This document shows positions 1 through 33,382 of a stretch of 33,382 nt of DNA, piece by piece. The notes under the pieces were generated by a model that was not told the DNA's origin, did no database searches, and worked only from the letters and a program-made list of their open reading frames with translations. Position 1 is the first letter of the stretch. Every line of letters begins with the position of its first letter. A program made the position numbers and the translations under genes. This DNA is from Candidatus Sericytochromatia bacterium (GTDB lineage: Bacteria; Cyanobacteriota; Sericytochromatia; S15B-MN24; JAQBPE01), in assembly GCA_035285325.1 (NCBI GenBank), contig JAYKJB010000020.1:1-33382 (forward strand). Reading direction: 5' to 3'.

Positions 1-193
1 AGGTGGCGCCGTCGAGCCCGATCAAGGTGGCGCCGTCCATTCCGATGAGGCCGGCCTTGTTGGCGGCGGCCGCGCCGGCGGCGGGGTTGCGCAGGGTCGG
101 CTTGGCGGGGGCTGGTCGTCCGGCCAGATTGCCGCCCTGACAGGCCGCGAGGCAGAGCGAGAGGGCCAATGACCAGCTGATCCGGGTGCGCAT
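1..193 (-). CDS. Lipoprotein with octapeptide repeat, N-terminal part only
   Basis: Only the first 64 codons are inside the window; the gene runs off the left edge. The start is ATG at 193, with GAGG about 7 bases upstream on the minus strand. The protein opens with a lipoprotein signal: Arg residues, a hydrophobic stretch SLALSLCLAA, and a lipobox ending in Cys18 (LAAC). It should therefore be exported and lipid-anchored. After an Ala/Pro-rich spacer the visible end holds two copies of an octapeptide, LIGMDGAT then LIGLDGAT, which probably continue outside the window. I do not recognise the family. It is divergent from dnaE2 and shares the 194-431 intergenic region with it. Confidence 0.75.
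   Translation of the reverse strand, partial: MRTRISWSLALSLCLAACQGGNLAGRPAPAKPTLRNPAAGAAAANKAGLIGMDGATLIGLDGAT
2..49. repeat. 24-bp tandem repeat encoding an octapeptide
   Basis: Two adjacent 24-bp units (2-25 and 26-49) share their first 12 bases (GGTGGCGCCGTC) and diverge modestly afterwards. On the minus strand they encode LIGMDGAT and LIGLDGAT. The array reaches the window edge, so its copy number is unknown. Confidence 0.7.
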
Positions 194-324
194 GCAATTC
201 CTCAGGCCATCCGGCGGCGGCCGGCGGGTCGGTGTTCTGGTCTCATACCCCAAAGCATCCGCTTGTCGGGTTGATGTGTCGCGCCGTTTTCCCCGCCCCG
301 GCGAGGCCCGCCAGGCAGCCAGGC

Positions 325-353
325 TTGAGTTGTAGACATTTGTCTGCTTTACT
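325..353 (+). promoter_or_regulatory. dnaE2 promoter with LexA operator in the spacer
   Basis: A -35 like TTGAGT (325-330) and a -10 like TTTACT (348-353) are separated by exactly 17 bases. The spacer holds GTAGACATTTGTCTGC (332-347), a near-perfect palindrome with arms AGACA/TGTCT around TT. The same element sits in the same position in the lexA promoter (3567-3595). A palindrome shared by two SOS-type genes next to lexA is best read as the LexA operator, and binding there would block RNA polymerase. Operator assignment is inference from position and symmetry. Confidence 0.75.
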
Positions 354-431
354 GGTTTCTGGTTTCACGGGGTCGCTCACGGGCGGTCGTGCCGGCCGAA
401 CCCCGCAGACAGCTTATTCCAGGAGCGTTCG

Positions 432-3400
432 ATGGCGTTTCCGCTCTGGTGCAAGAGCAACTTTTCTTTTCTGGAGGGCGCCAGCCACCCCGAGGAGCTG
501 GTGGAAGCGGCGGCGCGCCAGGGCTGGTCGGGCCTCGCGCTCACGGATCGCGACGGCCTGTATGGCGTGGTCAAGGCCCATCGGCGTGCGCAGGCGCTCG
601 GTCTGCGCCTCTGCCTGGGCAGCACGATCACCCTGGAGGATGCCAGTCCGCTGGTCTTGCTGGTGCAGAACCGGCGCGGATACGCCAACCTCTGTCGCCT
701 GATCAGCGCGGGGCGGCTGGCCGCGCCCAAGGGGGCCAGCCAGGTCCGCTGGGACCAGCTGGCCGCGCATGCCGAGGGCCTGATCGCGCTGTGGGGCGGG
801 GCGGGGTCGCGCCTGCTGGCCGCGGAGCCGCCGGAGGCCGAGGCCGCCGGGCTGTGCGAGGCCTTCGGCGATCGCCTCTACGCCATGTACACGCGCCACC
901 TGCTGCCGGACGACCGGGCCCAGGAGCAGCGCCTCCGCCAGCGGGCCGCGCGCTGGGGCTTGCCCGTGGTGGCCACCTGCGAGGTGCGCTACCACGAGGC
1001 CTCTCGTCAGCCCCTGCAAGACGTTCTGACCTGTATCCGCACGGGGCTGCCGCTGCACCGGGCGGGCGGGCGCCTGGCCCCCAACGCGGAGTATGCCTTG
1101 CTGTCGCCCGACGCGCTGGCGCAGCGCTTCTCGGATGACCCGGCCGGCCTGGCCCGCAGCCTGGAGGTGGCCGCACGCTGCGACTTCAGCCTGGCCGAGC
1201 TGCGTTATCGCTATCCCAGCGAGCAGCTGCCGGACGGCCTGAGCTCGTTCATGCACCTGTGCCAGCTGGCCCGGGCCGGGGCGCGCTGGCGCTACGGCGG
1301 CGAACCGCCCGCCGAGGTGGAGGCCCAGCTGGCGCGCGAACTCGCGCTGATCGAACAGCTCGACTACGCCGGTTACTTCCTCACGATGCACGAACTCGTG
1401 CGTTTCTGCGCCCAGCGGGGGATCCTCTGCCAGGGGCGAGGTTCGGCCGCCAATTCGGTGGTCTGCTATTGCCTGGGCATCACGGCGGTCGATCCGATTC
1501 GCATGGGCTTGCTGTTCGAGCGCTTCATCTCGGCCGAACGGGCCGAACCGCCCGACATCGACCTCGACATCGAACATGAGCGCCGCGAGGAGGTGATCCA
1601 GCACGTCTACGAACGTTACGGGCGCACGCATGCGGCCATGGTGGCCGTGGTGATTGCCTACCGCCCGCGCTCGGCCATTCGCGACGTCGGCAAGGCGCTG
1701 GGCTTGCCTGAAACCGAGCTGGGGCGCGTCTGCAAGCTGCTGGGATACCGGGGCCCGATCGAGCAGGCGGTGTTGCAGCAGGCCGGTTTGCCCGCCCAGC
1801 ACGCGGTCTATCGCCACCTGCTCACGCTGAGCAACGCCCTGCTCGGCTTCCCGCGCCACCTCTCGATCCATCCCGGCGGCTTCTTGCTGGGGCATGAGCC
1901 CGTCAACGAGCTGGTGCCGGTCGAGAATGCCACGATGGAAGCCCGCACGGTGATTCAGTGGGACAAGGACGACATCGAGGCCCTGGGGCTGTTCAAGGTC
2001 GACCTGCTCGGGCTGGGGGCCTTGAGCCATCTGCGCCGCTGCTTCGAGCTGCTCGCCCGCCACGAGGGCCTTTATTACACGATGGCGACGATTCCGCCCG
2101 AGGACCCGGCCACCTATGCCATGCTCGGCCGGGCCGACACGGTCGGCGTGTTCCAGGTCGAGAGCCGGGCCCAGATGAGCATGCTGCCGCGCCTGAGGCC
2201 TTGCACCTATTACGACCTCGTGATCGAGATCAGCCTGGTGCGTCCGGGCCCGATCACCGGCGGCATGGTGCATCCCTACCTGCGTCGGCGGCGCGGCGAG
2301 GAACCCGTGGTCTATCCCCACGAGGCCCTGCGGCCGGTGCTCGCCAAAACCCTGGGCGTGCCGCTGTTTCAGGAGCAGGTCATGAAGCTGGCCATGGTGG
2401 CGGCCGACTACACGCCGGGCGAGGCCGACCAGCTGCGACGCGACATGGCCGCCTGGCGCAAGCATGGCAGCATGGCCCATCACTACGGCCGCCTGATCGG
2501 GCGTATGGTGGAAAAGGGCATCGAGCGCCCCTTTGCCGAACAGGTCTTCAAGCAGATCGAGGGCTTCGGCGAATATGGCTTTCCCGAAGCGCATGCGGCC
2601 AGCTTCGCCCTGATCACCTACATGGGCGCCTACCTGCGCTGCCACCACCTGCCGATCTTCGTCTGCGCCCTGCTGAACTCGCAGCCCATGGGCTTCTACA
2701 GCCCCGCCACGATCCTGGAGGATGCCCGGCGGCACGGCCTGACCCTCCTGCCGATCGACGTGCGGGCCAGCCAGTGGGACTGCACGCTGGAGGCGCTGCC
2801 GGCGTCTGCTTCGCCCGCGGCCGACCCGCTCGCACGCTGGGCCCTGCGCCTGGGCTTGCGGCTCGTGAAGGGCCTGTCGGCCGCGGCGGCCCAGCGCATC
2901 GTGGCCCTCATGCAGCCGGCGGGGGCCCTCCGCGAGCGGCCCGCTTCCCTGGAGGCTTTCATCTGGGAAAGCGCCCTCGACCAGGGGGCGCTGGCGGCCC
3001 TGGCCGAAGCCGGCGCCTTCGATGGTTTCGGGCTCACGCGCCGCCAGGCCCTCTGGGTCGTGCGCGGCGCGGCGCGGCGCGAGCCGCTGCCGCTGGGCTT
3101 CCAGGAGGCGTCGATTCCGGCCTTTCGTCAGCTCAGCCTGTTCGAGACGGTCCAGTGGGACACCCGCCGCACCGGCGCCAGTGCCCGGGCGCATCCGCTG
3201 GCGGTGTTGCGTCCCGAACTGCTGGCTCAGGGCCTGCCCGATGCGCGTGCGCTCAGCCGTCAGCCCAGCGGGGCGCGGGTGCGCTATGTCGGGCTGGTGA
3301 TCTGCCGCCAGCGGCCCGGCACCGCCTCGGGCGTCGTCTTTCTGACGCTGGAGGATGAAACCGGCTTCGTCAATCTGGTGGTCTGGCCGGCCGTGTTCGA

Positions 3401-3554
3401 GCGCTTCAAGCGGCTGGTCAAGACCGTCCAATGCCTGGGCGTGAGTGGCACGCTGCAGGTGCAGCACGGGCTGGTCCATCTGGTGGCCGCGCGCTTCTGG
3501 GAACCCGTGCTGGCCGCTCGGCTGCCCCGAACGGCCAGCCGCGACTTTCATTGA
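432..3554 (+). CDS. dnaE2: Error-prone DNA polymerase III alpha subunit, DnaE2/ImuC
   Basis: Catalytic subunit of the damage-inducible translesion mutasome, which extends DNA past lesions with low fidelity. The 1040-residue length is typical of DnaE2 and shorter than replicative DnaE. The N-terminus carries the family signature SNFSFLEGASHPEEL at the start of the PHP domain. The C-family polymerase catalytic motif PDIDLD is at residues 374-379, and a C-terminal OB-fold region follows (roughly 930-1025). QLSLF at 900-904 matches the beta-clamp-binding consensus. The ATG at 432 has AGGAG at 421-425. The gene is led by an SOS-type promoter and is followed 66 bases later by lexA. A long antisense open frame across it is a GC artefact. 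Confidence 0.97.
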   Translation: MAFPLWCKSNFSFLEGASHPEELVEAAARQGWSGLALTDRDGLYGVVKAHRRAQALGLRLCLGSTITLEDASPLVLLVQNRRGYANLCRLISAGRLAAPKGASQVRWDQLAAHAEGLIALWGGAGSRLLAAEPPEAEAAGLCEAFGDRLYAMYTRHLLPDDRAQEQRLRQRAARWGLPVVATCEVRYHEASRQPLQDVLTCIRTGLPLHRAGGRLAPNAEYALLSPDALAQRFSDDPAGLARSLEVAARCDFSLAELRYRYPSEQLPDGLSSFMHLCQLARAGARWRYGGEPPAEVEAQLARELALIEQLDYAGYFLTMHELVRFCAQRGILCQGRGSAANSVVCYCLGITAVDPIRMGLLFERFISAERAEPPDIDLDIEHERREEVIQHVYERYGRTHAAMVAVVIAYRPRSAIRDVGKALGLPETELGRVCKLLGYRGPIEQAVLQQAGLPAQHAVYRHLLTLSNALLGFPRHLSIHPGGFLLGHEPVNELVPVENATMEARTVIQWDKDDIEALGLFKVDLLGLGALSHLRRCFELLARHEGLYYTMATIPPEDPATYAMLGRADTVGVFQVESRAQMSMLPRLRPCTYYDLVIEISLVRPGPITGGMVHPYLRRRRGEEPVVYPHEALRPVLAKTLGVPLFQEQVMKLAMVAADYTPGEADQLRRDMAAWRKHGSMAHHYGRLIGRMVEKGIERPFAEQVFKQIEGFGEYGFPEAHAASFALITYMGAYLRCHHLPIFVCALLNSQPMGFYSPATILEDARRHGLTLLPIDVRASQWDCTLEALPASASPAADPLARWALRLGLRLVKGLSAAAAQRIVALMQPAGALRERPASLEAFIWESALDQGALAALAEAGAFDGFGLTRRQALWVVRGAARREPLPLGFQEASIPAFRQLSLFETVQWDTRRTGASARAHPLAVLRPELLAQGLPDARALSRQPSGARVRYVGLVICRQRPGTASGVVFLTLEDETGFVNLVVWPAVFERFKRLVKTVQCLGVSGTLQVQHGLVHLVAARFWEPVLAARLPRTASRDFH

Positions 3555-3566
3555 GCGCCGCCTGGC

Positions 3567-3595
3567 TTGACATGGCAGACATTTGTCTGCAAAAT
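3567..3595 (+). promoter_or_regulatory. lexA promoter with LexA operator in the spacer
   Basis: A consensus -35 TTGACA (3567-3572), a 17-base spacer and a -10 CAAAAT (3590-3595). The palindrome GCAGACATTTGTCTGC (3575-3590) fills the spacer, with 7-base arms GCAGACA/TGTCTGC around TT. This predicts autorepression of lexA and, by readthrough, of imuA and imuB. It differs from the operator at 332-347 in one base (C to T at position 2). Confidence 0.82.
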
Positions 3596-3620
3596 GGAAA
3601 GCCAGCGGAGGTTGTCACGC

Positions 3621-4241
3621 ATGCCCGGTCCCACCGGCCAGACCCGCCAGGCCATCTACCAGTTCATTCAGGCCCGCCTGCGCGAGGGGGCGCCCCCTCC
3701 CAGCATGCGAGAGATTCAGGCCGCCTTTGGCTTCAAGGCGGTTCAGTCGGTCAAGGTCCACCTCGATCGCCTGGTGGTCGACGGCTTGCTCACCCATGAT
3801 CCCGGCAAGGCGCGCTCTTACAGGCTGGCCCAGGCCGATGCAAGCGACCACGTGCCCGTCCCGATCTGGGGCCGGGTCCGGGCCGGCCCGCTGTCCGAGG
3901 CGATCGCCGATCCGGACGGCACGGTCTGGGTCGAAACCGCCTGGGCGCAGCGCCTGGGTCGCGACAGCCTGTTCGCCCTGCACGTCCGGGGCGACAGCAT
4001 GGTCGGGGCGGGCATCCTGGAGGGCGATCTGGTGATCGCCCGGCGCCAGCCGACGGCGCAGCTCGGCGAGATTGTCGTGGCCCTGCTGGAGACGGAGGCC
4101 ACGGTCAAGCGCCTGGCCCAGCATCGGGGTCAACCCGCCCTGCTGGCCGAAAACCCTGCTTACGCCCCGATTCTGCCCGATGAACGCAGCGGCTTCCGCA
4201 TCCTGGGCAAGGTGGTCGAGATCCGCCGCAGCCTGACTTAG
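3621..4241 (+). CDS. lexA: LexA SOS repressor (autocleaving, S24 family)
   Basis: A 206-residue transcriptional repressor that self-cleaves when RecA filaments form on damaged DNA. The winged-helix DNA-binding domain (about 5-68) includes PSMREIQAAFGF and VHLDRL. The cleavage site is Ala88-Gly89 (VRAG), and the catalytic dyad is Ser126 (GDSM) and Lys163 (ATVKRL), all present. I chose the ATG at 3621 because GGAGG lies at 3607-3611 with a 9-base spacing; upstream in-frame starts (3567, 3594) overlap the promoter. It ends with TAG, so TAG is a genuine stop in this genome. imuA follows after 16 bases, probably on the same transcript. Confidence 0.96.
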   Translation: MPGPTGQTRQAIYQFIQARLREGAPPPSMREIQAAFGFKAVQSVKVHLDRLVVDGLLTHDPGKARSYRLAQADASDHVPVPIWGRVRAGPLSEAIADPDGTVWVETAWAQRLGRDSLFALHVRGDSMVGAGILEGDLVIARRQPTAQLGEIVVALLETEATVKRLAQHRGQPALLAENPAYAPILPDERSGFRILGKVVEIRRSLT

Positions 4242-4257
4242 CCCCTGAGCCTGCCCC

Positions 4258-4890
4258 ATGACGTCAACCGCTCGCCTCTCCGCGCTGCCCTCGCTCGGGC
4301 CGGCCCGCCGGCTCGGCCTGTCGGTCGTGCGCCCGGAACCGGCCGCTCGCCTCGGCCTGGAGGAACTGCAAGGGCGCTTGTGCGAACTGCGCCTGCAGCG
4401 CGATTCCCTGGCTTACACGCGGGCGATCGCCTGGGTCCGGGAAGCCCAGGCGGCCGGTGAACCGGCGGCCTGGGTGACGCCCCCCACGCACGGCTTCTAT
4501 CCCCCCGACGTCCAGGCCCATGGCGTCGACCTGGCGGCCTTGCCCGTCGTTCGGCTGGCCCCTCCCGTCGCGCGTCTGCGCGCCGTCGACATGCTGTTGC
4601 GCAGCGGGGCCTTTGGCCTGATCGTGCTTGATTGGGAGCAGCAACCACCGCCCCCCGAGCGCATCCTGGTGCGGCTGGTGGGCCTGGCCAAGCATCACCG
4701 CACCGCCCTGGTGGGGCTGACCGCGCATCCGCAGGGCCTGGGCGGCCAGGTCTCCTTGCGGCTCCACCCCGAGCGGGCCCAGGAGGCTTCCGGTCGCTAT
4801 CTCTGCCGCCTCGGCGTCAGCAAGGACAAGCGCGGGGGCCCCGCGGAGCGCGGCCCGGAGGTGTTCAGTGGACCGGACGGCCTGTATTGA
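4258..4890 (+). CDS. imuA: ImuA, RecA-like mutasome accessory protein
   Basis: A 210-residue RecA-fold protein expected to support ImuB and DnaE2 in SOS mutagenesis. The pattern GxLxEL ... AWVTP....FYPPD (about 45-85) and the RecA-type beta-strand GLIVLDW match the ImuA/SulA-like family. No P-loop (GxxxxGK[TS]) is visible where RecA has one, as expected for ATP-independent members. The C-terminus has RLGVSKDKRGGP, resembling the end of RecA-core domains. There is only a weak ribosome site before the ATG, fitting translation coupled to lexA. Its last 23 bases overlap the start of imuB. Confidence 0.88.
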   Translation: MTSTARLSALPSLGPARRLGLSVVRPEPAARLGLEELQGRLCELRLQRDSLAYTRAIAWVREAQAAGEPAAWVTPPTHGFYPPDVQAHGVDLAALPVVRLAPPVARLRAVDMLLRSGAFGLIVLDWEQQPPPPERILVRLVGLAKHHRTALVGLTAHPQGLGGQVSLRLHPERAQEASGRYLCRLGVSKDKRGGPAERGPEVFSGPDGLY

Positions 4891-6391
4891 CGTGCCGCTG
4901 CTGGCCTTGCAGCTGCTGCTGCGGGCCGAGCCGGGCTGGCGCCAGCGGCCGGTGGCCGTGCTCGAACACGATCGCCCCCATGCGCGGGTGCTGGCCCTGA
5001 ACCGGGTGGCCCGTCAGCAGGGCATCTGCCCTGGCGAGCGTTATCAGCAGGTGCTGGCCAGGGTGCCGACGCTGGAGGCGGCCCCGGTCTCGCCGCTGGC
5101 GATCGCCGAGGCCCAGCGCGAGCTGCTGGCTTGCCTGCTGAATTTCAGCCCCACCGTCGAGCCTCGGCGGGAGCAGCCGGGGTGTTTCTGGGTCGATGCG
5201 GCCGGCTTCGAGCAGCTCTACCCCTCGCCCCAGGCCTGGGGCGAATGCCTGCGGGCGGCCCTGCAGGCGCTCGGTTTCGAGGCCGCCGTGGTGATCGGGC
5301 ACGGACGCTTCGCGCCCTGGGCGCTGGCCAGGGCGCAGCGGGGGCGCGGCGTGACGGTGTACGACCCGGCCGGACAGGCGGCGGCGGTGGCGGCCGTGCC
5401 GCTGAGTTGCCTGGAATTGCCGCCGGACGAGCGCCACTTCCTGCTCACGCTGGGCGTCGACCACGTGGCGGCCTTGCAGGCCTTGCCCGCCGAGGGCCTG
5501 ATCGGCCGGCTCGGGCCCGAGGCGCTGGCCCTTTGTCGCCTGGCCCGGGAAGACCCCGCGCTGCCGCTGCAACCCGCCAGCCTGCAGGTGCCGCTGCAGG
5601 CGACCAGTTCGTTGCCCCACGGGGTGCTGGAGCTGGGCGCGCTGGTGTTTGCCGCCAAGCCGCTGGTAGACACCTTGCTGGCACGCCTGGCGGCTCAGGG
5701 GCAGGCGCTCGCCGGCCTGACGCTGCGGCTCGGCTGCGACACCTCGCAGGAGCGGCCCGGCTGGCGGCGCGAGGCGGAAGGGCTCTGGCGGGAGGAGGCC
5801 CTGCGCCCGGCCGAAGCGACGCTTTCCAGCTTGCGCCTGATGGAGCTGGTGCGCCTGCGGCTGGAGGGTCTGCCCCTGCCGGGGCCGGTCCACACCCTGG
5901 TGGCGATCGCCGAGGGCTGCCCGCTGACGGCCCACCAGCTGGACGCGCTGGCGATCACGCCGCGACGCGATCCCGCGGCCGGGGCGCGCGCCCTGGCGCG
6001 CTTGCGGGCGGCCTTTGGCGAAAACCAGGTGGTGGTGGCGCAGCCGGGCGATCGCCACCTGCCCGAGCGCCGCTGGCACTGGGAGCCGGTCGACCGGATT
6101 CAGGCGCCGAATCTGCCGGCCGGGCCGCCGGACACGCCTCCACCCCTGGTGCGCTCGGTCTATGCGCGCCCACGCCAGCTGGCCCCGCGCCCGGCCGAGG
6201 GCTGGTGGCCGCTGGGGGCGCAGGCCGGGGCGCTCTGCCGGGAGGTCGGTCCCTTCCGGCTGGCGGGCGGCTGGTGGCACAGCGCGGTCGAACGCGATTA
6301 TTATTTCATTGAAACCGAGTCCGGTGACCTGCTCTGGGTCTACCGGGACAACCGGCGGGGTCACTGGCTGTTGCAGGGACGGGTGCAATGA
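4868..6391 (+). CDS. imuB: ImuB, catalytically incomplete Y-family polymerase
   Basis: A 507-residue Y-family polymerase homologue that bridges DnaE2, ImuA and usually the beta clamp in the mutasome. The start is GTG at 4868 with GGAGGT at 4857-4862; it overlaps imuA by 23 bases. The N-terminus CIDVPLLALQLLL aligns with the first Y-family motif, but only Asp8 is kept. The SIDE motif is replaced by WVDAAG (Asp110-Ala111), so the metal-binding acidic pair is lost, as is usual for ImuB. No QLxLF-type clamp motif was found in the C-terminal half, whereas DnaE2 has one. Confidence 0.93.
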   Translation: MDRTACIDVPLLALQLLLRAEPGWRQRPVAVLEHDRPHARVLALNRVARQQGICPGERYQQVLARVPTLEAAPVSPLAIAEAQRELLACLLNFSPTVEPRREQPGCFWVDAAGFEQLYPSPQAWGECLRAALQALGFEAAVVIGHGRFAPWALARAQRGRGVTVYDPAGQAAAVAAVPLSCLELPPDERHFLLTLGVDHVAALQALPAEGLIGRLGPEALALCRLAREDPALPLQPASLQVPLQATSSLPHGVLELGALVFAAKPLVDTLLARLAAQGQALAGLTLRLGCDTSQERPGWRREAEGLWREEALRPAEATLSSLRLMELVRLRLEGLPLPGPVHTLVAIAEGCPLTAHQLDALAITPRRDPAAGARALARLRAAFGENQVVVAQPGDRHLPERRWHWEPVDRIQAPNLPAGPPDTPPPLVRSVYARPRQLAPRPAEGWWPLGAQAGALCREVGPFRLAGGWWHSAVERDYYFIETESGDLLWVYRDNRRGHWLLQGRVQ

Positions 6392-6449
6392 GCGCAGCGG
6401 GCTCGGCCCGACTCGGTGGGCGCCAATCCCTGTCGAGAGGAGGCCGGCC

Positions 6450-7358
6450 GTGCCGTTCGCAGCCCTTCGTGCCTTCCTGGAACCCTTGCAAAACTGGCTG
6501 CAAGCGCGCCTGACCCCCGCGCCGCCGCCCCGGCCGCCGGCCCCGGCGTCGCGGGAGGAAGGACCGTCCGCCCTGCCTGACTGGCGCGCGGAACTGCTGG
6601 CGGAGAGTCGTTTCAACTGGGAGGAGGCCGTCGCCCCGGCGCGCGCGTTGGCGGAGGACGGCGGGGAGGCCGGGCCTGCGCCGACGCTGCCGGCCGCTCC
6701 CCTGCCCTGGGTGGCGCCTCAGGTGGACCAGCCGGCCGCTCGCTTCGCGCGCCTCGGCTATGCCCCTGGCGCCCGGCCCCCCAGCCTGATGGCGCTCAAG
6801 GACCTCTTCGAGGCCGTCTATGGTCCTTGCCTGGCCCCGCTGCCCACTCGAGTGCTGCACGACACGGCCCTGTTCGGCGGTCTCGACGGCTGGAACCCGG
6901 CCGCCGGCAACGACAACCTCGGCCGCCTGCACGTGGTCTTTCGCCAGCTGTCCGAGCTGCTCGGCGAGGCCTTCGCCTTCAAGCCGGCCCCGCTGGGGCG
7001 GGTCGACCACCACCGTCAGCTGGGCGGCTACTACGACCACCAGGCGCAGGCCATCTTCCTCGCCACCAGCTTGCTCCGCTCCCATCCTGCGGCCGTGGCC
7101 AACACCATCGCGCACGAGCAATTTCACCGCCTGCAGCACCTGCTGATCCAGCGCCTGATGTACGCGCCGCGCAAGCTGTCGTCGGCCGAACGCAGCCTGG
7201 CCATGTACTGGCATGCCGAGGGCACGGCCGAACCGGGCGCGGACTTCGCGGCCTATCGCTACAACGGACGCGAGTACCACGCCGACCAGACGGCCAAGGC
7301 GCTGGTGCGCCTGCTCATGCCGGTGTTCGACTGGCCGCCTCAGGTGCTGGCCTATTGA
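6450..7358 (+). CDS. HExxH zinc-metallopeptidase-like protein
   Basis: A 302-residue protein starting at GTG 6450, with AGGAGG at 6438-6443. The N-terminal third is Pro/Ala-rich and low in complexity. The C-terminal two thirds contain NTIAHEQFHRLQH, in which His222-Glu223-x-x-His226 is a zincin HExxH motif; Glu257 or Glu261 in WHAEGTAEPG could supply the third ligand. No signal peptide is evident, so it is probably cytoplasmic. It lies 58 bases after imuB on the same strand with no visible terminator between, so it may be co-transcribed with the SOS operon. I do not recognise a named family; protease function is inferred from the motif alone. Confidence 0.7.
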   Translation: MPFAALRAFLEPLQNWLQARLTPAPPPRPPAPASREEGPSALPDWRAELLAESRFNWEEAVAPARALAEDGGEAGPAPTLPAAPLPWVAPQVDQPAARFARLGYAPGARPPSLMALKDLFEAVYGPCLAPLPTRVLHDTALFGGLDGWNPAAGNDNLGRLHVVFRQLSELLGEAFAFKPAPLGRVDHHRQLGGYYDHQAQAIFLATSLLRSHPAAVANTIAHEQFHRLQHLLIQRLMYAPRKLSSAERSLAMYWHAEGTAEPGADFAAYRYNGREYHADQTAKALVRLLMPVFDWPPQVLAY

Positions 7359-7456
7359 GGGTGGGGGAACCGCTCCACTCTCCTCGCTGAGCGCTTCAAA
7401 CCGGGCCCGCGTGCCGGCTCGCGCTTGCCTGGGTAGAAGGCTCCCAGGAGGGCCCC

Positions 7457-8077
7457 GTGCGCCGTTTGACCGCTGTGACCAGAACCCTGTTGCTGGCGGC
7501 TGGCGCTGGCCTGATGTCCGGCTGTGCGGCGGCTCTGACCGCTTTCGACCAGGACTTTCAGTCCGCCACGGCCCCCATGGCCGCGCCGGGTGCGCCCTAC
7601 ACGCAGACCTACGACGAGACCGGCACCGAGGTCAAATATGTCTACTTCGGTCCCTTCGCGGGCTGGCTGTCGGGCGGCCGGGCGGTGCGCTACACGCGCT
7701 TCAATCGCTCGCTGTACGCCGGGGCGATGATTTACGGCACGGTTCCTTTCATTGGTCAGCGCTGGTCTCCCGCCTTCGGCTATGCCGGTCTGCAGGGCGG
7801 CTACGAGGGCCACTATGGCCCGCTCATCTACAACACGACCCTGCTGGCCGGTGTCACCAGCGCCATCTCGGAATGCACCGCCAACCCGCTGGGGCAGCAG
7901 TTCACGCTGGAACCGAGCGTTTCGCTCGGGTTGCGCATCCCCGGGATGATCGGCTGGAAGGCCTCGATCGTGGGCGGGGTGCTGGTGATGCCGCTGGTGC
8001 CGGAGCAATCCGGCTGGACCCTGGGCCTGCGCATCGACCAGAAGATCATGACCGCCTCGGTGCCCGCGGCCGACTGA
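7457..8077 (+). CDS. Putative lipoprotein, unknown function
   Basis: A 206-residue protein with start GTG 7457 and AGGAGG at 7446-7451. A lipoprotein signal ends in LMSGC (Cys23). The mature part is rich in Gly, Tyr and aromatic beta-strand-like segments (YVYFGPFAGWLSGG, GYAGLQGGYEGHYGP) and ends in alternating hydrophobic strands (TLGLRIDQKIMTAS). This looks like an all-beta envelope protein. No family recognised. Its end converges with the ATPase gene, 9 bases away. Confidence 0.72.
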   Translation: MRRLTAVTRTLLLAAGAGLMSGCAAALTAFDQDFQSATAPMAAPGAPYTQTYDETGTEVKYVYFGPFAGWLSGGRAVRYTRFNRSLYAGAMIYGTVPFIGQRWSPAFGYAGLQGGYEGHYGPLIYNTTLLAGVTSAISECTANPLGQQFTLEPSVSLGLRIPGMIGWKASIVGGVLVMPLVPEQSGWTLGLRIDQKIMTASVPAAD

Positions 8078-8086
8078 TGGCGGCGC

Positions 8087-9247
8087 TCAGCGCGACACGG
8101 CCTCACACAGGGCGGTCAGGCTGGTCGCCTCGACGGCTTGCCCGAGCGGCCAGCTGTCGCGCCCGGGGTGGACCACCAGGCGCCGCGCAGGTTGCAGGTC
8201 CGCGCAAGCCAGGTGGAAGCCTCGACTCAGGGTGGGCGCCGTGGCGCGCTTGATCTCGATCGCCCAGTGCGTGCCGTCCGGCCAGGCCAGCAACAGGTCG
8301 ACTTCGGCGCCCGCCGCCGTGCGATAAAAGTGGCAGGTCACACCGGGTGGGCAGGCGGCTGCCACCTGCTCGATCACGAAACCCTCCCAGCTTGCCCCGG
8401 CCACGGGGTGACCCAACACGGCATTCTCATCGACCAGCCCCAGCAGGGCGTGGACCAGCCCACTGTCGCGCACGTACACCTTGGGTGCCCGGACCAGCCG
8501 CTTGCTGACATTGGCCTGCCAGGGAGACAGCCGGCGCACGAGCAGCAGGTCGACCAGCAGGTCGAGGTAGCGCCCCGCCGTCCGCACATCGATCGCCAGG
8601 CTGCGGGCGAGGTGGGCCACGTTCAGCAGACCGCCCTGCAGGTGCGCCAGCATGGTCCACAACCGTCTCAACGTTTCCGCTGGTAGGCGCGGCGCAAACA
8701 TCGGCACGTCTCGCTCCAGGTAGGTCCGGATGAAATGTTCACGCCAGCGCAGGCTCGCCGCGTCGCGGGGAGCCTGCCAGCTCTCCGGGAAGCCCCCGCG
8801 CACCCAGAGGCGTTCCACGTGCTCGCTTCCGACTTCCTGAAGCAGCAGGGGCCCCAATTCCGTGACGGCGATCCGCCCGGCCAGCGTCTCACCACTTTGG
8901 GCCAGCAGGTCCAGACCGGCGGAACCCAGCAGCAAATAGAGTCCGTGACGTCGTCCTGCCCGTCGGCTGCGGTCGATCAGGCCACGCAGGACCGGGAAGA
9001 GTCCCGGGATGCGATGGACCTCATCCAGAATCACCAGGCGATCCACTTGCCGGGCCAGAAAGGCCTCCGGATCCGTGAGCTTCGCGCGATCCGTCGGCGA
9101 CTGGAGATCGAGATAGAGACTGGGACGCTCCTCGGCGATGGCCAGGGCCAGCGTCGTCTTGCCTGTCTGCCGGGGCCCGAGCAGGGCCACAGCCGGCGAC
9201 TCGGCCAGTTCTGCCCGCAAGTTGGCCGCGATCATTCGCTTGTACAT
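8087..9247 (-). CDS. AAA ATPase with C-terminal DUF4143
   Basis: A 386-residue predicted ATPase of the AAA_14 + DUF4143 type, common in accessory DNA and of poorly known function. Walker A is GPRQTGKTT and Walker B is LVILDEVHR, followed by a sensor-like LLLGSAGLDLL. The DUF4143 part contains YVRDSGLVHALLGL and a PD-(D/E)xK-like segment EVDLLLAWPDG...AIEIK. I favour ATG 9247 (MYKRMI...), which matches the usual N-terminus of the family and coincides with the predicted transcription start; ATGs at 9274 and 9235 are alternatives. The gene has no HIP1 octamers and an AT-richer, palindromic promoter, which would fit horizontal acquisition. Confidence 0.9.
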   Translation of the reverse strand: MYKRMIAANLRAELAESPAVALLGPRQTGKTTLALAIAEERPSLYLDLQSPTDRAKLTDPEAFLARQVDRLVILDEVHRIPGLFPVLRGLIDRSRRAGRRHGLYLLLGSAGLDLLAQSGETLAGRIAVTELGPLLLQEVGSEHVERLWVRGGFPESWQAPRDAASLRWREHFIRTYLERDVPMFAPRLPAETLRRLWTMLAHLQGGLLNVAHLARSLAIDVRTAGRYLDLLVDLLLVRRLSPWQANVSKRLVRAPKVYVRDSGLVHALLGLVDENAVLGHPVAGASWEGFVIEQVAAACPPGVTCHFYRTAAGAEVDLLLAWPDGTHWAIEIKRATAPTLSRGFHLACADLQPARRLVVHPGRDSWPLGQAVEATSLTALCEAVSR

Positions 9248-9287
9248 CCTTGTAAAAATAGCATCTAGATGCATGATTTACAAGGAT
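9246..9287 (-). promoter_or_regulatory. Nested-palindrome promoter of the DUF4143 ATPase
   Basis: Perfect 11-bp arms ATCCTTGTAAA (9246-9256) and TTTACAAGGAT (9277-9287) enclose a perfect 12-bp palindrome GCATCTAGATGC (9261-9272), with 4 bases on each side. Read on the minus strand, the right arm supplies a -35 TTGTAA (9283-9278). After 17 bases comes TATTTT (9260-9255) as the -10. The ATG at 9247 begins 7 bases beyond the -10, where transcription would start, so the mRNA may be leaderless. The symmetry suggests an operator, possibly autoregulatory. Confidence 0.65.
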
Positions 9288-9350
9288 CAAGGCGCACCAG
9301 CTGACGCCGGTTAAATGCCGGAAATCCCTATTTTGGAATCATTCCGGGCG

Positions 9351-10154
9351 CTACGGGCCGGCCGGCGCCCCGGCGATCGCCTCGCCCAGCGAGCCGAAGC
9401 GTCGATGCGCGCTGACGCGCTGGCTGAGCTGGAAACTTCCGGCCAGCGGGCCGAGGCCCCCTTCGAACCGGATCTCCAGCCGCTGGCGCCCCCACCAGCC
9501 CGGTCCGGCCGGTCCCCGCACGATGCGCACGCTGCCCTGTCCGGCCTGTGCGGGCAACTGACTGGGCGCGTAGCTCACCAGGCGCACCCGCCCTTCCCGA
9601 TTCAGGAGTAGCGTCCCGTCCCCGTGGCGCGCGTCGCGCAGCCGGCTGCGGAAGCCGACACAGCGCTCACCCGCCTCGCTGCCCGGGCAGCTGGCCTCCT
9701 GAAACTCATAATCGTCCATGTGGCGCAGGTCGAAGGGGGCCTGTAATTGCCGCTCGCGGCTGCGATAGCCCTCGTTGACCTGCTTTTCGAGCTTGGCGCG
9801 CTCGCCCTCGTCATTCCGGCCCTCTCGCCGGTAACTGAGCACGATCGCCCGCTGGGGGTCGCCGTCGCGGCTGATCACCCAGGTGCGCGTTTGCGCCGTG
9901 CGGTCCACCAGCGGCGCCTTGATGCGCGTGTCGGCCTCTTCCAGGTGCCCCACCCAGCCCGCCACGTCGCGCGCGAACAAGGTGCCGGCCTGGCGCATGG
10001 CGGCCGGCAGGGCGGCCGTCTGTGTCGCGCCCTGCGCCGGCAGCGGGGAGCCGCAGAGCCCCAGGGCCAGGCTGGCCAGCAAGCCGCGCGCCCCGATGAG
10101 GGCGCTGCGCCCGGCGTGTCGGCGGTTTGCAGGCAGCTTCACCCATCCGCTCAT
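9351..10154 (-). CDS. Secreted protein, unknown function
   Basis: A 267-residue protein; ATG at 10154 with AAGGAG 8 bases upstream. The N-terminus has basic residues and a hydrophobic segment (LLASLALGLCGSPLPAQG-A), fitting a Sec signal peptide cleaved near residue 42. The mature part is charged and likely beta-rich (TWVISRDGDPQRAIVLSYRR, GTLLLNREGRVRLVSYAPS), with two Cys (CPGSEAGERC) that could form a disulfide. The family is not recognised. It sits 95 bases downstream of the discoidin-like secreted protein on the same strand and may share its transcript. Confidence 0.7.
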   Translation of the reverse strand: MSGWVKLPANRRHAGRSALIGARGLLASLALGLCGSPLPAQGATQTAALPAAMRQAGTLFARDVAGWVGHLEEADTRIKAPLVDRTAQTRTWVISRDGDPQRAIVLSYRREGRNDEGERAKLEKQVNEGYRSRERQLQAPFDLRHMDDYEFQEASCPGSEAGERCVGFRSRLRDARHGDGTLLLNREGRVRLVSYAPSQLPAQAGQGSVRIVRGPAGPGWWGRQRLEIRFEGGLGPLAGSFQLSQRVSAHRRFGSLGEAIAGAPAGP

Positions 10155-10249
10155 CCCGGTTTCTCCTTGCTTGCTCGGGGTCGGGGACTTCCGCCGGAAC
10201 AGCCCTTCTGGCCGGATCAGGCCTTCCCGGCTAGGGGCGATCCGGGGCC

Positions 10250-10762
10250 TCACGGACCCAGGGGCTCCAGTTCCTGGATGCGAAAACGCGGCGGGGCCCC
10301 CTCGCCACCGGCCTGAAAGCGCACCCGCAGATACAGGGCCTCGGTCGGTCGGCTGAAGGTCAGCTCGTTCGGACCTTTGCGCCAGGCCTTCACGGGCCCC
10401 GCGGCCAGGAGGTAGTGCTCTCCGTCGCGCGAGGTTTCGATCCACACGCTCGTTCGGGGGCCCGGATCATCGGCGGTCAGGCGCACGCCGCGGACCCTGG
10501 CCAGACTGGTGAAGCGCACGGCCAGCCAGGCCTCCCGCTCACCCTCCCGCTTGTTCTGCCAGCCGGTGCTCGGATCGCCATCGACGGCATCCATCAGCAT
10601 GCCGTCGGCCGAACTGGCCGAAACCGCCAGCACCTCCGGTCCCGCGGCCCAGGCAGGGGGCGCGCCCGGTCCGAACAGGCCGAGCAGGCTCGCCAGCCAC
10701 CAGGCGGACGGCCAGCGATACCGGCTCTGGACTCCCTTGAGTTGGGGTAACGCGCGTCTCAC
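10250..10762 (-). CDS. Secreted discoidin (F5/8 type C)-like domain protein
   Basis: A 170-residue protein starting at GTG 10762, chosen because GGAG lies 7 bases upstream; the open frame extends further upstream without a better start. A signal peptide ending near PPAWA-A is followed by one domain (about 42-168) with features of F5/8C or galactose-binding-like folds: DAVDGDPSTGWQN, WLAVRF, RVRGVRLTADDPGPRTSVWIE and ALYLRVRF near the end. Such domains bind carbohydrate or surfaces, with no catalytic site. It probably acts outside the cytoplasmic membrane. Confidence 0.72.
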   Translation of the reverse strand: MRRALPQLKGVQSRYRWPSAWWLASLLGLFGPGAPPAWAAGPEVLAVSASSADGMLMDAVDGDPSTGWQNKREGEREAWLAVRFTSLARVRGVRLTADDPGPRTSVWIETSRDGEHYLLAAGPVKAWRKGPNELTFSRPTEALYLRVRFQAGGEGAPPRFRIQELEPLGP

Positions 10763-10867
10763 CCGATCGCTCCATCCACGGTCATGTCTTCTGGACGCTG
10801 GCCAGGCTCGATTTGTTCCGTCGCCCCAACCCGCCTTTTCTGCCGCGAGTCGGGTCGGTTTCACGGG

Positions 10868-11791
10868 TCAGCGGGGGGGATCGCGGGGCTCACGCGGGGA
10901 AACCGGGGAGGCGTCCTGATGGCCCGCGCGATAGCGGTTCGGCGATTCCGCTCCGGCGCTCGCTTGGGCCGGGCTCTGGGGGCGCGGGGCAGCCGAGGAG
11001 GAGGCCGGGCGCACCGGGAGATGGGGGCGGGCGCCAGCCGGTTGGGCGCGCGGGCGCGCGGGCACCGAGACGCGTGGCCCGGGGCTCAGCTGGGGCGTGG
11101 GACGGGGGGCGCGAGGAATCACGATGGCCTGACCCAGCGGCAGCACGCGCGGATTGATGCTCGGATTGGCGGCGCGCAAGCGGGCGGTCTGGTTGGCGTC
11201 GCCATAGAAACGCAGGGCGATCCCACCCAAGGTGTCGCCGGCCTTGATGGTGTAGCGCGTGCTCCCCGGCTCGTTCGCGCCGGGTGCCCGGGGGGCGGGG
11301 CGTTCACTCGGTCGGGCCGGGGCGGGTGCGCCTGAGCGGGCCGGAGCCGGAGCGTTGACCCGTGCGGGGGAGCGCGAGGGCACGGGCTTCCAGGGCTGCT
11401 GCGACAGCGCATCCGCTGAAACGATGCGAGGTCGCGGGGTGGGCGTGGGCGTGGGCGCCGGCGTGGGCGGGCGCGTCGGGGTGGCCGTGGGGGCCGGCGT
11501 CAGCGGGGCGGAAGCCGCGAGTGGCGTGGGCGGCGTGGACGGATGGGGCAAGAGGTCCCACGGCCGGGGCAGCAGCAGGCCCACCAGCAAGCCGAAGGTG
11601 AAGGTTTTGGCCCAGCGTCCGGTGCGCTCGCGGCGTCGCCCGCGGCCGGCCTGCGCCTCGCCCCGGGCACGCCCCTGAGGTTTGCGAATCAGCTGGACCG
11701 AGGCTTGCTCGGAGGAACAGTACGGACAGATCCCGGCGTGGTCCACCGGACGTCCGCACGTGGCGCAAAGATACGGGTACTCGGGGGGCAT
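10868..11791 (-). CDS. Zinc-ribbon, transmembrane, LysM-domain protein
   Basis: A 307-residue protein; ATG at 11791 with AGGAGG 6 bases upstream. Domains in order: a short zinc ribbon (Cys9-x2-Cys12 ... Cys22-x2-Cys25); a basic stretch; a probable membrane segment (about 63-78, FTFGLLVGLLL); a long Pro/Thr/Ala linker with PTPTP-type repeats; a LysM domain at about 180-227 (YTIKAGDTLGGIALRFYGD ... ANPSINPRVLPLGQAIVIP); and a disordered Pro/Arg tail. LysM binds peptidoglycan. The layout implies a cytoplasmic zinc ribbon tethered to the wall across the membrane, although topology is inferred. Confidence 0.82.
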   Translation of the reverse strand: MPPEYPYLCATCGRPVDHAGICPYCSSEQASVQLIRKPQGRARGEAQAGRGRRRERTGRWAKTFTFGLLVGLLLPRPWDLLPHPSTPPTPLAASAPLTPAPTATPTRPPTPAPTPTPTPRPRIVSADALSQQPWKPVPSRSPARVNAPAPARSGAPAPARPSERPAPRAPGANEPGSTRYTIKAGDTLGGIALRFYGDANQTARLRAANPSINPRVLPLGQAIVIPRAPRPTPQLSPGPRVSVPARPRAQPAGARPHLPVRPASSSAAPRPQSPAQASAGAESPNRYRAGHQDASPVSPREPRDPPR

Positions 11792-12085
11792 GCGCGCCCT
11801 CCTGTCAACGTCGACCGCCCTCAGCATATACCGCTTTGAGCGGTCCGTCACGCCGGCCCGGTTTGGCCTGCCTGTCGGCCCTCCGAGCCACGCATTCACG
11901 AGCGGGGGATGGGGATCTCCCCAGGCGAGCGGCGGTGTGTCATCATGGAAGGACTCGCCCGTGCGCCCCCGCGCCAGGCGCAGCCTCAGCCTCAGCCCAA
12001 CGCCAGCTCGCGTGAGGCGCCATTCCCTGGGCTCGGTGACTCGAACAGCGGGTCCATGAGCCGCTATTCTCTGGAGCTACGACCT
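11792..12085. other. Divergent intergenic region, 294 bases
   Basis: It separates the zinc-ribbon/LysM gene (minus) from the rhodanese gene (plus). A minus-strand TATATG at 11830-11825 could be the -10 of the LysM gene, but no matching -35 is visible. A small hairpin (CCGCT/AGCGG, 11831-11843) lies beside it. An open frame that extends the rhodanese N-terminus upstream from 12086 reads as low-complexity Pro/Gln/Ser sequence and is probably not translated. Confidence 0.45.
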
Positions 12086-12523
12086 GTGCGCACCTGGATT
12101 CTGAACCTCACCGTGGCCCTGACGACGTCTGCTTGCGCGCCGGCCTGGGCTTCAGCCCCCTTGCAGCGGGCCAGCCAGCGCCCATTGAGCCCGGCCGTCA
12201 GCGCCCAGTCGCTGCGTGACGTGTCGCCCGCGGAGGCGGCCCGCTTCCTGCAGGCGTATCCGCAAGCCGCGTTTCTCGACGTGCGGCAACCCGACGAGTA
12301 CGCGGCCGGTCACGCCCGCGGGGCGCAGTTGCGTCCGTTGGGCGAGCTGGCGACTTGGGCAGGCAGCCTGCAGCAGCAGCAACCGGTGGTTCTGATCTGC
12401 CGCAGTGGCAGTCGCAGCGCCAAGGCGGCCCAGGCGCTCCAGGCGCGCGGATTTCAGCAAGTACTCAACATCCAGGGCGGGACGCTGGCCTGGGAAGCCG
12501 CCGGCCTCGCGATGGACCGCTGA
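12086..12523 (+). CDS. Exported single-domain rhodanese
   Basis: A 145-residue rhodanese (thiosulfate sulfurtransferase-like) protein. The active-site loop is CRSGSR, with catalytic Cys105 in VVLICRSGSRSAKAAQAL. The upstream FLDVRQPDEYAAGHARGA is the standard substrate-side motif. I chose GTG 12086 (GGAG at 12073-12076, 9-base spacing), which gives a compact signal (ILNLTVALTTSAC) ending near Cys17 or at AWA-S. ATG 12056 is possible but has no ribosome site. Export points to periplasmic or surface sulfur handling; the substrate cannot be told. It converges with the EF-hand gene 3 bases away. Confidence 0.86.
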   Translation: MRTWILNLTVALTTSACAPAWASAPLQRASQRPLSPAVSAQSLRDVSPAEAARFLQAYPQAAFLDVRQPDEYAAGHARGAQLRPLGELATWAGSLQQQQPVVLICRSGSRSAKAAQALQARGFQQVLNIQGGTLAWEAAGLAMDR

Positions 12524-12526
12524 GCA

Positions 12527-14038
12527 TCACGAGTTCTTGGTGTTGAACCAGACGTCCTCGCTCACCTGCTGCTCTCCGTTGCGGGTGAAGGTCGAGCGCA
12601 TCAGGTCTTCCCCGCGTGCGTTCTTCTCGAGCTTCATCTGGGTGCTGATTTCGGTCACGCCGAGTTCCGCCAGCGTCTTGAGTTCGCCGGCTTCCAGCTT
12701 GGCGTCCCCGTCATCGACCCAGGTCTTGAGGCCTTCGAGTTCCTTGCCCGCGAGCTTGCCGTCGCCATCGGCGTCGAGCTGGGCCATTTTTTCGTAGCCA
12801 TTGGCAAACTTGCCGCCCTGATCGCCGAACAGGCGGGTGCCGTCGATGCGGCCGTCACCCTGGCTGGCCTTGGTGGCCCCGCCGTCGCGGTCGTCCACCA
12901 GCATGCCGTCGCCGTTGCCGCTCATCCATTCGGTCTGGTCGAGCTGGCCATCGCCGTCGACGTCGAACTGGACGGTCTTGCCGACCTGATTGTCGATGCG
13001 GTTCTGGGCCGTGGACACCCCGGTCGTGCCCAGCTTGCCATCTCCGGTCAGATCCAGCATGACGGGCGACTTCAGGAAGGTCTTCACGACGTTCACCGAC
13101 TGGCCGTCGATGGTGATGCCGCCGCCTTCTCCCAGCGTTTCGAAGCGAGGTAGTCCGCCCTTGGTGTCAACCTTGCGTTGCAAGTGGTCCGACACGCCGA
13201 GTGACTGGTTGGCCATCACGTCTTCGGTCTTCAGGAAGCCGATCGGCTTGCCGTCGGTGCCGATCGCCAGCGACTGCCCCTTGGCAAGCGTGGTGTTGAG
13301 CAGTTCCTTCGGCAGGTCCTTGATGTTGAAAGGCAGCTTGATGCCACGCTTTTCCATCGTCTTCAGGAAGCTACGCACCGTCCGGGGGCGCTTCTTGTTG
13401 CCGATGATGATGGCATCCTTGGGCAGCGAGGACGGGCTGCCGCTGTCACCACTCGGCGCCGGCGAGGCGGGACCGCTGCCGCCGACCGGATGGTCAGGCG
13501 AGCCGGACGAAGGGGGCGAGGACGGGCTGTCCGACGGGGGCGAGACCGGCGCGGGCGGGTGGTCACAGACCGGCGGGGGGGGCGGGCACACCGGCGGCGG
13601 AGGGGGCGGGCAGTCCGTGGGAGCACCCGGGGACGTCACGCCGCTGCCCGGTGAATCCGAGGGCGGCGAGGCGCCATCCGAGGGCGGGGCGGGCGGTGGC
13701 GTCACGCCACTCACCGGCGTATCCGACGCCGGGGGCATCTCGGCCGGGGGTTCCGCCGGGGTGGTCAGGTGGTTTTCCGGCGCGTCGCTCGGCGACCCGG
13801 CGGGTGTCTCGTCACCGGGGGTGGTGGGAATCGCGATCTCGTCCAGATCGACCTCCGGCATGCCGGCGGCCACTTCTGGCGTCTGAATGGCACTCACGTC
13901 CTGAGGCAGCGCGGGCGTGGTGATTGCATTCAACGCCTCCGCAGGCAGCCCTTCCGGCGCGGTCGGCAGGTTGGCGGCAGCGGCGAGGCCGTTCGCTGCC
14001 AGGGCGGGCAGGCCAGCGGTTTGATTGATGTTCACCAT
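12527..14038 (-). CDS. Polyproline-linker EF-hand calcium-binding protein
   Basis: A 503-residue protein; ATG at 14038 with GAGGAG 8 bases upstream. The N-terminus (1-60) is Ala/Leu-rich without a clear signal peptide. Residues about 70-220 are a low-complexity Pro/Ser/Gly/Asp linker with runs of six and five prolines between Cys residues (CPPPPPPVCPPPPPVC). A globular middle (about 225-330) follows. The C-terminal part has two canonical 12-residue EF loops, DVDGDGQLDQTE (359-370) and DADGDGKLAGKE (422-433), plus looser Asp/Gly loops (DLTGDGKLG, DDGDAKLEAGE). It is likely a surface or secreted calcium-stabilised protein, perhaps exported by a non-Sec route. Long proline runs usually require EF-P. 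Confidence 0.8.
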   Translation of the reverse strand: MVNINQTAGLPALAANGLAAAANLPTAPEGLPAEALNAITTPALPQDVSAIQTPEVAAGMPEVDLDEIAIPTTPGDETPAGSPSDAPENHLTTPAEPPAEMPPASDTPVSGVTPPPAPPSDGASPPSDSPGSGVTSPGAPTDCPPPPPPVCPPPPPVCDHPPAPVSPPSDSPSSPPSSGSPDHPVGGSGPASPAPSGDSGSPSSLPKDAIIIGNKKRPRTVRSFLKTMEKRGIKLPFNIKDLPKELLNTTLAKGQSLAIGTDGKPIGFLKTEDVMANQSLGVSDHLQRKVDTKGGLPRFETLGEGGGITIDGQSVNVVKTFLKSPVMLDLTGDGKLGTTGVSTAQNRIDNQVGKTVQFDVDGDGQLDQTEWMSGNGDGMLVDDRDGGATKASQGDGRIDGTRLFGDQGGKFANGYEKMAQLDADGDGKLAGKELEGLKTWVDDGDAKLEAGELKTLAELGVTEISTQMKLEKNARGEDLMRSTFTRNGEQQVSEDVWFNTKNS

Positions 14039-14262
14039 GTCACACTCTCCTCAAGGGTCCCATCTCATTGACCCGCCGAGCTTGTCCAGGCATCGGCCGG
14101 ATCGCTTGATGCATTTAACATGAATTTCACAGGAACCTGCGTCAGCTTAATGAAAGGGCGCCTGCGCCAGGATCCCCCAGGAAGAAGCTGAACGCACCTT
14201 CTGGGCTGCTCGTCGGGGTGCGGCCATCCCCTGATCGGGTGGGTCTGAGCAGGATTTCACGT

Positions 14263-15033
14263 CTAGGACGCGGAAAACCGGCTCGGCGGCACACGCCTGA
14301 GCGCATCGGCGACCTGGTCCTTGCTGGCAAAGCCGAGCTCCATCAGGGTGAAGCCCAGTTTCTTGCCCTGCTTTCGCATCATGACAAACGTGGTGCGAAG
14401 CTGCTGCATCGAGACCACCTTGCCCTTCATCATCAGGAAGGCCATCGAGACTTCCTTGTGTCCATCTTCCAGGGCATCGCGCAGCATCTGTTCCGAGACC
14501 GTGTCACTGGCCTTCAGGGCATCGAACAGGTTGCGGGCCTGTCCGCGCTTGACCACGTCGCGGGCCGCCGTCAGCACCTCAGGCGTGATCAGGTCGGCGC
14601 GCAGCAGCATTTCGCCCAGTTCGTGCCAGGCCACCAGTTCCTCGATGAAGGTCTGGGGGGTGCCGTTGTCGCGGCCCACGCGGCGCAGGGTGGTGACCAC
14701 CTGATGTTTCTTGAAGGGCTTGATGATGAAGTCGCGGGCCCCCGCCAGCAGGGTGCGCTTGATGATCTCGTCCTGTCCGGCCGTGGTCACCATGATCACC
14801 CGGGCGTTGGGATCGCGTTTCAGGATCGATTCGAGCGCGTCCCGCCCATCGAGCTTGGGCATGTTCACGTCCATCGTGACCAGATCCGGGCGATACTCCT
14901 CGTAGAGCAGCACCCCCATCGCCCCGTCGATCGCTTCCCCCACCACCTCGAAACCTTCGGACGTGAGGATGTCGCGCAGCAGGGTTCGCATGAACCCGGC
15001 ATCATCACAGATCAGCACCCGCTTCGACGACAT
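14263..15033 (-). CDS. CheY-like response regulator with MshEN-like C-terminal domain
   Basis: A 256-residue protein. Residues 4-118 are a receiver domain with all key positions: acidic pair Asp10-Asp11, phosphoacceptor Asp55 (TMDVNMPKLDG), Thr83 and Lys105 (IIKPF). The remainder (about 130-252) is not a DNA-binding domain. It contains repeated helical motifs LGEMLLRADLITPEVLTAA and LGFTLMELGFASKDQVADAL. These resemble the N-terminal domain of GspE/PilB/MshE ATPases, including the one at 31818 in this window (LGELLVKAGVLTEEQLNEGL). The output is therefore probably protein-protein or nucleotide-second-messenger signalling, perhaps to motility or pili. The ribosome site is weak. Confidence 0.88.
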   Translation of the reverse strand: MSSKRVLICDDAGFMRTLLRDILTSEGFEVVGEAIDGAMGVLLYEEYRPDLVTMDVNMPKLDGRDALESILKRDPNARVIMVTTAGQDEIIKRTLLAGARDFIIKPFKKHQVVTTLRRVGRDNGTPQTFIEELVAWHELGEMLLRADLITPEVLTAARDVVKRGQARNLFDALKASDTVSEQMLRDALEDGHKEVSMAFLMMKGKVVSMQQLRTTFVMMRKQGKKLGFTLMELGFASKDQVADALRRVPPSRFSAS

Positions 15034-15222
15034 GGGGGGACATTCACCCTTCTGGAGATCCGATGGGCGCCCGGCGCCCTCGTGTGATATACCCCGCTCC
15101 CCTTGGAGCCTCGCGGCTGCGGCGGGCGAACCCCACCAACGGGTCTGGCCAGGCTGACCTGGCAGGCCGTCACGCCCGCCCCTATGCTGCGCTCAGGGCG
15201 GCGCAATCAGGAGGGCCTCGCG

Positions 15223-16446
15223 GTGCGGCTGACGGGACAGGACATCGTATGCGTGTCGGTCATGGACTGGGAACATCCCTTCGCCAGCAGCCGACATCAT
15301 CTGATGCGGGCGCTGGCCGCGCGGAACCGCGTCCTGTTCGTCAACAATCAGGTCAACCCGTGGGCGGTGCTGGGAGGGCTGCGCCAGGCGCGTGGCCGTC
15401 GGGCTTGTGCGCGGCGTGTCGGCCTGGTCGCCAACCCGGAGCCGCTGACGGCCGGGTTGTGGGTGCACACGCCGCCCTGGGTGGTGCCGATGGGCCAGAT
15501 CGGGCGCCGCGGCCTGTTCGAGCGGGTCTATCGCTTCAACCAGGCCCGCCTCCTGCAGGATGTGAAGCAGGCCTGCGGGCGCCTGGGGTTCCGGCGGCCA
15601 ATCCTGTGGATCAGCTTCAACGTGCTCTCCAGTGAGAGCCTGATCGCGGGCCTCGACCCGGCGTTGACGGTCTACCACTGCACCGATGCGATCGCTGCGA
15701 TGCCGCGCGTGTCGCCCTTTGCCGCCGAGATCGAGGCCCGCCTGGTGGCGCAGTCCGACCTGGTGATCTGCAGCAGTCCAGCCCTGCAGGCGGCGCAGGC
15801 GGCCAGGCATCCCGCTTGCCACCTGGTGCCCAACGGGGCCGATGTGGCCCTGTTCGAGCGGGCGCAGCGGCTGACGGGGAGCCGCCCGGCACGGCTGGCG
15901 GGGGTGGGGCCGGGGCCGCTGCTGGGCTTCGCCGGTCACCTTGAGGAGCGACTGGATCTCCCCCTGATCACCGAGCTCGCCCGGGCGCGTCCGGACTGGC
16001 AGATCCTGCTGGCGGGTCCGGTGGCGCCGGCCGTTCGAGGGGCGCTCCGGCCGCTGGCGGCCTTGCCCAACGTGCACCTGATCGGCCTGGTGCCGCGCGA
16101 GGAACTGCCGGCCATTCTGGCCGCCTGCGATGCCCTGATGATTCCCTTCGTTCACAGCGAGCAGACCCGGGCGATCTACCCGCTGAAGCTCAACGAGTAC
16201 CTGGCCACCGGCAAGCCAGTCGTCACGACCGGCTTTGCGGACTGGCCGGACGTGGGCGACAGCTTGCAGGTGGGGGATGGGCTCGCCGGCTTCAGGGCCG
16301 CCTGTGAGCGGGCCCTGGCCGACACCTCACCGGCGCGGGCGGCGGCCCGTGTGGCGCTCGCGCGTGCCAACGATTGGGAGGCCCGGGTGCAGCGCATCGA
16401 ACAGTTGCTGCAGGAACGCCTGTTTCCTCGGGCGTCGCTTGCTTAA
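15223..16446 (+). CDS. Glycosyltransferase, GT4-like (GT-B fold)
   Basis: A 407-residue sugar transferase; GTG 15223 with AGGAGG at 15209-15214. The N-terminal half contains WISFNVLSSE and YHCTDAIAAMP...DLVICSSPAL, typical of GT-B enzymes acting on surface polysaccharides. The C-terminal half carries the donor-site region LLGFAGHLEERLDLPLI ... ILLAGP ... NVHLIGLVPREELP and the motif IPFVHSEQTRAIYPLKLNEYLATGKPVV, where an acidic residue follows the nucleotide-sugar loop. Donor and acceptor are unknown. It is a single gene, divergent from the response regulator, with no other polysaccharide genes nearby. Confidence 0.88.
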   Translation: MRLTGQDIVCVSVMDWEHPFASSRHHLMRALAARNRVLFVNNQVNPWAVLGGLRQARGRRACARRVGLVANPEPLTAGLWVHTPPWVVPMGQIGRRGLFERVYRFNQARLLQDVKQACGRLGFRRPILWISFNVLSSESLIAGLDPALTVYHCTDAIAAMPRVSPFAAEIEARLVAQSDLVICSSPALQAAQAARHPACHLVPNGADVALFERAQRLTGSRPARLAGVGPGPLLGFAGHLEERLDLPLITELARARPDWQILLAGPVAPAVRGALRPLAALPNVHLIGLVPREELPAILAACDALMIPFVHSEQTRAIYPLKLNEYLATGKPVVTTGFADWPDVGDSLQVGDGLAGFRAACERALADTSPARAAARVALARANDWEARVQRIEQLLQERLFPRASLA

Positions 16447-16529
16447 TTATTTCTTAACTCTTGCGGTGATCGGCGCGGGGCATAAGGGGGACAGACCGCC
16501 CTTGAATTCACGCAGTGAGGATCCCGTTC

Positions 16530-18182
16530 ATGAAAGTTGCGCATCACGTCTCCCTGGCCACCGCTTTGACGCTCGTGGTGCTGGCTGGCTGCCAGGCGCG
16601 GACGCCGAATGCCGAATCGACCGGTCGTCTGGCGCCCAGTGCCGGTGGCGGCATGGCCGCCGCGCAGGAGCCGGCTGCGCTCAAGCCCACCCAACCGGCC
16701 AACGCCGCGCCCGCCCTCTCGTCGCGGGAGGCGGATCTGGCCAAGGCCAAGCCGATGGCGATCAAGGCGGCGGAAGGCGGCGTCTATCGCTCGGAAGACG
16801 GCGCGGTCGAGGTCACGATCCCGCCGGGTGCGCTGAGCGGGAACACCAGCGTTCGCTTCGCACCTGGCGACACCAAGAGCGAACAGGCCACTGACCTGTA
16901 CATCCCGGGCCTCAAGGTCGCGATGGATCTGGGCACGGCCCAGATCAAGGCCGGCAAGGGCCTGGTGCTGAAGAGCAAGGTCGACGCCCGCTTCGTTGAG
17001 GCCTTCAAGAAGGACGCTCCCGGCGTCGATCCGGCCACCCGCGGTCTGAGCCAGGGGCCTGACGGCGCCTGGTACCTGAGCATGCCGGTCACGCCCACGG
17101 CCTCGCGCAACACGACCTTCCGCAGCACCAAGGTGGCGGGTGACCTCGAAATGATCGAAGCCCTGCCGGCCGCTCCCGGGCGCAGCCTGCAGCAAACGAG
17201 CGGGTCGCCCCTGCGCCTCTTGCAGGCCTCCTCGACCACCTCGACCAGCGAGCCCACGCTGACGCCGAGCAACACCGGCAATCCAACCATCGACAGCTGG
17301 CCCGCCATGCCGGTGTCGCAGGCTGGTAAGGCGCCATACCTGCCCATGACCGAGATGACCATCGATGCCAAAGGTCATTCGGTCAGCTTCAAGATTCGCA
17401 ACACCGTGGATGAGTCCCTTGCCATCGACTCGGAGTACATTCGCTGCTATGTCGCCCACGGCTGGTGCTCCTCCTCCCGGATTAACGAGACCATCCAGGA
17501 GGTGATCGACTTCAACCAAGGGCTGGCCGCCAACCGTCAGCCACCGGCCGATCTGGTCGCCCGCCTGAACAGCTACCGGAGCTGGGACTGTGCCACGGAA
17601 GAAACCGTTGACATGGCGGTGGTGGCGACCTACGACTCCGACGATGAGCGCATCAACGGGAAGCCGGCGGCGGATGCGATCATCAGCACGGGCGTCGGGG
17701 AAAACGTGACCGAGCATCCGGTGAGCGCCGAGGGGCGGGTCAACCTGCCGGTCGGCATCAACGTCAAGCTGACCGTGGTCGGTTCGATCCAGAAGCCCAT
17801 TCCCGCCAGCTCGCAGCCGAAGGAAGTGACGACCGCCAAGGGGATGGCTGATGTGAGCATCAAGATTCCCAAGATGAGCCCGAAGCTGACGGTGCGCTTC
17901 CAGGCGGACGGACCGTTGCCCACCTCCATGACGGTGGATTACAAGGTCAACGACGAGCCGGCTTCGAGTACGATTTCCATCACGGGGGCCGGCACCCAGA
18001 ACGGCACCGCCGAGTTCCGCGTCAAGGTGCCCACGGATTCCAATTACAACTTCACCTTCACGGGGGCCCGCGGCGAGAACTTCACCAACACCCAGGATGC
18101 GCCGATCAACCAGACCTTCCCGGTCCACCGCAACGGCGAATACGAGAAGACCATCAAGGTCTTCCTCGTGGCGCCCAAGTGA
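16530..18182 (+). CDS. Large lipoprotein with ZU5-like domain
   Basis: A 550-residue lipoprotein; ATG 16530 with GAGG at 16517-16520. The signal ends in LVVLAGC (Cys21). Residues 83-110, GGVYRSEDGAVEVTIPPGALSG, match the ZU5 pattern (GG...v.iPpGAL), a beta domain seen in bacterial envelope proteins. The following region alternates beta strands with Ser/Thr-rich linkers, and the C-terminal 200 residues look like two Ig-like beta domains (VNLPVGINVKLTVVGSI, LTVRFQADGPLPTSMTVDY). It is likely surface-exposed and structural or adhesive, with no catalytic motif. It ends at a strong terminator. Confidence 0.8.
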   Translation: MKVAHHVSLATALTLVVLAGCQARTPNAESTGRLAPSAGGGMAAAQEPAALKPTQPANAAPALSSREADLAKAKPMAIKAAEGGVYRSEDGAVEVTIPPGALSGNTSVRFAPGDTKSEQATDLYIPGLKVAMDLGTAQIKAGKGLVLKSKVDARFVEAFKKDAPGVDPATRGLSQGPDGAWYLSMPVTPTASRNTTFRSTKVAGDLEMIEALPAAPGRSLQQTSGSPLRLLQASSTTSTSEPTLTPSNTGNPTIDSWPAMPVSQAGKAPYLPMTEMTIDAKGHSVSFKIRNTVDESLAIDSEYIRCYVAHGWCSSSRINETIQEVIDFNQGLAANRQPPADLVARLNSYRSWDCATEETVDMAVVATYDSDDERINGKPAADAIISTGVGENVTEHPVSAEGRVNLPVGINVKLTVVGSIQKPIPASSQPKEVTTAKGMADVSIKIPKMSPKLTVRFQADGPLPTSMTVDYKVNDEPASSTISITGAGTQNGTAEFRVKVPTDSNYNFTFTGARGENFTNTQDAPINQTFPVHRNGEYEKTIKVFLVAPK

Positions 18183-18207
18183 CCGCTCGCGCCTCGAAAA
18201 AACTTGG

Positions 18208-18236
18208 CCGGCCCGCGAAAGCGGGCCGGTTTCGTT
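18208..18236 (+). terminator. Intrinsic terminator after the ZU5 lipoprotein
   Basis: A 9-bp perfect GC stem, CCGGCCCGC (18208-18216) paired with GCGGGCCGG (18221-18229), closed by a GAAA tetraloop and followed by TTTCGTTT. An A-run (18197-18202) precedes it, so it may also act on the minus strand. It lies 26 bases after the stop codon. Confidence 0.88.
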
Positions 18237-18267
18237 TGGGGCGCTCGCCGGGGAGCCCCACGGGCAT

Positions 18268-18296
18268 TTGAGCGGGCGTCCCGGCCTTGCTACAAT
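18268..18296 (+). promoter_or_regulatory. Sigma70-type promoter of yajQ
   Basis: TTGAGC (18268-18273), a 17-base spacer, then TACAAT (18291-18296): 4/6 and 5/6 matches to consensus. Transcription would start near 18303, leaving a short leader that includes GAGGAG (18324-18329) before the TTG start at 18338. Confidence 0.75.
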
Positions 18297-18337
18297 GGCG
18301 CACCGAATCCCCCGTCCGTTCCTGAGGAGTGCCAGCC

Positions 18338-18829
18338 TTGTCCAAGGAAGCCAGCTTTGACATCGTCAGCAAGGTGGAGATGCAAGAGGTCACCAACGCC
18401 GTGCATCAGGCGCAGAAGGAGCTCGAGCAGCGCTTCGATCTGAAGGGCAGTGGCGCGGAGGTCACGCTCGAGAAAGAAATGCTGGTGCTGAAAGCCCCGG
18501 ATGAGATGAAGCTGCGCAACGTGCTCGACGTGGTCGAAAGCAAGTTCGTGAAGCGCAACATCTCCCTCAAGAGCCTCGACTACGGCAAGATCGAGTCGTC
18601 GCTCGGCGGCAACGTGCGCCAGGACGTGACCTTGAAGCAGGGCATCGACAAGGAGCGGGCCAAGAAGATCATCGGTCTGATCAAGGACTCCAAGCTCAAG
18701 GTGCAGGCCCAGATTCAGGATGACCAGATCCGGGTCACGGGCAAGAGCCGGGACGACCTGCAGGCCGTGATCGCCAAGCTCAAGGGCGCGGATCTGGACA
18801 TCGACCTGCAGTTCATCAACTACCGCTGA
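18338..18829 (+). CDS. yajQ: YajQ family nucleotide-binding protein
   Basis: A 163-residue cytoplasmic protein, the same length as E. coli YajQ. The family N-terminus [24 protein letters not shown] and the region [24 protein letters not shown] are clear, as is the ending IDLQFINYR. Members bind nucleotides, and some bind cyclic-di-GMP and partner with transcription factors. The start is TTG 18338, set by GAGGAG at 18324-18329 with an 8-base gap; a GTG at 18329 would overlap that site. It is monocistronic, with its own promoter. Confidence 0.95.
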
Positions 18830-18847
18830 GCCCGTCACCGGGCTCAG
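18826..18847 (+). terminator. Possible hairpin terminator overlapping the yajQ stop
   Basis: A perfect 9-bp stem CTGAGCCCG / CGGGCTCAG with a TCAC loop; the stem includes the TGA stop of yajQ. No T-tract follows, so it would be a weak or factor-dependent terminator. It lies between the convergent yajQ and PCuAC genes. Confidence 0.4.
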
Positions 18848-18889
18848 CGCGAGATTCGATGGCGTTCGGCCGGCGGGTCGGCCTGCCGG

Positions 18890-19420
18890 TCAGTGCCCGC
18901 CGTGCTGGTGCTCGTCGTGGTGATGTTCGTGAGCGGGAGCGGCCTGGGCGCCGCGGGGACGCACGGCCATCGGGATGGCCAGCTTCTTGCCGTTGCTGAG
19001 CATCAGGGTCAGGTCGACCCGCGCACCGGCTGCCAGCGCTTTCTTCGGTCCGATCAGCATGACGTGCGTCGCGCCCGGCTCCAGCGCCACGGCCCCTGCG
19101 GCCGGGACCACCAGCTGCTTGACCTCTTGCATGCGGGCCATGCCGTCCGCGTTGACGATCTCGTGGATCTCCACGCTCTTGAACTGCGGGCTCTGGGCGC
19201 CTGTCACCTTCAGTTCGGCCTTGCCGCCGTTCTTGATTTTCATGTAGGCGGCCATGGCACTGGCGCCGGGAGGCGCTTCGCGCACCCAGGGTTCACAGAC
19301 GTGCAGCCCCTCGATTTTCTTGTCGACGACACAACCCCCGCCGCTGCAGGCCTCGGCCGCGGTGGGCGGGACAACGGCCAGGCTCGCCAGAACGGCGGCG
19401 GCCAGCGCAAACAATTTCAT
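18890..19420 (-). CDS. Periplasmic copper chaperone PCuAC, with His-rich tail
   Basis: A 176-residue exported protein of the PCuAC (DUF461) family that delivers copper(I) to the CuA site of cytochrome c oxidase. The signal peptide is about residues 1-22. The copper motif H-M-x10-M-x21-H-x-M is met by His86, Met97, His119 and Met121. Extra putative metal ligands are two Cys near the mature N-terminus (CSGGGC) and a C-terminal tail HEHHHDEHQHGGH. Its ATG overlaps the stop of the Sco gene by 4 bases (ATGA), so the two are translationally coupled. Confidence 0.94.
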   Translation of the reverse strand: MKLFALAAAVLASLAVVPPTAAEACSGGGCVVDKKIEGLHVCEPWVREAPPGASAMAAYMKIKNGGKAELKVTGAQSPQFKSVEIHEIVNADGMARMQEVKQLVVPAAGAVALEPGATHVMLIGPKKALAAGARVDLTLMLSNGKKLAIPMAVRPRGAQAAPAHEHHHDEHQHGGH

Positions 19421-20013
19421 ACCTTCTCCTTGGCGGTGAGCCGGTTGAAGTCCTCGGCCATGGCACCGGGCTTGCCGTCCGGCACGTAGACCGCGACCAG
19501 TCGACCTTGCGGGTCGAGCGCGAAGACCATGTTGCTGTGGCTGACAGTATACGCCCCGCCGGGCTTGCTGGGGGCGTCGATCACGTAGGCGGCTCCCACC
19601 GCCTTGGTCAGGCTGTCGATGTCGTGGCGGGCGGCCCCGGTCACGCCCACGAAGCGCGGGTTGTAGTAATCGACGAAGGTTTCCAGCTTGGGCGTGCGGT
19701 CCCGCGCCGGGTCGACCGACACGAAGACCAGCCGGACCGCCTCCTTGCGGGTCAATTTTTCATACTCGCGCGCCGCAAAATCGAGCGCCATCGGGCAGAC
19801 ATCCGGGCAGTTGGCGTAGCCGAAGTACAGCCAGGTCCAGTGGCCCCGAAAGAGGTCCGCCGGCGCCGGCTGGCCGTCTCCCCGCACCAGCGACACCGTC
19901 GGCAGGGCCTTGGGGGTGGGGGTCAGGATGGCATGGGGGAAGCCTGATTCCGATTCCTTGGCCGCACAGGCCACCAGAGCCAGCGTCAGCAGACAGCCCA
20001 AGAGTCGACGCAA
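19417..20013 (-). CDS. Sco1/SenC-type copper-binding lipoprotein
   Basis: A 198-residue Sco protein that assembles the CuA centre of aa3-type oxidases. The thioredoxin-like fold carries Cys69-x3-Cys73 (YANCPDVCP) and the distal His159 (TVSHS), the three copper ligands; VFVSVDPARDRTPKL is a family signature. The N-terminus is a lipobox LALVAC (Cys16), placing it on the outer face of the membrane. The start is TTG 20013 with GAGGGG 7 bases upstream; the ATG at 20030 is out of frame. It is first in a two-gene operon with PCuAC and has its own promoter at 20074-20102. Confidence 0.95.
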   Translation of the reverse strand: MRRLLGCLLTLALVACAAKESESGFPHAILTPTPKALPTVSLVRGDGQPAPADLFRGHWTWLYFGYANCPDVCPMALDFAAREYEKLTRKEAVRLVFVSVDPARDRTPKLETFVDYYNPRFVGVTGAARHDIDSLTKAVGAAYVIDAPSKPGGAYTVSHSNMVFALDPQGRLVAVYVPDGKPGAMAEDFNRLTAKEKV

Positions 20014-20073
20014 TGGAGTTCCCCTCGCATGTTCGGCCGGCCGGGACCTTGCCAGGTCGGGCGGCGCCCCCTC

Positions 20074-20102
20074 AGGGTAGGAGCGCCGCCGGAGCTTGTC
20101 AA
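20074..20102 (-). promoter_or_regulatory. Promoter of the sco-PCuAC operon
   Basis: A perfect -35 TTGACA (minus strand, 20102-20097) and, after 17 bases, TACCCT (20079-20074) as a poor -10. The strong -35 with a weak -10 suggests either modest constitutive use or activator help. It is only 14 bases from the opposing promoter at 20116-20145. Confidence 0.5.
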
Positions 20103-20115
20103 TCGGGCCTGCGGC

Positions 20116-20145
20116 TTGCCACAGGCCGTCCCGGTGGGCTATAAC
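20116..20145 (+). promoter_or_regulatory. Promoter of the phosphodiester glycosidase gene
   Basis: TTGCCA (20116-20121), an 18-base spacer, then TATAAC (20140-20145); both are 5/6 matches to consensus. An inverted repeat GGCCTG/CAGGCC (20106-20127) covers the -35 and could be an operator. The leader to the ATG at 20247 is about 95 bases. Confidence 0.6.
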
Positions 20146-20246
20146 AAGGGCCGTTTCAAGCGCTTCTGCAGGCCCCGAACGGGTCTTGAGCCGGTCCCGG
20201 CCCCGCTCGTCCGCTTTCCTTCAACGCTCCTCCTGGTTGCTTCCCC

Positions 20247-21356
20247 ATGCGTCGACTCGTTGCTTGCTTGCTTGGCCTCGCCCTGCTGGCCTCGCTCCCG
20301 GCAGACCCGGCCGAAGCTTCCGTGCTGGCGCGCGCCTCCCGCCAGATCGTGCCGGGCGCCTCGCATACTTACATCAAGCGGCGCACGCCGGCCGGCCCGA
20401 TGGTGATGCACGTCTTGCGCGCCGATCCCCACCTGGTCACGATCAAGAGCGTGGTGGCGCAGCGTCGCAATGGCGGCTTCGCGCGGGCGCCCGTCAGCCA
20501 GATTGCCCGCGCCTCGGGGGCGCTGGCGGCGATCAACGGCTCCTTCTTCAATTACGTCAACAACGAGCCGGCCGGCCTGATGGTGCAGGACGGCCAGATC
20601 ATCAGCAGCGGCATGCACAACCGGTCGGTGTTCGGCATTCGCTATGACGGCACGCCCTTCATCGACGACGCGCAGGTGCGCGCCGCGGTCATGCTGGAAG
20701 ATGGCCGCGAACTGGCGGTGGCCGGCGTCAACCGGCGCGCGCGGCCCAACCAGATGACGCTCTACACCTCGCATTTCGGCGCCGCGACGCGCACGGCCCT
20801 GCATCCCTATCGCTATGAAGCCGCCATCGATGCGCGCGGCAACGTGATCGAAGCCAGCAACGGCAACCTGCCGATTCCGCGGGGCGGCTACGTGCTGTCG
20901 GCCAACGGGGCGGCCTTCGCCCGGGCCATGGAGGCCCTGCGCCCTGGCGCGCGGGCGCTGGTCTATACCCAGCTGTCCGGCGTCTGGGAGGGCGTGCGCT
21001 ATGCCATCGGGGGAGGGCCCACGATCGTGCACAACGGCAAGGTCCACGTCACGGCTCGCCAGGAGGGCTTCGGCAGCCACATCGCCTCGGGGCGCGCGCC
21101 GCGCACGGCGATCGGCTACACGCCGGCCGGCATCACGCTGATGGTCACGGTCGATGGCCGCGTGCCGAAGCACAGCGTGGGCTGCACCTTGAAGGAGCTG
21201 GCCCGGCTGATGATCGAGCTCGGGGCGATCGAGGCGATCAACCTCGACGGCGGGGGGTCCACCGTCATGGTGATTGCCGGCAAGCCCGTCAACCGCATTT
21301 CCGCCGGCGTCGAACGCCTGGTGAGCAACGCCATCGGCATCTTTCCGATGGAGTGA
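20247..21356 (+). CDS. Exported phosphodiester glycosidase (NAGPA/DUF2233 family)
   Basis: A 369-residue protein of the NAGPA-like family, which cleaves sugar-phosphodiester bonds and is usually exocellular. A signal peptide (about 1-24, ending PAEA-S) precedes the catalytic domain. Family landmarks in order are AAINGSFFNY (94-103), IGGGPTIV (254-261), PRTAIGY (285-291) and LDGGGST (333-339). No good ribosome site precedes the ATG; the start is supported by the signal peptide. The natural substrate is not known; wall-associated sugar-phosphodiesters are a guess. It converges with a lipid-anchored cysteine peptidase. Confidence 0.93.
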   Translation: MRRLVACLLGLALLASLPADPAEASVLARASRQIVPGASHTYIKRRTPAGPMVMHVLRADPHLVTIKSVVAQRRNGGFARAPVSQIARASGALAAINGSFFNYVNNEPAGLMVQDGQIISSGMHNRSVFGIRYDGTPFIDDAQVRAAVMLEDGRELAVAGVNRRARPNQMTLYTSHFGAATRTALHPYRYEAAIDARGNVIEASNGNLPIPRGGYVLSANGAAFARAMEALRPGARALVYTQLSGVWEGVRYAIGGGPTIVHNGKVHVTARQEGFGSHIASGRAPRTAIGYTPAGITLMVTVDGRVPKHSVGCTLKELARLMIELGAIEAINLDGGGSTVMVIAGKPVNRISAGVERLVSNAIGIFPME

Positions 21357-21375
21357 GCCTGTGCGTGACGCGGGC

Positions 21376-21392
21376 GGGTCCCTGAGGGACCC
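21376..21392. terminator. Possible bidirectional hairpin between convergent genes
   Basis: A perfect palindromic hairpin, 7-bp arms GGGTCCC/GGGACCC with a TGA loop, 20 bases after the glycosidase stop and 61 bases beyond the end of the convergent peptidase gene. It lacks a T-tract on either strand, so termination is possible but not secure. Confidence 0.4.
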
Positions 21393-21453
21393 CTGCCACG
21401 CGACGCCTCGTTGGTCTCGCGCGGCAAGTCCGAACCTGGCCGCGCTTCCCTGC

Positions 21454-22335
21454 TCAGGAGGCCGTCCAGATGTCCATGACGCGGTCGTCTGCGAGGTAGG
21501 CGTAGGGCAGGTAGAAATAGCCCTGGTCGCCCCAGAAGGTGCCGAACGAGTTGCGCACGATCAGCACCTGGCGGCGGTTGTCGTAGCCGACGGCCACGAC
21601 GGCGTGCCCGCCCACCATCACATCGCCCGGCTGGGGCATGGGCAGCATGCCATCGGAGCCCACGTCGCGGAAGGTCTGGTAGACGCGCATGCCGAACACC
21701 ACCGGTTGCTTGCGCGCCAGGGCCCGCTTGATGTCTTCCAGGCCGGCCAGCTGCACGCCGGTGGTCAGCTTCCAGGCAGGGGCCTGCGAATAGGCGGCCG
21801 GGGGCGGCTGTTCGGTGAAAAAGGCGATCTGGTAGGGCCAGCTGGTTTCCGGCGCGACGCCGGCCTGGGCGATCGCCCGCATCGTATCGGTGATGGTGGC
21901 GCCGGAATCGAGGTGGACCGCGTTGCGCAGCTTGCGCGTCTCGTAATACAGGTAGAGCGCGGAGAGCGGGGTGGGCTGCTCGCCCCGGATGCGCTGCAGG
22001 AACTCGCGGGCCCCCTTGCCCATGGCAAAGGCCGTGCAGGAACCCAGGTCGCCCTGGTCGTAGATCGGGCTGCAGCGTCCCCGCAGGTCGACCTTGATCG
22101 GCATCAGGCCCTGCACCGGGGGGAGATGAACCGGACGCGCCGCCAGTTGCTGAATCTCCGCGCGGTCGAGGTCAAAGCCCAGCTTGCGCACCCGGCCGGC
22201 TGCCCGCAGCAGGGTCGACGCCTGGGCGCGTGACGCGACCGGGCCCGCACCCGGCTGGAGCGGGGCGCGGCCGCAGGCGGTGAGCGAGACCAAGTTCAAG
22301 ACCGCAAGGGCCACCAGGGCCAGGCGCTTGAGCAC
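21454..22335 (-). CDS. Papain-like (C1A) cysteine peptidase, lipoprotein
   Basis: A 293-residue peptidase. The GTG start at 22335 has GGAGG 9 bases upstream. A lipoprotein signal ends at LTAC (Cys21), so the enzyme should be anchored outside the membrane. The complete papain catalytic set is present: oxyanion Gln94 and nucleophile Cys100 (YDQGDLGSCTAFA), His244 (VGGHAVVAVGYD) and Asn262 (VRNSFGTFWGDQGYFYLP). The segment before the catalytic domain (about 25-80) is short, with no obvious inhibitory propeptide signature, though cleavage of a pro-region cannot be excluded. It may digest prey, envelope or environmental protein. Confidence 0.93.
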   Translation of the reverse strand: MLKRLALVALAVLNLVSLTACGRAPLQPGAGPVASRAQASTLLRAAGRVRKLGFDLDRAEIQQLAARPVHLPPVQGLMPIKVDLRGRCSPIYDQGDLGSCTAFAMGKGAREFLQRIRGEQPTPLSALYLYYETRKLRNAVHLDSGATITDTMRAIAQAGVAPETSWPYQIAFFTEQPPPAAYSQAPAWKLTTGVQLAGLEDIKRALARKQPVVFGMRVYQTFRDVGSDGMLPMPQPGDVMVGGHAVVAVGYDNRRQVLIVRNSFGTFWGDQGYFYLPYAYLADDRVMDIWTAS

Positions 22336-22389
22336 GCGGGGAAGCCTCCGAGGGGGTGGTGAGGTTAAGGTTTAATTAACCACAGGAAA

Positions 22390-22418
22390 ACTTTATCACC
22401 CCGAACGCGGATCGACAA
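22390..22418 (-). promoter_or_regulatory. Promoter of the cysteine peptidase gene
   Basis: Minus-strand TTGTCG (22418-22413), a 17-base spacer, then TAAAGT (22395-22390); each matches consensus at 4 of 6 positions. The AT-rich leader downstream contains an inverted repeat GGTTAA ... TTAACC (about 22364-22382) that could regulate. Nothing else is recognisable in the 22336-22596 gap. Confidence 0.5.
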
Positions 22419-22596
22419 CGCCCTCCCCCGCATTTTGAAGCATTTTTACGAAGATTTAACATCAGACCCTTCGGCACGCCCGGTGATGTCGGTCACCGAC
22501 ACGGGCCGCCGCGCCGTTCACCGGCTGCCCGGGGGCTCTCGGGGACGCCTGGATGGCGGGCCTGACCTGGCCGGTGGCCCGCGCGCCCCGCCGCGC

Positions 22597-22998
22597 TCAG
22601 CCGAGGGCCTCGACCAGGGTGTGGGTCAGCGTGCGTTCGCTGGTGTAGTCCTCGGCCGCGAGCCAGACCACCTGGCCGGCCGGCACGGCGGGTTCGAGCG
22701 GCGGGGGCAGGCGCATGTCGAGGCAGGCGGCCGCCCGTTCGGCGGTGCGTTGCAGGAAGCTCTCCAGCTGGCCGCGTTCGACGCCGTGGGCGCCCTCGAG
22801 GCGGGCGACCACGGTCGCGCGGAAGGCCAGCACCACCGAGAAGGCCGGCGTGGCATCGACATCGCCCGCAGCCCGCTTGCGGTACATGCGCAGGGCCAGC
22901 GCCAGCCCCGCCCCCTCTTGCGGTACCTGGTCGTATTCCAGCAAGTACTGGCGGCCCGGGGCCCCCTGGGGCAGGAACCAGAGATCCTTGGTCGGCAC
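22597..22998 (-). CDS. Conserved-looking cytoplasmic protein, unknown
   Basis: A 133-residue protein starting at GTG 22998 (AAGGA, 7-base spacing), giving VPTKDLWFLPQGAPGRQYLLEYDQ. The open frame extends upstream but reads there as low-complexity sequence. There is no signal peptide or membrane segment. It has a plausible alpha/beta layout: LALALRMYRKR, AFSVVLAFRATVVARLEG, a helix GQLESFLQRTAERAAACLD, and a C-terminal strand/helix. I do not recognise the family. It is divergent from the YkgJ-like gene, with 127 bases and two HIP1 octamers between. Confidence 0.62.
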   Translation of the reverse strand: MPTKDLWFLPQGAPGRQYLLEYDQVPQEGAGLALALRMYRKRAAGDVDATPAFSVVLAFRATVVARLEGAHGVERGQLESFLQRTAERAAACLDMRLPPPLEPAVPAGQVVWLAAEDYTSERTLTHTLVEALG

Positions 22999-23125
22999 GG
23001 GCGGGTCCTTTACCAAACAAGTGCGGGAGGGGGTCGTCTCGGCGATCGCCGCCCGGGCGGGGCGGGGCGATCGCCTGGGAAGCGTATACCCGGCCCGCTT
23101 GACCACCCTGCGGCCCCGCGCCATC

Positions 23126-23866
23126 ATGGCGCTCGTGTCGGAGCCACAGACGGTCAATCTATCGCTGCTACAGGCCACCATCCGGTCCGTCGCGCCTGCC
23201 ATCCCGCACGCCGACAACCTGGGGAACAGTGATGACGCGCGCGACCTCTACTGGCTGATCGACTACCTGACCTTCGCCGTCGACCAGGCCTATCCGGCGT
23301 TGCCCTGCGCCCAGGGCTGCGCCGATTGCTGCCACAACCAGGTGTTCCGGGTCACCGAGGCCGAGTGGCGGGTGGCACGTCGGGGCCTGGCCGCCCTGCC
23401 GCGGGACGTGCGCCAGGGCATTTTCGCTTGCGCCGAGCAGCGCTACGGGCCCTTCCGCGCGGCCCTCGAGGCCCTGGCGCAGGCCTGGAGCGCGGGCGAA
23501 CGCCCCGATCCCGCCTTGCACCAGCAGGCCCCCAAGACCTGTCCGGCGCTGGTGAACGAACGCTGTGCCATCTACGCCGAGCGCCCGGCCATCTGCCGCG
23601 CTTACGGCTATTTTTCGGCCACGGTCGAGGGACGCCCTTCCCTGCTGATCTGTCACCAGCGCGGACCGGACTGGGTGCGCGAGCTGGAGGAGGCCGGCCT
23701 GGGCGAGCTGGCCATGCCGAACTGGAACCCGGTGCAGCGCCAGCTGCACGCGCTCAGCCCGGGTGGCGCGATCAAGCCCCTGCCGCTCTGGCTGCTCGAT
23801 GAGGCCGACCGCCTGCTGGCCGAGCCGGCCGGCGAGCCGGAGGAGGACCCCGCATGTTCTGTCTGA
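23126..23866 (+). CDS. YkgJ-type cysteine-cluster (Zn or Fe-S) protein
   Basis: A 246-residue protein with the YkgJ (CxxCxxxxCxxCC-like) metal-cluster pattern: CAQGCADCCHNQVFRV near residues 62-77, then CPALVNERCAIYAERPAICRAYGYF about 75 residues later. These cysteines probably bind zinc or an iron-sulfur cluster. The biochemical role of the family is unsettled. ATG 23126 lacks a good ribosome site. The last 13 bases overlap miaE, so the two are likely one operon, and a link to tRNA or iron chemistry is plausible but inferred. Confidence 0.85.
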   Translation: MALVSEPQTVNLSLLQATIRSVAPAIPHADNLGNSDDARDLYWLIDYLTFAVDQAYPALPCAQGCADCCHNQVFRVTEAEWRVARRGLAALPRDVRQGIFACAEQRYGPFRAALEALAQAWSAGERPDPALHQQAPKTCPALVNERCAIYAERPAICRAYGYFSATVEGRPSLLICHQRGPDWVRELEEAGLGELAMPNWNPVQRQLHALSPGGAIKPLPLWLLDEADRLLAEPAGEPEEDPACSV

Positions 23867-24429
23867 AGACCGAGACCGAGGCGCGCTGGCTCGAGGCCGT
23901 GCTGGCGGACGTGGACGCGCTGCTGGTGGACCACGCCTACTGCGAGAAGAAGGCGGCCGCCTCGGCCATGAGCCTGATCGCGCGCTATCCGGATGACCCC
24001 GTGCTGGTGCCGGCCATGCTCGAACTGGCGCACGAGGAACTGGAACACTTCGCCCTGCTCTGGCGCCTGCTGCAAGCCCGCGGCATCTCGCTGGGCGGGA
24101 TGGACAAGGACCCCTACGTGACGGAACTGCTGCCCTTGATGCGCAAGGGCGATGCCACCGAACACCTGATCGACCGGTTGCTGGTCAGCAGCCTGATCGA
24201 GGCCCGCAGCGCCGAGCGCTTCTTCTTGCTGGCCGAGCACCTGCCGGACCCCGAGCTGCGGGCCATGTACAAGGACCTGGCGGCCACGGAGTCGCGTCAC
24301 CACACGACCTTCGTGAACCTGGCCATGAATTATGCGCCGCGCGAGACGGTGCGCGAGCGGTTGGCTGCGCTGTCCCGGCAGGAGGCGGAGATTGTCGCCC
24401 GCCTGCCGGTGGCAGCGCGCATGCACTGA
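23854..24429 (+). CDS. miaE: tRNA 2-methylthio-N6-isopentenyladenosine hydroxylase MiaE
   Basis: A 191-residue non-haem di-iron monooxygenase that hydroxylates ms2i6A37 of tRNAs to ms2io6A. The ferritin-like four-helix bundle shows the family ligand set: Glu in the region AYCEKKAAASAMSLI, the pair in LAHEELEHF, Glu in IEARSAERFFLL, and the pair in ATESRHHTTF. The start is ATG 23854 with AGGAGG upstream inside the preceding gene, and it overlaps that gene by 13 bases. O2-dependent chemistry fits an aerobic lifestyle. The partners MiaA and MiaB are not in the window. Confidence 0.95.
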   Translation: MFCLKTETEARWLEAVLADVDALLVDHAYCEKKAAASAMSLIARYPDDPVLVPAMLELAHEELEHFALLWRLLQARGISLGGMDKDPYVTELLPLMRKGDATEHLIDRLLVSSLIEARSAERFFLLAEHLPDPELRAMYKDLAATESRHHTTFVNLAMNYAPRETVRERLAALSRQEAEIVARLPVAARMH

Positions 24430-24435
24430 CGGGGG

Positions 24436-24903
24436 TCAGGCGTGCAGGCGGAAGGTGAATTCGACCTCGACGGCCGCGCCGAGCGGTAGTTCGGCCACGC
24501 CCACGGCCGCCCGGGCGTGGCGGCCGGCCTCGCCGAAGACCTCGACCATGAAGTCCGAGGCGCCGTTCACGACCTTGGGCTGATCGGTGAAGCCCGCGGC
24601 ACTGGCCACGAAGCCGCCGAGGCGCACCACCTGCGCCACCTGTGACCAGTCGCCCCCGATCACGCCATTGAGGGCGGCCAGCGCGTTGATGGCGCACTGC
24701 CGGGCCGCGGCGTAGCCGGCTTCGATCGTCACGTCGTCACCCAGCTTGCCGGTGCACGTGAGTTGTCCGTCTTTGAGCGGCAGCTGCCCGGAGACGATCA
24801 CGGTGTCGCCGCAGCGGACCGCCGGCAGGTAGTTGGCCACGGCCTTGGGGGCCTCGGGCAGGTGGATTCCCAGCGTTTGCAGTTTTTCCAGCACGGGTGA
24901 CAT
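24436..24903 (-). CDS. RidA/YjgF-family enamine/imine deaminase-like protein
   Basis: A 155-residue Rid-family protein. The fold and signature are clear: YLPAVRCGDTVIVSGQLPLKDG, an alpha-helical middle with NALAALNGVIGGDWSQVAQVVRLGGFV, and the C-terminal GRHARAAVGVAELPLGAAVEVEF, whose first Arg after HA is the deaminase arginine. It would hydrolyse reactive enamine/imine intermediates such as 2-aminoacrylate. The length and the longer N-terminus suggest the YjgH/Rid-like subgroup rather than classic RidA, so the substrate is uncertain. ATG 24903 with GAGGAGG just upstream. It converges with miaE, 6 bases apart. Confidence 0.93.
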   Translation of the reverse strand: MSPVLEKLQTLGIHLPEAPKAVANYLPAVRCGDTVIVSGQLPLKDGQLTCTGKLGDDVTIEAGYAAARQCAINALAALNGVIGGDWSQVAQVVRLGGFVASAAGFTDQPKVVNGASDFMVEVFGEAGRHARAAVGVAELPLGAAVEVEFTFRLHA

Positions 24904-24991
24904 CGTCGTCCTCCTCAGGCAGTTCCAGACGGTTCATTTAAACGCGTGCCGGCGGGGACGTCCAGCCAGGCCGGCGGCGCGCCCCGTTGGC

Positions 24992-25016
24992 GCCTGCGGG
25001 CGCTTCGCCCGCAGGC
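24992..25016. repeat. Perfect 11-bp inverted repeat, hairpin in a divergent promoter region
   Basis: GCCTGCGGGCG (24992-25002) and its exact complement CGCCCGCAGGC (25006-25016) flank CTT. It lies between the divergent RidA-like and LPP20-like genes, just upstream of a TATAAA (25041-25046) that is probably the -10 of the plus-strand gene. A terminator is unlikely here because no gene runs into it. It could be an operator or a dispersed repeat. Confidence 0.6.
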
Positions 25017-25077
25017 TTAAGGCGATCGGCATGGCCATGGTATAAAGAGACGCACCGCCAAGCCTGTCGGAGGTTGT

Positions 25078-26016
25078 ATGGCCGCTTCCCGTCTCATTCC
25101 TTTCCTGCTCAGCGCCAGCCTCGTGCTGGCGGCCGGCGCGGCGCGGCCGGTCGGGGCGGCGCCCGCTTCGGTTCCGGCCAAGCGGCCCTCGCCCTATCCC
25201 TCGCCGCTCAGCGGGGCGGTCCCGCAGGAGCTGGTGGAGGAGCTCGAAGAGGGCGCGCGCATCAACTGGACCACCGGGCAGCTGACCGTCAGCGGGCTGG
25301 GCGTGCCGGTGGATCGCGGCGCGGCCTCTTTCAAGCGGGCCTTATCGACCCGGGCTGCTCGGGCCGATGCCTTTCGTCGGCTGTCCGCCATCCTGGAGCT
25401 GCTGCGGGTGGACGCCAACACGCGCGTCAAGGACCTCGCCGTGATCGACGATTCCCTGCGCAACCGCCTGAACGACTTCATCAAGGCCGCCACGGTACTG
25501 GAAACGAACCACTGGCCGGACGGCTCGACCGAGCTGGTGCTGGGGGTGGACTTGCGTGGCGATCGCGGCCTGATGGCCCTGGTGGGACCCCCGCCGGAAC
25601 CCGTCGCCTCGCCCAGCCTGAGCGTCTCCCCGACGCCTGCGCCCTCGCCGACGCCGTCGGGCGGGCCGACCAAGCCGCTCAAGGAAATCGTCACCGAGCC
25701 GGTCAACCTGCGCGCGACTTACACCGCCTTGGTGGTCGATGCCCGCGGACTCGGCGCGCAGCCGGCCCTGTTGCCGGGGCTGCGCGACAAGGACGGCAAG
25801 CCGATCACCTTCAAGGAAAAGAGCTTGAAATACCTGCGCGATGGGGCCGACATGGACCCGAGTGCCGGCGTCAATCCGCTCTCGCTGCGGGCCCAGCGCA
25901 CCCAGGGCAGCCTGCGGGCCGACCTGGTGCTCGGCAGTGAATCGAGCGACCAGCTCAAGCAGGCCCAGCGCGACAAGAAGCTCGGGCCGGCCATCCCCCT
26001 GATCATCCTGCTGTGA
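25078..26016 (+). CDS. Secreted LPP20/FlgT-like domain protein
   Basis: A 312-residue exported protein. ATG 25078 has GGAGG about 6 bases upstream (25069-25073). The signal peptide is about 1-27. Residues about 48-155 resemble the LPP20/FlgT N-terminal type domain: INWTTGQLTVSGLGVP, ARADAFRRLSAILELLR, VKDLAVIDDSLRNRLNDFI, and the strand TELVLGVDLRG. A Pro/Ser linker (about 178-205) leads to a second domain (THR/VVDARGLGAQPALLPGL). Related proteins act in envelope or flagellar structures. A DUF4127 gene begins 17 bases after its stop. Confidence 0.78.
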   Translation: MAASRLIPFLLSASLVLAAGAARPVGAAPASVPAKRPSPYPSPLSGAVPQELVEELEEGARINWTTGQLTVSGLGVPVDRGAASFKRALSTRAARADAFRRLSAILELLRVDANTRVKDLAVIDDSLRNRLNDFIKAATVLETNHWPDGSTELVLGVDLRGDRGLMALVGPPPEPVASPSLSVSPTPAPSPTPSGGPTKPLKEIVTEPVNLRATYTALVVDARGLGAQPALLPGLRDKDGKPITFKEKSLKYLRDGADMDPSAGVNPLSLRAQRTQGSLRADLVLGSESSDQLKQAQRDKKLGPAIPLIILL

Positions 26017-26033
26017 ACAAGGAGTCCCGGCGC

Positions 26034-27497
26034 ATGACCACGCTGGCGGTCCTGCCGCTCGACGATCGCCCCGTCACCTACGACCTGCCGGCCCGCATCG
26101 GGGCCATGGGCGGGGCGCGGGTGCTGCTGCCACCGCGGGCGAGCCTGGGCAACCTGGTGCGCACGGGCGACCGGGCGGCGCTCGGGGCCTGGCTGCGCGA
26201 GGTGGCGCCCGAAGCCGATGCCGTGATCGTGGCGCTCGACACCCTGGCCTACGGGGGCCTGATTCCCTCGCGGCGCTCGCCCGACGCGCTGGCCGACCTG
26301 CTGGAGGCGACCCTGCCGCTGCGCACGCTCAAGGCCGAGCGCCCCGACCTGCCGCTGTACGGCTTCAGCGTGACGATGCGGCTGTCCGATTCCAACGTCA
26401 ACGAGGAGGAAAAGCCCTACTGGGATCGCTACGGCAAGCTGATCTTTCGCTGGAGCTTCCACCAGCACCGCTTCAAGGCCCAGAACGATCCGCAGGACCA
26501 GGCGATCGCCCGGGCCGCGCGGGCCGCGATCCCGGATGAGATCCTGGCCGACTATCTGGCCACGCGTGAGCGCAATTTCAGCTTCAACCAGACCATGGTC
26601 AAGTGGGCCGGGGCCGGTTTCTTCGACGCCCTCTTGCTGACGCAGGACGACACCGCCAGCTTCGGCCTGAACGTCGAGGAGCAGCAGCACCTGCAGCAGA
26701 TGGTCAACACGACCCTGATTCAGGATCGCGTCCTGATCTACCCGGGAGCGGACGAGGTGGCTTCGGTCCTGGTGGCGCGCGCGCTGAATCGGCTGGCCGG
26801 GCGGACCCCGCAGCTGGCCGTCTCCTGGCATCCGCTGGATGGCAAGCGCGTGCAGGCCATGTACGAGGACCGCCCGCTCTGGCAGACGCTGCGCGGTCAG
26901 ATCCGGGCGGCCGGGGCCAAGGAGGTCGGCGATCCGGCCGCGGCCGAGCTGGAGATCGTGGTGAACACGCCGGCGACCGGCCAGGGCGATCTGGCGCTGG
27001 GCTTGAACCTGGAGGCTCCCGACACGCCCGTGCGCAACCTGGAACCTGTGCTCATGGCCCTGTCGGAGGCCGAGAAGCGCCCGCTCGCCTTTGCCGACGT
27101 GGCCTACGCCAACGGGGCGGACCCGCGCCTCTGGTCCGAGCTGGTGAGCCGGCTGGACCCCTGGCAGTGGCGGGCCTTCGCCGCCTGGAACACGGCCGGC
27201 AACACCTTCGGCACGGTGGTCGCGATGGCCTGCGCGAGCCTGCTGCCCACGGCCGACGAGGCGGCTCGCCAGCGCCTGATCACCGAGCGGATCGCCGATG
27301 ATTGGCTCTACCAGAGCGTGATCCGCAAGGACCTGCAGGCCGCGCAGCGGGAAGGGGCCGCCCCTCCGGCGCTGGCTGAAACGCTCGATACGGCGCTCGC
27401 GGCTGCCTGGCAGGCGCAGTTTGCGCACCGCCCGACCCGCTTTGCCACCGGCTTGCCCTGGCAGCGCCCCTTCGAGGCCCGCACCGACGTGACCTGA
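26034..27497 (+). CDS. DUF4127 family protein
   Basis: A 487-residue cytoplasmic protein of the DUF4127 family. It has the family N-terminus TLAVLPLDDRPVTYDLP, the central VIVALDTLAYGGLIPSR and the pair LTQDDTASFG ... YPGADEVASVLVARAL. Activity is uncharacterised; the conserved Asp/Arg and Ser/Arg patches look like an enzyme active site, which is inference. The start is ATG 26034 because AAGGAG lies at 26019-26024 with a 9-base gap. An in-frame GTG at 26013 overlaps the previous stop. It is in an operon with the LPP20-like gene. Confidence 0.9.
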   Translation: MTTLAVLPLDDRPVTYDLPARIGAMGGARVLLPPRASLGNLVRTGDRAALGAWLREVAPEADAVIVALDTLAYGGLIPSRRSPDALADLLEATLPLRTLKAERPDLPLYGFSVTMRLSDSNVNEEEKPYWDRYGKLIFRWSFHQHRFKAQNDPQDQAIARAARAAIPDEILADYLATRERNFSFNQTMVKWAGAGFFDALLLTQDDTASFGLNVEEQQHLQQMVNTTLIQDRVLIYPGADEVASVLVARALNRLAGRTPQLAVSWHPLDGKRVQAMYEDRPLWQTLRGQIRAAGAKEVGDPAAAELEIVVNTPATGQGDLALGLNLEAPDTPVRNLEPVLMALSEAEKRPLAFADVAYANGADPRLWSELVSRLDPWQWRAFAAWNTAGNTFGTVVAMACASLLPTADEAARQRLITERIADDWLYQSVIRKDLQAAQREGAAPPALAETLDTALAAAWQAQFAHRPTRFATGLPWQRPFEARTDVT

Positions 27498-27571
27498 ACG
27501 CGACGGCCGAATGACCGCGGCGTTCAAGCAGCCAGGGCGGTGTGCCGATGCTCCCCATAGGAGCGATCGCC

Positions 27572-28054
27572 GTGTCCCGACTGTTTTCCTTGCCCTCTTT
27601 GCTGTCCGCCCTGGGTCTGGCCTGCCTGTCTGGCTGCCAGCACGCGCTGGTCGCGCCGGTGCCGCATCATCCGATGCAGCGCTTCATCATGGGCGTGCCC
27701 GAGCTGCTGCCGCCTGAAGCGGAGGCCTTCCCGGTTGAGGAGTTACCGCCTTTCGATGGCGGCGGGGTGGGCACCACGCCGGCCGGGCTGCCCGTGCCGG
27801 AGCTCAAGCCTTCAGCCCTGCCCGCCTTTCCCGTCGATGCCCCCCTGATGGCGCCTGCCCTGCCGGAGGCGACGCCGACGCCGGCCGCACCCCGGACGGG
27901 CGGCGGCGGTGGCGGCGGTGGAGGGGGCGGGGGCGCCGTGGCCCCGCCGCCTTACGTGCCGCCCGGGATGCAGGTCGGCATCACGCCGCAGACCGGCGGC
28001 TGGATCGACCCGGCCGCCAGCGTGACGGCCGAGGTGGTGGAGGTCACGCCGTGA
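27572..28054 (+). CDS. Pro/Gly-rich lipoprotein, unknown
   Basis: A 160-residue lipoprotein; GTG 27572 with AGGAG (27559-27563). The 8-base spacer between them is a HIP1 octamer. The signal ends in ACLSGC (Cys22). The mature protein is almost all low-complexity: Pro/Ala/Glu segments, a run of 12 glycines, then PPPYVPPGMQVG and a short C-terminal piece. It is probably a flexible surface tether. Its stop overlaps the GTG of the beta-propeller gene by 4 bases, so the two are translated together. Confidence 0.75.
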   Translation: MSRLFSLPSLLSALGLACLSGCQHALVAPVPHHPMQRFIMGVPELLPPEAEAFPVEELPPFDGGGVGTTPAGLPVPELKPSALPAFPVDAPLMAPALPEATPTPAAPRTGGGGGGGGGGGGAVAPPPYVPPGMQVGITPQTGGWIDPAASVTAEVVEVTP

Positions 28055-29724
28055 GACGCTGGCTGGCGGGCGCGCTCGCAGGCGCGCTGGCGGCTTGCAG
28101 CGCGCCCCCGTTGCCGCCGGCACGCCTGGCGCTGGAGGCTGCGGCGCCGGCGCGCAGTCGGCTGGTGGTGGCGATCGCCCCCCCGCGGGTGCTGCAAAGC
28201 GCTGCGCGCAGCTGGAAGGCCAGCGACGTGGCGCGCTACGACATCGTGCTCGGCGCCCTGAACGGCCCGGACCCGCTACCGGACGTCGGGGCGAGCGGCA
28301 CGGCCGGCGCGTCCGCCAGCCTGCCGGTGCCACCGGCCACGCGCACCATCCCGCTCAGCCAGGCCGGCGAGGCGGTCTTCGATGACGTGCCCGGTGGCTG
28401 GCGCTATCAGGTGCTGGTGCGGGCGCTGGGCAACGCGGGCGGCACGGCGCCGACGCTCTGGCTGAACCAGCAGCGGCCGGCCAGCGCCACCATCGATCTG
28501 CGCAGCGCGGGGGGCTCGCGGCGCTTGCAGCTGACGGTGCCGCTGGACGCCCAGCCCTTCGGCGCCACCGTGCGCCTGCCGAGCCTGCCGGATACCCCTG
28601 AGCGCATTCCGGACTGGACCACGGCTCTGACGGCCTCGCTCACCGAGGTGGGAGCGGCCACGCCGGTGGCCACGGCGGCCTGGCTGCCCTCCCGGCGGGC
28701 CCAGTTCCTGAACGTGCCGGGCGATCGCCCCTACGCGCTGAGCGTGACCTACTTCAGTGCCGCCGGCGGGCGCAGCGTCACGCTGCCCAATTTCGTCATT
28801 CCGCGCCAGGACGCCACGGACACCCTGCAGATTCCCAACCTGCCGGTGCCGGCGCCGCCGACCGGAACCCAGATGGCGCACGCGAGTTTCCCCGGGGGGG
28901 CCTTCATGGGCGCCTTCGATCCCGAGGGGCGCTTCTGGCTGACCCACCAGAACAGCCACGAGGTCAGCGTCCTGAATGACGCGCTCGACCCGCTCCTGCC
29001 GGGCCTGGCCGTGGGCAATCAGCCGCGCGGCATCGCGATCGATCCCGATACGGGCCTGGTCTGGGTGGCCAATTTTGGCAGCCACAACGTCACGCGCTTG
29101 AATCCGGACGGCTCCCCGGCCGGCACCTCCAGCATGGGTTTTCTGGGCTCCCCGAGCGGCATCGGCGTGGATGCCCAGCATCGCGCCTGGGTGGCCAGCC
29201 ACGTCTGGGGCACGGTGCGGGTGTTCAACCCGAACGGCACGCAGATGGCCAGTTCGCCGATCACGGTCGGCAGCAACCCCACGGGGCTGGCGATCGACCG
29301 CACGACCGGGGAGGTCTGGGTGGCCAACAGCGGCGACAACACCGTCAGCAAGCTCTCGTCCGAAGGGGCCACGCTCGGCGTGTACGTGCTCGGGGTCCAG
29401 CCCGGGGCGATCGCCGTGGCCCCCGACCACAGCGCCTGGGTGGTGTCGGCGGCCACCAACCAGCTGATTCACCTGGCCCCCAACGGCGTGCCGATCGGCG
29501 CCCCGATCCCGGTGGGCGCCGGTCCGGCCGGCCTGGCCATCGACCCCCGCGACGGCAGCGTCTGGGTCGGTATCCAGAACGGCGCGCTGGTCAGCAAGCT
29601 GGAAGCCAGCGGCACGATCCTCGGGACCTGGCCGGCCGGCAACTTCCCTGGCACGCTGGCGATCGACGGCGACAGCCACGCCTGGGTGGTGGGCGACGGA
29701 CAGGTCACGCGGCTGGCGCCGTGA
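28051..29724 (+). CDS. Surface lipoprotein with seven-repeat beta-propeller (NHL/Vgb-like)
   Basis: A 557-residue lipoprotein; GTG 28051 and lipobox LAAC (Cys16). Residues about 17-270 form a beta-rich N-terminal region without recognised motifs. From about 275 to the end come seven repeats of about 40 residues with the core P.GIAID...G.VWVAN.....V..L...G, as in QPRGIAIDPDTGLVWVAN and NPTGLAIDRTTGEVWVAN. This matches the Vgb-lyase/NHL/SMP-30-like propellers. Vgb catalytic residues are not evident, so a binding role is likelier than lyase activity. It is coupled to the preceding Pro/Gly lipoprotein. Confidence 0.87.
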   Translation: MRRWLAGALAGALAACSAPPLPPARLALEAAAPARSRLVVAIAPPRVLQSAARSWKASDVARYDIVLGALNGPDPLPDVGASGTAGASASLPVPPATRTIPLSQAGEAVFDDVPGGWRYQVLVRALGNAGGTAPTLWLNQQRPASATIDLRSAGGSRRLQLTVPLDAQPFGATVRLPSLPDTPERIPDWTTALTASLTEVGAATPVATAAWLPSRRAQFLNVPGDRPYALSVTYFSAAGGRSVTLPNFVIPRQDATDTLQIPNLPVPAPPTGTQMAHASFPGGAFMGAFDPEGRFWLTHQNSHEVSVLNDALDPLLPGLAVGNQPRGIAIDPDTGLVWVANFGSHNVTRLNPDGSPAGTSSMGFLGSPSGIGVDAQHRAWVASHVWGTVRVFNPNGTQMASSPITVGSNPTGLAIDRTTGEVWVANSGDNTVSKLSSEGATLGVYVLGVQPGAIAVAPDHSAWVVSAATNQLIHLAPNGVPIGAPIPVGAGPAGLAIDPRDGSVWVGIQNGALVSKLEASGTILGTWPAGNFPGTLAIDGDSHAWVVGDGQVTRLAP

Positions 29725-29800
29725 GCGAGGGGGCCAGCGCGACCTCCCCCGGATTGGGCGGCATGCCTGCACGTTTTCGATCGCTGCTCGGGGTATGATG

Positions 29801-29848
29801 GCCTCGGCGCGCGGCTGTTTCGGCTGCGGGCAACCGCCGCGCCGAGGC
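29801..29848 (+). repeat. Inverted repeat hiding the ribosome site of the nucleotidyltransferase
   Basis: Perfect 11-bp arms GCCTCGGCGCG (29801-29811) and CGCGCCGAGGC (29838-29848) enclose 26 bases. The right arm contains GAGG (29844-29847), the only ribosome-site candidate, 3 bases before the ATG at 29851. A TATGAT (29794-29799) just upstream could be a -10. The arms could form an mRNA hairpin or an operator. Confidence 0.5.
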
Positions 29849-29850
29849 TG

Positions 29851-30174
29851 ATGGAGGCCTTCGTGCGGCTGACCCAGAACCAGATTGCCACGGTGCGACG
29901 CGTGATGGCCGACTGTTTCGGGCCGGCGGCCGAGGTCCGTCTGTTCGGCTCGCGCCTGCGCGACGAGGCGCGCGGCGGAGATTACGACTTTCTGGTGACG
30001 ACCTAGCTGTGCGACCCGGACGCGATGGTCGAGGCGCGCCTGGCGGCCCTCTCGGCCCTGCACGCCAGCCCGGCCTTCGAAGACGAGAAGATCGACCTGG
30101 TGGTGCTCTCACCCCTGACACCGCAGCCGTCCGCCATTCACCATCTGGCCCTGCGCGAGGGGGTCTTGCTGTGA
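29851..30174 (+). pseudogene. MNT-type nucleotidyltransferase interrupted by in-frame TAG
   Basis: Codons 1-51 encode a nucleotidyltransferase head with VRLFGSRLRDEARGGDYDFLV, the GSxxR...DxD motif of MNT/pol-beta-like antitoxins (Gly-Ser, Asp-Tyr-Asp). Codon 52 is TAG (30004-30006). The same frame then continues for 55 more codons of sequence that fits the family C-terminus (EDEKIDLVVLSPLTPQPSAIHHLALREG, read as two pieces) and ends at TGA 30172-30174. So a full-length gene of about 106 residues is broken by one base change or a sequencing error. TAG is the ordinary stop of lexA here, which argues against recoding. Confidence 0.78.
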
Positions 30175-30329
30175 CGCCCAAGTTGCAGGCGGCCCGCGCC
30201 GAGTGCGAGCGCCACGCTCAGGTGCTGACCGCGGCCCTGGAGGCGCTGTCGGCGCTCCCCGAGCCCGACGAGGACGAGCACGCTGGTGAACGCCTGAGGC
30301 GGGTCGGACGCATTTGTGCGACGCCGTGA
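30171..30329 (+). CDS. Short remnant of a possible HEPN-type partner
   Basis: A 52-residue open frame starting GTG 30171, which overlaps the TGA of the nucleotidyltransferase by 4 bases (GTGA), the typical arrangement of MNT/HEPN pairs. The sequence is an acidic/basic helix (LQAARAECERHAQVLTAALEALSAL) and then frays into EPDEDEHAGERLRRVGRICATP. HEPN partners are usually 100 or more residues with an RxxxxH site, which is absent here. I read it as a truncated, probably nonfunctional partner; identification rests mostly on context. Confidence 0.45.
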   Translation: MTPKLQAARAECERHAQVLTAALEALSALPEPDEDEHAGERLRRVGRICATP

Positions 30330-30353
30330 GAGTGCGAAGGAAGCGACCGGGTA

Positions 30354-30359
30354 TATAAA
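30354..30359 (+). promoter_or_regulatory. Possible -10 element of the pyrimidine phosphorylase gene
   Basis: TATAAA within an AT-rich patch (30352-30360) in otherwise GC-rich DNA, 42 bases before the start codon at 30401. No convincing -35 is seen at 16-18 bases. A GGAAG ribosome site (30389-30393) follows with a 7-base gap. Confidence 0.4.
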
Positions 30360-30400
30360 AGTGTCGCGCCCGCCTCTGGCGAGCCCCCGGAAGTGACCTC

Positions 30401-31744
30401 ATGCCGCACCCCTTTTCGATGATCGAGATGATCCGCGCCAAGCGCGAGGGTCACGCCCACGACACCGCCACGCTGGCGGCCTTCGTGCAGCGGCTGGTGG
30501 CCGGGGAGCTGCCCGACTACCAGGTGGCGGCCTGGCTGATGGCGACGGTCTGGCGCGGCATGACGATCGAGGAAACGACGGACCTGACCCGCCTGGTGGC
30601 CGAAAGTGGCGACGTGCTCGACCTGAGCGACGTGCCGGGCCCCTGCGTGGACAAGCATTCCACTGGAGGAGTCGGCGACAAGGTGACCCTGGTGTTCGCG
30701 CCGCTGCTGGCCGCCGCCGGCCTCACGGTGGCCAAGCTGTCCGGGCGGGGCCTGGGTCATACCGGGGGCACGATCGACAAGCTGGAGGCCATTCCGGGGA
30801 TGCGGGCCGGGCTCTCCGAGGTGGAATTCTTGGACCAGCTGCGCACGGTGCGCGCGGCGGTGGCGACCCAGACGCGCGAGCTGGCCCCGGCGGATGGCAT
30901 CCTGTATGCCCTGCGTGACGTCACCGCGACGGTCGAGAGCATCCCGCTGATTGCCGTGTCGGTGCTCTCGAAGAAGATCGCGGCCGGCGCTGAGGTGATC
31001 CTGCTCGACGTCAAGGCTGGGGCGGGAGCCTTCATGCCCAGCGTGGCGGCGGCCGAGGAGCTGTCGCGCACCATGCTCGAGGTGGGGCGGCGACTGGGCA
31101 AGCGGGTGATCTGCGTGGTCACCGGCATGGACCAGCCGCTCGGCTGCGCGATCGGGCACGCCAACGAGGTGGCCGAGGCGATCGCGACGCTGAAGGGCCA
31201 GGGCCCGGCCGATCTCACGGCGCTGTGTCTGCGGATGGGCGGGCTGCTGCTGCACGAGGGCGGCCTGGTCGACTCCGACGAGGCCGGCGAGGCGCGCCTG
31301 CGCGAGGTGATCGCGGACGGGCGCGCGCTGGCCAAGTGGCGCGAGATGATCGTGGCGCAAGGCGGCGACCCGCGCGTGATCGACGACCCGACCCTGCTGC
31401 CGCAGGCGCGGCTGCGCATCCCTGTGTGTGCGACGCAGGCCGGCTATGTGCAGCGGCTCGATGCGCTCGGCATCGGGCTGGCGGCCAAGGCGCTGGGCGG
31501 GGGACGGCAGCGCAAGGACGAGGCGATCGACCTGGCGGTCGGCGTGCAGCTGCTCAAAAAGGAGGGCGATCGCGTCGAGCCGGGCGAGCCCTTGGCGGAA
31601 CTGCTGGCCAACCACGAGACCCGGGCGGCCGAGGCGGCCGAACGCGTCCTGGAAGCGTATACCTTGGGGACGACGGCACCGACGCCGGCGCCCCTGATCA
31701 AGTCGGTGCTGCGTGCGGCCGCGCCGGCGGGGTTGTTGCCGTGA
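30401..31744 (+). CDS. pdp: Pyrimidine-nucleoside phosphorylase
   Basis: A 447-residue cytoplasmic enzyme that phosphorolyses thymidine/uridine-type nucleosides to base plus (deoxy)ribose-1-phosphate for salvage. The phosphate-binding DKHSTGGVGDK (84-94) and the family signature SGRGLGHTGGTIDKLE (114-129) are intact, as are ALRDVTATVESIPLIA and KKIAAGA. Sequence features (VAKLSGRG, DVKAGAGAFM, QPLGCAIGHANEV) look closer to Bacillus Pdp than to E. coli DeoA. The start is ATG 30401 with GGAAG upstream; ATG 30419 is possible. It stands alone, without other deo genes nearby. Confidence 0.94.
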   Translation: MPHPFSMIEMIRAKREGHAHDTATLAAFVQRLVAGELPDYQVAAWLMATVWRGMTIEETTDLTRLVAESGDVLDLSDVPGPCVDKHSTGGVGDKVTLVFAPLLAAAGLTVAKLSGRGLGHTGGTIDKLEAIPGMRAGLSEVEFLDQLRTVRAAVATQTRELAPADGILYALRDVTATVESIPLIAVSVLSKKIAAGAEVILLDVKAGAGAFMPSVAAAEELSRTMLEVGRRLGKRVICVVTGMDQPLGCAIGHANEVAEAIATLKGQGPADLTALCLRMGGLLLHEGGLVDSDEAGEARLREVIADGRALAKWREMIVAQGGDPRVIDDPTLLPQARLRIPVCATQAGYVQRLDALGIGLAAKALGGGRQRKDEAIDLAVGVQLLKKEGDRVEPGEPLAELLANHETRAAEAAERVLEAYTLGTTAPTPAPLIKSVLRAAAPAGLLP

Positions 31745-31817
31745 GGTCCCGGCGACGTAGCATGACGAGTTGGCAGGGCGCCTCTTCCCGAGGGGCGAGT
31801 GAGCGAGGGTGGTTCCG

Positions 31818-33382
31818 GTGGCGGTAGGCACCAAACGTATCCGACTCGGCGAGTTGCTGGTCAAGGCAGGCGTCCTGACCGAGGAGCAGCTCAATGAGGG
31901 CTTGGCGCGGCAGAAAGAGACCAACAAGCCGATCGGCGAAACCCTGATCGATCTCGGTTACGTCAACGAGGAGAAGATCAAGTACGCGCTGGAAATCCAG
32001 TTCGGCGTGAAGCACGTCAACCTGAAGACGGCGCGCATCCCGCCTGAGGTGCTGCGGCTGTTGCCCGAGCAGTTGCTCAAGCAGTACATGATGATTCCCG
32101 TGGCGGTGAATCAGCTGACGGTTGCGCTGGTTGACCCCAACAACATCCTCGCCATCGACGAGATTCGCAAGCGCCTGCGCGGCGTCAACGTGGTGCCGGC
32201 CGTTTGCACCGAGGGCGATTTCTGGGAAACGCTCAAGACGATCCCCAAGGACGTCCCTAGCGCCGGCCCCGCGGCCGGCGAACTCAAGCCGGTGTCGGGT
32301 GCGCAGCTGTCGGAGGTGCTGCCGGTGGGCGACGCCCGCCTGCGCGAGCTGATCGACGCGGCCGCCAAGGGCGGCAGCGAGGCGGCGATCGTGCCGCTGG
32401 TGAATGCCCTGCTGGCGTCGGCGGTGACGCGGCGGGCCAGCATCGTCACCATGGAGCCGATGGAGCACGAGGTGGTGCTGCGTTATCGCATCGACGGCAT
32501 TCTGGTGCGCGAGGCGCCGATACCGGCCCGGGTGGGCCAGGCGATCGCCCAGCGCATCAAGGTCATGGCCGGGCTGAACGTCACCAGCGGCAACCTGCCG
32601 CAGCAGGGCAATCTCTCGCTCAGCGTCGAGCAACGCCCGGTCCGGATGTCCTTTCACACCCTGCCGGCCGCCCACGGCCAGATGCTGACGCTGCGCATCT
32701 TCGATTCGGCCATGCTCGGCCAGCACAGCCTCGAAAGCCTGGTGCTGCATCCCAAGGTGGCAGCCGCACTGCGCCAGCTGGTCACGCGCCCCTCGGGCCT
32801 GGTGCTGTTCGCCGGCCCGCTGGCCGCCGGCAAGACGGTGCTGCTCTACGCCTGCCTGCGGGAGTTGCACGCGCAGGGCGCCTCGATCATCACGCTGGAG
32901 GAGCCGATCGCCGCCGACCTCGACGGCATCACCCAGGTGCCGGTGGCCAGCGAGCCCGGCCCCAACGACCTGGGCGTGCTGGCCGGCGTCAACGCCGCCC
33001 TCGCGCAGGCGCCGCGGGCCGTCATGGTGACCCAGCTGGTCGACGTGAAGGTGGCCCAGCGCCTGGTGCGCGGCGCGCTCGGCGGCACCACCGTGCTGGC
33101 CGGCGTGCACACCACCCAGAGCGTGGTGGTGGAGGCGCGTGAAACCTGGGACACCCCCGCCCGCGTGCTGGCCAACGCGCTGGGCGGTACGGTCACCCAG
33201 CGCCTGGTGCGCCGCCTGTGCACGCACTGCAAGGAGCTGTACACGCCCGAGGACAAGAGCAAGGCCTACTTCGCCCGCTTCAACGGCAGCGGCGAGGTGG
33301 CCCGCGCGAAGGGCTGCGACCAGTGCCACCAGACCGGCTACAGCGGCCAGGTGGGCGTCTACGAGGTGGTGCCCTTCACGCC
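31818..33382 (+). CDS. GspE/PilB-like secretion ATPase with degenerate Walker B (3' end outside window)
   Basis: At least 521 residues, cut by the right edge. GTG 31818 follows GAGGG with an 8-base gap; GTG 31809 is an alternative. An MshEN-like N-terminal domain (LGELLVKAGVLTEEQLNEGL, then LGYVNEEKIKYAL) precedes the GspE core: RYRIDGILV, RIKVMAGLNV, Walker A GPLAAGKT (333-340), Asp-box-like LEEPI, His-box-like HTT (431-433) and the zinc pairs Cys468/Cys471 and Cys500/Cys503. Where GspE/PilB have the Walker B GEIRD, this has TQLVD (405-409), losing the acidic residue. It may bind ATP without normal hydrolysis. It could power or regulate type IV pili or type II secretion; other T4P genes are not in view. 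Confidence 0.9.
   Translation, partial: MAVGTKRIRLGELLVKAGVLTEEQLNEGLARQKETNKPIGETLIDLGYVNEEKIKYALEIQFGVKHVNLKTARIPPEVLRLLPEQLLKQYMMIPVAVNQLTVALVDPNNILAIDEIRKRLRGVNVVPAVCTEGDFWETLKTIPKDVPSAGPAAGELKPVSGAQLSEVLPVGDARLRELIDAAAKGGSEAAIVPLVNALLASAVTRRASIVTMEPMEHEVVLRYRIDGILVREAPIPARVGQAIAQRIKVMAGLNVTSGNLPQQGNLSLSVEQRPVRMSFHTLPAAHGQMLTLRIFDSAMLGQHSLESLVLHPKVAAALRQLVTRPSGLVLFAGPLAAGKTVLLYACLRELHAQGASIITLEEPIAADLDGITQVPVASEPGPNDLGVLAGVNAALAQAPRAVMVTQLVDVKVAQRLVRGALGGTTVLAGVHTTQSVVVEARETWDTPARVLANALGGTVTQRLVRRLCTHCKELYTPEDKSKAYFARFNGSGEVARAKGCDQCHQTGYSGQVGVYEVVPFT

Follow-up and report, generated by a model that had tools for sequence, protein, structure and literature searches.

A second LexA repressor encoded together with the imu genes is already known, and the locus described here appears to differ from the known cases in its LexA clade, its operator and its spread. 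In Pseudomonas putida, a lexA2-imuA-imuB-dnaE2 (imuC) operon was described by Abella et al. (cited in PMC3901139 and PMC8565304); its LexA2 is co-transcribed with the imu genes and controls them directly (PMC3901139). Xanthomonas has two LexAs, LexA1 and LexA2, with different boxes in one cell (Yang et al., 2008, cited in PMC8565304), and in Deinococcus, where lexA-imu clusters occur, SOS control is limited to some repair genes and recA is regulated otherwise (PMC8072749). Duplication of LexA, divergence of its motif and takeover form a published model, and 17 LexA motifs had been reported as of 2021 (PMC8565304). As for cyanobacteria, imuABC was not found in them according to a 2012 review (PMC3901139).

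We analysed a stretch of 33,382 nucleotides (hereafter the window) from a Candidatus Sericytochromatia bacterium, which is contig C20 of a 3.83-Mb assembly that is 98.6% complete. The initial annotation proposed that its start holds a self-contained mutasome cassette under LexA control, with an operator unlike the common types, and our comparisons support this reading. It is very probable that we are dealing with a self-regulated translesion-synthesis cassette, in which the cassette's own LexA2, acting on CAGAC-N4-GTCTG, would govern the cassette alone, while LexA1, acting on a GAAC-N4-GTTC box, would govern recA and its own gene, the repressor and its operator having been inherited or transferred across phyla as one unit. 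The adjacency of dnaE2, lexA, imuA and imuB is borne out by their coordinates (432-6391), and the four genes lie on a single strand:

325-353, + strand: dnaE2 promoter, -35 TTGAGT (325-330), 17-bp spacer, -10 TTTACT (348-353); read by eye
332-347, no strand: predicted operator 1, GTAGACATTTGTCTGC, within the dnaE2 promoter spacer; from the sequence and a genome pattern scan
432-3554, + strand: dnaE2 (imuC), error-prone DNA polymerase III alpha subunit, 1040 aa; from NF004225, Pfam domains and the DnaE2 tree
3567-3595, + strand: lexA2 promoter, TTGACA-17-CAAAAT; geometry as in the dnaE2 promoter
3575-3590, no strand: predicted operator 2, GCAGACATTTGTCTGC, within the lexA2 promoter spacer; from the sequence, the scan and orthologue promoters
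3621-4241, + strand: lexA2, LexA repressor, 206 aa, ATG start; from TIGR00498 and residue alignment
4258-4890, + strand: imuA, RecA-like accessory protein, 210 aa; from a weak NF033429 match and position
4868-6391, + strand: imuB, Y-family-like protein, GTG start, overlapping imuA; from PF00817 and motif alignment

DnaE2 reaches 1304 bits against NF004225 (cut-off 939) and is thus a DnaE2-type polymerase. LexA2 scores 141.9 bits with TIGR00498 (cut-off 110.95), its winged helix-turn-helix (PF01726) and S24 (PF00717) domains both exceed their curated cut-offs, and the solved structures closest to it are those of LexA repressors, E. coli LexA-DNA complexes among them. By homology to E. coli LexA, its recognition-helix residues are A40, V41, Q42 and S43, its cleavage site is A88-G89 and its catalytic residues are S126 and K163; all are invariant across 12 orthologues save Q42 and S43, which vary. 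The match of ImuA to NF033429 is weak (E 1e-7, under the family cut-off), and by position the protein is a probable orthologue of the products of the ImuA-position genes of carrier loci, to which it is 34-51% identical. ImuB matches PF00817 at 5e-11; in the motif alignment its second acidic motif reads FWVDAAG, without Glu, as in its relatives, and this loss of the second acidic pair is consistent with an inactive polymerase. A QLxLF beta-clamp motif is known in ImuB from mycobacteria. The ImuB of the window has QLDAL instead and several relatives have QLDLF or QLQLF, so that the motif, not being kept by all relatives compared, is not strictly defining. DnaE2 carries QLSLF in the window and TLSLF in another genome of the same family (G002), and the clamp contact may have shifted from ImuB (QLDAL) to DnaE2 (QLSLF).

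Both boxes do sit at the same place between -35 and -10, as first noticed. In the whole 3.83-Mb genome AGACATTTGTCT has exactly two copies, in the dnaE2 and lexA2 promoters, each inside a 17-bp spacer. Dinucleotide shuffles of the window predict 0.01 occurrences of AGACANNTGTCT where two are observed; genome-wide, base composition predicts 0.67 sites for the 12-mer, and the two exact sites are both in the cassette. Allowing up to one mismatch, the 14-base form has 12 sites in the genome versus 11 for the reversed control, and the cassette pair are the only perfect ones. These scans were made by pattern, and the size of the LexA2 regulon is judged from near-exact matches only. The half-sites AGACA/TGTCT had been called unlike those of common LexA boxes, and they are indeed distinct. 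The box is no isolated oddity, however: it has the geometry of the Gram-positive-type LexA box (xNNAC-N4-GTNNx), from whose GAAC-N4-GTTC form it differs at two positions per half-site around a common AC-N4-GT core.

A GAAC-N4-GTTC box of this kind serves the other LexA of the genome. LexA1, encoded on contig C63, is 39% identical to LexA2 and has GAACATGTGTTC in its promoter. Two recA genes exceed the family cut-off: the one on C16 (L007, G000:C16:111366-112322) is preceded by CGAACAGATGTTTG and CGAACAAATATTCG, and the copy on C51 (L008, G000:C51:3278-4234) has no LexA1-type box. The recognition helices read S-T-S-T-V-H in LexA1 versus A-V-Q-S-V-K in LexA2. The main regulon thus appears to use the Gram-positive-type box and the cassette LexA2 its own, and cross-binding would be possible because the AC-N4-GT core is common to both. 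The initial annotation looked to further copies of the cassette box at other SOS genes as a check, and the genome has none; the idea of a LexA-controlled cassette stands all the same, since recA is served by a second LexA that has a different box. Elsewhere in the class, too, genomes carry two or more LexA-like genes, and the boxes of some of these differ (L025 and L161 in G010, L023 in G004).

CAGAC-N4-GTCTG recurs with LexA2 across phyla. The best relatives of LexA2 in named genomes (47-55% identity) belong to Latescibacterota, Krumholzibacteriota, Hydrogenedentota, Binatota, Acidobacteriota, Myxococcota and Nitrospirota; two more come from records without classification, and an orthologue is found in another family of the window's own class (G001). 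In all ten named-genome loci and in G001, lexA2 adjoins imuA and imuB, and every one of these loci except the Acidobacteria record has the box in its lexA2 promoter. DnaE2 accompanies most of them, reduced in some to a fragment where the contig ends, and none was seen at the L042 locus. The 12 LexA2 proteins form one clade (SH-aLRT 100), apart from the LexA1 of the class and from Xanthomonadales LexA. Of 396 genomes surveyed in the phylum of the Acidobacteria record, 25 have LexA2 when E 1e-75 is taken as the limit; imuA lies in all 25 of the fetched stretches and imuB in nearly all. In the cyanobacterial phylum imuB is present in 6/386 genomes, all of the window's class. The relationship to Cyanobacteria, which the initial annotation raised as a condition, holds: PsaA/PsaB are carried by 48 of the 117 genomes sampled from the phylum and by none of this class, which we therefore take as a non-photosynthetic class inside Cyanobacteriota. 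A plasmid origin was considered and set aside, as the listed LexA matches on plasmids share no more than about 43% identity and carry the annotation of ordinary lexA; no synteny was found between the flanks of the window and the carrier loci.

Among 36 LexA2 promoters, 23 contain two perfect CAGAC half-sites, five keep one (L205, L209, L213, L221 and L223; for L213 and L221 the automatic scan chose another stretch, and their boxes were read by eye) and eight have another half-site, TAC-type in seven and GGAC-type in one. Within 300 bp of other lexA genes the operator is absent (0/94). By a fixed test the box falls inside the -35/-10 spacer in 25 of 35 cases, versus 8% with shuffled flanks. In the window and in L048, dnaE2 is separate from lexA2-imuA-imuB and has its own copy of the operator; L040 has one operator before imuA, and L043 two before lexA2. 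Where the recognition helix has P at position 41, the box is C[A/G]TAC or AATAC (5/5 members), versus a TAC-type box in 2 of the 31 members without it (Fisher p 6e-5); L210 is an exception, with a V helix yet a CATAC box. On the best tree this covariation of helix and operator reflects about three independent events, and on strongly supported branches a single one, so it is suggestive only. Occurrences of CAGAC-N4-GTCTG elsewhere in carrier genomes, considered as regulon sites, have mostly G/C-rich spacers and for the most part are about as frequent as the reversed control, and were therefore treated as chance. As a separate observation, xNNAC-N4-GTNNx fits many LexA promoters with varying outer bases (GAAC, ATAC, GTAC, GCAC, ACAC) that seem linked to residues of the recognition helix and could amount to a LexA recognition code (loci L014, L023, L051, L060, L071, L072, L076, L077, L089, L116 and L224).

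In the mechanism we propose, LexA2 dimers would bind CAGAC-N4-GTCTG in the spacers of the lexA2-imuA-imuB and dnaE2 promoters and compete there with RNA polymerase. Upon DNA damage, RecA filaments would trigger self-cleavage of LexA2 (A88-G89, S126/K163); the cleaved repressor would leave its operators and ImuA, ImuB and DnaE2 would be produced together for error-prone, presumably mutagenic, bypass, until fresh LexA2 switched the cassette off. RecA-mediated induction by damage is the expected behaviour of a LexA, and since LexA2 keeps the cleavage and catalytic residues, it is expected here as well.

The operators could also answer to the main LexA. If the AGAC box were a tolerated variant of GAAC, LexA1 could control the cassette, alone or with LexA2, and the geometry and core common to both boxes agree with this. 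Moreover, control of the LexA1 type appears to occur in the same family: G002 has imuA-imuB-dnaE2 with LexA1 as its only LexA, and GAACATACGTTC, a GAAC-N4-GTTC box, upstream of imuA. Nevertheless, the AGAC half-sites recur in the promoters of LexA2 members across phyla and in 0/94 other lexA promoters, and in some carriers no other LexA scores above the cut-off, which makes this explanation improbable. Harder still to believe is that the palindrome is bound by a different, unlinked regulator and that LexA2 acts elsewhere: the palindrome tracks LexA2 and not the host, since unrelated phyla have it in their lexA2 promoters, and the half-site tends to change where the recognition helix of LexA2 changes.

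At least eight phyla share the LexA2-operator pair, which gives the cassette the look of a portable, self-regulated mutator module. The module may have moved as one through these phyla as an insulated second SOS regulon, having become the sole LexA circuit in some hosts, with SOS reduced to mutagenesis, and having been recaptured by the host LexA in G002, although we would stop short of calling this whole scenario probable. In four genomes (G387, G393, G394 and G395) the single LexA seen is LexA2; that it also governs recA there was considered and rejected, no CAGAC box being present in the readable recA promoters, and should these MAGs be complete, only the mutasome would be under LexA control there. 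As for G002, its promoter and gene content are most simply read as a loss of LexA2 with LexA1 taking over the operon, the alternative being an independent gain of imuA-imuB-dnaE2 without LexA2. Old vertical inheritance with massive loss, which concerns the history of the cassette and not its function, seems to us a rather unlikely account of the cross-phylum pattern. It predicts the grouping of DnaE2 within the class, (G001,(window,G002)) with supports of 97 and 99, and the cassette is close in GC content to the DNA around it; against vertical inheritance, though not decisively, stand the patchy counts of imuB (6/386) and LexA2 (25/396) in the two phyla and the position of LexA2 as a single clade, separate from the LexA1 of the class.

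Our partial search of the literature found no report of this LexA2 clade, of the CAGAC-N4-GTCTG operator or of their pairing across phyla. The locus thus adds a LexA clade with an apparently unreported operator, and brings the cyanobacterial phylum into the range of the imu cassette. The related genomes also offer a natural series (two LexAs; LexA2 alone; LexA2 missing and the operon under a GAAC box; helix and box changing) in which the model of LexA duplication, divergence and takeover can be tested directly. Elsewhere in the window, two open reading frames just 3' of imuB (6450-7358 and 7213-8253) have no Pfam match, and a DUF4127 protein (26013-27497, 440 bits) is followed by an NHL-repeat/Vgb-lyase-like protein (28051-29724).

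Set beside the known systems, the LexA2 box has the dyad geometry and core of the Gram-positive-type box carried by LexA1, and differs from it by GA to AG in each half-site, as well as in the recognition helix. As in Xanthomonas, two LexA proteins with distinct boxes share one cell. As in Deinococcus, SOS control reaches only a subset of genes, but there the main response belongs to IrrE/DdrO and not to a second LexA. The lexA-imuB-dnaE2 arrangement is also found in the proteobacterial loci L061 and L099, whose LexAs and DnaE2s lie outside the LexA2 clade and which have no CAGAC-N4-GTCTG; the proteobacterial lexA-imu loci included fall outside this clade in our LexA tree, which is drawn without P. 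putida LexA2. The operator of P. putida LexA2 is GTAC-N4-GTGC. The present locus differs from the P. putida operon in this box, in phylum and in its upstream dnaE2, which forms a transcript apart and has an operator to itself; it resembles it in a second LexA that is encoded with the imu genes, in a host with another LexA regulon, and whose box is confined to the cassette.
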